From: Candidatus Sericytochromatia bacterium S15B-MN24 CBMW_12
Lineage (GTDB): Bacteria > Cyanobacteriota > Sericytochromatia > S15B-MN24 > UBA4093
Direction: 5' to 3'
DNA length: 64,000 nucleotides
Assembly: GCA_002083825.1 (NCBI GenBank)
Contig: DAZV01000030.1
Location: 119,821 to 183,820 of the forward strand
In this document: positions 1-64,000 of the stretch, in pieces
Position numbering within the stretch: position 1 is the stretch's first letter
Layout of the letters: each line of letters opens with the position of its first letter
The notes under the pieces: model-generated
Database searches by the model: none
What the model was told of the DNA's origin: nothing
What the model saw: the letters and a program-made list of their open reading frames with translations, nothing else
Made by a program: the position numbers and the translations under genes

Positions 1-2415
1 CTCTTCGATTACCTGGCCTGCGAGGTCCTGGATCGTTTGACGGCGCGCGATCGCGACTTCCTGCTCATCACGGCCCCCTTGAACCGCCTCTGGCCCGAGG
101 TCTGCCGGGTCCTGACCGGGAGGGACACCTCCGAGGCCCTGGCGACCCTGAACGAGCGTGGCGGATTCCTGGTCCCCTTCGGGGATGGCGGCTATCGCTA
201 CCACCACCTGTTCCGGGAGTTCCTCCGGGAGCGCCTCGACTCGGAGGGACGCTTGCAGGAGGCCCACCGCAAGGTCGCCGAGGCCCTGCGGGATCACGGG
301 GAACTCGAAGAAGCCATCGACCACTACCTGGAGGCCGGGCAGGGCGAAATAGCGGCCGCGGGCATGACCGCCGCCGCCCCGACCCTCGTGAACCAGGGTC
401 GCTACGCGCACCTGGAGTCCTGGCTCGCTCGCCTGACCCCCGAGCTCATCCGGCGAGCCCCGGCGCTGGCCATCCACCAGGGGGATGCCTGCCGATTGAC
501 GTCCCGCTTCGAGGAGGCGCTCGGTTGGTATGATCGCGCCTACCTCGGTTACGAAGAAAATGCCGAGGGGCGGAGCCGGGCCAAGGCCTCCAAGGCCCTG
601 GTCTATCTGGATACCATTCAGCCGGCCAAGGCCGAGAAATACCTCGAAGAAGCGCTTCGCGAGACGAACGATCCCAGCCGCCGAACGGAGCTGCTGGTGA
701 TGCTCGCCGAGAACAAGCTGAACCAGGGCGATGCCGCGGGAGCGGAACGTCTCTTCCGAGAGGCCAGGGACCGTCTACCCGACGTCGCCGAGAACGAAGG
801 CCGTATTTGCTTGAGGACCGGGCGCCTCGATGAGGCCAGGGCCGTCCTGCAAGCCTCCCTGAACCAGTCCGTTTCCTCGACGAGCGGGACCAAGGCCCAC
901 CGGGAGGCGTCGCTCGTGCTCTCCTTGATCGATGCCTTGCAGGGCGAGGTTCAGGGCGCACGGCAGCTGGCTTCTCAGGGGCTGTCGCGGGCCAAGAGCC
1001 AGGGAGCGCTATGGACCGAGGCGGTGGCGCTCATCCGCTTGGGACATGCGGCCCTCCTGGAGGGAGCGCTTCCGGAATCCGAAGGGCATTACCGGGAGGC
1101 CATCGTCCTCGCTCGCGCCGTCGGCATCACCCGCCTGAAGGCCGAACCCTTGATGGGGCTCGCCTTCGTGGCTGGACGGCGCGGCGACCTTCCGCTCGCC
1201 GAGACTTACGCCAAGGAAGGCTTGGAGCTGGCCCAGGAAACGGGTGACGCGTGGCTTTGCGCCATGCTGAGCCTGGCGCAAGGGGCCATCTACGCGGCGC
1301 ACGCGGATCCCAAGGCCGAACGCTGGTTGATGCAGGCCCATACCGCCTACGAGCGCTGCGGGGATCCCTTCGGGCAAGCCGTGGTCGCGCTCTGGTCCGC
1401 GCGGCTCGCCATGGCGCTCGGGGAGGGCAAGGCGGCCCTGGTCCGGATCCGACGCTTGCTCGAATTGCTGAGGCGTCACGATTACGGCTTCCTGCTGAGC
1501 AAGCCGACCTTGCTGGGCTTTGCCGACATGGAGCAAGTCCAGGCCTTCATCGGGACGGCTCTTGATCGGGGCATCGCTCCGGCCCTGCTCATGCCGTGGC
1601 TCGGAGAGCGAGGCATGGTTCCCGAGGCTCCCGTGCTGCGGGAGGATTGCCTCCGAATTCGCGCCCTGGGAGCGTTCCGGGTCTGGAGGGGGCAAGAGGA
1701 AATCGGAGGGCGGGCCTGGGGCCGCGAGAAGGCCCGCCAGCTTTTCCACCTCTTCCTGGCCCACCGGGGACAGATGCTTCCCAAGCCGCGCATCATCGAT
1801 ACCCTCTGGCCCGACCTCGACCTCGGGGCGGCCGACGGCACCTTCCGGGTGGCGCTGAACACGCTCAACAAGGTTCTCGAACCCGAGCGCAAGGGGAGCC
1901 ATCCGCGGTTCATCCAGCGCGACGGGGCCAGTTACGGCTTGCTGGTCGGTGGCGACGTCTGGATCGATGTCGCGGAGTTCGAGCGCCTGCTGGAGGCGGG
2001 CCAGGCGATGGAAGCGCTAGGCGAGAATCCCGTCGAGCTGTACCGCCAGGCGATGGAGCTGTCCGAAGGCGATTTCCTGGCGGATTTCACCCAGTACGAT
2101 GCCTGGTGCGAGCGGGAACGGGAGCGCCTGGCGGACCGTTACAAGGAAGGCTCCTTGAAGCTGGCGCGCCTGCTTTTCGCTCAGGGGGACGACGAGGGTG
2201 CCGCGACCTGGTCGCAGCGCCTGATCGAGCGGGACACGTGCGCCGAGGAGGCCTATCGGATTGCCATGGCGGCACAGTACCGACAGGGCGATCGCCCCAT
2301 GGCCCTGCGCACCTACGATCGCTGCGTCGTCGCCCTGGACGAGGAACTGGGCGTCGACCCGATGCCCGAAACCCAGAGCCTCTTCGAACGCATCACCCGA
2401 CTGCAACCGCTGTAA
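1..2415 (+). CDS. MalT/LuxR-like TPR regulator with C-terminal winged-helix and bacterial transcriptional activator (BTAD/SARP-like) domain, 5'-truncated by window edge
   Basis: Frame is open from base 1 (LFDYLACEVLDRLT...). MalT-like YRYHHLFREFLRERL, TPR-like region, C-terminal LRIRALGAFRVWRGQEEI..ARQLFHLFLAHRGQMLPKPRIIDTLWPD and BTAD-like YRIAMAAQYRQGDRPMALRTYDRCVVALDEELGVDP. Confidence 0.8.
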   Translation, partial: LFDYLACEVLDRLTARDRDFLLITAPLNRLWPEVCRVLTGRDTSEALATLNERGGFLVPFGDGGYRYHHLFREFLRERLDSEGRLQEAHRKVAEALRDHGELEEAIDHYLEAGQGEIAAAGMTAAAPTLVNQGRYAHLESWLARLTPELIRRAPALAIHQGDACRLTSRFEEALGWYDRAYLGYEENAEGRSRAKASKALVYLDTIQPAKAEKYLEEALRETNDPSRRTELLVMLAENKLNQGDAAGAERLFREARDRLPDVAENEGRICLRTGRLDEARAVLQASLNQSVSSTSGTKAHREASLVLSLIDALQGEVQGARQLASQGLSRAKSQGALWTEAVALIRLGHAALLEGALPESEGHYREAIVLARAVGITRLKAEPLMGLAFVAGRRGDLPLAETYAKEGLELAQETGDAWLCAMLSLAQGAIYAAHADPKAERWLMQAHTAYERCGDPFGQAVVALWSARLAMALGEGKAALVRIRRLLELLRRHDYGFLLSKPTLLGFADMEQVQAFIGTALDRGIAPALLMPWLGERGMVPEAPVLREDCLRIRALGAFRVWRGQEEIGGRAWGREKARQLFHLFLAHRGQMLPKPRIIDTLWPDLDLGAADGTFRVALNTLNKVLEPERKGSHPRFIQRDGASYGLLVGGDVWIDVAEFERLLEAGQAMEALGENPVELYRQAMELSEGDFLADFTQYDAWCERERERLADRYKEGSLKLARLLFAQGDDEGAATWSQRLIERDTCAEEAYRIAMAAQYRQGDRPMALRTYDRCVVALDEELGVDPMPETQSLFERITRLQPL

Positions 2416-2484
2416 CAACCATGTAACGCATCCTCGTTACGCTGTCTTTCAATCGCTTCCCCACGTTTTGATGGAGGACCTACG

Positions 2485-4026
2485 ATGTACTTTGGTGACT
2501 GGCTCAGCCGCTGGGCGCTCTACGCCCCCGAGAAGACCGCCCTCATCGACGTGGCCGCCGGCCGCAGGTTGACCTACAAGGCTTTCAACCAGCGCGCCGA
2601 CAAGCTCGCCTCCGCGCTGCGCCAACGCTACGGCATCCGGAAGGGCGATCGCGTCGCCGTACTCGCCTACAACTCCTGCGAAACCCTCGAACTCTTCTTC
2701 GCGCTCGGCAAGCTCGGCGCCCTCATGGTCCCCATCAACTACCGGCTGGTCGGACCGGAGATCCAGTACATCCTCCAGAACTCCGAGTCGCGCATCCTCT
2801 TTTTCGGCCCCGAGTTCGAAGGCATGGTGAAGGCCATCCTCCCCGAAGTTTCCCTCGACTTCGTCGTCCCCTTCCAGGAGGACGGCCTCTTGACCTCTTA
2901 CGAGGAGCTGCTCGCCTCGGCTCCCGACGGGGTGCCCGAACCCGCCGAGCTCACGCTCGACGATCCCTGGCTCATCCTTTACACCTCGGGCACGACCGGC
3001 CAGCCCAAGGGCGCCGTGTTGACCCACGGGACCGTCACCTGGAACGCCGTCAACACCCAGGTGGGCTGGGACCTGCACCATGACGACATCACCCTGACCC
3101 ACACCCCGTTCTTCCACACCGGCGGCCTGAACGTCCTCACCACCCCCCTCTTCCACCGGGGCGGAACCGTGGTTCTCATGCGCCAGTTCGACGCCACCCA
3201 GTCCCTGGAGCTGATCGAGCGGGAGCGCTGCACCGTGGTCTTCGCGGTGCCGACCATGTTCCAGATGATGCTCGAAAGCCCGGCCTTTCACTCCTCGGAC
3301 CTGAGCGCCATCCGCTTCTTCATCACGGGAGGCGCCCCCTGCCCCGTGCCCTTGATCGAGGCCTACGCCCGCCGCGGTTTGACCTTCAAGCAGGGCTACG
3401 GCCTCACCGAGGCCGGTCCCAACTGCTTCACCCTCGATGCCAAGGATGCCGTGCGCAAGGCGGGATCGGTCGGATTCCCCAATTTTCACCTGGACGTTCG
3501 GGTGGTCGATGATGCCGGGCGCGACGTCGCCCCGGGCGAAGTGGGCGAGCTGCTGATCCGGGGGCCCCACGTCATCAAGGGCTACTGGAAGAACCCCCAG
3601 GCTACCGAACAGGCCATCCGGAACGGCTGGCTGCATACGGGGGATCTGGTGCGGCGCGACGCGGAGGGCTACTTCTTCATCGTGGACCGCATGAAGGACC
3701 TGATCATCTCGGGCGGCGAGAACATCTACCCCGCCGAGCTGGAAAAGATCCTGCACGACCATCCCGCCATCAAGGAGTCGGCCGTCATCGGCATTCCCCA
3801 TCCCAAGTGGGGGGAGGTCGGCCGGGCCGTCGTGGTCGTGAAGGACTCCGCCACCCTCACCGAAGTCGAGGTGCTGGATTTTCTGAGCGAGCGGGTCGCG
3901 AGGTACAAGCTGCCGAAGTCGGTGGTCTTCACCTCGGAGCTGCCTCGCAACCCCACCGGAAAGGTACTCAAGCCCGCTCTGCGCGAGCAATTCGGGGGCG
4001 AGATCGCCCTGGTCAACCCTAACTAG
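2485..4026 (+). CDS. AMP-dependent acyl-CoA synthetase/ligase (long-chain fatty acid CoA ligase-like)
   Basis: YTSGTTGQPKGAVLTHGT, GYGLTEAGP, GWLHTGDLVRRDAEGYFFIVDRMKDLIISGGENIYPAELE, PRNPTGKVLKPALRE. Confidence 0.93.
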   Translation: MYFGDWLSRWALYAPEKTALIDVAAGRRLTYKAFNQRADKLASALRQRYGIRKGDRVAVLAYNSCETLELFFALGKLGALMVPINYRLVGPEIQYILQNSESRILFFGPEFEGMVKAILPEVSLDFVVPFQEDGLLTSYEELLASAPDGVPEPAELTLDDPWLILYTSGTTGQPKGAVLTHGTVTWNAVNTQVGWDLHHDDITLTHTPFFHTGGLNVLTTPLFHRGGTVVLMRQFDATQSLELIERERCTVVFAVPTMFQMMLESPAFHSSDLSAIRFFITGGAPCPVPLIEAYARRGLTFKQGYGLTEAGPNCFTLDAKDAVRKAGSVGFPNFHLDVRVVDDAGRDVAPGEVGELLIRGPHVIKGYWKNPQATEQAIRNGWLHTGDLVRRDAEGYFFIVDRMKDLIISGGENIYPAELEKILHDHPAIKESAVIGIPHPKWGEVGRAVVVVKDSATLTEVEVLDFLSERVARYKLPKSVVFTSELPRNPTGKVLKPALREQFGGEIALVNPN

Positions 4027-4038
4027 AAAAGGAACCAC

Positions 4039-4779
4039 ATGAGAGTCAAAGGGAAAGTCGTCATCATCACGGGAGCCGGTCGCGGCATCGGACGCGAAAC
4101 CGCCTTCCTCCTCTCCAGCGAGGGAGCTAGCGTCGTGGTCTGCGATCGCGACGCCGCCGCCGTCGAGGAGGTCTCCGGGCAGATCGTCAAGGCGGGCGGC
4201 GAGGCGATGGGCCATGCGGTCGACGTCACCAAGCGCGCCGAACTCGACGCGATGGTCCGGCAGGTCGTGGAGCGCTTCGGCCGGATCGACGCCCTCATCA
4301 ACAACGCCGGCATCACCATGGACTCGACGCTGGCCAAGATGACCGAGGAGCAGTTCGACAAGGTGATCGACATCAACCTCAAGGGCGTCTTCAACTGCAC
4401 CCAGGCCGCCTTGCCGCAGATGCTCAGCCAGGGCAAGGGCAAGATCATCAACGCCTCGAGCGTGGTGGGCATCTACGGCAACTTCGGCCAGACCAACTAC
4501 GCCGCGACGAAGGCCGGAGTCATCGGCATGACCAAGTCCTGGGCCAAGGAACTCGCCCGCAAGGGCATTACCGCCAACGCGGTGGCTCCGGGCTTCATCT
4601 TGACCGAGATGACGGCCGCCATGCCCGAGAAGGTCCTCGACATGATGAAGGACAAGACCCCCGCCGGACGCCTCGGCACCCCCGCAGACATCGCCAAGGC
4701 CTACCTCTTCCTCGCCTCGGACGACGCCGACTTCATCACCGGCCAGGTCCTGGGCGTTGACGGGGGATTGGTTCTCTAG
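4039..4779 (+). CDS. fabG: 3-oxoacyl-ACP reductase-like short-chain dehydrogenase
   Basis: TGAGRGIGRETA, NNAGIT, YAATKAGVIGMTKSWAKEL, C-terminal FITGQVLGVDGGLVL. Confidence 0.9.
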   Translation: MRVKGKVVIITGAGRGIGRETAFLLSSEGASVVVCDRDAAAVEEVSGQIVKAGGEAMGHAVDVTKRAELDAMVRQVVERFGRIDALINNAGITMDSTLAKMTEEQFDKVIDINLKGVFNCTQAALPQMLSQGKGKIINASSVVGIYGNFGQTNYAATKAGVIGMTKSWAKELARKGITANAVAPGFILTEMTAAMPEKVLDMMKDKTPAGRLGTPADIAKAYLFLASDDADFITGQVLGVDGGLVL

Positions 4780-4794
4780 AAAAGGAGTCCTTCA

Positions 4795-6069
4795 ATGGCC
4801 ACGGCCAACGCCACCAAACACACGCCCTATCGCTTCGTCATCGAGACTCTGCTCTTCCTGACCTACGCCGTCTTCGGGCTGTCATGGATCGCCATCACTC
4901 CCCTGATAGGCGAGCTTCAGGCCGAGTTCGACATCACCAGCGCGCAACTCGGAATGCTCAATACCATGGTCTCGGTGGCCAAGGTCGTGGCCCCGCTACT
5001 CACCGGCCTCTTGGCCGTACGCATCGGCTTGAAGAAGACGATCCTGCTCGGATCGCTCTGCATCTGCTTCGCGGCGATCGCCCCGTTCGCCTCCGACTTC
5101 AACCTCTTCCTGGCGAGTCGCTTCATCTTCGGAGTCGGCGGTGCCGTCGTCGTCACCCTGCTCGGCCCCATGGTCATGCAGTGGTTCCCCAAGGGCGAGA
5201 TGCCCCTCGTCAACGCCTTCAACAACGTCGCCGTCAACACCGGCATCTCCATCACCCTCTTCACCACCGTTCCCCTCGCCGCCGCCCTGGGCTGGCGCAA
5301 CGCCCTCCTGGTCTACGCCGGGCTCAGCGTCGCCCTGATGATCGCCTGGGCCGTCCTCGGAAGGGATCACGTGGCCGAGCCGCTCGCGGCCGGCGAGAAG
5401 TCCCCCGCCACCGTTCGCTACGCCGACGTCTGGAAGATGAAGGAGACCTGGATCATCGCCATCTCCTTCGCCGGTCCCCTGGCGCTCTACCTGGCCTTCA
5501 ACACCTGGCTCCCCCGGTACTACATGGAGGCCTTCGGCATGAGCAAGGCGACGGCCTCGCAGTTCACCGGCCTCTTCAACCTGGTGGGCATCCCCACGGC
5601 CATCATCGCGGGCATCCTCACCAAGCAACTCGGCCTGCGCCGGCCCTTCATCATCGGAGCGGGAGTCGTCATGGGCTTCGCGGCCTTCGGGATGTTCCTG
5701 ACCCCCAACCCGCTCTTCATCACCATCGCGGCCATCTTCCTGGGAGCCTCGATGTTCACCTACGTCTCCCCCCTCTTCACCACTCCGATGGAACTCAAGG
5801 GGATGACCCCCCAGCACGTTAGCCTGATGATGGGAACGGTCTTCAGCTGCGCGTACCTGTTCTCGTCGCTCTCGCCGGTGCTGGTGGGCCTGATGCGCGA
5901 TGCGACGGGATCGTTCGTGCCGGCGTTCGCCGTCTGGGCCGTCTTCTCCTGGGTCCTGGCCCTGGGCGGCCTGCTGCTTCCCGAGACCGGTCCCCGGGGA
6001 CAGCGTCCCGAGAACCAAGCGCCGGCGGTCGAGGAATCAGGCCGGCCTGAGGAGCTCTCCGCCCGCTGA
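4795..6069 (+). CDS. MFS transporter (CynX/NimT-like)
   Basis: About 12 hydrophobic segments; MFS loop LAVRIGLKKTILLGS; 15 bp downstream of fabG. Confidence 0.85.
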   Translation: MATANATKHTPYRFVIETLLFLTYAVFGLSWIAITPLIGELQAEFDITSAQLGMLNTMVSVAKVVAPLLTGLLAVRIGLKKTILLGSLCICFAAIAPFASDFNLFLASRFIFGVGGAVVVTLLGPMVMQWFPKGEMPLVNAFNNVAVNTGISITLFTTVPLAAALGWRNALLVYAGLSVALMIAWAVLGRDHVAEPLAAGEKSPATVRYADVWKMKETWIIAISFAGPLALYLAFNTWLPRYYMEAFGMSKATASQFTGLFNLVGIPTAIIAGILTKQLGLRRPFIIGAGVVMGFAAFGMFLTPNPLFITIAAIFLGASMFTYVSPLFTTPMELKGMTPQHVSLMMGTVFSCAYLFSSLSPVLVGLMRDATGSFVPAFAVWAVFSWVLALGGLLLPETGPRGQRPENQAPAVEESGRPEELSAR

Positions 6070-6240
6070 GTCACGATCGATAGTCCCCCTGGCCTCGACG
6101 GGGTCGTGCCGAACTTCGGCGCGACCCCGCCGGACTGGGGGGCTGATCGCTTCGATCATGTGATTGATTGCGTGATCGGTTGGTCCTACACTGAAAGGGT
6201 CTACCGTCTCGCCCCCTCGACGCCCCATGGAGGAATGAAC

Positions 6241-7416
6241 ATGAAACGTAGAGTTGGACCCCTGGTGCTCGCGGGGATCGTGGTGGCCACGTTGAGTGGC
6301 TGCATGCAATTGCTGAACGGGAGCCCCTTCGCGACGTCCGGCGGCAAGAGCTCCTCCCTGGCTCCGGAAGGGATGGCGAGTGACCGTTCCGGATCCGGCA
6401 CCGAGCAAGGAACCGGCCTCAAGGGCGGGGAACGCGACGACAATGCCGACTTCGCCGCCTACCTCGACTACCTCAGACTCGCTCAGCCGACCCAAGCGCT
6501 CTTGGTCGATGTCTCCGAGCGCTACCCCATCCGGATCGTCGATGCGGCCTCCCGCTCGGTTCCCAACGCCCTCGTCACCGTCAAGCTGGGCCAAACCCCC
6601 GTCATGAGCGCGCTCACACCCGCAAATGGTCGCCTCTACTTCCATCCCAAGGCCTTCGAGCCCACGAAGCAAGCGACCGGGGACCTGACCGTCACGGTGA
6701 CCAAGGGCGACATGAACCTGACCCGGACCTTGGCGCGGGACGGGAAGGCTCCCGAGGCCTACACGCTCTCGGGGGAACGTGGCGTGATCGCTCCGAAGCT
6801 GGATCTCTGCTTCGTTCTCGACGTGACGGGAAGCATGGGGGACGAACTCGGCCGCATCCAGGCCACCATCGGGGACATCGCCGCGCGGATCAAGAGCTTG
6901 CCGGGCGCTCCGACCGTCCGCTACGGGCTGGTGGCTTACCGGGACCGCGGAGACGACTTCATCACCCGCAAGCACGATTTCACCGAGGATCTGGCGGCCT
7001 TCAAGCAGCAGCTCAATACCTTGGCGGCGGTGGGCGGCGGGGATTACCCCGAGGCCCTGAACCCCGCCCTCAGCGAGGCTGTGACCAATCTTTCCTGGGA
7101 CGATGGGGAGGCCGTGAGGTTGACCTTCGTGGTGGGGGATGCCCCGCCCAAGCTCGATGAAGCTCAGGACGTTCCCTACACCACCAGCATGAAAAAGGCG
7201 CTTGAAAAGGGAATCAAGATCTATCCGCTGGCGGCGAGCGGGCTCGACCCCCTCGGAGAGTATGTTTTCCGCCAGCTGGCCCAGTTCACCGGCGGAAAGT
7301 TCCTCTTCCTGACCTACGGCGGCGAGACGTCGCACCAGGTGGGTCCGGTCCAGGAGAACAACCTGGACGACCTGGTGGTGGGGATCGTCAAGGCGGAGCT
7401 CAGCCACCTGGAATGA
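6241..7416 (+). CDS. von Willebrand factor type A domain lipoprotein
   Basis: Lipobox VVATLSGC; MIDAS LCFVLDVTGSMGDEL; upstream RBS ggagga. Confidence 0.82.
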   Translation: MKRRVGPLVLAGIVVATLSGCMQLLNGSPFATSGGKSSSLAPEGMASDRSGSGTEQGTGLKGGERDDNADFAAYLDYLRLAQPTQALLVDVSERYPIRIVDAASRSVPNALVTVKLGQTPVMSALTPANGRLYFHPKAFEPTKQATGDLTVTVTKGDMNLTRTLARDGKAPEAYTLSGERGVIAPKLDLCFVLDVTGSMGDELGRIQATIGDIAARIKSLPGAPTVRYGLVAYRDRGDDFITRKHDFTEDLAAFKQQLNTLAAVGGGDYPEALNPALSEAVTNLSWDDGEAVRLTFVVGDAPPKLDEAQDVPYTTSMKKALEKGIKIYPLAASGLDPLGEYVFRQLAQFTGGKFLFLTYGGETSHQVGPVQENNLDDLVVGIVKAELSHLE

Positions 7417-7430
7417 GTTGAATTTACAAG

Positions 7431-7465
7431 ACTTCAGCCCCGCCGGATTCCGGCGGGGCTGAAGT
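7431..7465. terminator. Bidirectional intrinsic terminator between convergent VWA and yceI genes
   Basis: acttcagccccgccgga/tccggcggggctgaagt perfect inverted repeat. Confidence 0.85.
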
Positions 7466-7485
7466 CTTTGTCGAGGGTTGCGGGA

Positions 7486-8037
7486 CTAGCCGGCGACGGC
7501 CTCGGCCACGGGGGCCGCCTGCTGGGTCAGCTCGACTTCGAGTTCGAGCTTGACCTTCTCTCCGACCAGGATGCCACCGGTTTCGAGGGCCACGTTCCAC
7601 TCGAGTCCGAAGTCCTTGCGGTTGATCGTGCCGGTGGCGCTGAAGCCGGTGACGGTAGCGCCCCAGGGATTCTGGTGCTTGCCCGAGTACTCGGTTTCGA
7701 GGGCGATCTCGCGGGTCACTCCCCGGATGGTGAGATCGCCGTGGACGGTGAATTCGTTTTCGCCCTTGGCGACGATCCGCGTGCTGGCGAAGCGGATGGT
7801 CGGGTGGTTTTCGGCGTCGAAGAAGTCGCCGCCCTTGAGGTGGCCGTCCCGGCCCTCGTCACGGGTGTCGATGCTCGCGACCTGGATCTCGCCGGCGATG
7901 GTCGAGCGGGTGAAGTCCGCCTCGTCGAGGTTCAGGCTGCCGGTGTAGGCCTTGAACTCTCCGCGCATGGTCGAGACCATCATGTGCTTCACGGCGAAGC
8001 CGATGCGGCTGTGGGAATTATCGAGTTGCCAAGACAT
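7486..8037 (-). CDS. YceI family protein (cytoplasmic form)
   Basis: WQLDNSHSRIGFAVKHMMVSTMRGEFKAYTGSL...LTIRGVTREIALETEYSG. Confidence 0.9.
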   Translation of the reverse strand: MSWQLDNSHSRIGFAVKHMMVSTMRGEFKAYTGSLNLDEADFTRSTIAGEIQVASIDTRDEGRDGHLKGGDFFDAENHPTIRFASTRIVAKGENEFTVHGDLTIRGVTREIALETEYSGKHQNPWGATVTGFSATGTINRKDFGLEWNVALETGGILVGEKVKLELEVELTQQAAPVAEAVAG

Positions 8038-8065
8038 GGGGGTTTCCTTTCTTTGGGGGGGCTCG

Positions 8066-8677
8066 TTAGATGCCCTTGGCCATGCCGTCGATCTGGATGC
8101 TCAGGTCATCGGCGACCTTGACGCCGAACACCGGCTTCGGGAGCGGGATTCCGTAGTCCGAGAGCTTGATCTTGAAGTTGCTCGAGAAGCCGACCCAGTT
8201 GCCGGGACGGTAGTTGGGATCCACCTCGGGGAGGAAGTGGAAGCTGATGGGAACCGTGATGGTCTTGGTGACGCCGTGGAGGCTGAAGGTACCGACCGCC
8301 GAGCCGTCCACGCTCTCGTTGGCGACGAGCTTGGGGGCCTGGAGGGACGTGATCTTGAAGGTGGCCTTGGGGTACTTCTTCGACTCGATCATCCCCGCCA
8401 TGTGCTCGTTGCGGAGAGGAATGCCGGTGTCGAGGGTGGTCAGGTCGACCGAGATCTCGCCCTTGGGGCTCTTGGCGGGATTGTTGACGTCGAACTCGCT
8501 GAAGCCTTCGACCTTGGACGAGCGTCCCACGATGCGGACGACCGAGGCCTTGGAGGTGAAGCTCACCTCGGTGGGGTTGTGCGAGTCCGGCGTCAGCTTG
8601 TAGGTGGCGGCGTCGACCGACCCAGCGAAGAGAGTGCCGGCGGCGGCGAGGGAAAGCGCGACGAGCTTGCGGTTCAT
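8066..8677 (-). CDS. YceI family protein with signal peptide
   Basis: Signal peptide MNRKLVALSLAAAGTLFAGSVDA; YKLTPDSHNPTEVSFTSKASV..GTFSLHGVTKTITVPISF; 28 bp from downstream yceI. Confidence 0.85.
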   Translation of the reverse strand: MNRKLVALSLAAAGTLFAGSVDAATYKLTPDSHNPTEVSFTSKASVVRIVGRSSKVEGFSEFDVNNPAKSPKGEISVDLTTLDTGIPLRNEHMAGMIESKKYPKATFKITSLQAPKLVANESVDGSAVGTFSLHGVTKTITVPISFHFLPEVDPNYRPGNWVGFSSNFKIKLSDYGIPLPKPVFGVKVADDLSIQIDGMAKGI

Positions 8678-8755
8678 GGAATCTCCTTGGTGTCGGGGCC
8701 ATCCGGTTGGACGGGAAGGCGAAGCGGAAGCGAGGCGGTGTATCGGGGTTAAATA

Positions 8756-8793
8756 TTCGTGCTAGAACAATCTGATGATAGTTCTAGCACGAA
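8756..8793 (-). promoter_or_regulatory. Candidate MarR operator and sigma70-type promoter of yceI pair
   Basis: Perfect 13-bp inverted repeat ttcgtgctagaac-N12-gttctagcacgaa; on the minus strand TTGACA-18 nt-TATCAT with the -10 lying in the loop. Confidence 0.7.
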
Positions 8794-8845
8794 CTATCTG
8801 TCAAGAGTTTTTTTCGGGCTCAGGTTTTTTCGGGTTCAGGCTTTT

Positions 8846-9313
8846 TCAGGCTTGCTGAGGGGGGCAGCGAAAGGCGCTTTGGAGCTCCTGGAGGAGTTCG
8901 GCTAGTTGCTGCTGGCGCTCGGGTGGCATGCGATCCCAGAACTGCGCCAGGTAATCGATGTGAGGCTGGAAGGTCTCGTTGAAGACCTTTTCCCCCGCGG
9001 GAGTGAGGGAGACGAAGATCTGCCGGGAATCGCAGGAACCGTGCTCCCGGCGAATCAGCCCTTTGGCCTCCAGCCGATCCAGCACGCCGGTCAGGGTGCC
9101 CTTGGTGATCAGCGTCCCTTGGCCGAGTTGCTTGCAGGTCATCCCGGGGGTATCCCCAAGGGTCGCCAGCACGTCGAACTGCGCCGGCGTCAGCCCCTGC
9201 GATTCGATATGACGGTTGGCGACCGCCGAGACACAGGCATGAGTCTCGAACAGAGCCCGAGCGGCCTGAAGAAAGGGTTCGGGAGCTTGGCTAAAGGGTG
9301 GTTCTTTCGGCAT
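8846..9313 (-). CDS. MarR family transcriptional regulator
   Basis: LTPAQFDVLATLGDTPGMTCKQLGQGTLITKGTLTGVLDRLEAKGLIRREHGSCDSRQIFVSLTPAGEKVF. Confidence 0.92.
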   Translation of the reverse strand: MPKEPPFSQAPEPFLQAARALFETHACVSAVANRHIESQGLTPAQFDVLATLGDTPGMTCKQLGQGTLITKGTLTGVLDRLEAKGLIRREHGSCDSRQIFVSLTPAGEKVFNETFQPHIDYLAQFWDRMPPERQQQLAELLQELQSAFRCPPQQA

Positions 9314-9319
9314 GATCGC

Positions 9320-9350
9320 AGTATATCCTGGTTAGAACAACCGTCAAGGT
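9320..9350 (-). promoter_or_regulatory. Candidate marR promoter with autoregulatory half-site
   Basis: Minus strand ttgacg-gttgttctaaccagga-tatact; ttgttcta matches the yceI operator half-site. Confidence 0.5.
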
Positions 9351-9431
9351 GCGGCGTTCGGCGAGGGGGGCATTTAGGCGCGCCGTTCATAGCCTTTAGG
9401 CGCATTTTTCAGCCTTTAGCCGCGGGCGCCC

Positions 9432-9605
9432 ACCCCCTAAATCCCCCCCTCGATGGGGGGGCGGGGGGGGGGGTTGCTGATCCCAGGTTCATTATCGCTC
9501 CCCATGGTGATTCAGAAATAATAAGGAACGCCATGGCTTCGCCGGCGAACACCCCCCTGTAGTCCCCCCGTCGAGGGGGGCGGATTAGTGGAAGATTAGG
9601 GGGGT
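9432..9605. repeat. G/C-tract element with ACCCCCTAA...TTAGGGGGGT ends and two internal poly-C/poly-G hairpins
   Basis: accccctaaatccccccctcgatggggggg ... acccccctgtagtccccccgtcgaggggggcggatt...ttaggggggt. Confidence 0.5.
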
Positions 9606-9613
9606 ACGAAAAA

Positions 9614-9634
9614 GGGGCCTCTGCGCGAGGCCCC
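9614..9634 (-). terminator. Intrinsic terminator of the papain-like lipoprotein gene
   Basis: ggggcctc-N5-gaggcccc followed on minus strand by T-run. Confidence 0.75.
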
Positions 9635-9647
9635 CGGATGAATGCGA

Positions 9648-10496
9648 TCAGTCGTGGTTGAACCGGTAGACCACCTCGAGGTCCGGGCTCTTGCGCAGAT
9701 CCTCGTTGGTGATGAGCCTCCACTTGGCCTTGACCAGGTGTGGCTCGACCTTGGCCGCGCCGGTACGCGTCAGCACGTGGTAAACCAGCTCGGTGCAGTA
9801 GAGGCTATCATCGGCATCGGTCACGAAGACGGTGTCGTACCCCTTCCCGACCTGCGCTCGGGCGAACGCGATGCCTGCATCGAGCGTGTAGGGGGTCCAG
9901 CGAGGCCGAAGCACCACGAACTTGTCGCGGTCCGTCCGTTCCACGTATTCCGTCAGCGACTCTTCGAGCACGCCTATCATGTTCTTGCCGAAGCCTGCCT
10001 GCGCCAAGGAGTGAACGATCCGATCGTTGCCCAGGTAGAAGATCGCATGGACGAAGGAGCTGTTGTTGCCGCACTGGATCACGTCTCCGGGCTTCAAGAC
10101 CGCCTGGAGCCGCTGGAGTTCCTCCTTCGAAATGGGCGGCACCTCGTCCTGCTTGCCGGGCTTGCTGAATTGCCGCTTCACGGGCAGGTAGGAGAGCTTG
10201 AGGCCCAACGTGCGCAGCAACTTGCTCTTGACCAGCGAGCGGTAGAGAAGGCCGCCGCGAGGCCCGCTCAAGGTGGGCTGCGAGGCCTCGAAGTCGGGAT
10301 CGGCCCCTTCGTCGGCGAAGTACTGGGCCGCCAGCTCCTCGACAGTCGCCACCAGGGCTGATTGATCCTGGCCCGTGAGGCTCTCGGCCGTGACGAGTTC
10401 GGAGTCGGATGCGCGCATCCCGGGGCTTGCCGCGTTCGTTCCGCAGCCGGCAACCAGGGTGGAGGCCAGGATCATCGAGAGCCATATCCGTCGCAT
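9648..10496 (-). CDS. Lipoprotein, YiiX/YaeF-like permuted papain-like (NlpC/P60 clan) hydrolase
   Basis: Lipobox STLVAGC; LKPGDVIQCGNNSSFVHAIFYLGNDRIVHS and later catalytic-type Cys in DSLYCTELVYHVL. Confidence 0.7.
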   Translation of the reverse strand: MRRIWLSMILASTLVAGCGTNAASPGMRASDSELVTAESLTGQDQSALVATVEELAAQYFADEGADPDFEASQPTLSGPRGGLLYRSLVKSKLLRTLGLKLSYLPVKRQFSKPGKQDEVPPISKEELQRLQAVLKPGDVIQCGNNSSFVHAIFYLGNDRIVHSLAQAGFGKNMIGVLEESLTEYVERTDRDKFVVLRPRWTPYTLDAGIAFARAQVGKGYDTVFVTDADDSLYCTELVYHVLTRTGAAKVEPHLVKAKWRLITNEDLRKSPDLEVVYRFNHD

Positions 10497-10666
10497 GTCG
10501 TCTCCTTTTGAGGGAATTCGGGGACCTTCCGGTTTATCGTCCCCTGAGTCTTGATTCTTTCTTAATTCCTTCTTTGATTTTCTGGGTTTCGCGGTCGATG
10601 GCCGGGCGGATCTCGCCCGCCCTTCTCGCGATTGCGGTAGGTCATGGAGCGTGATAGGGTGGAGAC

Positions 10667-11392
10667 ATGACCTTCGAACGCCTCATGAGCGCGGCCGATT
10701 CCCTGAGCGAAGCGCTCGCGCCCCTCCGCTTCTCGTCCCCCGTGACGCACGTCTACAACCCGCTGGAGTATGCCCGAGAGGGCTATGCCGCCTACATGCG
10801 CATGGCAGGTTCCAGCCCCAAGCGCGCCATCTTCCTGGGAATGAACCCCGGACCGTGGGGCATGGCCCAGACCGGCGTCCCGTTCGGCGAAGTCGCATGG
10901 TCCCGCAACTGGCTAGGAATCGACGTGCCGGTCGGCAAGCCCGAAAATGAGCATCCCAAGCGCCTCATCAGCGGCTTCGCATGCGCACGGCGTGAGGTCA
11001 GCGGCTCGCGTGTCTGGGGAGCTGTCGCCAGCCACTTCGGCAAGCCCGAGGCCTTCTTCGCCCGCTACATGATCCTCAATTACTGTCCCCTGGTCTTCAT
11101 GGAGGAGTCGGGCCGCAACCGCACGCCTGACAAGCTGCCAGCCGCCGAGCGTCAGGCCGTCTTCGCCGCTTGCGACGCCCACCTCCGCGAGGTGATCGAC
11201 ATCCTGCGTCCCGAGTGGGTCGTGGGAATCGGCGCCTTCGCCGAGGAACGCGCTCGCCTCGCCCTCGCTGGATCCGATCGGCGCAGTGGCCGCATCATGC
11301 ACCCCAGTCCCGCCAATCCCCTCACCAACCGCGGCTGGGAGCCCATCATCGCGCGCGAACTCACGGCACTGGGCCTCTGCCCGCTGCGCTGA
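10667..11392 (+). CDS. SMUG1-type uracil-DNA glycosylase
   Basis: LGMNPGPWGMAQTGVPFGEV..RNWLGI and HPSPANPLTNRGWE match SMUG1 motifs 1 and 2. Confidence 0.9.
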   Translation: MTFERLMSAADSLSEALAPLRFSSPVTHVYNPLEYAREGYAAYMRMAGSSPKRAIFLGMNPGPWGMAQTGVPFGEVAWSRNWLGIDVPVGKPENEHPKRLISGFACARREVSGSRVWGAVASHFGKPEAFFARYMILNYCPLVFMEESGRNRTPDKLPAAERQAVFAACDAHLREVIDILRPEWVVGIGAFAEERARLALAGSDRRSGRIMHPSPANPLTNRGWEPIIARELTALGLCPLR

Positions 11393-11422
11393 AGCGCCCC
11401 GCCGAGGTGAAGTTCGCTCGGC

Positions 11423-12871
11423 TCAGGGCTGCGATTTGCGACGCGTCTCGTGCTCGGGAAAGAGCCAGCCGTAGGTGAAGAATGCCAGCCCCGCCAGGGA
11501 CGGATAGGCTCCGTCCAGCATGCGGCCCCGCAGGTACGCGATCTGCTCCCGCAGGATCCGATGGTGCAGGCTCGCCGTGGAGGGGGTGCCCGGTGCGTCC
11601 TCGACCAAGGTCGGCACCAGCGCCGGACGCTTGCCGGCCGGAAGTCGACTCAGCCCCGCCTCGACCTCCTCGAGTTCCCGGTTGATGTTGTAATCCCCGT
11701 ACGGGCCCGGATAGGTGTCCAGGTAGTAGGAGTAGCACATCGGGCTCAGATCGTCGAAGAGGTGAAACCAGCGCTTCGCATCCTGCAAGCGGGTATCGTT
11801 CACGTGAAAGTAGTAATTGGGGAAGAACGCCATCGAGAGCCGGATGCGTCCCTCGGTCCGCTGCCGCATGCCCCCGATCAGCTCCTCGATCTCGCGCGTC
11901 AGCCAATGCTTCCATACGTCCAGGTACTCGGCTTCTCGGCCATCCCCCGCGCTCCCGGCGCTGAGGAAGGTCCGCATCGCGTCCGTGTCGTAGGCGGGGT
12001 TCTCGGCGAAGAAGCTCTGAAACTGCGAGGCCGAGTAGCCCCAGAAGTTCCGCGGATCCGGCGAGGGATCCACGTCGCCATCCTTGAGCCGAACGGGGTA
12101 GCGGATGTAATCGAGCTGAATGCCATCCACTAGCCCCGAGCTCGCAAGCTCCCAGGCCATCAGGTTCAGGCGCCTCCGCACCTCGGGGTGCGAGGGCGAG
12201 ACCCGCCATGATTGCTTCTCGGCGGCTCCCGACATCCGGCCCCAGCCGTCACGGACCAATTGATCGGGATGAGCCTCGCCGTAGGCCTGGCCGAAGTTCA
12301 GGGTATGAAGCCAGGCGTAGACCTTCATACCCCGTCGCCGCGCTTCGCGCGAGTAGACCTCGAGCAGTTGGATGTCTTGGCCGGCTGCCGGCTGGTCGGC
12401 TGACGGCTTCCCGGCGGGTTCAGCCGTGGCGAGGGGAAAGACCCCCGAGGGTGACTTGTACTGAAGCTTCCCGGCCTGGAAGGCTTCGACGTAGATCTCG
12501 GTGATGCCCATCGTCTGCGCGTTGTCCAGCACCTCCAGCACGTGAAGGCCGCTCAGGTCGCCGCGGTAGGGCCGGATCCACAGCCCCTTGCGCCGGATCG
12601 AGTTGCCTGCGACCGGTCGGTTGGCATGGGCGACCTGCGACAGCAAGCGATCGTAAGTCATCAAGGCCTGGGCGGAAGGCCCATCGTCGCGAACCTGATA
12701 GAGGCTTCCGAGTGTTTTCGGCGTCACCGGCATGGGAGTCTCGGCGAGGAGCCGAATTCGCGCGGCGGTCACCGCCTCGACGAGGGCCGGTGGCGGCAGG
12801 GCCGCGGCCGGAGCGGGAAGCATGAAGAGGGCGGCGAGGGCGCCCAGCAGGGCGGTTTTACGGTTTTTCAT
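11423..12871 (-). CDS. Secreted GHL10/DUF187-type glycoside hydrolase-like protein
   Basis: Signal peptide; MKVYAWLHTLNFG, VRRRLNLMAWELASSGLVDGIQLDYIRYP, FHLFDDLSPMCYSYYL. Confidence 0.78.
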   Translation of the reverse strand: MKNRKTALLGALAALFMLPAPAAALPPPALVEAVTAARIRLLAETPMPVTPKTLGSLYQVRDDGPSAQALMTYDRLLSQVAHANRPVAGNSIRRKGLWIRPYRGDLSGLHVLEVLDNAQTMGITEIYVEAFQAGKLQYKSPSGVFPLATAEPAGKPSADQPAAGQDIQLLEVYSREARRRGMKVYAWLHTLNFGQAYGEAHPDQLVRDGWGRMSGAAEKQSWRVSPSHPEVRRRLNLMAWELASSGLVDGIQLDYIRYPVRLKDGDVDPSPDPRNFWGYSASQFQSFFAENPAYDTDAMRTFLSAGSAGDGREAEYLDVWKHWLTREIEELIGGMRQRTEGRIRLSMAFFPNYYFHVNDTRLQDAKRWFHLFDDLSPMCYSYYLDTYPGPYGDYNINRELEEVEAGLSRLPAGKRPALVPTLVEDAPGTPSTASLHHRILREQIAYLRGRMLDGAYPSLAGLAFFTYGWLFPEHETRRKSQP

Positions 12872-13010
12872 GCCGTTACCCTACGGCAAGGGCGAGGGAT
12901 CGTCAAGCGCTGGATAGCCCGGCGATATCGCGCTAGAATGGCATGTTCGGTGCGGGCTCGCTCTCGGAGCGGAGCCTGTGCGACCGCCGTCTTAGGGAGA
13001 TATCGACGCC

Positions 13011-14528
13011 ATGACGCAACTACCCTCCACTCGCTCGAGCGGCGTGCTGCTGCACCCGACCTCCCTGCCGGGCCGCTACGGCATCGGCGAACTCGGAAAC
13101 GAGGCTGCCCGCTTCATCGATTTCCTGGTCAGGAGCCGCCAGCGCATCTGGCAAGTCCTCCCGCTAGGCCCCACCTCCTACGGGGATTCCCCCTACCAGG
13201 CTTTCTCGGCCTTTGCCGGCAACCCCATGCTCATCAGCGTCGAGCAACTCGCCGGCGACGGCCTGATTTCCAAGGAGGACCTCGCAACGGTCCCCGAGTT
13301 CTCTCCCGATGCCATCGATCACGGGGGGGTCATCTCCTGGAAGAAACCCTTGCTGCGTCGCGCCTTCGAGGCCTTCGAAAGCCGGGCGAACGCCAAGGCC
13401 CTCGGGGAGTTTCAGGCCTTCGTATCCCGCCAGGCCAGCTGGCTCCTGGACTTCTCTCGCTACATGGCCTTCAAGGATCACTTCGAAGGCAAGGCATGGG
13501 GTGACTGGGACGCTCCCGTTCGCTTGCGGGAGCCTTCGGCGATCGCGAGCTTGTCCGCCGAACTGGCAGCCGAGATTCGCTTCCACCAGTTTCTCCAGTA
13601 CGTCTTCTTCCGGCAGTGGGGGGCGGTCAAGGCCTACGCGAACGAGCGGGGCATCCAGGTCATGGGGGATCTCCCCATCTTCGTCGCCTACGATTCGGCC
13701 GACGTCTGGGCCAACCCCGAGCTCTTCCACCTCGACGCGTCGGGCCATGCCACGGTGGTCGCGGGGGTTCCGCCGGATTACTTCAGCGAGACCGGCCAGC
13801 TCTGGGGTAACCCGCTTTACCGCTGGGACGTCATGAAGCAGCAGGACTACCGCTGGTGGATTCGGCGGCTCGGCCAGGCCATGGCGCTCTACGACCTGAT
13901 CCGGGTGGATCACTTCCGGGGCTTCGAGGCCTTCTGGGAGGTACCGGCAGGCGAGGAGACCGCCATCAACGGACGCTGGGTCAAGGCCCCGGGCGAGGAC
14001 CTCTTCGAGGCGGTCGAGCGCGAACTGGGCAAGTTGCCCATCGTGGCCGAGGATCTCGGCCTGATCACCCCCGAGGTGGAGGCCCTGAGGGAGCGCTTGG
14101 GCTTTCCGGGAATGAAGATCCTCCAGTTCGCGTTCTCGGATCCGACGAATGCTTATTTGCCGCATAACTACACGCCTGGTTGCGTGGTCTACACCGGAAC
14201 CCACGACAACGATACGACCCAGGGCTGGTACGAGGCGGCCATGCCGGAAGAGCGGGACCTCATGCGCCGTTACCTGGCCTGCGACGGCAAGGATGCGGCC
14301 TGGACGCTGATCCGGCTGGCCTTGATGTCGGTGGCGGAGCGGGCGATTTTTCCGATGCAGGATCTGCTCGAACTCGGCTCGGAGGCTCGGCTGAACACTC
14401 CCGGCAAGGCGTCGGGGAACTGGGCCTGGCGTTATCGGTCGGACGTGCTCACCGAGGCCCTTGCGGGGCGTTTGGCGGACCTGACGACGCTCTACGCGCG
14501 CGACGGCGCGACCGTGTCCGCGACCTGA
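13011..14528 (+). CDS. malQ: 4-alpha-glucanotransferase
   Basis: SSGVLLHPTSLPGRYGIGELG, RIWQVLPLGPTSYGDSPYQAFSAFAGNP, RVDHFRGFEAFWEVPAGE, IVAEDLG, TGTHDNDTTQGW. Confidence 0.97.
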   Translation: MTQLPSTRSSGVLLHPTSLPGRYGIGELGNEAARFIDFLVRSRQRIWQVLPLGPTSYGDSPYQAFSAFAGNPMLISVEQLAGDGLISKEDLATVPEFSPDAIDHGGVISWKKPLLRRAFEAFESRANAKALGEFQAFVSRQASWLLDFSRYMAFKDHFEGKAWGDWDAPVRLREPSAIASLSAELAAEIRFHQFLQYVFFRQWGAVKAYANERGIQVMGDLPIFVAYDSADVWANPELFHLDASGHATVVAGVPPDYFSETGQLWGNPLYRWDVMKQQDYRWWIRRLGQAMALYDLIRVDHFRGFEAFWEVPAGEETAINGRWVKAPGEDLFEAVERELGKLPIVAEDLGLITPEVEALRERLGFPGMKILQFAFSDPTNAYLPHNYTPGCVVYTGTHDNDTTQGWYEAAMPEERDLMRRYLACDGKDAAWTLIRLALMSVAERAIFPMQDLLELGSEARLNTPGKASGNWAWRYRSDVLTEALAGRLADLTTLYARDGATVSAT

Positions 14529-14602
14529 TTCGGGGTGGTTGAGGCCCTCTCGGGGAGAGAGCGTTTTGCCCCCTGCATCGCGGGGGGCAAAACAAAAAAA
14601 GA

Positions 14603-14635
14603 AGACCGGGGTGGGAAAACTTCCCACCCCGGTCT
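14603..14635. terminator. Intrinsic terminator between convergent malQ and small ORF
   Basis: agaccggggtggga...tcccaccccggtct with A/T tracts. Confidence 0.85.
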
Positions 14636-14649
14636 CTTGGTCTTGGATT

Positions 14650-14907
14650 TTAAACGGCAGCCAGATCGCGCGGGATGGCGTCGACCGGGGTAACGTTTAG
14701 GATTTCGCTCTCCCAGTTGACGGCAAAGAACGAGGTCGTGCCCGACCGGGTGCTCCGGGCCGCCGGCCGCATGTAGGCGATAACGTAGTGAGTTCCTTCG
14801 GCCTTGCGGCCCAGCGTGAACTCCGCGTCGGGGAGAAGCCCCTCGGCGATCGCCGATTCCATGCGTTGGCGGGCCTCCGTCGTCCACTTTCCGAGTAGCA
14901 CGGCCAT
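14650..14907 (-). CDS. Small hypothetical protein (~85 aa)
   Basis: MAVLLGKWTTEARQRMESAIAEG...; RBS ggaggga 5 nt upstream; own terminator. Confidence 0.6.
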   Translation of the reverse strand: MAVLLGKWTTEARQRMESAIAEGLLPDAEFTLGRKAEGTHYVIAYMRPAARSTRSGTTSFFAVNWESEILNVTPVDAIPRDLAAV

Positions 14908-15004
14908 AAGTCCCTCCTTCGTCAACAGGCCCCGTTGGGCCTGGAAGATGCGTCTGCCAGTCCTCGCTCGGGGCCTTTCCGGAAGGAAAGGCCCGAGTCA
15001 GGGC

Positions 15005-15289
15005 TTACTTGCGGAAGCAGTCGCGGCAGTAGACCGGCTTGGCGCCGTTCGGCTTGAACGGAACCTGGGTCTGGGTGCCGCACTGATCGCACGTCACGTC
15101 ATACATCTGACGGGCGGCACCACCACCAAATGAACCGCCCTCACGAGGGGCCTTGGCTGCCGAACGGCAGGACTTGCAGCGCCGGGGGGCGTTGGTGAAG
15201 CCCTTCTCGGCATAGAATTCCTGCTCTCCGACGGTGAACGGGAATTGGACATTGCAGTCGCTGCAGGCGAGCATTTGCTCAGTGAACAT
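15005..15289 (-). CDS. Zinc-ribbon domain protein (two CxxC pairs per ribbon)
   Basis: MFTEQMLACSDCNVQFPFTVGEQEFYAEKGFTNAPRRCKSCR ... YDVTCDQCGTQTQVPFKPNGAKPVYCRDCF; RBS gaggag. Confidence 0.8.
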   Translation of the reverse strand: MFTEQMLACSDCNVQFPFTVGEQEFYAEKGFTNAPRRCKSCRSAAKAPREGGSFGGGAARQMYDVTCDQCGTQTQVPFKPNGAKPVYCRDCFRK

Positions 15290-15503
15290 GGAGACTCCTC
15301 TTTTGGTGGTTGGCAAACCGTAGCGGCGACAAGAAAGGCACCCGCTTGCTGCCAAGCGAATGCCCGGACCTCGAAGCTTTTCGGTTGCCGCCAGATGACG
15401 TACGACGTTATGATACCACTTCCAAGGGGAAGCAGCAAGGCAAGCTTGGCTAATTGGCGGGTTTGCCGGCGCGGGTAGGACGTTCCAAGCGGATCGGCGG
15501 CCC

Positions 15504-18500
15504 CTATGGCGTCACCGGAGCTAGCAGATAGTCCAGATCCTCCCGGCTCAGCTGGCTCGCGAAGTCCTCGCCCCCCAGCACGTCCCGGACCATCCGGCGC
15601 TTCCGCTCTTGCAACGCCAGCACCTTCTCTTCGATGGTGTCCTTGGCTATCAGCTTGTAACTGAAGACATGCCGCGTCTGACCGATACGGTGCGCCCGGT
15701 CCGTCGCCTGATCCTCCACCGCCGGGTTCCACCACGGATCGAAGTGCATCACGTAGTCCGCCCCCGTCAGGTTCAAACCGGTGCCACCGGCCTTCAAGCT
15801 GATCAGGAAGACCGGAACGTCCGACGCGTTGAAGCGATTCGCCCGCTCCAGCCGATCCTTGGTCGACCCGTCCAGGTACTCGGTCGCGATCTCCGCCTCG
15901 GTGAGGCGGGTTCGCAGGGCCTGAAGCACCTTCACGAACTGCGAGAAGACCAGCACCCGGTGACCTTCCGCGGTCATCTCCCGGACCATGTCCATGAAGA
16001 GATCCATCTTCGCCGAAGGAATATCCCGGTCGTCGCGCGCCACCAGCATCGGATCGCAGCAGATCTGCCGCAGCCGCAGGAGGGCCTCCAGGATGTTGAG
16101 GTGTGCCCGTCCCATGCCCATCCGGTCCACCGTCGCGAAGATCTCCCCGCGGACCCGCGAGAGCGTCTCGTTGTAGAAGCGGCGCTGTTCCGTGCCGAGT
16201 TCGCAGTAGGCCACCATCTCCGTGCGCGGGGGCAGATCCTGGGCCACCTCGGACTTGAGGCGGCGCAGGATGAAGGGGCGCGTGCGATGCCGGAGATCGG
16301 CCATGGCCGTCGGATCGCTCCCCTGCATCGCTCCCAGGTAGCTCTCCCGGAACCGGCGCTCCGTCCCGAGCAACCCCGGCATCAGGAAGTTGAAGAGGCT
16401 CCAGAGTTCGATCAGGTTGTTTTCCAGCGGCGTACCCGTCAGGCAGAGCCGATGACGGGATTGAAGCCGGGCGGCTGCCTTGGCTGCTTGGGACTGGGGG
16501 TTCTTGATGTTCTGGGCTTCGTCCAGGATCAGGTAGTGGAAGTTCTGCTTCTTGAGTTGCTCCTGGTCCCGACGCAAGAGCGCATACGAGGTGACGACCA
16601 CGTCGACGTCGGCGATGTCCCCGAAGCGCTCTCGCCGGGCGCTGCCATGCAGTACCAGGGTCTTGAGGCTGGGGGCGAATCGCGACAGCTCCTGTTCCCA
16701 GTTGTAAACCACGGAGGTGGGGGCTACCAGGAGACTCGGTCCGGGCTTGCCTTCCTCCTTGTCACGGAGCAAGAGGGCTATCGCCTGGATCGTCTTACCC
16801 AGACCCATGTCGTCGGCGAGGATCCCGTGAAGGCCGTGCTCGCCGATGAAACTGAGGAAATCGACGCCCTTGCGCTGGTAGGGACGAAGTTCCCCCTCGA
16901 ATCCTCCCGGAAGCTCGCGCTCCGGCACGGTGTCGAGGTTGTCCAGCTGGGGCAGGAACGATTCCCAGTGATCATCCGCCACCGCCACGTCGGCGGCCTT
17001 AAGCAGATCGCTAACCCAGGTCGCCATGTAAGGCGGTAGTCGTTGCTCCAGCCCCTCCGGCCCCGCCAGGACTTCGAAGCCCAGCGCCTCTCCGAGGTGC
17101 CGCTGTGCGGAAAGCCACTCGGTGGGGAGTTTGGCGTAGGAACCGTCGCCGAGCTTGACGAAGCGCGAGCGGCCCTTGAGCATTTCGCGCAGGGATTCGC
17201 CGGATAGCTCGATGCCGTCCACTTCCAGGCGGGTCGCAAGATCCAGCCAGTCGATACCGCTCTTCAGCCGCAGGGAGACCCGCGGGCGACTCCGGGTGAC
17301 GCGGAGCTGGTTCAGGCGTTCTTCACCGAATACTTGCCAATCTTCCGCGATCAGCTGGGGGATCTCGTCGACCAGAAAGCCCAGGGCGGAGTCGCCCCAG
17401 CCGAGCCAGTGGCCGTTGCCGCGGGCATCGAGGCCGCATGCCGAGAGCCTCCGGATGAGAGCGGCCTCGGCCTCGCCGTCGCGCTGCCAGACGCCCCATT
17501 CGCCTTCCCAGTCACCGCCGACCACCTCGCGCATGTCGGTGGGGCTGATGGGCGTGGAGGCGCCATAGGTGAAGGTCAGCTTGACCAGGAGGCGATCGCT
17601 TTCCTCGGTCAAGGTGAGGCGGGCTTCCGGTTTCGCCGTCGGGTGCGCCTTGGCGTCTGCCAGCGGCACCGGGGGCGGGGCGCTTTCCGATTCGTCGATT
17701 TCGGGCAAGGCGGGCACTTCCGCCTCGATTACCGGGCGGAAGCAATCCTCCAGCAGGATCCAGGCGGGATCCACGCCCACCAGGCGGCCTGGCGGCAGCG
17801 GGATCGGAGTGCCGTCTTCCTCGGAAATCAGCTCCTCGTTGTCCCAGGGCGAGAGTTTGCGGCATTGGAGGGGGCGATCGAACTGGACGGCGATGGGTTG
17901 CCGGCCGCCGCCGAAGACGAAGGGGCTGGTGCGCAGGGCTGCCAGCACCGGGCCGACCATGGCCTCTCGAAGCGGAATGCCTCGGGCGTAGGGACTCGAG
18001 AAGTCCCGTCCGTGTTCCTGGTAATAGGGCTGCGTGATGGCGAGGATCGTGCGATCCTCGTCCCGGAAGTCCGGGTTGGTCTGGGGGGCCCAGATCGGCA
18101 TGGGGCGGCCGGGTCCCGGGGTCCCGTCCGCGCGGATCTTGGCGACGTCGAGTGCCAGCCAGAGGCACTGCGGGCGGGTGTAGAGGCTATCGAGCTTCTT
18201 CGGGGGCGGAGCCACCCAGAGGCCGTAGAGGATGATGTCCTGTCCCGGCCGGAATCCGGAGCTCGCAGGCGCTTCCTCGATTTCCTCGGGCGGGGGGGTC
18301 TCCAGGTAGGCCAGCGCCAGGGCCACGGCGTGCTTGCAACGATCCGAAAGCGGACAATCGCAGGTCGAGGTCACGGCCTTCCCGTCCCAGGCGATCGTCG
18401 CGCTCAGGGGGGCGTAGCCGCCGTCGTTCACCAACCCCTTGACCAAGAGGCGGCCTTGATCCCTTCGCACCTGGATGGTGCTGACTCCGCCCTTCTTGAA

Positions 18501-18581
18501 AAGGGTGGAGCCGCGGCGCATGGTTTGAACATCCGTCCAAACAGTCAGGTGGGTGGGGGTATATCCGGCCAGGGTTTCCAA
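15504..18581 (-). CDS. SWIM zinc-finger/SNF2-family DEAD/DEAH helicase
   Basis: SWIM CDCPLSDRCKHAVALAL; GILADDMGLGKTIQAIALL, ILDEAQNIKNPQSQ, VLVFSQFVKVLQALRTRL, DHAHRIGQ-like ATDRAHRIGQTRHVFSYKLIA; TTG start with GAGGAG RBS. Confidence 0.93.
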   Translation of the reverse strand: METLAGYTPTHLTVWTDVQTMRRGSTLFKKGGVSTIQVRRDQGRLLVKGLVNDGGYAPLSATIAWDGKAVTSTCDCPLSDRCKHAVALALAYLETPPPEEIEEAPASSGFRPGQDIILYGLWVAPPPKKLDSLYTRPQCLWLALDVAKIRADGTPGPGRPMPIWAPQTNPDFRDEDRTILAITQPYYQEHGRDFSSPYARGIPLREAMVGPVLAALRTSPFVFGGGRQPIAVQFDRPLQCRKLSPWDNEELISEEDGTPIPLPPGRLVGVDPAWILLEDCFRPVIEAEVPALPEIDESESAPPPVPLADAKAHPTAKPEARLTLTEESDRLLVKLTFTYGASTPISPTDMREVVGGDWEGEWGVWQRDGEAEAALIRRLSACGLDARGNGHWLGWGDSALGFLVDEIPQLIAEDWQVFGEERLNQLRVTRSRPRVSLRLKSGIDWLDLATRLEVDGIELSGESLREMLKGRSRFVKLGDGSYAKLPTEWLSAQRHLGEALGFEVLAGPEGLEQRLPPYMATWVSDLLKAADVAVADDHWESFLPQLDNLDTVPERELPGGFEGELRPYQRKGVDFLSFIGEHGLHGILADDMGLGKTIQAIALLLRDKEEGKPGPSLLVAPTSVVYNWEQELSRFAPSLKTLVLHGSARRERFGDIADVDVVVTSYALLRRDQEQLKKQNFHYLILDEAQNIKNPQSQAAKAAARLQSRHRLCLTGTPLENNLIELWSLFNFLMPGLLGTERRFRESYLGAMQGSDPTAMADLRHRTRPFILRRLKSEVAQDLPPRTEMVAYCELGTEQRRFYNETLSRVRGEIFATVDRMGMGRAHLNILEALLRLRQICCDPMLVARDDRDIPSAKMDLFMDMVREMTAEGHRVLVFSQFVKVLQALRTRLTEAEIATEYLDGSTKDRLERANRFNASDVPVFLISLKAGGTGLNLTGADYVMHFDPWWNPAVEDQATDRAHRIGQTRHVFSYKLIAKDTIEEKVLALQERKRRMVRDVLGGEDFASQLSREDLDYLLAPVTP

Positions 18582-18713
18582 TCGGCACTCCTCAAAAAAG
18601 CAATTCCGCCATTATACCTCCGAAGTGGAAGTTGGGCGATTCGCCCCGTGGCTAGGGTCGTGGGGCTCAGCCGCTCCGGATGCCGTTCGGCGCCCGGTGC
18701 GAGGAACTCGGGG

Positions 18714-20354
18714 TTAGCCGATCCGGATGCTGTAGTCGGATCCCGGGAACTTGTGGCCGGTCTTCTCGAGGAAGTAGCTCAGGCCGCCGGGGTACTCGGT
18801 GGTCTGGCCCCGGTCGATCAGCACGACCTTGGTCGCGAGATCCCGCAGGAAGTGGCGATCGTGCGAAACGAAGACCACCGTCCCGTCGAACTGCATGAGG
18901 GCTTCGAGCAAGACCTCGCGGGTCCGCATGTCCAGGTGGTTGGTGGGCTCGTCCATGATCAGGAAGTTCACGGGGTTGGCGAGGATTCGCGCCAGCACCA
19001 CGCGGGTCTTCTCACCGCCCGAGAGCACGCTCACTTGCTTTTCGACGTCGTCTCCGGTGAAGAGCACCGAACCCAGGATATTCTGGATCACGCCGCGGCC
19101 GAGCGTGGGCGCGACCTCCTGGATGGACTCGAAGACGGTCTTTTTTGAATCGAGAATCTCGGTCTGGTGCTGGGCGAAGTAAGCGGTTTGCAAGCTCGCT
19201 CCGAGCTTGCAGGCCCCGGAGTCGGGCGGGAGGGCTCCGGCGATGATCTTGAGCAGGGTCGACTTCCCGGCCCCGTTGATGCCCAGGACGGCGATTCGCT
19301 CCAGCCGCTTGATCTGGAATTCGGTTCCCTCGAGCACGGTCTTCTCGCCGTAGGTCTTGCCGACGCCGGTGAGCGTGGCCACGATCTCGCCCGAGCGCGG
19401 GCAGTCGCGCCAGCGGAAGTCCACCGCCTTCGCTTCCTTGGGGACCTCGATCTTGTCCATCTTCTCGATCATCTTCACCCGGGACTGCACCTGGGCGGCA
19501 TGCGAGGCGCGGGCCTTGAAGCGCGCGATGAACTTCTCTTCCTTCTCGAGCATGGCACCCTGGCGGTCGGCGGCGGCCTCCAGGTTGTCCAGGCGAATCC
19601 GGGACTCCTGCTCGTAAAAGTCGTAGTTGCCGGAGTAGACGTTGACGGCGCCGTGCTCGACGGCCACGATCTTGTGGACCAGCCGGTTCATGAAGTCGCG
19701 GTCGTGGCTGGTCATGAAGATCGCGCCCGTGAAGCCGCTGAGGAACTCTTCGAGCCAGATGATGGTTTCGACGTCCAGGTGGTTGGTAGGCTCGTCGAGC
19801 ACGAGGGCGTCCGGCTTGAGCAGCAGAACCTTGGCCAGCTCGATGCGCATGCGCCAGCCGCCGGAGTACGCCTTGACGGGTTTCTGCCAGTCCTCGCGGG
19901 CGAAGCCTAGCCCCGAGAGGATGGTCTCGGCGCGGGATTCCAGGTCGTAGCCGCCCAGTGCCTCGAAGCGGGTCTGGGCGTCGCCTAGCTCGTCGAGGAT
20001 CTCGGTCATGCGGTCGGTATCCAGCTCCGGGTCGGCCAGCTGGTTGGAGAGGTCGGTGATGAGGGCTTCGAGCTTCGTCACTTCCCCCGCACCGGCCAGG
20101 GCGGCCTCCATGACCGTGGCTTCGACGTCGCCGCCGGGATCCTGCGAGAAGTAGCCGATGACGAAGCGTTCCGGGATGGTGATGGTCCCCTCGTCGGCTG
20201 ACTCCTGGCGGGTGATGAGCCGGAAGATCGTGCTCTTGCCGGCACCGTTGGCGCCGACCAGGCCTACCCGTTCGCCCGGGTTGATCTGGAAGGAGGCATC
20301 CTTGAAAAGAAACTGCTTGCCTTGGAACTTCGCCACTTGGCTGAATGCGATCAT
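18714..20354 (-). CDS. ABC-F family ATP-binding protein
   Basis: Two Walker A (GANGAGKSTIF, GINGAGKSTLL), two signature motifs (YSGGWRMRIELAKVL, LSGGEKTRVVLARIL), DEPTNHLD twice. Confidence 0.95.
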   Translation of the reverse strand: MIAFSQVAKFQGKQFLFKDASFQINPGERVGLVGANGAGKSTIFRLITRQESADEGTITIPERFVIGYFSQDPGGDVEATVMEAALAGAGEVTKLEALITDLSNQLADPELDTDRMTEILDELGDAQTRFEALGGYDLESRAETILSGLGFAREDWQKPVKAYSGGWRMRIELAKVLLLKPDALVLDEPTNHLDVETIIWLEEFLSGFTGAIFMTSHDRDFMNRLVHKIVAVEHGAVNVYSGNYDFYEQESRIRLDNLEAAADRQGAMLEKEEKFIARFKARASHAAQVQSRVKMIEKMDKIEVPKEAKAVDFRWRDCPRSGEIVATLTGVGKTYGEKTVLEGTEFQIKRLERIAVLGINGAGKSTLLKIIAGALPPDSGACKLGASLQTAYFAQHQTEILDSKKTVFESIQEVAPTLGRGVIQNILGSVLFTGDDVEKQVSVLSGGEKTRVVLARILANPVNFLIMDEPTNHLDMRTREVLLEALMQFDGTVVFVSHDRHFLRDLATKVVLIDRGQTTEYPGGLSYFLEKTGHKFPGSDYSIRIG

Positions 20355-20424
20355 CGGTTCTCGCTCTCGAATCAAAGGGGGTCGATCCACCAGGATACCA
20401 CATTCCGCGCCCTTCTCGGCCGAG

Positions 20425-21489
20425 CTAGGGGGTTGGCTGCGATTCCTCGGGCCCGTCGAGTCGGTCCGCTTCCGCTCCGAAACGAAGCAGGATGCCTCGG
20501 AGCGCGCTCGGTGACGAGGGAACCCCCGTGTCCGTCGCGTCGGGCACTTCAATTGCGTCGAGATCGTCCGTGACGAGTTGCAGGGGGCTCATGCCGCGGG
20601 CATCTCTCGGGTTGGGCGCGGCCCCGCGCTCGAGAAGATCTTGCACGAGCAGCGCGTTTCGCGTGCTGACGGCGAGGTGAAGGGGGGTCAGGCCCTTCCC
20701 GTCCGCGTGGGTCATGGAAGCCCCTCGCTCGAGAAGCGAGACGGCCATGTTCGTATGCCCCTGCACGATGGCATGGTGAAGGGCCGTTCGGCCGAGTCGG
20801 TCCACCCCGTCGAGCGAGGCCCCTGCTTGCAAGAGTGCGTTGAGCCCCGCCATGTTTCCCTGGGCGGCCACGACGAGCAGGGGGGGGCGCCCCACGTAGG
20901 TCGGGCGATTTACCCCCCATCCTCCGCGCAGCAGGGTGGCGATAGCCTCCGTGCTGCCTTCCCGCAACAGCGCATGGGCGCGAAACCCCGGGTCGCTCAC
21001 CATGGGACGAAGGATGTCCCAGAGTTCTCGCAGGGGCGCGCGCTGCTCCGCGGTGAACTCCGCGCTCACCTCGCCGTGCGTCCAGGTGAGCTGAGTGGCC
21101 GTGACGACCTTGGCGAACTCGTCGAGGGTCATGGGGACCTGCAAGCGAGCCGGAGACGCGTCCTGGGCCGCGAGCACGAAGCAGCGCCGGGGCGGGAGGC
21201 TCGCGCCGTCGATGCGCAGCGGGGGGCTTGCGTCGGCGCCGCGGGGCCAATCAAGTTCGGCTCCAGGGGCGGGAAGCGTGACCAGGATCATCTCCGGCCG
21301 GCTCACCCAGTAACCTGCCTGCAGGACGGGGAGCGTCGAGGCCGTCTCGGACCGTGTCTGCAGGGAGACGATGACCTCGGGATCCATGGGGTCGTAGGCT
21401 TCCTCGGGCTTGCTCCAGCACGGGCCGGCCGATAGGCTCCAGGTCAGCGTGCCCGCCAGGAGGATGCAGGAAAGCAGTTTGCGAGTCAT
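20425..21489 (-). CDS. Secreted ankyrin-repeat protein
   Basis: Signal peptide; GRTALHHAIVQGHTNMAVSLLERGASMTHADGKGLTPLHLAVSTRNALLVQDLLERGAAPNPRDARGMSPLQL. Confidence 0.88.
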   Translation of the reverse strand: MTRKLLSCILLAGTLTWSLSAGPCWSKPEEAYDPMDPEVIVSLQTRSETASTLPVLQAGYWVSRPEMILVTLPAPGAELDWPRGADASPPLRIDGASLPPRRCFVLAAQDASPARLQVPMTLDEFAKVVTATQLTWTHGEVSAEFTAEQRAPLRELWDILRPMVSDPGFRAHALLREGSTEAIATLLRGGWGVNRPTYVGRPPLLVVAAQGNMAGLNALLQAGASLDGVDRLGRTALHHAIVQGHTNMAVSLLERGASMTHADGKGLTPLHLAVSTRNALLVQDLLERGAAPNPRDARGMSPLQLVTDDLDAIEVPDATDTGVPSSPSALRGILLRFGAEADRLDGPEESQPTP

Positions 21490-21632
21490 GGGGAAGCCTC
21501 TTGAGAGTTCGAAACGAGATGGCGCCAGCAGACCAATTTAACATGAGGATGCTTCGGATGACAATCGAGCGCTAATCCCCTCCGAGGCCTCTGGTTTCCC
21601 TTGCGATCGGGGAGGTACACTAGCGGAACGGC

Positions 21633-22565
21633 ATGATGATGAATGACTTAAGCACAGGTGAAATCTTGAACCCTACCTTTTTCGGCCTCGACCCCGAGCT
21701 CAGTCACTACGGGACGTCCCGGGCTGCGGTATTCGGCCTTCCCTTCGGGGCATCGGTTTCGTACGGCCGCGGCGCCGAGAAGGGTCCCTCCGCCATCCTG
21801 GAGGCTTCTCAGCAGGTGGAGCTTTTCGATCATGAGCTGGGCTTCAACCCCTGCGACGCGGGAATCGCGACCGTCGCCCCCGAACTGCTGGACAGCCTGC
21901 TCGACACGCACGAGGCGGTAAAGGCGGCGATCGCCCGTGTCCTTCCTCCCCTGCTCGATGACGGCAAGTTTCCCGTCATGCTCGGGGGGGACCATTCGGT
22001 GACCCCGCCGATGATAGCCGTCCTGCGCGATCGCTATCCCTCGCTGGGAATTCTCCAGATCGACGCCCACGCCGACCTGCGCGACTCCTACGACGAGGAT
22101 CCCGAGTCCCATGCCTGCGCCATCCGGCGCGCCCTGGATCACGGAATTTCCCACGTGGTGGGAGTGGGGATACGCAATCTCTCCGAGCCCGAGTGGGAGT
22201 TCCTGCAAGCCCAGACCAACCTCACCGAGGTCTGGGGCGGGACCTGGCTCAAGCCCTGGGACGCCTTCTGCGCCGAGGTGGACCAGGCCATCTCGAAGCT
22301 GCCCTCGCACGTCTATTTGACGATCGACGTCGATGGCCTGGATCCGTCGATCATGCCGAGCACCGGCACCCCGGAGCCCGGCGGATTGACCTGGCAGCAC
22401 GTTTGCTACGTGCTCGATCGGCTCTTCGGCTCCCGCACGGTGGTGGCCATGGACATCAACGAGTTGGCGCCCATCGAAAAGCTTCACGGTCCGGATTTCC
22501 TGGTGGCCAAGCTCATGTACCGGGCGATCGGTTTGAAGTTCAGAGGTTTGCTCGGTCGGGAGTGA
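21633..22565 (+). CDS. speB: Agmatinase / ureohydrolase
   Basis: LGGDHSVT, QIDAHADLRDSY, HVYLTIDVDGLDPSIMPSTGTPEPGGLTW. Confidence 0.92.
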   Translation: MMMNDLSTGEILNPTFFGLDPELSHYGTSRAAVFGLPFGASVSYGRGAEKGPSAILEASQQVELFDHELGFNPCDAGIATVAPELLDSLLDTHEAVKAAIARVLPPLLDDGKFPVMLGGDHSVTPPMIAVLRDRYPSLGILQIDAHADLRDSYDEDPESHACAIRRALDHGISHVVGVGIRNLSEPEWEFLQAQTNLTEVWGGTWLKPWDAFCAEVDQAISKLPSHVYLTIDVDGLDPSIMPSTGTPEPGGLTWQHVCYVLDRLFGSRTVVAMDINELAPIEKLHGPDFLVAKLMYRAIGLKFRGLLGRE

Positions 22566-22645
22566 GCCGAGACACGGTTTCCCGCCTGTCCGATCGTGGT
22601 AGAGTAGCGATCTTGACAGTGATTGGTTCTACGGAGGGGCTCCCC

Positions 22646-23815
22646 TTGAAACGATATAACTGGCGCGGGACGGGGGCCCTAACCCTCGAGCTTCCCAAGC
22701 CGATCCCTTTCACCCTCCAGGTTCAGGCCCCCAAGGTCGGTCCCAATGACCGCCTCTTCCTGGCTGCCAACATCAACGGCTGGAACTCCCAGAGCGAACG
22801 CTACGTCTTCAAGCGCGTCGGCGATCGCTTCGAACTGCCCCTGAGGGTCCTCCCAAACACCCACATGGAATTCAAGGTCACCCGGGGCGGCTGGGAACGG
22901 GTCGAGGTCAAGGCGGACGGCGACGACGTCGAGAACCGGGTCCTCAGGATCCGCGCGGAGGGGACTCACGAGGTCACGATCGCGGATTGGCGCGACCACC
23001 ACCCCCGCGATCCCAAGCCCAAGACCACCGTCGGCAACGTCAAATCGCTCGGGAAGTACACCGTCGCACCGCTAGGTCGCAAGCGCGAGATCGTCGCTTA
23101 CCTGCCACCCGGCTACGACGTCGAAACCGCCCGCCGCTACCCGGTCCTCTACATGTTCGACGGCCAGAACCTCTTCGACGAGCGCACCTCCTTCTCGGGC
23201 GAGTGGTACCTCGACGAGACCTGCGAGAAGCTCATCTCCGACGGCAAGATCCCGCCGGTCATCATCATCGCCATCTACCACGGCAACCAGTACCGCCTCA
23301 GCGAGCTGGCTCCCTGGCCGGATTACCGCCTCAAGGTCAAGGCCGAAGGCGAGAAGTTCATCGGCTGGGTCGCCCGTGACCTCAAGCATCAGATCGATCA
23401 GAAGTTCCGCACCCTGCCCGACCGCGAGTACACCGCCGTGGGCGGCTCGTCGATGGGCGGCCTCGCCGCCATGTACGCCGGCTACCGCTACCGCGACGTC
23501 TTCGGCCGGATCATGTCCATGTCGGGGTCGTTCTGGTTCGGAGAACGTTCGATCTTCAGCTTCCTGCGCGACTGCGCCAAGCCCTTCAACACCAAGATCT
23601 ACGTGGATTGCGGCGGCAAGGAAGGCGGATCCCTCTTCAGCCCGAAGTTCCTGCGCCACGCCAACGACATGGTCGACCTCTTGAAGCAGCAGGGCTTTAC
23701 CGAGGGCAAGGATCTCAAGTACGTGGTGGACAAGAACGCCACCCACTCGGAGGCCGAATGGGCCAAGCGCGCCCCGGCCGCTCTCGAGTTTCTTTGGGGC
23801 GACCTCAAACTCTGA
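22646..23815 (+). CDS. Alpha/beta-hydrolase esterase (esterase D/IroE-like) with N-terminal starch-binding-like beta domain
   Basis: RYPVLYMFDGQNLFDERTSFSGEWYLDET, nucleophile GGSSMGGLAAMYAG; TTG start after ggagggg. Confidence 0.85.
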   Translation: MKRYNWRGTGALTLELPKPIPFTLQVQAPKVGPNDRLFLAANINGWNSQSERYVFKRVGDRFELPLRVLPNTHMEFKVTRGGWERVEVKADGDDVENRVLRIRAEGTHEVTIADWRDHHPRDPKPKTTVGNVKSLGKYTVAPLGRKREIVAYLPPGYDVETARRYPVLYMFDGQNLFDERTSFSGEWYLDETCEKLISDGKIPPVIIIAIYHGNQYRLSELAPWPDYRLKVKAEGEKFIGWVARDLKHQIDQKFRTLPDREYTAVGGSSMGGLAAMYAGYRYRDVFGRIMSMSGSFWFGERSIFSFLRDCAKPFNTKIYVDCGGKEGGSLFSPKFLRHANDMVDLLKQQGFTEGKDLKYVVDKNATHSEAEWAKRAPAALEFLWGDLKL

Positions 23816-23833
23816 CGGCCGCGGCCATGAGCA

Positions 23834-23861
23834 AAGGGTCCGGGGTTTTCCCCGGACCCTT
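23834..23861 (+). terminator. Intrinsic terminator of esterase gene
   Basis: aagggtccgggg-tttt-ccccggaccctt followed by gtttct. Confidence 0.85.
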
Positions 23862-23912
23862 GTTTCTAAGAAGAAACGTTGCTTCAGGACGGCGAGAGCG
23901 GGACGTCAGCCG

Positions 23913-25385
23913 CTAGAAGGTGGCGAAGCGCTTGTCGTAATCCTTGAGCAGCTTCTCGACCCGCTTGGCATCGTCCGAGCGGATGATGAGGCCCGGCTGA
24001 TAGGGATCCTGCGAGCGCCAGACAATCTCCTTCTCCTTGAAGCCATCGAGCTTCACCGGGCCTCGCTTGGGAACGGTGGTGATGAACCCCGCGTGACCCT
24101 CCACCGGCTTGGGGGCCTGGTACTTGTCATGGGCCTCCAGCTTGGCGAGCTCGCGGTAAAGACAAACTCCCGCGGCCTCGTTGATCACCATGGGGATCCG
24201 GGCCGAGGGGATCCGGTTGGCGGCTTCCAGGAAGTACAGCTCGCCGGTCTCCGAGCTCCGGATGAACTCGATGTGAGTGACCCCCCGCTGAAGACCGAAG
24301 GCCTGAATGACCCGCTCGTTGATCGCCAGGAGCTTCGCTTCGAGCTCGCTTCCCCGCGCGACCGTGTAGGTCACGAAGTTGCCGCCCTGCAAGACGTCGT
24401 AGAGCGGCAGTCCGTACCGAGACGCCAGCGAGAACTTGACCTTTCCGCCCTCCACCACCGAATCGACGTGGTAGACGTCCCCGGGAATGTACTGCTCCGC
24501 CAGGTAGTCGTCCTTGCGCGTCCCGAGCGAGGCGATGGCCTGCATGAGCTGCGATCGGGAATCGATCCGCTGCATGTTTCGGGAGCCGAACCCGTCGCGG
24601 AGCTTGAGCATGTAGGGCGGGGCCACGGATTCGAGCATCGCCACCACCCGCTCGCGATCGAGAGCGGGGGCGAAGTAGGGGACGGCAATGTCCGCTCCCA
24701 GCGCCGTCAGGCGCATGGCGAGCTTGTCTCGGAAGAGCCGCGCCTGCTCGACGCCCTGTCCCGGAACGCCCAGGAGCCGGCGAATCCTTGCCGCCAGCTC
24801 GACCTGACCTTCCAGCATGGGCACGACCCGGTCGATGGGCGTTTCACGATGCAAGCGCGCGACCACGTCGGCCACCGCGTTCCCGTCAAGCAGGCTAGGT
24901 ACGGTCACGATCGTCTCGACGCAGTCGGGAAAGTGCTCCGAGAGTGCGGCACGCTCGGTCAGCACGAGCACGCGGCACCCCATTCGGGCGGCTTCTTCCA
25001 TGAAGGTTCGTCCCGCCCGCACCCGGGTCACGCAGAGGATGGTTCGACCTTGCGGGGCCGCCTTCGAAGGGGGCGAAGCGGTCTTGATGTTGCCAGCCTT
25101 GCGGGTTTCCGCCTTGAGGGCGGGGGCCTCGGCTGCCGGCCTCCTGGCCGTTTCTGAATTGCTGGCCGCCGGTCGTGAGCGCTTCGGCTCCGGAGTCGCG
25201 GCCGTCTCAGCGGCGGGCTTCGTGCTCTTGGGCGTCTTGCCGGTACTCGCCGGAGCAGTCTTGGAGGGCTTGCTCGTGCCCGTGGGAGCCTTCGCCGAGC
25301 GCGTTTTCGGCGCCGACTCCTCGCTCGTCAACTTGGATACCCTGCTCGAGGGGGCCTTGGGCGTGTTCTTGCTCGACTCTCGCAT
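23913..25385 (-). CDS. ATP-grasp enzyme with ~110-aa Lys/Ala/Pro/Ser/Thr-rich N-terminal tail
   Basis: Tail MRESSKNTPKAPSSRVSKLTSEESAPKTRSAKAPTGTSKPSKTAPAS...; ATP-grasp PPYMLKLRDGFGSRNMQRI, YLAEQYIPGDVYHVDSVVEGGK, GVTHIEFIRSSETGELYFLEAANRIP. Confidence 0.85.
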   Translation of the reverse strand: MRESSKNTPKAPSSRVSKLTSEESAPKTRSAKAPTGTSKPSKTAPASTGKTPKSTKPAAETAATPEPKRSRPAASNSETARRPAAEAPALKAETRKAGNIKTASPPSKAAPQGRTILCVTRVRAGRTFMEEAARMGCRVLVLTERAALSEHFPDCVETIVTVPSLLDGNAVADVVARLHRETPIDRVVPMLEGQVELAARIRRLLGVPGQGVEQARLFRDKLAMRLTALGADIAVPYFAPALDRERVVAMLESVAPPYMLKLRDGFGSRNMQRIDSRSQLMQAIASLGTRKDDYLAEQYIPGDVYHVDSVVEGGKVKFSLASRYGLPLYDVLQGGNFVTYTVARGSELEAKLLAINERVIQAFGLQRGVTHIEFIRSSETGELYFLEAANRIPSARIPMVINEAAGVCLYRELAKLEAHDKYQAPKPVEGHAGFITTVPKRGPVKLDGFKEKEIVWRSQDPYQPGLIIRSDDAKRVEKLLKDYDKRFATF

Positions 25386-25448
25386 TGGCGTCTCCTTCAT
25401 CGGCTACCTTGCTTCGCTCGGATTCCTCGAGGGCAAACATGATAGATC

Positions 25449-25477
25449 TTGTAACATAATATCGTAAATCGTTACAA
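25449..25477. promoter_or_regulatory. Inverted repeat/divergent promoter candidate
   Basis: ttgtaac-N15-gttacaa; plus-strand ttgtaa-18 nt-tacaat and minus-strand tattat. Confidence 0.4.
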
Positions 25478-25585
25478 TAGCGAGGGCTCGGGGGGAAATC
25501 GAGGGCTTGAGCAAGCAGAGGATGTATGGGAGACTGAAGCGCCACCCCCCTGAAACCAACCTGAAATCAAAGGAGCCGCCGCGCC

Positions 25586-26125
25586 ATGCCGTTGATGAGT
25601 GTGCCGTTCAACCTGCCTGCCCCCTACCCGCTTCCGCCGGGCCTCACCCAGACCCTGCAGTCACAGCCCATCGACCGGAATGTCGAGGCCCTCACGCACA
25701 TGCTCATCGAGGACGGCATGGCGGATGTCGTGCTGCTCGAGACCCTGGTTGGGGAAGCGCTGAGCGTGAAGGCCGTCGAGGCCCGGAGTGCCGCGGCCTA
25801 CAAGGCGCTCGTCGGGATCACCGAAAACCTCGGCGAACGCTTTTCCGCCAAGGCCCTGCAGACCGGTAGCCCTTTGCTCGTCATGGGGGAAGTCGAGCCC
25901 GGCGAGACGGGCCTGACGCCTGCATTCGTCGAGGGATTCCTGGCTGGCCGCCCCAAGGCGGATCTCGGCTTCGGCTACGTTCTGCCCCTGATAGGGGAAT
26001 CCGGGACGCGCCACGGAGTCCTGACCCTCATCCGAGGTGACGGGCCGCTCAATCATGATCAGCCGGCCATCGTCCATGCCTTCGGTCGGTGGCTGGCCCA
26101 CCGATTCGATCATTCCGACAGCTAG
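25586..26125 (+). CDS. Hypothetical protein, GAF-like
   Basis: FGYVLPLIGESGTRHGVLTLIRGDGPLNHDQPAIVHAFGRWLAHRF resembles GAF C-terminal strand-helix region. Confidence 0.55.
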   Translation: MPLMSVPFNLPAPYPLPPGLTQTLQSQPIDRNVEALTHMLIEDGMADVVLLETLVGEALSVKAVEARSAAAYKALVGITENLGERFSAKALQTGSPLLVMGEVEPGETGLTPAFVEGFLAGRPKADLGFGYVLPLIGESGTRHGVLTLIRGDGPLNHDQPAIVHAFGRWLAHRFDHSDS

Positions 26126-26135
26126 GAGGAAACCC

Positions 26136-26456
26136 TTGTCCGACCTGAAATCGAAGCGCTGTATCCCCTGCGAAGGCGGCATTCCCAAGCTCGATGCCGA
26201 GCAGACCCGGACCATGCTCGAGCAGGTTCCGGGTTGGGTGGCTCGCGAGGAGCGCTTGAGCAAGACCTTCCAGTTCAAGGACTTCCGAGAGGCCATGGCC
26301 TTTCTCAATCGCATGGCGGACGTCGCGGAAAGCGAAGGGCATCACCCCGATTTCTGCGTCCACTACAACCGGGTGGACATCCTCCTCTGGACACATGCCA
26401 TCGACGGGCTCTCCGAGAACGATTTCATCCTGGCAGCCAAGCTCGACGCGCTCTGA
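26136..26456 (+). CDS. phhB: 4a-hydroxytetrahydrobiopterin dehydratase
   Basis: CIPCEGGIPKL...VPGW...KTFQFKDFREAMAFLNRMADVAESEGHHPDFCVHYNRVDILLWTHAIDGLSENDFILAAKLD; TTG start after aggagga. Confidence 0.92.
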   Translation: MSDLKSKRCIPCEGGIPKLDAEQTRTMLEQVPGWVAREERLSKTFQFKDFREAMAFLNRMADVAESEGHHPDFCVHYNRVDILLWTHAIDGLSENDFILAAKLDAL

Positions 26457-26553
26457 ACTTTCGGGCCTGGCCCTGGCCCACGGCCTCGCGCGTTCACGGT
26501 GACGCCCTGGAGCCAGGCGGGCGGGCATGGGCATGACCCGCGGCCCTGGAGCT

Positions 26554-26587
26554 GCGCGCCCCGTCCCGATCCCGGGACGGGGCGCGC
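26554..26587 (+). terminator. Intrinsic terminator
   Basis: gcgcgccccgtccc...gggacggggcgcgc followed by gttctttcc. Confidence 0.75.
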
Positions 26588-26731
26588 GTTCTTTCCGGCC
26601 TCGCGTCTTCAAGGGGATCTCCTCGGCGATCTCGATACAACCTGAATTAAGTCTTTCCTTAAACAACAATTAACGTTATGATGGTCTTCCTGGTCGCAGT
26701 CCAAGTCGCTTTTCGAAGGAGGATCCGGCGG

Positions 26732-27526
26732 ATGCAATCCCTCAAACGGTTCTGGAACATGGTTCTGGTTTGCTGCATGAGTCTGGTCCTGGTGGCCTGT
26801 GGTCAGACGAACGTCCCCTCGACGCCATGGCAAGTCTCGGTGGGCCAGGAGGCCGACACCAGCGCCATGGACTTCACTTCGGACGAAGCCGCGAAGGCTG
26901 CGGAGTTGAACCGTTCGGGCGAGCTGGATGCCGTGGAGATCACCGACTTCGAAGAGGCGCTCGGGGTGACGGCCGTCGTGGTCAGCGCTCAGCAGATCCA
27001 GGCCGTGTCGGGCGGCGTCTTCGCGCCGCAGCGCAAGACCCGCATGGGATACGTGCGTTCGATCCAGGATGGAAGCTACCTCCTGGTTTTGAAGGGGGAG
27101 ACCTCACTTGCTCTGGAGGGCAAGGACGGCAAGCGTGATGCCCGGATCGCCAAGTTCCTCAACCGCAAGGTGATCGTCCGGGGGATCCTCGATGATTCGG
27201 GCTTCATGGCCGAGCACCTCATGCCGATTCCCAGCTTCAAGTTCGTGACCGATCTTTTCTTGAAGGGGCGCGTGGCCGGTTCCGTCTACCACAAGGCCAC
27301 CCGCCACGGCATGCAGGGAGCGCTGATCACGCTGACCCAGGAGTCGACGGGCTACCTCTTCCGCACCCAGAGTAATTCGCGGGGCAACTTCCATGTCAAC
27401 GGCCTGGAGGCCGGCGAGTACAAGATCCAGGTCGGACTGGGCGGCTTTCAGCCGGTCGAGTTGGTCAATGTCGGCGTGAAGCGCGCCAAGAGGACCACGA
27501 TCTACGTCCCGGTCCTCCCCCGCTAA
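26732..27526 (+). CDS. Lipoprotein with carboxypeptidase-regulatory-like beta domain
   Basis: Lipobox SLVLVACGQ; C-terminal GYLFRTQSNSRGNFHVNGLEAGEYKIQVGLGGFQPVE. Confidence 0.75.
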   Translation: MQSLKRFWNMVLVCCMSLVLVACGQTNVPSTPWQVSVGQEADTSAMDFTSDEAAKAAELNRSGELDAVEITDFEEALGVTAVVVSAQQIQAVSGGVFAPQRKTRMGYVRSIQDGSYLLVLKGETSLALEGKDGKRDARIAKFLNRKVIVRGILDDSGFMAEHLMPIPSFKFVTDLFLKGRVAGSVYHKATRHGMQGALITLTQESTGYLFRTQSNSRGNFHVNGLEAGEYKIQVGLGGFQPVELVNVGVKRAKRTTIYVPVLPR

Positions 27527-27545
27527 TCGAAGCAAAAAAAGAGAT

Positions 27546-27574
27546 GGGCCTCGCAGGGATGACCTGCGGGGCCC
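27546..27574. terminator. Bidirectional terminator
   Basis: gggcctcgcagg/cctgcggggccc flanked by aaaaaaagaga and tctctttttttt. Confidence 0.85.
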
Positions 27575-27599
27575 TTCTCTTTTTTTTTGGGGGGGCGAT

Positions 27600-28739
27600 C
27601 TACTCGGCCGCGGGAGGGGGCTTGAGCCGAACCTGGAAGGTGGCGCCGCGTCCCGGTGCGCTCGTCACGGAGATGCTGCCTCCCAGGCTCTGGAGCACGG
27701 CCTGGACGTTGGTGAGGCCGAGACCATGACCCTCGACGCCGGCGTCCTCGCGAACCTGGGCTTCGAAGAGCTTTCGCCGGAAGGCGCTTCCGATGCCCCG
27801 TCCGGAGTTCGTGACTTCCAGGAGGCAGAAGCCCTCATGGGGGGTGAGGCTCAGGAGGATACGGCCGCCCGGAGGCGTGAACTTCAGCGCGTTCGAGAGC
27901 AGGTTTCCCAGGACTTGATGGTGTGAAATGGCGGGTCCGTCGACCCAGACGGGACCCTCGGGGAGGCAGAGGGTGAAAGCGAGTTGCTGCCGATCGAACG
28001 CGCTTTGCCAGCCTTCGACCGCCTCCCTCGCGATGAGGCCCATGTCCGACTTCGACGCGCATGCGGGGTGGGTGAGGGTCGTGATGACGTGGCGCGAGAA
28101 CTGATCGGCGAGGCGGATTTGCCGTTCGAGCTTGATGAGGAGCTTCAGGACATCGGGGGCGTCGAGGATTTCTTGCAGCTCCTCGGTGGCGTAGAGCATG
28201 GGGACGAGGTGGTTTCGGAGGTCGTGGGAAACCTGGCGCAGGCTCAGGTCGAGGCGCTTGGCATGGCGGCGGTGGCGATTGGCGCGTTGTTGCTGGAAGT
28301 CGGCGGCGAGGGTCCATGTCTGGAGGAGGGTTTGGTTGAGGGCTTCGCTGGTGGCCTGACAGAGCAGCCGCAGGGCTTGGCTCTGGGAGGCGGGGCGAGG
28401 CGACTCGCGCGGTCCGAGCACGATCAAGGCGTAGGGGCTGCCCTGGTGCTCGATGGGCAGGATCTCGGCGGCTTCGAGCCGGAGCCAGGGGGCTGCTGCG
28501 GGGTCCATGGAGTTCAGCCAGCGGATTTCGCGGCTGCGGGCGGGGGGCTTGCCGGCGAATGATAGTTCGATGGCTTCGTCCTCGCTGACCATGAGGTAGA
28601 CGAGGACGAAGGACGAGCCGCTGGCTTCGCGGAAGAGGTTGGCTGCCTGCTCGAAGAGGTCGGGGAGATGGCGAGCCTTGCGGATTCGGAGGCACGCGGA
28701 CGGCGGGAACTGCGGTGTTGTGGGGCGACTCTCGGACAT
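27600..28739 (-). CDS. Sensor histidine kinase
   Basis: H box LRQVSHDLRNHLVPML, N box LLSNALKFTPPGG, LLEVTNSGRGIG, GLGLTNVQAVLQSLGGSISV; RBS gaggtg. Confidence 0.87.
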   Translation of the reverse strand: MSESRPTTPQFPPSACLRIRKARHLPDLFEQAANLFREASGSSFVLVYLMVSEDEAIELSFAGKPPARSREIRWLNSMDPAAAPWLRLEAAEILPIEHQGSPYALIVLGPRESPRPASQSQALRLLCQATSEALNQTLLQTWTLAADFQQQRANRHRRHAKRLDLSLRQVSHDLRNHLVPMLYATEELQEILDAPDVLKLLIKLERQIRLADQFSRHVITTLTHPACASKSDMGLIAREAVEGWQSAFDRQQLAFTLCLPEGPVWVDGPAISHHQVLGNLLSNALKFTPPGGRILLSLTPHEGFCLLEVTNSGRGIGSAFRRKLFEAQVREDAGVEGHGLGLTNVQAVLQSLGGSISVTSAPGRGATFQVRLKPPPAAE

Positions 28740-28907
28740 CGGCACCTCGCAAGAGTAGAGGGAGGGACGACGGAGAACATCGAAACGTAAGCTTGTTTCC
28801 AAGTTTAATCAATTAATGTGAAGCATGCAAGCGCTATTTCGCGAACGGATCGTGAAGAGGACGGAGCCGAGGTTCCGGGCGATGCGGTGCGAGGAGGGCA
28901 CGAAAAA

Positions 28908-28936
28908 AGCGGCGGGCCCGCAAGGGACCCGCCGCT
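28908..28936 (-). terminator. Intrinsic terminator of ndk
   Basis: agcggcgggcccgcaagggacccgccgct followed on minus strand by TTTTTT. Confidence 0.8.
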
Positions 28937-28950
28937 CGGAGCGTCGAGGA

Positions 28951-29400
28951 TTACTCGGTGATCCAGGTGTCGTTGGCCCGGTTCCAGCTGACCAGTTCCT
29001 CGGGCTTGAAGAAGATCCCGAGCTCGCGCTCGGCGGATTCGGGGGCGTCCGATCCGTGGATGATGTTGCGGCCGATATCGACCGAGAAGTCGCCGCGGAT
29101 GCTGCCGTTGGCGGCGTTGGCGGGGTTGGTGGCTCCCATCATCGTCCGGGCGGTCGCGATCACGTTCTTGCCCTCCCAGGCCATCGCCACGATGGGTCCG
29201 GAGGTGATGAAGTCGACGAGGCCGGCGAAGAAGGGCTTGCCCTGGTGTTCGCCATAGTGGCGCTCGGCGGTTTCGCGGGGGAGTTGCATGAACTTCAGGC
29301 CGACGAGCTTGAAGCCCTTCTGCTCGAAGCGGCGGATGATCTCGCCGACCAGGCCGCGCTGGACTCCGTCGGGCTTGACTGCGAGGAACGTTCTTTCCAT
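28951..29400 (-). CDS. ndk: Nucleoside diphosphate kinase
   Basis: [57 protein letters not shown]. Confidence 0.97.
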
Positions 29401-29429
29401 GGAGTGCTGCATCCTTTCAGTGGGGGTGT

Positions 29430-30395
29430 TCAGCGTTTCTTGCCGATAACCTGCCGGACGGCCTGCTTCAGGTCTTCCGGCATGAGGCCGTACTTGGTGA
29501 GGAGGTCGTCGAGGGTTCCGGATTCGCCGTAGGTGTCGCGGGTCCCGACGCGGACGACGGGGGTGGGGAGTTCCTCGGCGAGGACTTCGCAGACCGCGGA
29601 GCCGAGTCCGCCGAGGATGTTGTGCTCCTCGGCGGTGACGATGGCTCCGGAGTCGCGGGCGGCCTTGACGATGGCTTCACGGTCGATGGGCTTGATCGAG
29701 CTCATGTTGAGGACTCCGACCGAGAGGCCGTCGGCTTCGAGTTCGAGGGCCGCCAGGCGCGCCTGGTTGACCATGAGGCCGCAGGCGATGATGGTGGCGT
29801 CTTTTCCTTCGCGGAGCCACTCGGCCTTCCCGATCTGGAAGGTCACGGGCTGCTCGCGGGGGATCACCGGCAGGGCGGGGCGGCCGAGCCGGACGTAGAC
29901 GGGGCCGTGATAGGCGTAGGCCGCCCGGATGATGGCCTCGGTTTCGGGGCCGTCCGAGGGGATGAGCACGGTCATTCCGGGGATGACGCGGGTGGTGGCG
30001 AGGTCCTCGAGGATCTGGTGGGTGGCGGCGTCCTCGCCGAGCGAAATGCCGGCGTGAGTGCCGCAGATCTTGATGTTGGCGAGCATGTGGCCCGCGGAGT
30101 TGCGGACCTGCTCCCAGGCCTTGCCGACGGCGAACATGGCGAAGGTCGAGACGAAGGGGACCTTGCCGGCGAGGGCGAAGCCGCAGCCGACGTCGATCAG
30201 GTTCTGCTCGGCGATGCCCATGTTGAAGAAGCGATCGGGAAATTCCTTCGAGAACTTCTCGGTCATCGTCGAGCAGGCGAGATCGGCGTCGAGGACGACG
30301 ACGTCGGCATGCTCTCGGCCGAGAGCGACGAGGGTCTCGCCGTAGGCGACCCGGGTAGCGACCTTGTCCTTGGAGGTTACGACGATTCCGGCCAT
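29430..30395 (-). CDS. Transketolase C-terminal subunit
   Basis: [55 protein letters not shown]; start overlaps upstream stop (TAATG). Confidence 0.92.
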
Positions 30396-31228
30396 TAGAC
30401 GAGCTCCTTCAACGCGGCCTCGGCCTGTTCGGCGTTGGGCGCCGTGCCGTGCCACTTCACCTGGTTCTCCATGAAGGAGACTCCCTTGCCCTTGACGGTC
30501 TTGGCGAGGATCAGGGTCGGCTGACCCGTGACGGGCTGAAGACGGGATTCGGCGAGGGCTTCGAGTATCTGAGGGAAGTCATGGCCGTCGATTTCGACGA
30601 CCCGCCAGCCGAAGGCGCGCCACTTGTCGGCGAAGGGCTCGAGGCCCATGACCTGTTCGGTGGGGCCGTCGATCTGGAGGCCGTTGCGGTCGACGATGGC
30701 GGTGAGGTTGCCGGCCTTGTGGTGGCTGGCGGCCATGGCGGCTTCCCAGACCTGGCCTTCCTGGCATTCTCCGTCTCCGAGCAGGGCGTAGACGCGGGAT
30801 TCCGACGCGTCGAGCCGGAGGGCGAGGGCCATTCCCAGGGCGTAGGAGAGGCCGTGGCCGAGGCTTCCGGTGGAGGTTTCGACACCGGGAAGCTTGTGCA
30901 TGTCGGGGTGGCCCTGCAGGCGGGAATTGAGCGCCCGGAAGGTGGTGAGCTCGGAGACGCCGAGGTAGCCGGCTTCGGCGAGGGTGCCGTAGAGGCCTGG
31001 CGAGGCGTGTCCCTTGCTCATGACGAAGCGATCGCGGCCGTCCCAGCGGGGGTTCTGGGGGTCATGGCGCATGTGGCCGAAGTACAGGGCGGTGAGCAGG
31101 TCGGTGCAGGAGAGGCTGGAGCCGGGATGGCCGCTCTTGGCGTCCCGGACGGCGGTGATGATGTGGCGGCGGATGCGGGTGGCTGTCGCCGTCAGTTCCG
31201 CGGGGGAGAGGGTCAGCGCGGTGGTCAT
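30395..31228 (-). CDS. Transketolase N-terminal (TPP-binding) subunit
   Basis: SGHPGSSLSCTDLLTALYFGHM, GSLGHGLSYALGMALA, LLGDGECQEGQVWEAAMAASHH. Confidence 0.92.
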   Translation of the reverse strand: MTTALTLSPAELTATATRIRRHIITAVRDAKSGHPGSSLSCTDLLTALYFGHMRHDPQNPRWDGRDRFVMSKGHASPGLYGTLAEAGYLGVSELTTFRALNSRLQGHPDMHKLPGVETSTGSLGHGLSYALGMALALRLDASESRVYALLGDGECQEGQVWEAAMAASHHKAGNLTAIVDRNGLQIDGPTEQVMGLEPFADKWRAFGWRVVEIDGHDFPQILEALAESRLQPVTGQPTLILAKTVKGKGVSFMENQVKWHGTAPNAEQAEAALKELV

Positions 31229-31386
31229 GGGGAGGGGCTCCTCGCGGGGTATTCGCGGGTCGGTCGCGGGTGACAGTGCGGGCGAGCAATCCAAAAGTCC
31301 GGGCCATTTGCTCGCTCGCAGGGTTCTCAGTATATCACGAACCGATCGCGCCCGAGAGGCGACGATTCGCCGCGGGGCGCTCGGTG

Positions 31387-32877
31387 CTATCGCGCCTGCA
31401 CCGTGATGTCGGCTTCGAAGAGGCGGTTCCAGGGCAGGCTGGCCGAGATGCCGGCGATGGCGATTTGCGGGAAGTGCCGCCGCCAGAGGGTTTCGAGCCT
31501 TCGTCCCAGATCGGCCTCGAGGGCGTCGAGGGGGGCTCCCGCGGCGAGTTCCTGCTGGAGTAGGGGGCGCAAGAAGCTTTGGTAGAGCAGATCATCGGCC
31601 ATCCGATCCCTCAGAAATCCCTGCTGGGCCAACACATCGGGATCGGAGGGAAATGGAGTGCCTCGGCTGCGTTGATGAAGGTAGGCGCTGGCCTGCGCGA
31701 CCACCGTTCCGATGGTGTTTCCGGCGGTGTTCCACCCCGCGAAGGCCGCCAGGTCGGGGTAGTTCTGGAAGGCCCTGAAGAGTTCGGGGTCGGCGCCGTT
31801 GGCGTAGGCGACGTCGGCGAGGGCGACCGGGCGGCTGGAGGATTCGAGGGCGCGGACGAAGGGGGCGAGGTCGCGAGGCGGGGTGTCGGGGCGATCCAGG
31901 CCGATGCGCAGGGCGAGGTCGCCCTGGCCGGTGGAGGGGGTGTTGAGCATGAGGGCGATGTCGGCGTCCGCGGGATTATCGACGAGTCTTCCTCCGACGG
32001 CGGCTACCTGGCCGGCGACGGTTCGGGACAGGGGGCGGTCCTCGTACATGGCGGTGATGTCGGCTCCATCGGGGGTGCTGGTCACGAGGTGGAAGGCGGG
32101 CTTTCGTCCTTGGCTCTGGTTGAGATGGCGGGCGACGAGGACGGAGGCGACCTCGTCGGCTCCGGGGTAGATGAGCACGCGATCCTGGAGTCCCTTGGCC
32201 TGGATGTCCGCGAGGAGCTGTCGTTGTTCTCGGACGTTGAAGCCGAAGCGGGAGGTGTCGTCCTGGGTGAGCAAGAGGAGGTCGAGGATTCCGTCTCGGG
32301 TCCAGTCGATGAGCATGCGGTTGACGAGGAAGTTTCGCTCGCGGGTGGCGAGGTAGTCGGCGAGGATTTCGGGGGGGATCAGGGCCTCGGCTTCGCTGGC
32401 GGTTTCGAGGTCCTGGGGGTCGTGGAGTTGCTGGTATCGGTCGAGGTGGAAGGAGTGGCGGAAGAGGAGCTTGCCGAACCGGTCCCAGTAGGATTTTTCT
32501 TCGGTGGCGTCGTTGGAGTCGGAGAGCCGCATGGTGACGGAGAAGGCGTAGAGGGGGAGGTTGGGATGGGCGAGTTTGAGATGTTTGAGGAGGGAGAGAC
32601 GTTCGACGAGGGTTTCGAGGGGGATGTCTTCGCGGCGGGAGGGGATGAGACCTCCGTAGGCGAGGGTGTCGAGGGCGATGACGAGGGCGGAGGCGCGCGG
32701 GGCGTGGTCCTGTAGCCAGTCATGGAGGGCGGCGGTGTCGGCGGGGCGGCGGAGGTCGCCGAGGAGGGCGGGGTTCGGGGCGAGGACGGTCAAGCCTGCG
32801 ATGGCGGCGATGTCGCGGGGAAAACGGGAGGTGCAGGGGCGAGCGTCGAGAGGGACGAGGAGGAGGGGAGGGGTCAT
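31387..32877 (-). CDS. DUF4127 family protein
   Basis: LLLVPLDARPCTSRFPRDIAAIAG, IALDTLAYGGLIPSRR, LTQDDTSRFGFNVREQ, YPGADEVASVLVARHL. Confidence 0.85.
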   Translation of the reverse strand: MTPPLLLVPLDARPCTSRFPRDIAAIAGLTVLAPNPALLGDLRRPADTAALHDWLQDHAPRASALVIALDTLAYGGLIPSRREDIPLETLVERLSLLKHLKLAHPNLPLYAFSVTMRLSDSNDATEEKSYWDRFGKLLFRHSFHLDRYQQLHDPQDLETASEAEALIPPEILADYLATRERNFLVNRMLIDWTRDGILDLLLLTQDDTSRFGFNVREQRQLLADIQAKGLQDRVLIYPGADEVASVLVARHLNQSQGRKPAFHLVTSTPDGADITAMYEDRPLSRTVAGQVAAVGGRLVDNPADADIALMLNTPSTGQGDLALRIGLDRPDTPPRDLAPFVRALESSSRPVALADVAYANGADPELFRAFQNYPDLAAFAGWNTAGNTIGTVVAQASAYLHQRSRGTPFPSDPDVLAQQGFLRDRMADDLLYQSFLRPLLQQELAAGAPLDALEADLGRRLETLWRRHFPQIAIAGISASLPWNRLFEADITVQAR

Positions 32878-33133
32878 GGGCGGGACCTCATGGGACGAAA
32901 GGGGACGGGGGATTTCGATACAATCGACCGATGACGTTTGCTTCGTGAAACTTTATACTTTCCTCGAAGGCGGCGAAGCGCCGAATTCAGAGATTCTTCG
33001 ACCGGCGAAAAGGGCCCTGCGAGCGGGGTTTCGTGGGTCGAGAGGATCGGGGGCGATTCCCGAGGGACTCGTTCCCGCGAGCGGAAAGGATTCTCCGGGC
33101 GGGGAATTCTCCGAGCATGAGGAGGGAACGTCG

Positions 33134-33424
33134 GTGATTTCACAAGCAACAACCAAGATGGGCACGACGCTGCTCAAGGTATCGTCCAAGTCGAATCCGG
33201 CCTCCGTGGCGGGCGCAATCGCGGGAATGATCCGGGAGACGGGTCGCTGCGAGGTGCAGGCGATCGGTGCGGGAGCGGTGAACCAGACGGTGAAGGCTAT
33301 CGGGATAGCTCGGGGTTACGTGGCTCCGGGCGGGATCGATTTGGTGGCTATTCCAGCGTTTTTGGATATCGAGGTGGGGGGAGAGGAGCGGACGGCGATT
33401 CGATTCATCGTCGAGCCGCGCTAG
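33134..33424 (+). CDS. spoVS: Stage V sporulation protein S family (SpoVS)
   Basis: LLKVSSKSNPASVAGAIAGMIRETGRCEVQAIGAGAVNQTVKAIGIARGYVAPGGIDLVAIPAF; GTG start. Confidence 0.93.
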   Translation: MISQATTKMGTTLLKVSSKSNPASVAGAIAGMIRETGRCEVQAIGAGAVNQTVKAIGIARGYVAPGGIDLVAIPAFLDIEVGGEERTAIRFIVEPR

Positions 33425-33446
33425 GTCGGGGGGGGGGCAACCCCCC

Positions 33447-34292
33447 TCAGTCCTCGGCATCGGGTCCCTCTTCGCGGGGGTCGCCCCAGCGGAGTTTGTC
33501 GCGGAGGGCTCCGAAGAAGTCGCGTCCGGTGACGCGGACCAGCCGGACGACGTGCTGGGATCGCCGGAAGGAGACTTCGTCACCGGGCTGGAGGAGTCCG
33601 ACGGTGAAGCCGTCGGCGGAGAGGAGGGCACCTTCGGCGCGCTGCTTGGCCACCATGCGAACGATGGTTTCGCTGGACATGATGAGGGGTCTGGCGGTGA
33701 GGGTGTGGGGGCAGATGGGGGCGAGGATCCAGGCGGGAACGTCGGGGGCCACGATGGGTCCTCCCGCGGAGAGGGCGTAGGCGGTGGACCCGGTGGGGGT
33801 GGCGAGGATCATGCCGTCGGCTCCGTAGCGTGCGACCAGGGATTCGTCGGCGAAGACTTCGAGTTCGAGCATGCGCGAGGAGGTGCCCTTGAGGAGCACA
33901 CCCTCGTTGAGGGCTGTTTGTCGGGCGAGCGTCTCGCCGTTCCGATGATGCCGCACGTCGAGGAGGGTTCTGGGCTCCAGGTGGTAATCCCCCTGGAAGA
34001 CGCGTTCGAGCGCCGCGGGGAGTTCGTCGATCTCGACCTCGGCCAGAAAGCCGAGCGTGCCCAGGTCGACGCTGAGAATGGGCGTTTCCGCCGGAGCTAT
34101 CAGCCGAGCGGCCCGCAGGAACGTGCCGTCTCCGCCCAGCACGAGGACGAGATCGACGGGGGGCAGGGCTTGGCCGGATCCCGGCACGGCGAAGACGCGC
34201 TTGCCATGGGCCGCGATGAGCGCGCTCACCTGGGGAACCAGGCCGGCGATGCGGGCCACGGTCCCGTTGTAGACGATCCCGACGGCGTTCAC
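33447..34292 (-). CDS. nadK: NAD kinase
   Basis: LVLGGDGTFLRAARL, GTLGFLAEVE, ATPTGSTAYALSAGGPIVAPDVPAWILAPICPHTL. Confidence 0.96.
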   Translation of the reverse strand: MNAVGIVYNGTVARIAGLVPQVSALIAAHGKRVFAVPGSGQALPPVDLVLVLGGDGTFLRAARLIAPAETPILSVDLGTLGFLAEVEIDELPAALERVFQGDYHLEPRTLLDVRHHRNGETLARQTALNEGVLLKGTSSRMLELEVFADESLVARYGADGMILATPTGSTAYALSAGGPIVAPDVPAWILAPICPHTLTARPLIMSSETIVRMVAKQRAEGALLSADGFTVGLLQPGDEVSFRRSQHVVRLVRVTGRDFFGALRDKLRWGDPREEGPDAED

Positions 34293-35113
34293 TTGCCCGC
34301 CGCCTTCAGCGCCTCGTGCGCCTCGGCCACCACGGCTTCCGCCGACGGCACGTCATGCGGCGCCGGCTGACGTCGCCAGTAGCCCAGGAATTCGATGTTG
34401 CCTTCCGGACCTTTGATGGGCGAGTAGGTGAGTCCCCAGGGCTCCCAGCCCTCGGCGCGGGCGGCCTCCATGGCGGCGCGGATCACGCGCGCGTGAACGA
34501 CCGGGTCCCGGACCACGCCGCCCTTGCCCACGGAGGCCCTTCCGGCCTCGAACTGGGGCTTGATCAGCGCCACCAGGTCGGCGGGAGCGGTCAGCAGGGC
34601 GCGAACGGCTCCCAGGATTTTGCCGAGCGAGATGAAGGAGACGTCGATGACGGCCAGGTCGGGGGCTTCGCCTTCGGGCGCTCCCAGGCCCTCGGGGTCG
34701 AGGTGGCGGATATTGGTTCGCTCCAGCACGTGGACGCGGGGATCCTGTCTCAGTGTCCAGGCGAGTTGTCCGTAGCCGACGTCGATGGCGTAGACTTTTT
34801 CGGCACCGCGCTTCAGGAGCAGGTCGGTGAAGCCTCCCGTGGAGGCGCCGACATCCATGGCGCGGCGGCCGGCGGGGTCGATTCCGAAGACCGCCAGGGC
34901 GCGTTCGAGTTTGAGGGCTCCGCGGGAGACGTACTCGATGGCGGGGCGGTCGACCTCGACGGGGGCCTCCTCGGAGATGGGGGTTCCCGCCTTGGTGACG
35001 CGGTGCCCGGAGACCTTGACCATTCCCGCGAGGACGGCCCGCTGGGCCTTCTCCCGGGTGGGGAAGAGGCCCTCGCGGACCAGCCGTGCGTCGAGGCGTT
35101 CTTTCTTGGCCAT
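34289..35113 (-). CDS. tlyA: TlyA family RNA methyltransferase/hemolysin (S4 + FtsJ-like)
   Basis: S4 domain RLDARLVREGLFPTREKAQRAVLAGMVKVSGHRVTKAG; MDVGASTGGFTDLLLKRGAEKVYAIDVGYGQL; 4-nt overlap with nadK. Confidence 0.94.
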   Translation of the reverse strand: MAKKERLDARLVREGLFPTREKAQRAVLAGMVKVSGHRVTKAGTPISEEAPVEVDRPAIEYVSRGALKLERALAVFGIDPAGRRAMDVGASTGGFTDLLLKRGAEKVYAIDVGYGQLAWTLRQDPRVHVLERTNIRHLDPEGLGAPEGEAPDLAVIDVSFISLGKILGAVRALLTAPADLVALIKPQFEAGRASVGKGGVVRDPVVHARVIRAAMEAARAEGWEPWGLTYSPIKGPEGNIEFLGYWRRQPAPHDVPSAEAVVAEAHEALKAAGK

Positions 35114-35116
35114 GGG

Positions 35117-35545
35117 TTAGAGGGCGTTGAGCCCGAGGGCGACGAGGATGCCGAGAATGGCACCTCCGATGACCTCGAGCGGGGTATGGCCGAGAAGCTC
35201 CTTGAGGTGACTTTCCTTGAAGCTCAGCGAGTGCTGGAGGTCGAAGATGATCTGGTTGATGATCCGGGCTTGCTTGCCCGCCGCTCGACGCACGCCGGCC
35301 GCATCGTACATGACGACCATGGCCAGCACCAGGGAGACGTCGAAGAGGGTGGAGCTGAAGCCTTCGAGCAGCCCGACGGAGGCCGTGAGCCCCGTGACGA
35401 GCGCGGTATGGGAGCTCGGCATGCCCCCGGTGGTGACCAGGGTTCGGACGTCGATGCGCTTTTCGCGAATCAGCAGGGTGAAGAACTTGATGAGTTGGGC
35501 GATCAGGGCGCCGAGCAGGCCGGCGAAGAGGGCTTGGTTGGACAT
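35117..35545 (-). CDS. Divergent PAP2 family protein (DUF212)
   Basis: GGMPSSHTALVTGLTASVGL, VMYDAAGVRRAAGKQARIIN, LKELLGHTPLEVIGGAILG. Confidence 0.93.
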   Translation of the reverse strand: MSNQALFAGLLGALIAQLIKFFTLLIREKRIDVRTLVTTGGMPSSHTALVTGLTASVGLLEGFSSTLFDVSLVLAMVVMYDAAGVRRAAGKQARIINQIIFDLQHSLSFKESHLKELLGHTPLEVIGGAILGILVALGLNAL

Positions 35546-36463
35546 TTAGCGGTTGCGCTCCGAGACGAACCGGGCGATCGCCGATAGCGCAGCGCCGGAC
35601 TCCCCCAGGGGGGCGATCGCCGATAGCGCTGCCTGGATCTGGCGGTCCGCCTCGATCCGGGCCTGGTCGAGCCCGTAAAGGGCGGGGTAGGTGGCCTTGT
35701 GGGCCTCGACGTCCTTGCCGGGGCTCTTGCCGAGGGCCTCGGCCGTCCCCGTGAGATCCAGGATGTCGTCGACGATCTGGAACGCCAGCCCGACGTGTTC
35801 GGCGTAGCGCGTGAGCATGGTCATGATCGCTTGGGGGGCGTCGGCCACGTGTCCGCCCAGCCTAACCGCGGCGACGATCAGCGCGCCGGTCTTGTGACGG
35901 TGGATGTAGTCGAGGGTCTCGGCGGCCAAGGCTTGCCCTTCGGCTTGCATGTCCACGACCTGGCCTTCGACCATCTGGAGGGTGGCGCCGGCGAGCTCGC
36001 CCACCACGTTCAGCGCCCGGTCGGGCGAACAGTGAAGGGGCAGTTCTTTCGCCAGCACCTGGAAGGTATGCGCGAGCAATCCGTCACCGGCCAGGAGCGC
36101 GAGCGCCTCGCCGTAGACCATGTGGTTGGTGGGGCGTCCCCGACGCAGCGCGTCGTCATCCATGCAGGGGAGGTCGTCATGGATCAGGGACTGGGTGTGG
36201 ATGAGCTCCAGGGCGCAGCCGGCCGTGAGGGCCTGCTCTCCCTTTCCGCCGGATGCCATGCAGGCGGCGATCGCGAAGAGGGGGCGGATGCGCTTGCCGC
36301 CGGCGAGGACGCTGTAGCGCATGGACTCCCAGAGCTCCCGAGCGAGCTCCGCGGAACCGGGAACGATCCGGTCGAGTTCCGCTTCGATGCGGGGTCCATA
36401 CTGGGAAGAAAGGGTTTCCAGGGTCGAGGGGCCAGTGGAGGAGTTCACGCGATGTCCTTCCAA
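35546..36463 (-). CDS. ispA: Polyprenyl synthetase (farnesyl/geranylgeranyl diphosphate synthase)
   Basis: LIHDDLPCMDDDALRRGRPTNH, FQIVDDILDLTG. Confidence 0.95.
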   Translation of the reverse strand: MEGHRVNSSTGPSTLETLSSQYGPRIEAELDRIVPGSAELARELWESMRYSVLAGGKRIRPLFAIAACMASGGKGEQALTAGCALELIHTQSLIHDDLPCMDDDALRRGRPTNHMVYGEALALLAGDGLLAHTFQVLAKELPLHCSPDRALNVVGELAGATLQMVEGQVVDMQAEGQALAAETLDYIHRHKTGALIVAAVRLGGHVADAPQAIMTMLTRYAEHVGLAFQIVDDILDLTGTAEALGKSPGKDVEAHKATYPALYGLDQARIEADRQIQAALSAIAPLGESGAALSAIARFVSERNR

Positions 36464-36569
36464 AGCAGTGGGCGGACGACATTATACCATTTCCGGCATG
36501 ATACACTAGCCTCACGATCGCTCCGTCGCTCTTCCGACAACTGCTTCTGACAGAAAGAAGGAATCCCGC

Positions 36570-37697
36570 TTGAGCAAGCAAAAAGCCGTATTCGCCTTCG
36601 CCGCAGCCGCCTTGACGGCTCTCTCCCTTCCCCTCATGCCGGCGAACGCCGAGCCGGTCTCCGCCGAGAGCGCGGAGCCCGCGGTGGCGGCACCGGCCCC
36701 GGTCGCCGATTCCGCCCCGGTCGTCACTCCGGTCGCCGGAAACCTCGAAGTCCTGCCGGTCGAGGCGAGCCCCGCCGCTGCGGATCCTGCCTCTGCCAGC
36801 CTCTTGGCCGCTCCGGCTTCGGCCAGCCTCCTGGCGGCCCCCGCTTCGGCCAGCCTCCTGGCCGCTCCTGCCAGCCCGAGCGTCATCGCGGCCCCCGTGG
36901 CGCAAGCTACCGCCAGCGCCACGCCGGCTGCGGGCCCGTCCTTCTCGATGCCCAACGTGAAGCTGCCCTTCCCGCTGACGCTCTCCTATCGTCCCGAGAC
37001 GGGAACGATGGGCGGCACCGGCTTCGCGCCCGGGGTTCCGCTCATCGCGGGGGCGCCCGCGGCGCCCGCTCAGTTCAATCTCGCCTCCCAGACGGCCCAG
37101 GGATGGTCCGGAACCGCGGAGGTGGGGCTTCCCATCATCACGCTCGGCGCTCGGATGACCGGCTACGGTAGCGTCGGCTCCTTCGATCCGTCCATCAGCG
37201 CCGCGGACAGCAGCAATGCTCCCGCCGCGGATCAGCTCCCCTACTACTGGCCCGAGAGTGCCTGGTCCACCTACGTCAAGGTATTCGGCCTGCGCTTCGG
37301 CTACCTCAACGAACAGTTCAACCGCAACATCGGTGAGGGTGGGGCCATCGGGTCGTACATCGGCGGCCTGGATTCGGGCTTCAACATCCTGGGGCTCGTC
37401 GGCGTGGATTATCACCTGCTCGCCGGCTGGGGAGTCAACGGCCAGACCGTTGCCGGAACCACCACGGCCCACATCCCCACGGAACTCGACGCCAGCGTCT
37501 ACGCCAATCTCGGACCCATCAACCTGAGGGCCGGCTACGTCGCCCGGGAAACCTTCACCGGAGATCCGAGCACCTTCCTGGCTATCGTCACCGACCCCAT
37601 GTCCCTCGCGAACGATGCCGGGAAACGGGACACGGTCAACGCCACGCGCATGGGATCCTACATGGGCCCCTACTTCGGAGCGGGGTTCAGTTTCTAG
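36570..37697 (+). CDS. Secreted/envelope protein of unknown family (paralog A) with Ala/Ser-rich N-terminal repeats
   Basis: Signal peptide; shares WSTYxxxxGLRFGYLNExFxRxIGxxGAIGSxIxGLDxGF...GWGV.GQ...HIP with next gene. Confidence 0.75.
   Translation: MSKQKAVFAFAAAALTALSLPLMPANAEPVSAESAEPAVAAPAPVADSAPVVTPVAGNLEVLPVEASPAAADPASASLLAAPASASLLAAPASASLLAAPASPSVIAAPVAQATASATPAAGPSFSMPNVKLPFPLTLSYRPETGTMGGTGFAPGVPLIAGAPAAPAQFNLASQTAQGWSGTAEVGLPIITLGARMTGYGSVGSFDPSISAADSSNAPAADQLPYYWPESAWSTYVKVFGLRFGYLNEQFNRNIGEGGAIGSYIGGLDSGFNILGLVGVDYHLLAGWGVNGQTVAGTTTAHIPTELDASVYANLGPINLRAGYVARETFTGDPSTFLAIVTDPMSLANDAGKRDTVNATRMGSYMGPYFGAGFSF
36789..36896 (+). repeat. 27-bp in-frame tandem repeat, about 4 copies
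   Basis: (ASASLLAAP)x3 + ASPSVIAAP. Confidence 0.85.
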
Positions 37698-37713
37698 TCG
37701 CTAGTCTAACTTA

Positions 37714-37819
37714 TTAGCGCCTGCGGCTGTTTCGTAAGGCAGCGAGGGATAGCCGTGACGTTGCCCCGATGCGATAGAGTCGTAGCCCTCGCTGGCCTGA
37801 AGAAACGACGTTTGCTCTA
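37714..37819. repeat. 106-bp repeat, left inverted copy
   Basis: ttagcgcctgcggctgtttcgtaaggcagcgaggg...gaagaaacgacgtttgctcta; reverse complement of 38841-38946 with one visible mismatch. Confidence 0.97.
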
Positions 37820-37916
37820 AAGATATATTACAATGTGAGGGCTTCCCATGAGGGGAGCCCTCTTCTGCTTGGACGTAAGCCCGTACGTTGCGCGATCAAA
37901 GAAAGATGGGTACGCC

Positions 37917-38843
37917 ATGACTCGAAACGCTTTCCGCGGCACCTTCCTGGCCGCGACTCTCGCCCTGATGGCCCCCGCAGTCCTGACGGCTCCGGAGGCG
38001 CTGGCTGCCTTCAGTCCGGCCGAGGATTCCCGACTCGCCCAGGCCCGCAGGCCGAGCCCCGCCCCGACCCTGCGCCCGGTGCCCACCCCGCTGCCTCCGG
38101 CTCAGGAACCCATCCGGCGCGGTACCGAACCCGTCCAGGTGACCGCCGTGACGGCACCCGAGGACAAGACCCCCATGGATCTCACGATCGGCCTGGAGTA
38201 CGAGTTCGGCAGCGCCACCTCGGGGGGCTTCGCAGCCAACGCCCAGTCGGTTCCGACCGCGATCACCAATGCCACCTCGGCCCTCAACGCCTGGTCGGGG
38301 CTGGCCGAGATCGGTCTGGGAGCCTTCGACCTCGGCGCGAAGTACACGAACTACATGGGAGTGCTGCCCCTCACCGTTGGTAACCCCGCAGGCGGCTTCC
38401 TCCCGTTCTATTGGCCTCAAGAAACTTGGAGCGCTTACGGTCGCATGGGTGCCCTGCGCCTGGGCTATCTCAACGAGTTCTTCGGGCGGGGCATCGGTTC
38501 GGACGGCGCGATCGGGTCGGTGATCCTGGGTCTTGACGGGGGATTCCCGCTGGTCGTCGACATGCTCGACATGGATTATAGCCTCACCGGCGGCTGGGGC
38601 GTCATCGGACAGGGGCCCGGCCACATCCCCGCTGAAGCCAAGGTAAGCTTGAGCGTCGTCCTCGGGCCGGTGAACCTGTCGGGTGGCTACGTGGGGCGGG
38701 CCTCCTTCACCGGGGAGCCGGGAACCTTCCTCACCGCGCTCACCAATCCGGCTCAATTGAGTACCGGGGATGCGGCCACGGTCAACCAGACCCGCCTGGG
38801 CACCTATCAGGGCCCGTTCGTCGGAGTGAGCATGGGCTTCTAG
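37917..38843 (+). CDS. Secreted/envelope protein of unknown family (paralog B)
   Basis: Signal peptide MTRNAFRGTFLAATLALMAPAVLTAPEALA; colinear motifs with paralog A; stop codon lies inside right repeat copy. Confidence 0.78.
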   Translation: MTRNAFRGTFLAATLALMAPAVLTAPEALAAFSPAEDSRLAQARRPSPAPTLRPVPTPLPPAQEPIRRGTEPVQVTAVTAPEDKTPMDLTIGLEYEFGSATSGGFAANAQSVPTAITNATSALNAWSGLAEIGLGAFDLGAKYTNYMGVLPLTVGNPAGGFLPFYWPQETWSAYGRMGALRLGYLNEFFGRGIGSDGAIGSVILGLDGGFPLVVDMLDMDYSLTGGWGVIGQGPGHIPAEAKVSLSVVLGPVNLSGGYVGRASFTGEPGTFLTALTNPAQLSTGDAATVNQTRLGTYQGPFVGVSMGF

Positions 38844-38946
38844 AGCAAACGTCGTTTCTTCAGGCCAGCGAGGGCTACGACTCTATCGCATCGGGGCAAC
38901 GTCACGGCTATCCCTCGCTGCCTTACGAAACAGCCGCGGGCGCTAA
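38841..38946. repeat. 106-bp repeat, right inverted copy
   Basis: tagagcaaacgtcgtttcttcaggccagcgaggg...ccctcgctgccttacgaaacagccgcgggcgctaa. Confidence 0.97.
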
Positions 38947-39111
38947 AGGGGCGCTCCCACGGTTCTCGCGCTTCCCTGGCACCCTGAGGGGAGAGCTTCG
39001 GCCCTCCCCTCTACTCGTTTCCCCTGTGAACGCCGCAAAGCCTGATCGTTTGACAGTCGAAGGGGTGCATGGTACACCCCTACTTTTCTACAGCCCTTCG
39101 AGGAGGAATCC

Positions 39112-40914
39112 ATGGTCAAACAGTACTTGACGACGCTGGGTCTGGCTGCCACCTTGCTGGTCGGCGCGGTCCCGATGACGGCGACGGCCCAGGCCTTCAC
39201 CCCGGTGAGCGAATTCACGGACGTGGGTCCCAGTCACTGGGCTTACAACGCCATCAAGGCCATGGTCGAAAAGTATCAGATCATGGAGGGGTTCCCCGAC
39301 AGCACGTTCCGCGGTGAGCGCACCGTGAACCGCTATGAAATGGCAGCCTTGCTCTCCAAGGTCATGTCGCGGGTCGAGGAAATGATCGCCTCCGCCACCG
39401 GCGAGGTTCCAGCACCTCCGCGCCTTCGATCCGACATCTCTTCGGACGATCTTCGCGTGCTCGCGCGCCTGCAGCAGGAATTCCGGGACGAACTCGCGGT
39501 CCTGAAGGGCCGCTACGATACCTTCGACAACCGTCTCGGCGCGCTGGAGCGCCGGGTTCGCCTGGGCGGCTCGCTTCAGTTCCTTTATCGGACCTACATG
39601 GCTCAGCCGGGAACCAAGCAGAACGTCCAGGAATTCGACAACCTCCGGGTCCAGACCAACCTGACCCTGGCCTCGGAACTGGCTCCCAACATGGCGTTTC
39701 GCGGAGCGTATTCGATTTTCAACAACGGCGTTCAGAACTTTCAAAACGGCCATCAAGCCGTCGACGGGGGGCTGGGATCCTTGACCGGGGCCGATACGGC
39801 CACTCCGTTCTACGTTCGCCAGTCCTATTTTTCGTGGACCCCCGGAGCCCTCGGCCTCTACACGGGCGTGATGACCTTCAGAGATACCAGTCTCAAGGTC
39901 GGCGGCACCTTGCCCAATGCCTTCCAGTCGTCCGTCTGGCCGCAAAGCCAGTCGGGTTTCGGCTTCGTGGGAACGCCTCCGGTAGAGCCGACGACGGGTG
40001 GGCTTGTCCTGAGCGGCTACGGGGCAGGGGTGGCGGACACGCCCCAGGGGCGCGTGGGCTGGAACCCCGGCATCAACGTGGTGCAGGATCTTCTCGACCC
40101 CAACTCGGTGGATCCGATCAACTCGGGCGCGGCTCCGAGCGTCGTGCTCGACGCGTCCCTGGGTCCGGTGGACGTCGGCGTCGGCTACAACCACGGAACC
40201 CCCGGGGCTTCGACGGTAGGTGCGCTCGCGAACCTGCCGGATACCTTTCCGATCGTTGCGGGGCCCGTGGGATCAGGGTACTCCCTGCTCCGTCTCGCCA
40301 CCGATATGGGCCCAGCCCGGCTGGGGCTATATGGTCGGGCCGATAACACGGCTCTGGGCCGTTTGACCGGAGGCGCATCGACGGGAAAGGGCTGGGGAGC
40401 CACCTTGGACCTGGGGTCGGAGGCTCTGGGCCTACAACTGGGCTGGGCAGAGATGGATCGGACCTTCTCGACCACGAACTTGCCCTATTTTAACGAGGGT
40501 ACGATTGCCCTGGTGACCAACAACCTGTTCGGCTCGCTGGAGTTCGGGCTTGCGACCAAGTTCGGCAACGCGGGTGGACTCTCTCCCACGGCCAGCCCGC
40601 GTCTACCGGGACTCGGCTACAACTGGACGTCGACGGGGGGCTACGTGAGGTTCCCGGGTTTCTCGATCTTGCCGTCGATCACGCTGGCGGCCCAGCAGTC
40701 GGGCTCGGACGTGGGGTCGAAGAACTTCGGTTCGGGCCTCACGGCGATCGTGGGCTTCCAGCCGAACCCCGCGCTGCCGGTCGTCATGGTGCAATACGAT
40801 CAGGGGAAGTTCTACGGGACCTCGGAGGCTCCGACGGGAGACAACGCGTTGTTCGGGACTGCCAACAAGCAGTCGCATGATCAGGTGATCGTGGGGACCT
40901 CGGTGAGCTTCTAG
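39112..40914 (+). CDS. SLH-domain outer-membrane porin-like protein
   Basis: Signal peptide; SLH FTDVGPSHWAYNAIKAMVEKYQIMEGFPDSTFRGERTVNRYEMAALLSKVM; long beta-rich C-terminal region ending in aromatic-type VGTSVSF. Confidence 0.9.
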   Translation: MVKQYLTTLGLAATLLVGAVPMTATAQAFTPVSEFTDVGPSHWAYNAIKAMVEKYQIMEGFPDSTFRGERTVNRYEMAALLSKVMSRVEEMIASATGEVPAPPRLRSDISSDDLRVLARLQQEFRDELAVLKGRYDTFDNRLGALERRVRLGGSLQFLYRTYMAQPGTKQNVQEFDNLRVQTNLTLASELAPNMAFRGAYSIFNNGVQNFQNGHQAVDGGLGSLTGADTATPFYVRQSYFSWTPGALGLYTGVMTFRDTSLKVGGTLPNAFQSSVWPQSQSGFGFVGTPPVEPTTGGLVLSGYGAGVADTPQGRVGWNPGINVVQDLLDPNSVDPINSGAAPSVVLDASLGPVDVGVGYNHGTPGASTVGALANLPDTFPIVAGPVGSGYSLLRLATDMGPARLGLYGRADNTALGRLTGGASTGKGWGATLDLGSEALGLQLGWAEMDRTFSTTNLPYFNEGTIALVTNNLFGSLEFGLATKFGNAGGLSPTASPRLPGLGYNWTSTGGYVRFPGFSILPSITLAAQQSGSDVGSKNFGSGLTAIVGFQPNPALPVVMVQYDQGKFYGTSEAPTGDNALFGTANKQSHDQVIVGTSVSF

Positions 40915-40935
40915 CGTCACCGATCCCGTCGTCGG

Positions 40936-40963
40936 GGGCCTCGGTCGTGAAGGACCGGGGCCC
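40936..40963 (+). terminator. Candidate terminator of SLH porin gene
   Basis: gggcctcggtc-N6-gaccggggccc. Confidence 0.5.
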
Positions 40964-41050
40964 TTCGGCGTTCATGCTTTTCATCTTCTTGGCCGATGCC
41001 CCCTCGGTTCTTACCTCCTAGTCTGGTAGGCGGGGGAGAGAGGGGGAGGC

Positions 41051-43036
41051 ATGCGGGATGATCGAGAACCGGGAAACGGGCCGGGAAAAGTGCCTGGAAA
41101 AGGGTCGGGAAACGGGTCGGGAAACGGGTCGGGAATAAAGCACGGGCGAGGTTCTGGTTTCAAGGGGGCTGTTTTTTCCTGGCGAGGGGGCTTGATTCTG
41201 GGGATTCTCGCGCTTTCGGCGGCGGACAGCCTGCTTGGTCGGTCGTTCGGGTTGGGTCAGGGTCTCGGTGGCGTCGCGTTCGGTCAGGCCGATGCGGGTG
41301 AGGAGGCCTTGCGTGCCCCGGGTCCCATCTTCGGGATGCAGGCCGTGCCCAAGTTCGACGAGCGTCTCGGCAAGGGATCTTGGAGCGGGTCGCGGGATCG
41401 CGGCATGGAGATGCACCGGGACCTGGGGGTGCGTCTGAGCCGGGAAGGGATGATCTGGCGTCATTATCAGCCGGGTCCCGACGGCCGGGTTCCGCATCAG
41501 GGGGACTTCGACGATGTGGTCGCGCGCTTGGGCGCGGCGGGGATCTCCCTTCAGTTCATGGTGACGGAGACGCCGTTCTGGGCGTCCTCGGCAGCGGGCA
41601 AGCGTCCGGCGGATCCGGTTTCGTATCGCCAGGCCCCCCCCGAGGGCCTTTACCTCCCGATCTTCGCGGACGGCAGCGATGTTCCGGGCCCTGGCAAGCG
41701 TATCAATCCTCATCATCCCTGGGCCTCCTTCCTCGAGACGGTCGTGAGACGCTACGCGGGTCAGGTTCGCTACTGGCAGTGCTGGAACGAGCCGGACTAC
41801 CCCGAGGGCGTACTGGGCGCGGCCCCGGGCGATCCGCGGCGATCCTGGCAGGGCAGCGTGAAGGATTACGTCCGCCTGCTCGCGGTCATGCACACGGTCG
41901 TCAAGTGGATCGATCCCCAGGCCCAGGTGGTGACGGGGGGCCTGGGCTACGCGGACTACCTGCAGGCGATGATCGACCACGGAGCCGGCCCTTACTTCGA
42001 CTTGCTGGATTTTCATGCTTACGGGTGGCCGGGATCCGACGAGGCGCTCAGGGCCTTCCTGTCGGTTCACCAGGCCATGCGGCAGGTCCTGGAGCGCAAC
42101 CGTCTCGGCCGGAAGGGCATGCTCTGCTCGGAGACCGGGTACAGCGCCACGGAGCCCGATCACCAGGCCGACACCATCGTCAAGCTCTACGCCACGACCT
42201 TGGCGCTAGGGCTCGAAGGAACGGTCTACTACAGCAACACCAACCCCAGCTGGCGGCAGATGGGGCTGGTGGACTGGCGCAGCCTGACGCAGCGCACGAT
42301 GGGCTACTGGGCTTACAAGAATACCAGCGCGGCGCTCGACGGCATGCGATTCGTCTCGAAGCTGCCGCTGCCGCCTCAGGTGGTGGGTTACCTCTTTGCG
42401 GATTCCGCTCGCCGGCGCGAGGTCGCCGTGCTCTGGGCTCCCTATCGATCGCCCGAGGAGGCATGGCCTTTGCGCTGGAATCGCGCGGGCGACTGGACCC
42501 GCGTCACGCCGGAGGGAAACGTTCAGCCCCTGGCGCCGGGAGTTCCTTTGCGCCTGCATGGCCGCCCCGTCATCCTCGATTCCGATGGCCGAGGGCGCTA
42601 TTCCCCGCTGACGGCCAATCCCTCGATCCCCCGGAACGGCTTGGCCGTCGTTTCGGTCCGGGCCAGCGGGAGCCGCGCCGACGGCTTCCATGAGCCGGAT
42701 CTCGCCGTGGACGGGGATACCGACTCCCAGTGGATTTCCGGGGGGGCGCGCGAGGCGACCGTCTCCTTCGTCGTGGAGCTCGCCGAGCGATCGCTCATCC
42801 GCGAGCTTCGACTCAAGACCGGCCCCCTCCACGGCGCCACCATCGACCTCGAAGTCTCCGACGACGGCCGCTCCTGGCGCAAGGTTCGCGAGCGCGTCCG
42901 CATCGACGGTTGGAAGCTGGAGCGTTTGGCGCTACCCCTCCCGACCGAGGCGCGCTGGATTCGCCTGCTCTGGCGCAATGCCCCTGATCGCCGCCTCCCA
43001 GGGCTCTCGATCTTCGAGTTAGAGGTCCATGACTAG
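41051..43036 (+). CDS. Secreted glycoside hydrolase (GH39/GH5-like TIM barrel) with C-terminal F5/8 type C (discoidin) domain
   Basis: QVRYWQCWNEPDYPEG, LLDFHAYGWP, MLCSETGYSATEPDHQ; C-terminal SRADGFHEPDLAVDGDTDSQWISG..ELAERSLIRELRL. Confidence 0.78.
   Translation: MRDDREPGNGPGKVPGKGSGNGSGNGSGIKHGRGSGFKGAVFSWRGGLILGILALSAADSLLGRSFGLGQGLGGVAFGQADAGEEALRAPGPIFGMQAVPKFDERLGKGSWSGSRDRGMEMHRDLGVRLSREGMIWRHYQPGPDGRVPHQGDFDDVVARLGAAGISLQFMVTETPFWASSAAGKRPADPVSYRQAPPEGLYLPIFADGSDVPGPGKRINPHHPWASFLETVVRRYAGQVRYWQCWNEPDYPEGVLGAAPGDPRRSWQGSVKDYVRLLAVMHTVVKWIDPQAQVVTGGLGYADYLQAMIDHGAGPYFDLLDFHAYGWPGSDEALRAFLSVHQAMRQVLERNRLGRKGMLCSETGYSATEPDHQADTIVKLYATTLALGLEGTVYYSNTNPSWRQMGLVDWRSLTQRTMGYWAYKNTSAALDGMRFVSKLPLPPQVVGYLFADSARRREVAVLWAPYRSPEEAWPLRWNRAGDWTRVTPEGNVQPLAPGVPLRLHGRPVILDSDGRGRYSPLTANPSIPRNGLAVVSVRASGSRADGFHEPDLAVDGDTDSQWISGGAREATVSFVVELAERSLIRELRLKTGPLHGATIDLEVSDDGRSWRKVRERVRIDGWKLERLALPLPTEARWIRLLWRNAPDRRLPGLSIFELEVHD
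41069..41140 (+). repeat. 12-bp minisatellite, 6 units, in the glycoside hydrolase N-terminus
   Basis: ccgggaaacggg/ccgggaaaagtg/cctggaaaaggg/tcgggaaacggg/tcgggaaacggg/tcgggaataaag. Confidence 0.9.
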
Positions 43037-43135
43037 GCTGGATAGTCGCTTTACAAGCCATTTCGAGCTGCCTATAATGAGCGAACGCTTCCCCTTCCTG
43101 CGTCGCCCCCTCGGACAAACTCAAAGGATTCTGAC

Positions 43136-43918
43136 TTGCGGATGATCGGCGAGCCTCCCTACCTCTCGACACTTCCTCTCTACCATGCCCTCCGGGCGAC
43201 GGGACTCGAGCCTGATTTCCAGATTTCGCGCGCCGGCATCTCCCACCTTTCCGAGCGCCTGGTCAACGGTACGCTCGATGCAGGCCCGATCTCCCTCATC
43301 TCGTACCTGAAGCATCGCGACAAGCTCGACCTGATCCCCCACATGGCGCTCAGCTCCATGGGAGCCGGCGGCTCCGGCGTCCTGGTGAGCACCAAGCCCA
43401 TCGGGACCGCCTCCGAGCTCGAGGTGGCCATTCCCAGCCAGACGGCCGGTACCGCTTACCTCCTGCGCTGGCTTTTCTCCGAGATGTTCGGCTACGAACC
43501 CATTCTGGTGGAGCGCACCGGAAATCTCGAGCACATGCTGCAAGAACATGGGGCCGCGCTGCTCTTCGAAGACCAGGCCCTGAGCGCGCGCTACCGCTCT
43601 CCCAACCTGCACGTCTGGGACCTCGGGACCGCCTGGTGGCAATGCACCAACACCCCGCTCCTCTACATGGTCTGGGTCGTTCGCAAGGAAGTTCCCGAGG
43701 CCGAAAGAACGGCGCTGCTCGCGCGATTCGCCGAGGCCAAGCGCAGCGTGGGGAGCTTCAAGGCTCCCATCATGCGCGAGGCCCAAGAGCAGTCGGGTTA
43801 TCCGGAGGATTACCTCGAGAACTTCTGGTCCCGCTTCAACTACGACTTCACTCCCGCTCACCAGACGAGCCTTCGCCTCTTCGAGCAGTACGTCTACGCG
43901 CTGGATCCTGCGCGTTAG
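43136..43918 (+). CDS. mqnA: MqnA-like menaquinone biosynthesis protein (chorismate dehydratase family)
   Basis: PYLSTLPLYHAL, LVNGTLDAGPISLISYLKHRDKLDLIPHMALSSMGAGGSGVLVS. Confidence 0.7.
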   Translation: MRMIGEPPYLSTLPLYHALRATGLEPDFQISRAGISHLSERLVNGTLDAGPISLISYLKHRDKLDLIPHMALSSMGAGGSGVLVSTKPIGTASELEVAIPSQTAGTAYLLRWLFSEMFGYEPILVERTGNLEHMLQEHGAALLFEDQALSARYRSPNLHVWDLGTAWWQCTNTPLLYMVWVVRKEVPEAERTALLARFAEAKRSVGSFKAPIMREAQEQSGYPEDYLENFWSRFNYDFTPAHQTSLRLFEQYVYALDPAR

Positions 43919-43990
43919 AGCAAAGCTCGACGGCGTTCCCTCGCTGGCTTAATCAACAGCCGCCGGCGCTACTCAACAGCCGCCGGCGCT
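43916..43990. repeat. Shortened third copy of the 106-bp repeat plus a 17-bp tandem duplication
   Basis: tagagcaaa...ccctcgctggcttaatcaacagccgccggcgct; caacagccgccggcgct twice (43954, 43974). Confidence 0.75.
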
Positions 43991-44021
43991 GGGTCGTGAA
44001 GGCGTGAGCTTCCCGGTGCGC

Positions 44022-44357
44022 TCAGAACGTCCTTGAGTCGTCGGGGCGGCCCGCGGCGTTCCAATCGATGATGTCCTGGATCTCTTCGGCCGTGAAGAGA
44101 TCCTTGGCGTATTTCGGGTCATCGAGCATGGCGCGGATGTCATTGAAGTAGATTTTGTCGGTGGAGTAGGTGCCGATGTCGGCGGGGGCTTTCTTGTTCT
44201 TGTCCTTGAGGGAGTGGCAGTCCTTGCAACGTTGGTCGCTCGTGACGGGTTGGACGTTTCTGGAGTAGGTCCGCCCCTCTGAGGTGAGCAGCATGCGGCT
44301 GGTGCATGCGGTGGCGAGCAAGGCGATCGCCATGCTCGAGAGGATGCGCCGCCTCAT
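44022..44357 (-). CDS. c-type heme lipoprotein
   Basis: Lipobox LLATAC; single CKDCH heme motif. Confidence 0.75.
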   Translation of the reverse strand: MRRRILSSMAIALLATACTSRMLLTSEGRTYSRNVQPVTSDQRCKDCHSLKDKNKKAPADIGTYSTDKIYFNDIRAMLDDPKYAKDLFTAEEIQDIIDWNAAGRPDDSRTF

Positions 44358-44359
44358 GC

Positions 44360-45154
44360 TCACTCGTCCTCCGTACGGATCTTGAACGTGCGCCTCGGGA
44401 AGAAGGGGGCGTCGAAGTGGGCGTGGTACTCGAAGCCGACCCGCAGGGTATCGGTTCCCGGTGAGAAGGTGCGGCCGTAGGTGGTGGCGGGTCCGAAGCG
44501 TCCCACCATCAGGAGCAGGACGTGCGGGGTGTCGGGCATCCACCATGCGAGCCCGGTGGACCAGTTGAACCCGGCGGCATCGATGACGCTCCGGTCGAGC
44601 GGAGCCACGACGTCTCCCAGGAAGCAGAGGCCCTCGGCGATCGCGTAGGACAGGCCGACGCCCGCGGCGGTCATCCAGCCCGGATTGGCCGAGTAGTCGC
44701 CCACGTACGAGAAGTAGCGTCCCACGACGCCGGCGCCGAGACCCGGCAGGAGGTTGTTCTTGGAGGCGGTCAGCTCCGCTATCGCGCTGCCTCCGAGGTG
44801 AGTGGTGTAGCCCAGGCGGGTGTTTAGGGCCAGGGGGGCGCCTTCGTACTCGTCCATGAGCTGGTAGCGCACGGCGAGTTCGCCGTCGAGCGGGGTGTTA
44901 CGGGTGGAGGCGACGGCGTCGAGGTTGAACGACTGCGAGAGCCCGAGCCCCAGGTTCAAGGCCGGAGCCGAGTCGGACGGAAAGGTCGCCGCGTTGTAGC
45001 GATGGGACATCCGGAGGTACATCTGGCCGCGCTTGGCGTTGAGTGGCGAGGTGATGCCAGGGGTCCCGTAGTCGAACTGGAATGCGGCGACCGGCCCTGC
45101 CGAGAGGCACGGGATCAGCGCGCCTGCAAGAATCCAGGGACTTCTGCGGCGCAT
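44360..45154 (-). CDS. Predicted outer-membrane beta-barrel protein (possibly DUF5777-like)
   Basis: Signal peptide; alternating beta pattern QMYLRMSHRYNAATF..; terminal LRVGFEYHAHFDAPFF. Confidence 0.55.
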   Translation of the reverse strand: MRRRSPWILAGALIPCLSAGPVAAFQFDYGTPGITSPLNAKRGQMYLRMSHRYNAATFPSDSAPALNLGLGLSQSFNLDAVASTRNTPLDGELAVRYQLMDEYEGAPLALNTRLGYTTHLGGSAIAELTASKNNLLPGLGAGVVGRYFSYVGDYSANPGWMTAAGVGLSYAIAEGLCFLGDVVAPLDRSVIDAAGFNWSTGLAWWMPDTPHVLLLMVGRFGPATTYGRTFSPGTDTLRVGFEYHAHFDAPFFPRRTFKIRTEDE

Positions 45155-45166
45155 GGACGGTCCTTT

Positions 45167-46906
45167 CTAGAGCGTGAATCGGGTGATCAGGCCACGGAGT
45201 TCGGATGAGAGCTTGGTGAGCCCTTGAGCCGAACCGGAGACGCGCGCGACGTTCTCGGTCTGCTGGAGGGAGGTGGCCGCGACCTCTTGGGCTCCCACCG
45301 AGGACCGCTCGGAGATGTTGGCGATGGCGTCCATCTCTCGGACCATGACCTCGGCGGAACGAGCGAGTTGCTGGGCGGCCTCGCGGATCTGGCGGATCTC
45401 GAGGTCCGTCCGTTCGATGGCCGTGACCACCCGTTCGAAGGCGTCCCCCGCTTCGTGAATGATCTCGACCCCCTGGGTCACGCCTTGGCTGCCCTGATGC
45501 ATGATGGAAACGGCCCGCTTGGTTTCATCCTGGATGTTGCTGACCAGTTCGGCGATATGCTGAACGGCGTTCCCCGACTCCACCGCCAGCTTTCGGATCT
45601 CCTGGGCCAGGACGCTGAAGGCCTGCCCTTGGTTGCCGACGCGGGCCGCCTCGATGCCGGCATTGAGGGCGAGTAGGTTGGTCTTCTTGGCGAAGCCGCC
45701 GATGAGCGTCACGATGGCCTGGATCTGATGACTCAGGGAGCCAAGCCGATCCACGACCCCCGCCGAGTCGGTGAAGACCCCCTGGACGGCACCCATGTGA
45801 TGCAGGGCGTCTTGCAAGACCTTGTCGCCGGCAGCCGCCGCCATGGCGGCTTGCTGGGAGCTCTGGACGGCGGTTCTGACGTTGACGGCGACCTTTTCCG
45901 CTGCGTTGGCGACAGCGAGGGCTTCGTCCGAGCTCTTGGTGATGCCCTGTTCCTGTTCGGTGGCGCCGCGGGCGAGATGCTCCATGGTCAGGGAGACCTT
46001 GTAGGCGCCGGTGCCGGTTTCGCCGGCTGATTGGGCCAGGGCCTCGCTGGATTCCTGCAGACGCGAGGAGACCGAGTCGATCTGGGAAACCATGCCGCGG
46101 AGCTGAACGAGGAAGCGGTTGAACCAGAGGGCGAGCTCGCCTATCTCGTCGTTGCGGTCGACGTTGAGGGTCTGGCTGAGGTCGCCTTCCCCTTCGGCGA
46201 TGTCGCGAAGCATGGCGATGAGCTGGCGGAGCGGATCGGCTATCTGGTGGGCGAAGAGGAGGGTGATGCCCACGGCGAGGATCATGGCGGCGCCGATGCC
46301 GAACAGCAACTGGATCAGGGCGTTCTTGAACTCCCGTTGGGCCAGGCTTTTTTGGCGATCGACCTCTTTTTCGTTGAGGGTAACCAACTCATCGATCTTG
46401 CTGTCGACGAGGGTCGTCATGAGGCGCAGCCCGCGCGAGTTGCTGAGGGCCAGGGCTTTTGGCCCCTGGTTCTGCTTGACCAGAGCCAGGATTTCGTCGT
46501 TGAGCGTGGTCCACTCCTCGACGAGGGGCATGATCTCTTTCTTGAACTTGGCTTTCTGAGCCGGAGAGGCGTAGAAGCGGAGAAAGGCGCGGCTGGCCCC
46601 GTCCATGTCGAGAACCTTGTCCGCGAGTTCGGGCATGATGCGCGCGCGCTCTTCGGCGGAGCCGGCCAGGAGGTAGCTCTTTTGAAGGCGATCCGCCTGG
46701 AGGTTGGCCGATCGGAGGTAGGCGATGGATTGTCCGCTTGCCATGGTGGTCGCGAGGCCGTCGAGCTGAGACTGGACCCGGCTCATGGAAAGGAATCCTC
46801 CCAGTCCGACTCCCACCAGGAGCCCGAGCATGAGGATCATCATCAGGAAGAGCTTGGTGATGATGCGTCGGTTACGAAGCCAGGTCATGGGGTTGAAGGC
46901 TGACAC
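45167..46906 (-). CDS. Methyl-accepting chemotaxis protein (4HB-type sensor, HAMP, MA domain)
   Basis: Two TM helices, periplasmic helical bundle, HAMP QIADPLRQLIAMLRDIAEGEGDLSQ, hairpin tip KKTNLLALNAGIEAARVGNQGQAFSVLAQEIRKLA. Confidence 0.93.
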   Translation of the reverse strand: MSAFNPMTWLRNRRIITKLFLMMILMLGLLVGVGLGGFLSMSRVQSQLDGLATTMASGQSIAYLRSANLQADRLQKSYLLAGSAEERARIMPELADKVLDMDGASRAFLRFYASPAQKAKFKKEIMPLVEEWTTLNDEILALVKQNQGPKALALSNSRGLRLMTTLVDSKIDELVTLNEKEVDRQKSLAQREFKNALIQLLFGIGAAMILAVGITLLFAHQIADPLRQLIAMLRDIAEGEGDLSQTLNVDRNDEIGELALWFNRFLVQLRGMVSQIDSVSSRLQESSEALAQSAGETGTGAYKVSLTMEHLARGATEQEQGITKSSDEALAVANAAEKVAVNVRTAVQSSQQAAMAAAAGDKVLQDALHHMGAVQGVFTDSAGVVDRLGSLSHQIQAIVTLIGGFAKKTNLLALNAGIEAARVGNQGQAFSVLAQEIRKLAVESGNAVQHIAELVSNIQDETKRAVSIMHQGSQGVTQGVEIIHEAGDAFERVVTAIERTDLEIRQIREAAQQLARSAEVMVREMDAIANISERSSVGAQEVAATSLQQTENVARVSGSAQGLTKLSSELRGLITRFTL

Positions 46907-47317
46907 TTACTCTCCGAGCTTTTCTTTGACGTAGCCTGCCCACTCCGGGGGGGTAGAGCCGAAACCCTGGGTGGAGAGGCTGGAGACGAAGGTGACGAGA
47001 TCGATGAACTGGGCGTCGCTGAGTTCGAACCGCGCGTCCTCATCGAGGTGCTTCAGCGCTTTGGCTATCAGCTTCTTCTCGCTGATGCGACCGGTGCTCT
47101 CGACGAGGCTGGGGATCTTCTTGCCGCGGATGACCTCTCCGGTGGTGAGGCCCTTGGGATGGCACGTCATGCATGCCTTGCCGTTCTCTCCCTTGGTGAG
47201 GAAGAGAACCTTACCTTTGTGGCGGTCCCCGTCGAGGCCGGCGAAGGCGTTCGAGGCGAAGGCGGGAGCCATCACGATGGCGATCAGGGCCGCGGCTAGC
47301 CAATGTCGATACGGCAT
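46907..47317 (-). CDS. Class I-like cytochrome c
   Basis: Signal peptide MPYRHWLAAALIAIVMAPAFASNAFA; heme CMTCH; immediately precedes MCP. Confidence 0.85.
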   Translation of the reverse strand: MPYRHWLAAALIAIVMAPAFASNAFAGLDGDRHKGKVLFLTKGENGKACMTCHPKGLTTGEVIRGKKIPSLVESTGRISEKKLIAKALKHLDEDARFELSDAQFIDLVTFVSSLSTQGFGSTPPEWAGYVKEKLGE

Positions 47318-47492
47318 GCGGGTCCTCCTGGGCAAGGGGGCTGGTCGACGCTATCAACGGAAGGGCCGACGCCCATCCTGCGCGTCTAACTAGAGGAGCG
47401 AGTGGACGCTCGCTAGGTCTCCATGCGCTTATACCCCTATGTTGCGGGTTTAAGTACACTGGGCGCGACCGTTTGCATGGGAGAAGCAAAAA

Positions 47493-47516
47493 AGAGCCCC
47501 CCGCGAGGGGGGCTCT
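47493..47516 (-). terminator. Terminator after tRNA-Leu
   Basis: agagcccccc-gcga-ggggggctct followed on minus strand by TTTTTTGC. Confidence 0.88.
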
Positions 47517-47520
47517 TGAG

Positions 47521-47603
47521 TGCGGATGAGAGGACTTGAACCTCCACAGGGAAACCCCTACATGCTTCTGAGGCATGCGCGTCTGCCATTCCGCCACATC
47601 CGC
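47521..47603 (-). tRNA. tRNA-Leu (CAG), CCA not encoded
   Basis: GCGGATGTGGCGGAATGGCAGACGCGCATGCCTCAGAAGCATGTAGGGGTTTCCCTGTGGAGGTTCAAGTCCTCTCATCCGCA; acceptor GCGGATG/CATCCGC, anticodon loop CTCAGAA, long variable arm, TTCAAGT. Confidence 0.97.
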
Positions 47604-47657
47604 TTGTGACCGAAGTCAATGTTAACACAGCCTTTCGGTCAGGGCAAGAGGTCTTTT

Positions 47658-48818
47658 TCATTTCGTTCCGGGGTTGGTGAGGCTTCCTCGCCGGATCACC
47701 CCCATGCCGTAACGATCTCGCAGCCGATCGAGCGTCTCGGTGAGCGCCGGCGACGAGCCTTCGAACAAGCTGAGTTGAGCGTCAGGCCTGAAGTTCGAGA
47801 GGCTCGCGCCTATCAGGCGCAAGGGCTTTCGCCCGTCCCAGGCCGACTTCACCAGATCCCAGGTCGTCGCGTAGATCGTCTCGTCGTCCTGGGTCGGAGC
47901 CGCCAAGGTCACGCTGCGTTCGACCGTCTGGAAGGTCTTGGCATAGCGCACCTTGGCCGAGATCGTTCCCGCCAGGAAGTCATGCCGCCGCAGCCGGTAG
48001 CCCAGTTCGCAGGCAATCTTGAGCAGGGCCCGCCTCAGAAAGACCGGATCCGCGCTGTCCAGCTCGAAGGTCTCCTCGCCTCCGATGCTCTTGGGGGGTC
48101 CCGCGGGGCTTACCGGCCGAGGATCCTTCCCCTGGACCACCAGGAACAGATCCCCCCCCTGCATGCCGAAGTGGGCCGTGAGGAAGGGCAGCGAAACACC
48201 CGCAAGCTGCCCCACTGTGCGGATCCCAAGCTGGAGCAGGCGTTCTTGCATGCGCTCTCCCACGCCGGGAATGATGCCGACTTCCCGAGGATGCAGCCAT
48301 GCCGCCTCCTCGCCCGCTCGGACGATGCAGACTCCCGCCGGCTTGGCGGCCTTGGAAGCCACCTTCGCCAGGAGTTTCGAGCTTCCGCCCCCCACCGAGG
48401 CGGAGAGGCCCGTCTGGCAGGCGATCGCATCCCGCAGCGCGTAAGCCACCGACTCCAGAGGACCCAAGAGCCGCTCGGTGCCCGTCATGTCCAGGTAGGC
48501 CTCGTCCAGGCCCAAGGGCTCCACCACCGGGGCGAACTGCTCCCAGATTCCCCGAAGCTGGGCGTTCACCCGCCGATACTCCTCCATCTCGACCGGCACC
48601 AGAATCGCATGCGGGCAGAGTTCCTTGGCCTTGTAGAGCGGCATCGCCGAGCGCACGCCGAAGGCTCGGGCCTCGTAGCTCGCGCTCGCCACGACCCCCC
48701 GCTTGGTCGAGTGCCCCCCGACGATCACCGGCTTCCCGCGCCATTCCGCATGATCCCGCTGCGCCACCGAGGCGAAGAAGGCATCCATGTCCACGTGAAG
48801 AATCGCGCGCCGCCTCAT
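47658..48818 (-). CDS. dinB: DNA polymerase IV (Y family)
   Basis: ILHVDMDAFFASVAQRDH, YEARAFGVRSAMPLYKA, EPLGLDEAYLDMTGTERL, C-terminal clamp-type motif QLSLF; ATGA overlap with upstream gene. Confidence 0.95.
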   Translation of the reverse strand: MRRRAILHVDMDAFFASVAQRDHAEWRGKPVIVGGHSTKRGVVASASYEARAFGVRSAMPLYKAKELCPHAILVPVEMEEYRRVNAQLRGIWEQFAPVVEPLGLDEAYLDMTGTERLLGPLESVAYALRDAIACQTGLSASVGGGSSKLLAKVASKAAKPAGVCIVRAGEEAAWLHPREVGIIPGVGERMQERLLQLGIRTVGQLAGVSLPFLTAHFGMQGGDLFLVVQGKDPRPVSPAGPPKSIGGEETFELDSADPVFLRRALLKIACELGYRLRRHDFLAGTISAKVRYAKTFQTVERSVTLAAPTQDDETIYATTWDLVKSAWDGRKPLRLIGASLSNFRPDAQLSLFEGSSPALTETLDRLRDRYGMGVIRRGSLTNPGTK

Positions 48819-51800
48819 GAGATCCTGCCTTCCACGCCGCCGATCCTCAGGGGCTCCGCCTCGGTGACGATCAAGAGGGCGTCCCCGTCCTCCACGCCGA
48901 GCGTTCCGGAGAAGCAGATCGGCATCCCGCGCCTCAGCACCCGGCTCAACTGGCGGTAGAACCTGGGAAAGACCACTCCCTGGAACTGCTCGCGTCCGTC
49001 GGAGAGCGTCAGAAAAACCATCTTCTCTCCTTGCTTGGTGCGGTGCCCGAAGCGCGAGACGATCTCGGCCACCACGCTGAACCGATCCGACGCTTCCGGC
49101 TTCCTGGGCCTTCGAGCTTCGCCTTCGGGGCCATCCGCCCATCGGGCCTTGGCTTCGGAGAAGGTCAGGGCTCCGACCGGGCGGGGCATCGCGACGACGG
49201 TCACGGTGTAGCCCAGGATGTCGTTCTCGATCTGCCGGCGGGCCGGCGCGGAGTAGTCGCCGAGATCGGCGGGCGGCGCGGGGACGTTCTCGGGCAGGGG
49301 AAATAGGCTCTCCTGCGCGCGGACCTTGCTCGGCCCCAGCATGCCGAGCTGCCAGAGGATCGCGGGCCGGGAGGTCCCGAGGGCGTCGCATGCGCCGACC
49401 CGGATCAGGACCTCCAGTTCGGGGCGTGACAGGCCGGAGCGCTGCTTGAGATCGCTCAGGCTTCGGTAGGGGCCGGCGAGCCGTCCATCGAGCAGGCGCT
49501 CGACTCCCGACGGGCCGATGCCGGCCAAGGCGGACAGGCCTATCCTCAACACGTTCTCGCCTTCGACCGTGTAGGCGGCCTCGGAGCGGTTGGCGCAGGG
49601 CAGGGCGAGAACGGCCCCGAAGGTACGGGCGTCCTCGACGTAGACCCGGGGCGGGTAGTAACCCTCCCCCGCGGAGAGAACGGCCGAGAGGTACTCCACC
49701 GGCCAGCGGGCCTTGACGGAGGCCTCCCTCACGGCGAGCGCCGCGCAGGACGCCGCGTGAGCCTTCACGAAGCCGTAACCCCCGAAGTTCTCGAGGATCT
49801 GCCAGACCTCCTCGGTTCGCCCCGGATCCCGCCCGAGGTCCTGGGCCCCCGCGAAGAAGGCCTCCTTGAGTCGGGCTATCTCGGGGCGAATTCGCTTGGC
49901 GATGCCCTTGCGGAGGTTCTCGCATTGGCCCAGGGGGATGCCCGCGAAAACATGGGCAACTTGTAAGCATTGCTCCTGATACAAGATGCAACCATACGTG
50001 TGAGACAGGATGTCACGAAGGCAGTCGTCGGGGAAACTGACCGGCTCCTTGCCGTGGCGGCGGGCGACGTAGCGGGGAGTGATTCCGCCGTCGATCGGGC
50101 CCGGCCGGTAGAGGCTGGTGATGGCGGTGACGTCCTCGACGTGATGAGGCCGAAACTGCCGCAAGAGCCCCTGGACGCCGCCGGATTCCATCTGGTAGAT
50201 TCCCAGCGCCCGTCCCGAGCGCAAGAGTTCGAAGGCCGGGGGATCGTCGAGTGGCAGCGCTTCGGGAACGAGGTCGACTCTGTGGCGCTGGTTGATCAGC
50301 CTGACGGCGTCTTGAAGGATGGCGAGGTTGCGATTGGCCAGGAGATCCATCTTGAGCAGACCGATCTCCTCGACACCGTGCATCTCGAACTGGGTGACGA
50401 CGGGCCCCTTCGCCGATCGCTCCAGGGGAACGACGTCGGTGAGGGGTTCGCGGCTGATCACGATTCCGCAAGGGTGGAGGCCCAGGTGATCGGGGAGGCC
50501 CTGGAAGTGGGCAGCGGTTTCGATAAGGCTCTTGCACGGCTCCTGATCGAGGGGAAAATCTTGGGAGGAGGAGGCCATGCGCCTGGCGACCTTCGAGATG
50601 ATCTCCTCGTCGAGTCCGAGGGCGGCGCCGGCGAGCCGGATGGCGCTGCGGGGGCCGTGGTGCTGGTGGGTGGCGATCCGGGCGACGTGCGCGGCGCCGT
50701 AGGTGGCGTAGCAGTAGTCGATCACCGCGTCGCGCCTCAGCCAGTGGAAGTCGAGGTCGATGTCCGGAAGTCCCTTGCGTTCGAGGTTGAGGAAGCGTTC
50801 GAAGCAGAGGGTATGCTCCAGGGGGCAGATCTGGGAGATGCCCAGCAGGTAGAGGACGAGGCTGCCGGCGGCGCTGCCGCGTGGCATGTGGGGGATGCCC
50901 TGCTCGCGGGCGAAGCGGATGAGGTCCCAGGCGATCAGGAAGTAGTCGACGAAGCCCATCTGCCGGATCACCGACAGCTCTTCGGTCAGCCGCGCTTCGG
51001 CGGCCTCGCGGAGAGGAGATGCGGCATAGCGTTCGGCGAGTCCTGCGTCGCAGAGACGTTGAAGGAGGCGATCGCTGGCCTCGCCGCTCGCGGCTTTGAA
51101 CGCGGGAAGCCGGGGCACTCCGAACGTCGGCGCGTAGGTGCAGCGTTCGGCAAGCTGCCGCGTGGCCGTGAGCGCCTCCGGGATCTCCTTCCAGGCCTTT
51201 CGGAGTTCATCGTCGCCGGCGAGGTGGCGGGGAGCGGGCTCGGCATGCCCCTGGCCGTGGCCCGTTTGAAGCGCCCGCCAGGCCGGCTCGTCCTCGGGGC
51301 GCAGGTAGTAGGCGTCGTGGGCGGCCGCGAGGCCGACGCCGCTGGCTCGCGCCAGCTTGACGAGCGGAGCCGCCGGCCAAAACGGGCCGAGCTGGATGAC
51401 GCAGTGCTCGGGTCCGAAGGCCTCCCGCCACATGCCCATGATCCGCTTGGCCTCAGATGATTGGCCCTCGGCGACGAGGTGAGGTACGGCTCCCGCGTGT
51501 CCCCCGCTCAGGACGATGAGCCCTTGGGCGTTTTCGGCCAGCCGCTCGGGCGAAACCGGCCCGTCGAGCTGCCTCCGGCTGATCAGCTGGGAGAGGTTGC
51601 GGAAGCCCGTTGTGTCCCGGACCAAAAGGGTGACCCTGTGGGGGTGATCAGCAGGCAATAGCGGGGCGTCGAGGCTCAGTTCGGCGCCGATCAGCGGGTG
51701 GATTCCGGCTTCGCGGGCCAGCTTCACGAAGGGAACCAGCCCGTAGAGGCCGTCGATGTCGGTGAGGGCCACGGCAAGGTGTCCCCGGGCCTTCGCCGCC

Positions 51801-51880
51801 TCGACGAGCGAAGGCAGGGACAGCGTGCTTCGGCGCAGGGAGTAGACGGAATGGGTCTGCAGGTGAACCAGGTCGCTCAT
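48815..51880 (-). CDS. DNA polymerase III alpha subunit, DnaE2/error-prone-like
   Basis: PHP LQTHSVYS..ALTDIDGLYG, PDIDLDFHW, GYGFVKAHAASCAALAVREASVKARWPVEYLSAVLS; 1021 aa, short form. Confidence 0.92.
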   Translation of the reverse strand: MSDLVHLQTHSVYSLRRSTLSLPSLVEAAKARGHLAVALTDIDGLYGLVPFVKLAREAGIHPLIGAELSLDAPLLPADHPHRVTLLVRDTTGFRNLSQLISRRQLDGPVSPERLAENAQGLIVLSGGHAGAVPHLVAEGQSSEAKRIMGMWREAFGPEHCVIQLGPFWPAAPLVKLARASGVGLAAAHDAYYLRPEDEPAWRALQTGHGQGHAEPAPRHLAGDDELRKAWKEIPEALTATRQLAERCTYAPTFGVPRLPAFKAASGEASDRLLQRLCDAGLAERYAASPLREAAEARLTEELSVIRQMGFVDYFLIAWDLIRFAREQGIPHMPRGSAAGSLVLYLLGISQICPLEHTLCFERFLNLERKGLPDIDLDFHWLRRDAVIDYCYATYGAAHVARIATHQHHGPRSAIRLAGAALGLDEEIISKVARRMASSSQDFPLDQEPCKSLIETAAHFQGLPDHLGLHPCGIVISREPLTDVVPLERSAKGPVVTQFEMHGVEEIGLLKMDLLANRNLAILQDAVRLINQRHRVDLVPEALPLDDPPAFELLRSGRALGIYQMESGGVQGLLRQFRPHHVEDVTAITSLYRPGPIDGGITPRYVARRHGKEPVSFPDDCLRDILSHTYGCILYQEQCLQVAHVFAGIPLGQCENLRKGIAKRIRPEIARLKEAFFAGAQDLGRDPGRTEEVWQILENFGGYGFVKAHAASCAALAVREASVKARWPVEYLSAVLSAGEGYYPPRVYVEDARTFGAVLALPCANRSEAAYTVEGENVLRIGLSALAGIGPSGVERLLDGRLAGPYRSLSDLKQRSGLSRPELEVLIRVGACDALGTSRPAILWQLGMLGPSKVRAQESLFPLPENVPAPPADLGDYSAPARRQIENDILGYTVTVVAMPRPVGALTFSEAKARWADGPEGEARRPRKPEASDRFSVVAEIVSRFGHRTKQGEKMVFLTLSDGREQFQGVVFPRFYRQLSRVLRRGMPICFSGTLGVEDGDALLIVTEAEPLRIGGVEGRIS

Positions 51881-51901
51881 CCGATGGGTCTCCGATAGCT
51901 G

Positions 51902-51913
51902 GAACGTATGTTC
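51902..51913 (-). promoter_or_regulatory. Candidate LexA (SOS) box
   Basis: GAACGTATGTTC, palindromic, 22-33 nt upstream of the polymerase start; matches the Gram-positive/Cheo-type GAAC-N4-GTTC pattern. Confidence 0.65.
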
Positions 51914-52139
51914 GAATCATGAGCCTAAGCCCTGGCTTGCCCCTCGGTCAAGGAAGCATGTCAGTAACGCGGCATGACGGCCGCGCCCGGGCCTCGTCAT
52001 CCGGGAGGCCGATCGGTCGGCTCGCGAGTTCGTAGAGAGGGGCTCGCTCGCCAGTTGCCGGAACGCCGCATCCATGGTTGATTTGTCTTCGAAGAGGGGT
52101 TGCGGGGTCACGATCGGGGCGGCCCTTCCGGGAGGAGCC

Positions 52140-54818
52140 ATGCAACTGCAAGCGGGGCCTCCGCAGGCCCCATGGCATCGCCTCACGGCCGATCAGACCA
52201 TGGAGATCCTGGAGGTCGAGCCGGCCCGAGGCTTGAGCCAGGAGGAGGCCCGCCGCCGGCTGAAGGCCTGGGGGAGCAACTCCCTGCCCCAGGCGCCGTC
52301 TCCCTCGCTTTTCGAGCTGGTGCTCCGGCAGGTCAAGAGCTTCATCATCCTCTTGCTTCTGGCGGCTTCGGCGCTCTCGCTGCTGCTCGGAGAGGTGGCG
52401 AACAGTCTCGCCATCCTGGCGGCGCTGGTCTTGAACGCGCTGGTCGGCGTGATCATGGATTATCAGGCCGAGCGCGAGCTCGCTTCGCTGTGCGCGCTGA
52501 GCGCCCCCTCGGCCCGCGTCCGGCGGGACGGAGCCGAGCACGTCCTGCCGGCGACCGAGATCGTTCCCGGGGACGTCGTCCGGATCGAGGCGGGGGATCG
52601 GGTGCCGGCCGATGCCCGCTTGATCACGGGGGAGATTCGCGCCGACGAGGCCCTGCTCACGGGTGAGTCCCTGCCGGCATCGAAGCGAGGCGCTCCGCGC
52701 TCCGAGGAGCGCCTCGCGCTGTCCGAGCGGAGCAACGAACTCTTTGCGGGTTCGCTCGTTCTCCAGGGGGCGGCGACCGCGGTCGTGACGGGAACGGGGC
52801 TGCATTCGGAGATGGGGCGCATCGGCGCCATGCTCGTCGAAACCTCCGCTCCGGCCGTTCCCCTGGTCATTCGCCTGGATGCCCTGGGGCGCTACCTGGT
52901 CGGGATCGTGGCCGCCCTGGCCGGCGTGCTCATGGTGCTGGGGCTCTGGCAAGGACGCCCCTTCTGGCCGCTCTTGCAGGCGAGCATCGCGCTGGCGATC
53001 GCCGCCATCCCCGAAGGCCTCCCCGCCGTCGCCACCCTGGCCCTCGCCGCCGGCTCCCGCCGCCTCATGAGCCGCGGCCTGCGCCTCCGCTTCTTGGGCG
53101 CCCTGGAGGCCCTGGGCGCCGTCACCGCGCTTTGCCTGGACAAGACCGGCACCCTCACCGCCAACGCCATGACCGTCACGCGCGTTCGCCTGCCCGGACA
53201 TGACCTGACCCTCACGGGGACCGGCTGGGAACCCGCCGGAGCGTTCCTGGAGGCGGGCCAACCATGCGATCCGGCCCGGATCCCGGGCCTGCTCGAACTG
53301 CTGAGGACCGTCCAGCTCTGCAACGACGCCACGCTGGAAAACCACGAGATTGGCTGGCACGTGCACGGAGACCCGAGCGAAGGAGCGCTCTTGGTGCTCG
53401 CCGCCAAGGCGGGACTCGAAGATCCCCGCCCTTCCTGCCCCCGAAGCTCGGTCCTGCCGGCTGGGAGCGCCCATCCCTGGATGCTCGTGCGCTGCGACTC
53501 CACCCTCAGCATCAAAGGAGCCCCCGAAGAGGTCCTCGCCCGCTGCACGTTCATCCGAACGGAATCCGGCACCGAAAGCATGGACGCCACCCACCGCGAA
53601 TACTGGCTGAAGGCGAACCAGGAGATGGCCTCCGAGGCGCTGAGGGTCTTCGGCGTCGCCACCAAGCACGAGCGGGACCCCTCGCTCGATCCCCTGGATC
53701 TCGATCCCCTGGATCCCCGGGAAGCGCGCTGGGTCTGGCTGGGGCTGGTGGGAATGATGGACCCGCCCCGTTTTGGAGTGAAGGAGGCGCTGAAAACAGC
53801 CCACAGGGCTGGGATTCGGACGTTGATGATCACGGGGGACCAGCCGACGACAGCGCGGGCGATTGCCAAGCAACTCGACCTTGCCGATGGCCGAGAACCC
53901 CGCGTGGCGATCGGCACCGCGGCTTCCTCCCGGGAGACGGACGTCTACGCCCGGACGGCTCCCGCGGGGAAGTTCCAGCTGGTTCGCGACCTTCAGGGGT
54001 ACGGCGAGATCGTGGTCATGACCGGAGACGGGGTCAACGACGCCCCCGCCCTGCGCGCGGCCGAGGTGGGCGTGGCGATGGGGAAAGGGAGCGACGTCGC
54101 CAAGGACGCCTCAGCCATCATTCTGCTCGATGAGCAGCTCTCCACCCTGCTGGAAGGGATTGCCGAGGGGCGGACGGTCTTCCTCAACATCCAGAAGGCC
54201 GTGGACTTCCTGCTGACCTGCTCCCTGACGACCATGATGGCGGTCTTGTTCATCCTGGCGGCAGGATTTCCCTTGCCGCTCCTGCCCCTCCAGATCCTTT
54301 ACCTGAACCTGCTCACCCATACCTTCCCCGCACTGGGGCTGGCCCTCGAACCGAGGGAGCCGGAAGTCCTGAATCGGCCCCCCTTGCCCCGCCATGCCCG
54401 CTTGATGCCTCCCAGCCGCCTCGCGTCGATCCTCTGGCACGGGGTGATCATCTCGGGGGCGACCCTGGCCGTGGGGGCATGGGGCCTCGCTCACGGCGGG
54501 GAGCCTCACGCGCGAACCCTGATCTTCGCGACCCTCGCGACCGCCCTCATGCTCCACACCTTCAGCGATCGATCTCCCAAGGTCTTCGGCGGCTGGGCCT
54601 GGGGACGCAACCCGATGATCTTCGGCTTCGTCGGCCTGGCCGTCTTGCTTCAGCTCTTGGCCATCTACCTGCCGCCGCTCCGGGACCTGCTCGGGATGAC
54701 CCCGCTCGATGCTCAGGACTGGCTGAACGTCCTGGTGGCGGCCCTCGTCGTGACGGTGGCCGTCGAGCTCAGCAAATGGGCGCTTCCACCGGACGGAAAT
54801 CGCTCGGAGACCGCCTGA
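52140..54818 (+). CDS. P-type cation-transporting ATPase (Ca2+-ATPase-like, P2 family)
   Basis: DKTGTLTANAMTV, LTGESLPASK, PEGLPAVATLALA, MTGDGVNDAPALRAAEVGVAMG; RBS ggaggag. Confidence 0.93.
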   Translation: MQLQAGPPQAPWHRLTADQTMEILEVEPARGLSQEEARRRLKAWGSNSLPQAPSPSLFELVLRQVKSFIILLLLAASALSLLLGEVANSLAILAALVLNALVGVIMDYQAERELASLCALSAPSARVRRDGAEHVLPATEIVPGDVVRIEAGDRVPADARLITGEIRADEALLTGESLPASKRGAPRSEERLALSERSNELFAGSLVLQGAATAVVTGTGLHSEMGRIGAMLVETSAPAVPLVIRLDALGRYLVGIVAALAGVLMVLGLWQGRPFWPLLQASIALAIAAIPEGLPAVATLALAAGSRRLMSRGLRLRFLGALEALGAVTALCLDKTGTLTANAMTVTRVRLPGHDLTLTGTGWEPAGAFLEAGQPCDPARIPGLLELLRTVQLCNDATLENHEIGWHVHGDPSEGALLVLAAKAGLEDPRPSCPRSSVLPAGSAHPWMLVRCDSTLSIKGAPEEVLARCTFIRTESGTESMDATHREYWLKANQEMASEALRVFGVATKHERDPSLDPLDLDPLDPREARWVWLGLVGMMDPPRFGVKEALKTAHRAGIRTLMITGDQPTTARAIAKQLDLADGREPRVAIGTAASSRETDVYARTAPAGKFQLVRDLQGYGEIVVMTGDGVNDAPALRAAEVGVAMGKGSDVAKDASAIILLDEQLSTLLEGIAEGRTVFLNIQKAVDFLLTCSLTTMMAVLFILAAGFPLPLLPLQILYLNLLTHTFPALGLALEPREPEVLNRPPLPRHARLMPPSRLASILWHGVIISGATLAVGAWGLAHGGEPHARTLIFATLATALMLHTFSDRSPKVFGGWAWGRNPMIFGFVGLAVLLQLLAIYLPPLRDLLGMTPLDAQDWLNVLVAALVVTVAVELSKWALPPDGNRSETA

Positions 54819-55021
54819 GTCCAAACCCGAAACGCTCCCCAAAACGCTCCCGGCCTCCAGGGACGGCGGCGATCGCCAAGGGCCTCTCGCCAGCCTTTTC
54901 AGGCCCTTCCAAAAAAGTGATTTCCATCACCTTCTGATTCGCTTCACCAGGCGATTTGCGGCGTCCGGACTGGATTTCGCTCGCTTGACAGGCTGCCTGC
55001 AAGTAAGGTAACCCTAGAGTA

Positions 55022-55852
55022 ATGGCTTACTTGCTAACGAATAAATCGAATAAACGACACCCGCTCTGGCTCGCAATCGGCTTCCTGCTGATCGCCGGAA
55101 TGATCGCCCCCTCTCTGCCGGCTTTTGCAGCCGCGGAGCGCCCCACCCAGACGCAAGCTCACGATCAGCTTTTTCGCTTCATCGAAGGGGTGAGGGGGAA
55201 GACCACGGCCCAGCGCTACACCGCGCTGATCCTGAAATCGGCGAAGACTTACGGCATTCATCCCATGCTGGTCGCCAACCTCATCCTGACCGAAAGCAGC
55301 TTCAACGCCAAGGCCATCAGCCCCATGGGCGCCATCGGCCTGATGCAGGTCATGCCCTTCCACTACACCAAACGCCGGATCCCGGTCTCGAAATGGCACG
55401 ACCCCGCCATCAACATCGACCTGGGTTGCCAGATCTTCTCCTCCTACGCCGCCATGATGCGCAAGCGCTACCCGGGCTTGAATCCCTCCGCCGTCCAGCA
55501 CCGGGCGCTCGTCGCCTACAACATGGGCCCCCGAGCGGTCGTCTCTCGTGGCATCTACCGCTCGCACTACTCCCAGAAGGTCTTTCGGGAGGGCGCGCTG
55601 CTCATTGCCGCTCCGCGGCCCGCTCGTCGGATCCCAGTAGCTCCGCCCGCGCCCAAACCAGAGCCTCTCGACCTCACGCCGATTCCCTGGGAGCAGTTGC
55701 CCCTTTCGAACTCGTCCTTGAGCGTCGAGCCTGGCAAGGAAACTGCCGATAGTCTCCGCATCGGTTATTCCCTGCCCGAGACGGTCTTCCTCCGGCCTTC
55801 CGATGCCTCGGATTTCTCGCTGCACGTCGCCGGCGATGCGGGAACCCCCTAG
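55022..55852 (+). CDS. Lytic transglycosylase (SLT domain)
   Basis: HPMLVANLILTESSFNAKAISPMGAIGLMQVMPF, INIDLGCQIF, ALVAYNMGPRAV. Confidence 0.92.
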   Translation: MAYLLTNKSNKRHPLWLAIGFLLIAGMIAPSLPAFAAAERPTQTQAHDQLFRFIEGVRGKTTAQRYTALILKSAKTYGIHPMLVANLILTESSFNAKAISPMGAIGLMQVMPFHYTKRRIPVSKWHDPAINIDLGCQIFSSYAAMMRKRYPGLNPSAVQHRALVAYNMGPRAVVSRGIYRSHYSQKVFREGALLIAAPRPARRIPVAPPAPKPEPLDLTPIPWEQLPLSNSSLSVEPGKETADSLRIGYSLPETVFLRPSDASDFSLHVAGDAGTP

Positions 55853-55881
55853 CGGCGTTCCCTGATCCTTTTCCTGCACTG

Positions 55882-55920
55882 ATCAAGAGGCGAGCCCCGG
55901 TCCGGGGTTCGCCTCTTGAT
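55882..55920. terminator. Bidirectional terminator
   Basis: atcaagaggcgagccccggtccggggttcgcctcttgat. Confidence 0.85.
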
Positions 55921-55942
55921 CTTCGACACGGATTGGTTTCGA

Positions 55943-56437
55943 CTAGAAGGTCTTGTAGCCCCCGTGGTAGAGCAGGGGGGCGGTGTCCGCGATGAATCTC
56001 AACCCCACGACCTCTCCGATGAACAGCGTATGGTCACCGCCGTCGTACTCGGCCCAGAGGCGGCAGGCGACGTTGGCGAGTCCTCCCGAGAGCAAGGGAA
56101 TCTCTTCGTGCCAGTCGTAGGCCAGCGTGGCCGCGACTTCCGGGGTTCGCTTTCCCGCGAAGTAGTTGGACACGTCGATCTGATCCGCCGAGAGCACCGT
56201 GACGCCGAAATGCCTCGCTTCGTGGAGCGACGTGTGCATGCTCAGGTTCTTGCCGACGGAGATCAGGACGAGCGGGGGGGTCAGCGAGATCGACGTGAAC
56301 GAATTGGCGGTCATGCCGACGATTTCCGACCCCTTGGTGGTCGTCACCACGGTGACTCCGGTGCAAAAAGTCCCCATGGCCTTGCGGAACTCGGTGGTAT
56401 CGAACTGCGTCGAGAGGGTCGTCTCAGGAGCGGGCAT
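55943..56437 (-). CDS. Flavin reductase family protein (FMN-binding split barrel)
   Basis: FRKAMGTFCTGVTVVTTTKGSEIVGMTANSFTSISLTPPLVLISVGK, HFGVTVLSADQ. Confidence 0.92.
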   Translation of the reverse strand: MPAPETTLSTQFDTTEFRKAMGTFCTGVTVVTTTKGSEIVGMTANSFTSISLTPPLVLISVGKNLSMHTSLHEARHFGVTVLSADQIDVSNYFAGKRTPEVAATLAYDWHEEIPLLSGGLANVACRLWAEYDGGDHTLFIGEVVGLRFIADTAPLLYHGGYKTF

Positions 56438-56972
56438 GGCAAATTTCCCTTCTATCCAATGATATGCCAACAATTATAAGGGAAGTGGCGAACTCCGGCT
56501 GGCCTGGGACGGGGGATTCGCGGCATGACCGCCACCGGGAACCGTCGAAGGACCGGGCGTCGAGGCGCCATGCTCGGCCACCGGAAGGCGCGGTTCGGCA
56601 ACTTCGGGCCGCGGGCCGCCTCGATGTCCAAAATAGTTCGGACATGGTTCACAACTGGGCGCAAAACGCCTAACGGTGCGGCGGGGAAGCTCCTGGGGGC
56701 CATGGGCTTTCGCCCGAGACGCTCGATGGGTGAGGCGAGGCCCGAAGTCCGCTCTCGCGGCGGTTGAGAAGCTAACAGGCGGTGGTTTGACGAGCCGATT
56801 TAAGGAGGTAGAATTGCCATTGTTACCCAGCTTCAAAAACTTTTATCAAGCAACGCGGGCCACCGGATGAAAAAAAGTCCGGATGGCAGAAGCCCGCTCG
56901 AGTCCCCTCAACCCTGGCGCAGATCCGAACGTAGCACTGAAAGTCGACTCTACTATGCAGAAAGAGGTTGCT

Positions 56973-57278
56973 ATGACGACGGCGATTACGCGTCCCCCCG
57001 CAAGCGGCGGTCTCCGCGGTGTCAGCACGCCCTTCGAGATGCTCTCCCTGCTCGATGACTTCGATAGCGCCTTCGAGTACCTTCTCAACGCAAAACTGGT
57101 CCTGAGCAGGTTTCGGCCCTCGTCGTCCCAAATGGCGGCTCTGATAATCGAGCAGCGCCAGACCGATTTGTCGCTCGAGCACCTGGCGGTAAAGCACAAG
57201 CTCTGCAGCTTCGAGCAAGGTCTCGACGTGATCAAGACCCGGCGGCGCATCCTGGAGCTGATCCCCCGCCCTTGTTGA
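56973..57278 (+). CDS. Small hypothetical protein (~101 aa)
   Basis: MTTAITRPPASGGLRGVSTPFEMLSLLDDFDSAFEYLLNAKLVL...; RBS agaggttgct. Confidence 0.6.
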   Translation: MTTAITRPPASGGLRGVSTPFEMLSLLDDFDSAFEYLLNAKLVLSRFRPSSSQMAALIIEQRQTDLSLEHLAVKHKLCSFEQGLDVIKTRRRILELIPRPC

Positions 57279-57340
57279 GCGTTCTTGCCTGCTGATGAGC
57301 GACCGTCGTTCTCGCCGGCCGCATGGCCTCCGGGCAAGAG

Positions 57341-58447
57341 TCACGCCGCCGGCGACTCGATCTTCAGGTCGAAGGTCTGAGCGTCTTCCTCGCAGAACTG
57401 CAATGCTCGGAGGCCTTCATCGGCGAGGGCCTCACGGATCGGAGCCGCCAGGGCTTCGAACGGCTCGAGGATGAGCGTCGCTGCTTTTCCCTTCCTCTCG
57501 ATTTTCCATGTTCCCGCGACGAGGCCATCGACCAGGAAGGTGGCCAGGACCTTCAGGTTGCGGGTGACAATCCGGGGGCGGTATTCGTCGGCGATGAGGC
57601 GGCTGCGATCGGCGTGGGCGAGGACCAGGTTGTCGTACTCCGGCAGGAACCGGACGGGGGCGGCGGTTTCCTCGGAGGGGCGGGGTGCGTCGGGGAGATC
57701 GAAGAGTTCGCGTCCGTTCGTGTCGCGGAAGGTCACGAGTTCGCGCCTCAAGGCTTCGAATGCGGCTTTGAGGCCTTTGAGTCCCGACCACGTCTGCGCG
57801 TCGGCTATCGTAGCGGGCCCAAAGGCCACGAGGTAGCCGCGGACTAGCTCCTCCACCCGCTCCGGCCCGTTAATGGGCTCTCCCAGCCAGGTTCGCGCGA
57901 CGGCAAAGTCGGAATCGGCGGGGTATCCCCAGGGCGAGTCGTTTGGGACCATCACGAGCGGCATGTGGGTTCTCACGGCGAAGCCCATGGCGCGTTCGTC
58001 GCCGTCGGGGAAGCGCTCCATGAGGTGGGCGCGGAGGGCGGTGAACGTTCGGGGACTGGCGTCGAAGAATTCGCGGGCGGTCTCGACCAGGGCGGGAACG
58101 TCGAGCGTGTCGGCGCGTTGCCGGAGCACGGAGGTCATGGCTCCGGTCAGCATCGGCTGGAGGGTGGGGCGAAGTCTCACGTAGTCGGCGGCGGTCATGA
58201 GGTGGAGGGTCCCGCGCATCGCGGTGGCTCGCACGGCTTGGCGGCGCTGGAGAAGGTCTCGGAGTTCTTCCCGGCGAAACGAGGCGAGGCGGGTCCAGAG
58301 TCCGAGGTAGGGGGGCTTGGCGACTTGAGCCTGAAGGCCGGCAAGTCGCGTGAGGGCGTCGAGGGCCGTGGTTTCTTCCCGTTGGAGCAGCATCTGGCGT
58401 GCGAGGGTCGCGCGATTGAGGGCCAGGCGTGAGAGGACTTGAGGCAT
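57341..58447 (-). CDS. Winged-helix DNA-binding protein, AlkZ/YcaQ-like (HTH_42)
   Basis: LTRLAGLQAQVAKPPYLGLWTRLASFRREELRDLLQRRQAVRATAMRGTLHLMTAADY; QxQ motif. Confidence 0.85.
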   Translation of the reverse strand: MPQVLSRLALNRATLARQMLLQREETTALDALTRLAGLQAQVAKPPYLGLWTRLASFRREELRDLLQRRQAVRATAMRGTLHLMTAADYVRLRPTLQPMLTGAMTSVLRQRADTLDVPALVETAREFFDASPRTFTALRAHLMERFPDGDERAMGFAVRTHMPLVMVPNDSPWGYPADSDFAVARTWLGEPINGPERVEELVRGYLVAFGPATIADAQTWSGLKGLKAAFEALRRELVTFRDTNGRELFDLPDAPRPSEETAAPVRFLPEYDNLVLAHADRSRLIADEYRPRIVTRNLKVLATFLVDGLVAGTWKIERKGKAATLILEPFEALAAPIREALADEGLRALQFCEEDAQTFDLKIESPAA

Positions 58448-58499
58448 CTGAACTCCTTGCGGGAAAAAGCTTGCTCCATCGGATGATTCTTATTCCCGC

Positions 58500-60035
58500 C
58501 TAGAACCCCTCGAACGCCTCGTTTACGACCGTCTCAAGCGCTCTGACTTCCTGGTTCGTCAGGGCTGAAAATTCTTTTTGGCGTCGGCGATTCGGGAACA
58601 CGCCGTTGTTCTGGCGAATGAGCATCAGGACGTCCTCGGCGACGCGATCCGGCATTTCCACGAGGTTCATGATTCGGCGCAGGGCTTCGTCGTGGCGCCG
58701 CAAGCGATCGATCTCGTGGGGCAGGTCGTGATCGACCGTTCGCTGGACGCAGGAGTAGAGGAACTCGGCATTTTCGGTGGCGTCGAAGTAGCGATAGAGG
58801 TCGGCGGTATCGTTCAAGACATCGACGTTGCCGCGCTCCGTCGATCGCCATTCGATGTACGGCATCAACGGGCTCGAATGCGCCTGAAGGGTTCTGCGGA
58901 AGTCATCGATGCGATCCAGCATCACCGAGGAGACGGGAAACACCACGCCTGGCGGTGAGAACTGCTGCTCGGCCAAGACATGGTGGATGAGGTAACGCTG
59001 CAGTCTGCCGTTTCCGTCTTCGAAGGGATGGATGTAGACGAAGCTGAAGGCCGTCGCGGCTGCTTGTAGCACGGGGTCCAGGTTGCCGGCGCTCATGGTG
59101 GCGTTGGTTGCGAGAAGTCCTGCCATGAGTTCCTCGAGGTCCTCAGGACACGCGCCGATGAACTCAGGCAAGGGATCGCCGTCAGCGGCGCGTTCGCCTA
59201 AGAAGACGCCCTCTTGCCGTAACCCGGCTTGGATGAAACGGTTATCCTCGATGAGGATTCCGTGGAGTCGCTCAAGCTCTTCCTGTGTGAGCGGGAATTT
59301 GCCGGCTTGGAGGACTGCCCGCCCCCAACGCTCCAGGCGATTTCGCGTTGGGCGTTCACCTTCAATCTGAAAGCTGGCCTTACTTTCGGCCAAGAGGAGG
59401 AAGCTTGCAGCCCGTGCAATCAGTTGCTTGCTAACGCTTCCGACCATCTCTTGGGCTTTGGCTTCCAAGTTTTGGGCAACAAGGGTTTCCAGGTTCGTCG
59501 TGCGTCTGATGATGGGGCAGAAGTTGGGGGTTCCCAGGAGGTTGTTCCTGACGCGGTGTCGACGGGAAAGCGTGCCTGGCAGGGTGTAGTAGTGCCTCGA
59601 GTCCAGGACCTCGACGGCCGTGATTCGAGGGGCATCAGGGAGGTCCAGCTGCCGACCGGTCAGAAACTCGTAAAGAAACCAAGCTCGCCTATTGGTCGTT
59701 CCGGTTGGGGCGGCTCGGACGTATTCCGTGAGCACGTCTTCAGGCAGCGCGAGCAAGATCCGCTTGAGAACCAGCAAGTCGAGGTTTTCGTGGCGAAGTG
59801 CGAAGGTCAAGTGGTCTGCAGCCGTCTCCCCGGGCTCATAGCGCATGTCGTAGATTGCCCAGGAAGCGTCTATTTTGACGTTTCCTCGGATATGGTGCTC
59901 AGAGATGACGGCGGGGCGCCGAATTGGAGCCGAGACATCGAGGGAATGAACCAGCGCTGCCATGCCGACAAGGGAGCTATCGGCTGGAAGAAGGCGATCG
60001 CCAAAGATGCGAGGCTTGCGGTGTTCGAGCTTCAT
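58500..60035 (-). CDS. Fic domain protein with intramolecular inhibitory helix motif
   Basis: Fic core HPFEDGNGRLQRYLIHHVL; (S/T)xxxE(G/N)-type SFQIEG upstream of the core. Confidence 0.92.
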   Translation of the reverse strand: MKLEHRKPRIFGDRLLPADSSLVGMAALVHSLDVSAPIRRPAVISEHHIRGNVKIDASWAIYDMRYEPGETAADHLTFALRHENLDLLVLKRILLALPEDVLTEYVRAAPTGTTNRRAWFLYEFLTGRQLDLPDAPRITAVEVLDSRHYYTLPGTLSRRHRVRNNLLGTPNFCPIIRRTTNLETLVAQNLEAKAQEMVGSVSKQLIARAASFLLLAESKASFQIEGERPTRNRLERWGRAVLQAGKFPLTQEELERLHGILIEDNRFIQAGLRQEGVFLGERAADGDPLPEFIGACPEDLEELMAGLLATNATMSAGNLDPVLQAAATAFSFVYIHPFEDGNGRLQRYLIHHVLAEQQFSPPGVVFPVSSVMLDRIDDFRRTLQAHSSPLMPYIEWRSTERGNVDVLNDTADLYRYFDATENAEFLYSCVQRTVDHDLPHEIDRLRRHDEALRRIMNLVEMPDRVAEDVLMLIRQNNGVFPNRRRQKEFSALTNQEVRALETVVNEAFEGF

Positions 60036-60110
60036 GTCGAAAAATCCTCATGGTGGTCGAAAAACATTGTATTGCACCTAGCAATGTCGAAAATGCTTCA
60101 CGACGAAAAT
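60036..60110 (-). promoter_or_regulatory. Direct-repeat cluster upstream of fic
   Basis: gtcgaaaa at 60036, 60056, 60086 and related gacgaaaa near 60102. Confidence 0.45.
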
Positions 60111-60131
60111 CAGAGTTTCTTCGAAACTTGC

Positions 60132-61690
60132 CGATGAACATGGAATCGCTGAGATCGACAAAGGGCCGAACTCCCGGTAGGTTGGATGTGTCACCAAACC
60201 AGCCACACCCTGGAGATCAGCCCGATGCCGAAGCCCATGATCGCACGTCTGCACGTTGACATCAAGATGCTCGACGCCGACTTTCGCTCCTACCCTTGCC
60301 CGCGTTGCGGCACCGAGTCGCCGCGCCACGACGGGGCCGTGCGCCATGCGATCGACATCGGACTCGACCGTCCCGTCGTCCTGCAAATCAAGGTCGGCGT
60401 CTATAAGTGCCCCCGCTGCCGCAAGAGGCCGTCGTTTCGAACCCCGCTGCCTTTCCTGGGGGCGCGTCGTACCTACGTCGAACGTTGTCGCCAGAAGCTC
60501 GTCGAATCCGTCGACCAGGACAAGATGCCTATCTGCCTTGCCGTGCGGCGGCTCGACCGTGACTTTCACGTAACGCCCGCTCGGTCGACCGGATGGGAGT
60601 GGTATCGCGAGGCCACCCCCGCCGATGCAACGGTCGCCGAGTCCCAGCACTTGGTCGCCATGAACTTCTCTGGCGTGCTCTGCGTGGACGAGGTCTATGA
60701 TGGCCTGAATGCCATCCTCTGCGCTCGAGACCCGCTCACCGGACGCACTCTGGCCTACGAGTTGGGAGAGAGGATGAATCAGGAGGTCGTCACCGCCTTC
60801 TTCAAGCGGCTCCACGCGCTCGGTATCCAGCCCGAGGAAGCGATCACCGATGGCTCGAACCTCTATCCCAAGTCCCTCAAGGCCGTGTGGCCGGCTGTCC
60901 GGCACCAGCTCTGCCGGTTCCACTGGACCAAGGACATCGTCCAGGCGGTGGTCGAGGGAATCCGGGACTATCGCCAGAGCCTGCCGAAGCCCGAAAAGAA
61001 GAACAAGCGTGGTCGACCGAGTGCCGATGAGGTGACCGCCCAACGAGAGACCGAGAGGAGGCAGTCGGTGCGAGACGAGGTCCGCAAATGACGCTTTCTG
61101 GTCGTGGGCCGGAAAGAGAAGCTGAACGAGCAGCAGCAGGAACGACTGGCGGTGCTCATGAAGCCTCATCCCGAGCTGGCCGTTGCCAGACGCTTCATGG
61201 ACGAGTTCTACGGCTTGTTCAACGGGAAGCCCCGCCCCAGCACGGCTAAGAGTCGCTGGCAGCTGATGATAGCCAGGCCGGAGTACGCGGCGTCGCCGAT
61301 CTTGAAGAGAGCCCTCAAGATCCTCAAGGACGAGGTGAAGTTCAACAAGGTCTCGCTCTACTTGAACTTTCGGAACCTCGACTCGACCTCCAACGAAGTG
61401 GAGCGGGACAACCGTGGCTTCAGGAAGCGGCAGAAGACGCACTACCGATTCCGGGACAAGGCGAGTCTCGAGGCCCTGCTCAAGCGAGGGCTGGTAGAGG
61501 CGGGGGCACCTACGAAGCGGGAACGATTGACGCGACGATTCGGCAACCCGAACTGGATCAAGGCGCAAGCAGCATGAGGAGCGGATGATGCGGCTGCCAG
61601 CCGATCCTGGCGTGAACACCGAAACAAGGGGCACCGATTTGCTCAGTGCCCTGGCGAAGCGTTTTCTAGCCAGCGCGCCCATGTTCATCG
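60132..61690 (+). mobile_element. ISL3-like insertion sequence candidate
   Basis: Transposase reading frame bounded by cgatgaacatgg (60132-60143) and ccatgttcatcg (61679-61690), possibly extending with cgctg. Confidence 0.55.
60186..61577 (+). pseudogene. ISL3-like DDE transposase interrupted by in-frame TGA at 61089-61091
   Basis: N-terminal zinc ribbon CPRCGTESPRHDG..YKCPRCRKRPSF; GVLCVDEVYDG, ITDGSNLYPKSLKAVWPAVRHQLCRFHWTKDI, NEVERDNRGFRKRQKTHYRFR; both ORFs share the same frame. Confidence 0.85.
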
Positions 61691-61718
61691 ATCAGTGTCG
61701 AGGATTCCGCCATTTTCT

Positions 61719-63530
61719 CTACGCCTCGACTGCTGTGACTTGAGCCATTTTCGGAATTCTCAGTGTGAGTGTTCCGTCTTGGCTGGTTTCCACGGCGAGA
61801 CCGAACGCCTTTGAAAAGGCATCGAGCCAAGCAGTTGGAATATCCGAGACTTCGCTCCACGTAGCGACTCGTTGAAAGGTTCGAAATGGCTTTTCGCTCC
61901 CGGGCTGGGGATACCCAAGTGCGTTTTCTAAGCATTCAAGGAGGACAACGCAGCGATCTGGATTGCCAACGGCGTTGGCAATCGGCTGGTTGAATACTAC
62001 CGCTCCAGCTGTCCCTGCATCCCGGTCGTGAATGACGAGTGGTTCAATCGAGAGAGCGCGCAAATACTTGACAAGCGACGAGATGGAAGCTTTACCTCGA
62101 GCTTTCACAACATGCGTGGTTGATAATATTGCCTTTTTCACTTCCTCTGGCAGGAGGTTGATGGTCGCCTTGATCGCAACCACTTCTGAGTCGCCCTCAA
62201 CGACAACTACATTGTCACTGAAGAATGCGCGCGACAGTTCGTCATCGAATACCTGCAGCATCTTCACCCGGGTGCGATCGTCATCAAGTAGCTTTGAAAG
62301 CTCCTCCGAAACTCCGTAGTTGATTGCATAAACGGTTCCATTGTCTCCTTGAACCATCTTTGTGAGACTCTGGAGATCTCTTGAGAGGTCAACCATCCAG
62401 GGAGAGTGCGTTGTGCAAACGATCTGGTCTGTCTTGGCGAGGGCGTAAATCGTGTCACGCAAGAGATTTGCTGCCGCTGGATGCAGATAGAGTTCAGGTT
62501 CCTCAAAGGCAACAATCAGAGGGCGGGTTTCAATCTCTTTGCTTGCTTTTAGGTGCGCATGATACCGAAACATCGAGAAGACTGCTGTCCTGAGCAGACC
62601 TGTGCCTTGACGCTTGACGTCTGTTGGAACGTTGGAGAATAGGCTGACGTTGTACTTTGGCTTAAGGACCGTCGCCAGATCATCGAGGGAGGGGTCGATA
62701 CGGATACCGCACCCTGGAAACACGTCGCAAATGATCTTATTGACTTCCGTGCAGAGATTATTGATGATCGACCCGTCCACCTCGGGCGACATCTGTTTTT
62801 CGAGCTCCTTCAATTGGCCGGAAAGCGCAATGGCAAGCTCATTGCCTTCCAATACGTCCGTGAATAGTAAGCCCAGAACGTCCTGAATGAGCGACTTCTT
62901 GCTCGCATCTCCGATATCCCCTTCAGCAGTCAGGGGTGGGACGTGGATCATTAAGGGGAGCTTGGAGAGGACATTCCCGGGAATCCCACCTGGGTTCTGA
63001 ACCCACGTCGGCTCCGCAATTAGATCAAAGTCAACCGCATCATCGAGGAAGTCACGCTCCCAGCCTGCTTTTAGCCTCGCGCCGGGGGATCCGGCCTCGC
63101 TAGCGCCAGGCAATCCAGCTTCAATCAAGTCGCCGTAAGTTGTTGCGTCTTGATACTGCGGCTTGATCGCATAAGGGTACTCCTGGCATTCGATGGTAGT
63201 CCCCTTCTTGCCCCCCGTTAAGGCGAAGATCTTGCGATAGCAGTATTGGCCATCAACGACTCGACCCTTGAATCCCCTGGACGAGGCAACCGTTGGGCTG
63301 ATGCTAGAGAAATAGCCGGTGATACGAATCTCGGGTTGGCGTGACCCATCGGTTTCCTGCCGGAAGTCCTCGACGGCCGGTGCCTCATTGCTTAGGAGTA
63401 ATGAGATGGCTCGGAGTATAGAGCTCTTCCCGTGGTTATTCTGGCCGATGAGGAATGATGCCGAGGAAAGTTTGACCTCAGCCTCTGCAATACGTCGAAG
63501 GTTTTCAATCTTGATAGCTGACAGTTTCAA
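61719..63530 (-). CDS. OLD-family AAA ATPase/TOPRIM endonuclease
   Basis: KIENLRRIAEAEVKLSSASFLIGQNNHGKSSILRAI, VAFEEPELYLHPAAANLL, QIVCTTHSPWMVDL, TOPRIM VVVVEGDSEVVAI..PLVIHDRDAG. Confidence 0.92.
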   Translation of the reverse strand: MKLSAIKIENLRRIAEAEVKLSSASFLIGQNNHGKSSILRAISLLLSNEAPAVEDFRQETDGSRQPEIRITGYFSSISPTVASSRGFKGRVVDGQYCYRKIFALTGGKKGTTIECQEYPYAIKPQYQDATTYGDLIEAGLPGASEAGSPGARLKAGWERDFLDDAVDFDLIAEPTWVQNPGGIPGNVLSKLPLMIHVPPLTAEGDIGDASKKSLIQDVLGLLFTDVLEGNELAIALSGQLKELEKQMSPEVDGSIINNLCTEVNKIICDVFPGCGIRIDPSLDDLATVLKPKYNVSLFSNVPTDVKRQGTGLLRTAVFSMFRYHAHLKASKEIETRPLIVAFEEPELYLHPAAANLLRDTIYALAKTDQIVCTTHSPWMVDLSRDLQSLTKMVQGDNGTVYAINYGVSEELSKLLDDDRTRVKMLQVFDDELSRAFFSDNVVVVEGDSEVVAIKATINLLPEEVKKAILSTTHVVKARGKASISSLVKYLRALSIEPLVIHDRDAGTAGAVVFNQPIANAVGNPDRCVVLLECLENALGYPQPGSEKPFRTFQRVATWSEVSDIPTAWLDAFSKAFGLAVETSQDGTLTLRIPKMAQVTAVEA

Positions 63531-63689
63531 AAATGGTCTCCTGGTTTGACAAGGCTACAGTGCGAGCAGGGGGTGCTGCGGATGATATTTTACCGAGTCT
63601 TCATATCGCCGTCGTTCGTGGTTTCTTGCGCAGATGCCCCAATTTGCACGAAGAAAAATAAGGAGGCCCGCTGGAGCCTCCTTACCGCA

Positions 63690-64000
63690 TTACCAGCCCT
63701 GAATCGCCTTGGCTGCAGTTCGCTGGTCGGCCATCAGGTAGGCCTGCGTGTTCGTCAGCGAGCTGTGCCCGAGGGCGAGCTGGATCAGGTTCAGGCTCTT
63801 CCCCGCGTTGGCGTTGATGGTTCCGAACGCTCGCCGTATGCTGTGGCTCGACACATCCAGCCCCGCCCGTCTGGCGATGCGCCTGACGCATTTGTTTGAG
63901 TATTCCGGCGAAGCCGAACACCGATTCCGGGAAGGCGAACTGTAATGCCCCCCGAAAATTGGACAGCGAGTTAAGGTGATCCGAGCGCCCGGGTATGGGA
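63690..64000 (-). CDS. Tyrosine recombinase/integrase C-terminus (runs off window)
   Basis: My translation in a frame absent from the ORF track: KCVRRIARRAGLDVSSHSIRRAFGTINANAGKSLNLIQLALGHSSLTNTQAYLMADQRTAAKAIQGW*. Confidence 0.8.
   Translation of the reverse strand, partial: PYPGARITLTRCPIFGGHYSSPSRNRCSASPEYSNKCVRRIARRAGLDVSSHSIRRAFGTINANAGKSLNLIQLALGHSSLTNTQAYLMADQRTAAKAIQGW

Follow-up and report, generated by a model that had tools for sequence, protein, structure and literature searches.

Two described kinds of bacterial MITE, RUP and Correia/NEMIS, are nearest to the element reported here. RUP is non-coding, has a length of about 107 bp, and is present in roughly 108-110 intergenic copies per genome; it has TA termini and a TA-containing target, and its mobilization by IS630-Spn1 has been proposed (PMC2229807, PMC3049150). 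The Correia/NEMIS elements of Neisseria also use TA targets and come in forms of ~107 and ~155 bp with an internal difference of 50 bp (PMC2229807, PMC2649163). The terminal inverted repeats of Correia elements are 24 bp (PMC2229807), and the copies are reported to lie mostly upstream of genes and to have promoter and IHF functions (PMC10969869). A further MITE, BrickBuilt of Porphyromonas gingivalis, carries a 23 bp tandem minisatellite (PMC4596501). Many known bacterial MITEs are without an identified partner (PMC2229807).

Here, we present an analysis of a long inverted repeat in a 64-kb window (the whole stretch of DNA that was analyzed, positions 1-64000), which is part of a 184-kb contig in a 61-contig draft genome of 3.9 Mb. 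We found that the inverted repeat is not specific to this locus; rather, its arms are two copies, in opposite orientations, of a dispersed non-coding element. The locus is an ordinary by-product of what is very likely a new MITE family, which has an unusual and measurable habit of sitting in stop codons.

Results

The sequence-only reading of the window had described a near-perfect inverted repeat around a gene for a secreted protein, and repeat finding confirmed that this repeat is real. The arms are located at 37714-37819 and 38841-38946 and are 1021 nt apart; 105 of their 106 bases (99%) are complementary, the single mismatch lies at 37722 (CCTGCGG versus CCCGCGG), and the right arm begins, as had been noticed, on the TAG stop codon (38841-38843) of the enclosed gene. 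Biologically, the repeat unit measures 105 bp (37715-37819 and 38841-38945); the 106th pair (37714 T and 38946 A) is flanking sequence that matches by chance, and the likeness ends there on both sides. Gene A (36570-37697, forward strand), which encodes a secreted protein with a C-terminal Phe and no Pfam match, precedes the left arm. Its paralog, gene B (37917-38843, forward strand; 42% identity), for which the start codon was assigned from a signal-peptide-like N terminus, lies between the arms. The neighboring gene for an SLH-domain outer-membrane-type protein (39112-40914, forward strand) served as a synteny anchor. The N-terminal linker of protein A contains ASASLLAAP-type repeats, which are encoded by a 27-bp tandem repeat (36795-36868), and the ORF after the SLH gene starts with 5.6 tandem copies of the 12-bp unit CCGGGAAACGGG (41069-41135). 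The cyanobacterial HIP1 palindrome GCGATCGC occurs 23 times in the window versus a mean of 4.7 in shuffles, an abundance that would fit a genome of the cyanobacterial phylum; two of its copies are 39 bp apart within the polyprenyl synthetase gene.

Both arms are 105-bp long forms of the subtype that we refer to as subtype A. Copy 1 (37715-37819, forward strand, both flanking TAs included) sits between the stop codon of gene A and an intrinsic-terminator-like hairpin just beyond the copy (37837-37862, forward strand), which is probably that of gene A; the empty site of copy 1 reads TTAT-TA-AAGA. Copy 2 (38841-38945, reverse strand) has the opposite orientation. The TAG stop codon of gene B consists of TA and the first G of copy 2 and is immediately preceded by the codon for the C-terminal Phe, a residue common to protein B, paralog A, and the homolog in the sister genus. 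The rejoined empty site of copy 2 reads GGC TTC TAA AGG, and the original stop codon of gene B was probably TAA. Copy 1 would have landed in the 3' UTR of gene A and copy 2 in the stop codon of gene B, and it is because the two copies inserted in opposite orientations that an inverted repeat is seen. The window holds a third copy (43916-43991, reverse strand), which is a 76-bp two-unit form with an outer end that has decayed to CAGCGCC; a gene for menaquinone biosynthesis (43142-43918; PF02621) ends in a TAG stop codon formed by the TA plus G of this copy.

Using BLAST with one arm as the query against its own genome, we found matches at at least 46 places, many of them covering only the first 40-47 bases of the arm; the 105-bp arm recurs genome-wide at E values of ~1e-46, far past chance. 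In these matches, subtype A has at least nine copies with 97-100% identity to the arm, and a second full-length subtype, subtype B, has ~75% identity to it. A left-end pattern (26-mer, at most 2 mismatches) gave 101 matches versus 0 in the reversed-pattern control, and a right-end pattern (14-mer, at most 1 mismatch) gave 66 matches versus 1+1 in the control. Merging the searches yielded 80 clusters, corresponding to ~80 sites in the 3.9-Mb genome, so that other copies of the arm do exist. All 80 clusters were taken with 600-bp flanks and aligned on the element ends, and the catalogue comprises these searches and 80 short stretches.

A full copy has the form TA-GCGCC(A/C/G/T)GCGGCTGTTTCGTAAGGCAGCGAG...CCTGAAGAAACGAGCTTTGCTC-TA, and TA bounds nearly all intact copies on both sides (TA-GCGCC...GCTC-TA). 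The ends of the 105-bp copy pair as an imperfect terminal inverted repeat of ~35-40 bp (in copy 1, 37715-37755 on the left, TAGCGCCTGCGGCTGTTTCGTAAGGCAGCGAGGGATAG, and 37781-37819 on the right, both given on the forward strand), and 0 of 2000 shuffles aligned as well; the terminal inverted repeats are weak in the short forms and clearer in a copy from the sister genus. Across the 80 clusters, element sizes range from 55 to 201 bp and are modular (56/58, 76/78, 105, and 125 bp), with 28 copies in the 55-60 bp class, 18 in the 76-79 bp class, and 16 in the 100-106 bp class in addition to composites. A size step of 20 bp corresponds to a repeat of the terminal unit TAGCGCCRGCGGCTGTTGAT, of which up to four occur in tandem, while copies that differ by ~47 bp either contain or lack the hairpin's inner half. 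Internal gains of 20 bp together with the loss of ~47 bp would generate these modular forms. Several copies are arranged head to tail with one TA common to both. We also noted a copy with four tandem 20-bp terminal units (L134; C31:54966-55081), in which the 20-bp increments could result from slippage or from nested insertion at the internal GAT-TA-AGG followed by deletion. In two other clusters (L127, C27:16352-16552; L170, C54:114589-114730), copies are fused via an unusual junction (...AAACGACATGTAAAACGCGGCTG...) with TAAAACGCGG in place of the normal end, which may be a second, related end type.

With the element and one TA removed, the rejoined site is YTAR in 66 of the 74 two-ended copies. 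Of the 75 right flanks, 54 have G at +3 and 49 have A at +4. The motif RNGA is found in 38 of these 75 flanks versus 15 of 218 background YTAR contexts (Fisher p = 2e-15), and in only 6 of 79 left flanks. This polar RNGA signal was found in every gene-context class, so that stop-codon context does not account for it. TA is present on both sides of the element, a pattern in which, from this genome alone, TA duplication and conserved ends look alike.

To describe where the insertions lie (the rejoined sites) relative to genes, a gene caller based on codon usage was trained with the window and applied alike to these sites and to a background of all YTAR sites in the element-free 64-kb window with predicted genes, with tandem sites counted once. 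Stop codons, intergenic DNA, and the inside of genes account for 42, 28, and 4 of the 74 copies, respectively, versus 18, 41, and 43 of the 102 background sites. Thus, insertions are underrepresented inside genes (p = 1e-8), a depletion that selection would be expected to cause, and stop codons are enriched relative to intergenic sites (p = 0.0013); a looser background had given 42/74 versus 37/106 and is superseded by the matched one. The rejoined stop codons are TAA in 19 cases and TAG in 31. The orientation of the copies relative to the genes is unbiased, with 18 one way, 16 the other way, and 8 shared. Because both ends have G as the first base after TA, insertion into TAA or TAG always recreates TAG in either orientation, and this property also accounts for the arm that starts on the TAG of paralog B. 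Separately, we observed copies at overlaps of two convergent genes that have a CTAG, CTAA, or TTAA in common (L131, L109, L113, L120, and L164); there, the copy apparently serves as the stop codon of both genes.

For the transposase domains DDE_3, Y1_Tnp, and DDE_Tnp_1, the draft genome gave one fragment, one gene, and five matches, respectively, and a transposase gene with the family ends was not found among these loci. The DDE_3 fragment, which is the only IS630-type match, is a 154-aa open frame. With family ends absent, the IS630-type and DDE_Tnp_1 loci were rejected as parents. We also considered the solo left ends as ends of autonomous elements and found no right end in 3-4 kb stretches at C1, C35, and C14. 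The autonomous partner may have been lost, be unassembled, or belong to another family. The Y1 transposase-domain protein (L094; C13:4072-4437) is the single one of its kind and has a long N-terminal extension; no family copies lie near its gene.

In the sister genus (one other genome, same family), we found a diverged 105-bp copy with 72% identity to the subtype-B consensus and a second, right-truncated copy; the two are 80% alike. Both lie exactly at stop codons, namely those of an alpha-amylase gene (PF00128) and of recG, and therefore the TA ends and the stop-codon seat hold in a second lineage. These copies were missed by the subtype-A query alone and found by the subtype-B consensus, which detected the element in the sister genus only among the 17 other genomes of the class. 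Searches of 38 further genomes from the phylum with the left-end pattern or the subtype-A arm detected no member of the family. IMG/VR viral contigs and plasmids gave 0 matches each, and GTDB contigs gave only two chance-level 24-mers. The sister genus has a single A/B homolog between a polyprenyl synthetase gene and the SLH-protein gene, which was recognized by eye from its reading frame, and there is no element in this place.

Discussion

Based on the ends, the target, and the distribution of the copies, we consider it very likely that the element is a MITE family, like RUP or the Correia elements, that is moved in trans by a putative transposase. A DDE-type transposase acting in trans would cut at the imperfect terminal repeats and insert the element into a YTAR site, preferably YTA-RNGA, with duplication of the TA; the boundaries are directly visible in the copies, while this chemistry is what we infer. 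Insertion into TAA or TAG would regenerate TAG either way and leave the protein unchanged, and selection against insertions within genes would concentrate the surviving copies in stop codons and intergenic DNA. The polar YTA-RNGA target is not expected of a plain TA-duplicating enzyme of the IS630/mariner type and counts against this reading. It is conceivable, and in our view rather unlikely, that the recombinase itself recognizes the polar YTA-RNGA site and that the ends are built to rebuild TAG, which would amount to a stop-codon safe-harbor adaptation in two genera.

The element shares several features with REP/REPIN-type elements, which would be mobilized by a single-copy Y1 (RAYT) transposase: like these, it is a small, extragenic, hairpin-forming repeat that is found at ~80 loci and in tandem and inverted combinations, and the genome does contain one Y1_Tnp gene. 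However, this sole Y1 gene is not flanked by family copies; the ends and the target are symmetric about TA with YTAR as the rejoined site, unlike the tetranucleotide-plus-hairpin ends of REP; and the youngest subtype (GACGTTTGCTC) lacks an intact terminal GAGC-TTT-GCTC hairpin. We regard a REP/REPIN origin as improbable.

Similarly improbable is that the element is maintained by selection for a structural or RNA function at the 3' ends of genes, such as that of a terminator or RNA stabilizer, and is not a selfish mobile element. While 57% of the copies occupy stop codons and the fold of the long form is a long hairpin, there is no Rfam match at the arms in the searched window, the fold z-scores are only -1.8 and -1.1 on the two strands, the short forms have no common fold, and there is no U-run. 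Moreover, the copies have no orientation bias relative to genes, and among the 17 other genomes of the class that were searched, a single one contains the element. The stem differs between subtypes A and B on both sides, at columns 33/74 and 59/69; as these changes represent a single subtype divergence and the z-scores of the fold are weak, we do not claim a selected RNA. An RNA gene or riboswitch was rejected based on the lack of an Rfam match at the arms, the weak z-scores, and the lack of a shared fold among the short forms. An attC/integron cassette was rejected because, as judged by eye, the end sequences have no recombination-site motif.

The sequence-only reading had raised the idea of a RecA-dependent inversion of 37820-38840. 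Such an inversion is physically possible: in principle, arms of 105 bp with 99% identity, inverted and 1 kb apart, have the length, identity, and spacing that suffice for RecA recombination. Because both arms present the same end to gene B, the gene would keep its TAG stop codon after a flip. Nevertheless, that recombination between the arms serves as a switch for turning gene B on and off appears very improbable. Among the ORFs read by eye, no recombinase gene was recognized between or beside the arms; the arms stem from a genome-wide family that is placed without regard to gene B; and genes A and B point in the same direction as the SLH gene, which also holds for the single sister-genus homolog.

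The proposal that the arms and gene B moved together as a repeat-bounded cassette to a place beside paralog A is hardly credible, although near-identical inverted arms flank gene B and the outer ends are both GCGCC ends flanked by TA. The arms occur singly at ~80 other sites, and the two-ended copies elsewhere are insertions of ~55-200 bp that stand by themselves. A separate empty site bounded by TA exists for each arm, and identity is 99% between the arms versus 42% between A and B. In the sister genus, a homologous gene fills the same interval between the same neighbors without the element, and copy 2 occupies the native stop codon of gene B and leaves the conserved C-terminal Phe intact. 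What stands of this proposal is that the arms are copies of a mobile element. The contrast between 99% and 42% argues that the A/B duplication is far older than the arms. Altogether, two independent late insertions of the MITE account for everything seen at the locus, and moving gene B as a cassette is unnecessary.

One simple property, i.e. ends that have a G first after the TA, explains why an arm of the inverted repeat begins on a stop codon. Such ends allow a transposon to insert in a gene's final codon at no cost. Should this hold generally, stop codons would represent a quantifiable safe harbor for TA-targeting MITEs, which is testable in the RUP and Correia data. For annotation, our findings imply that repeats beginning on a TAG stop codon can be transposons; in this genome, dozens of stop codons are partly transposon-supplied. 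In the searchable literature, outside which most subscription papers lie, we came across no description of a MITE with its copies concentrated at stop codons, and the novelty of this habit is provisional to that extent.

The family has the traits of a MITE in that it is short and non-coding and has many dispersed copies and terminal inverted repeats. It resembles RUP in approximate size, copy number, TA termini and target, and non-coding nature; this likeness is one of kind. The IS630/Tc1-mariner trait of RUP-like elements, TA at both termini and in the target, is present here, while the only IS630-type match in the draft genome does not carry the family ends. For RUP, IS630-Spn1 is the proposed mobilizing IS, whereas no matching autonomous IS was found here. 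Further differences from RUP are the polar YTA-RNGA target, the concentration in stop codons, and the internal 20-bp tandem units. The last are comparable to the 23-bp minisatellite of BrickBuilt; however, BrickBuilt has target site duplications that are variable or absent, no TA rule, and another location pattern. The two size classes of Correia/NEMIS resemble the 58 and 105 bp forms of the family described here. The Correia elements differ in their terminal inverted repeats, which are 24 bp versus the imperfect 35-40 bp here, and in their location, which is mostly upstream of genes, whereas the copies described here lie at the 3' ends of genes.
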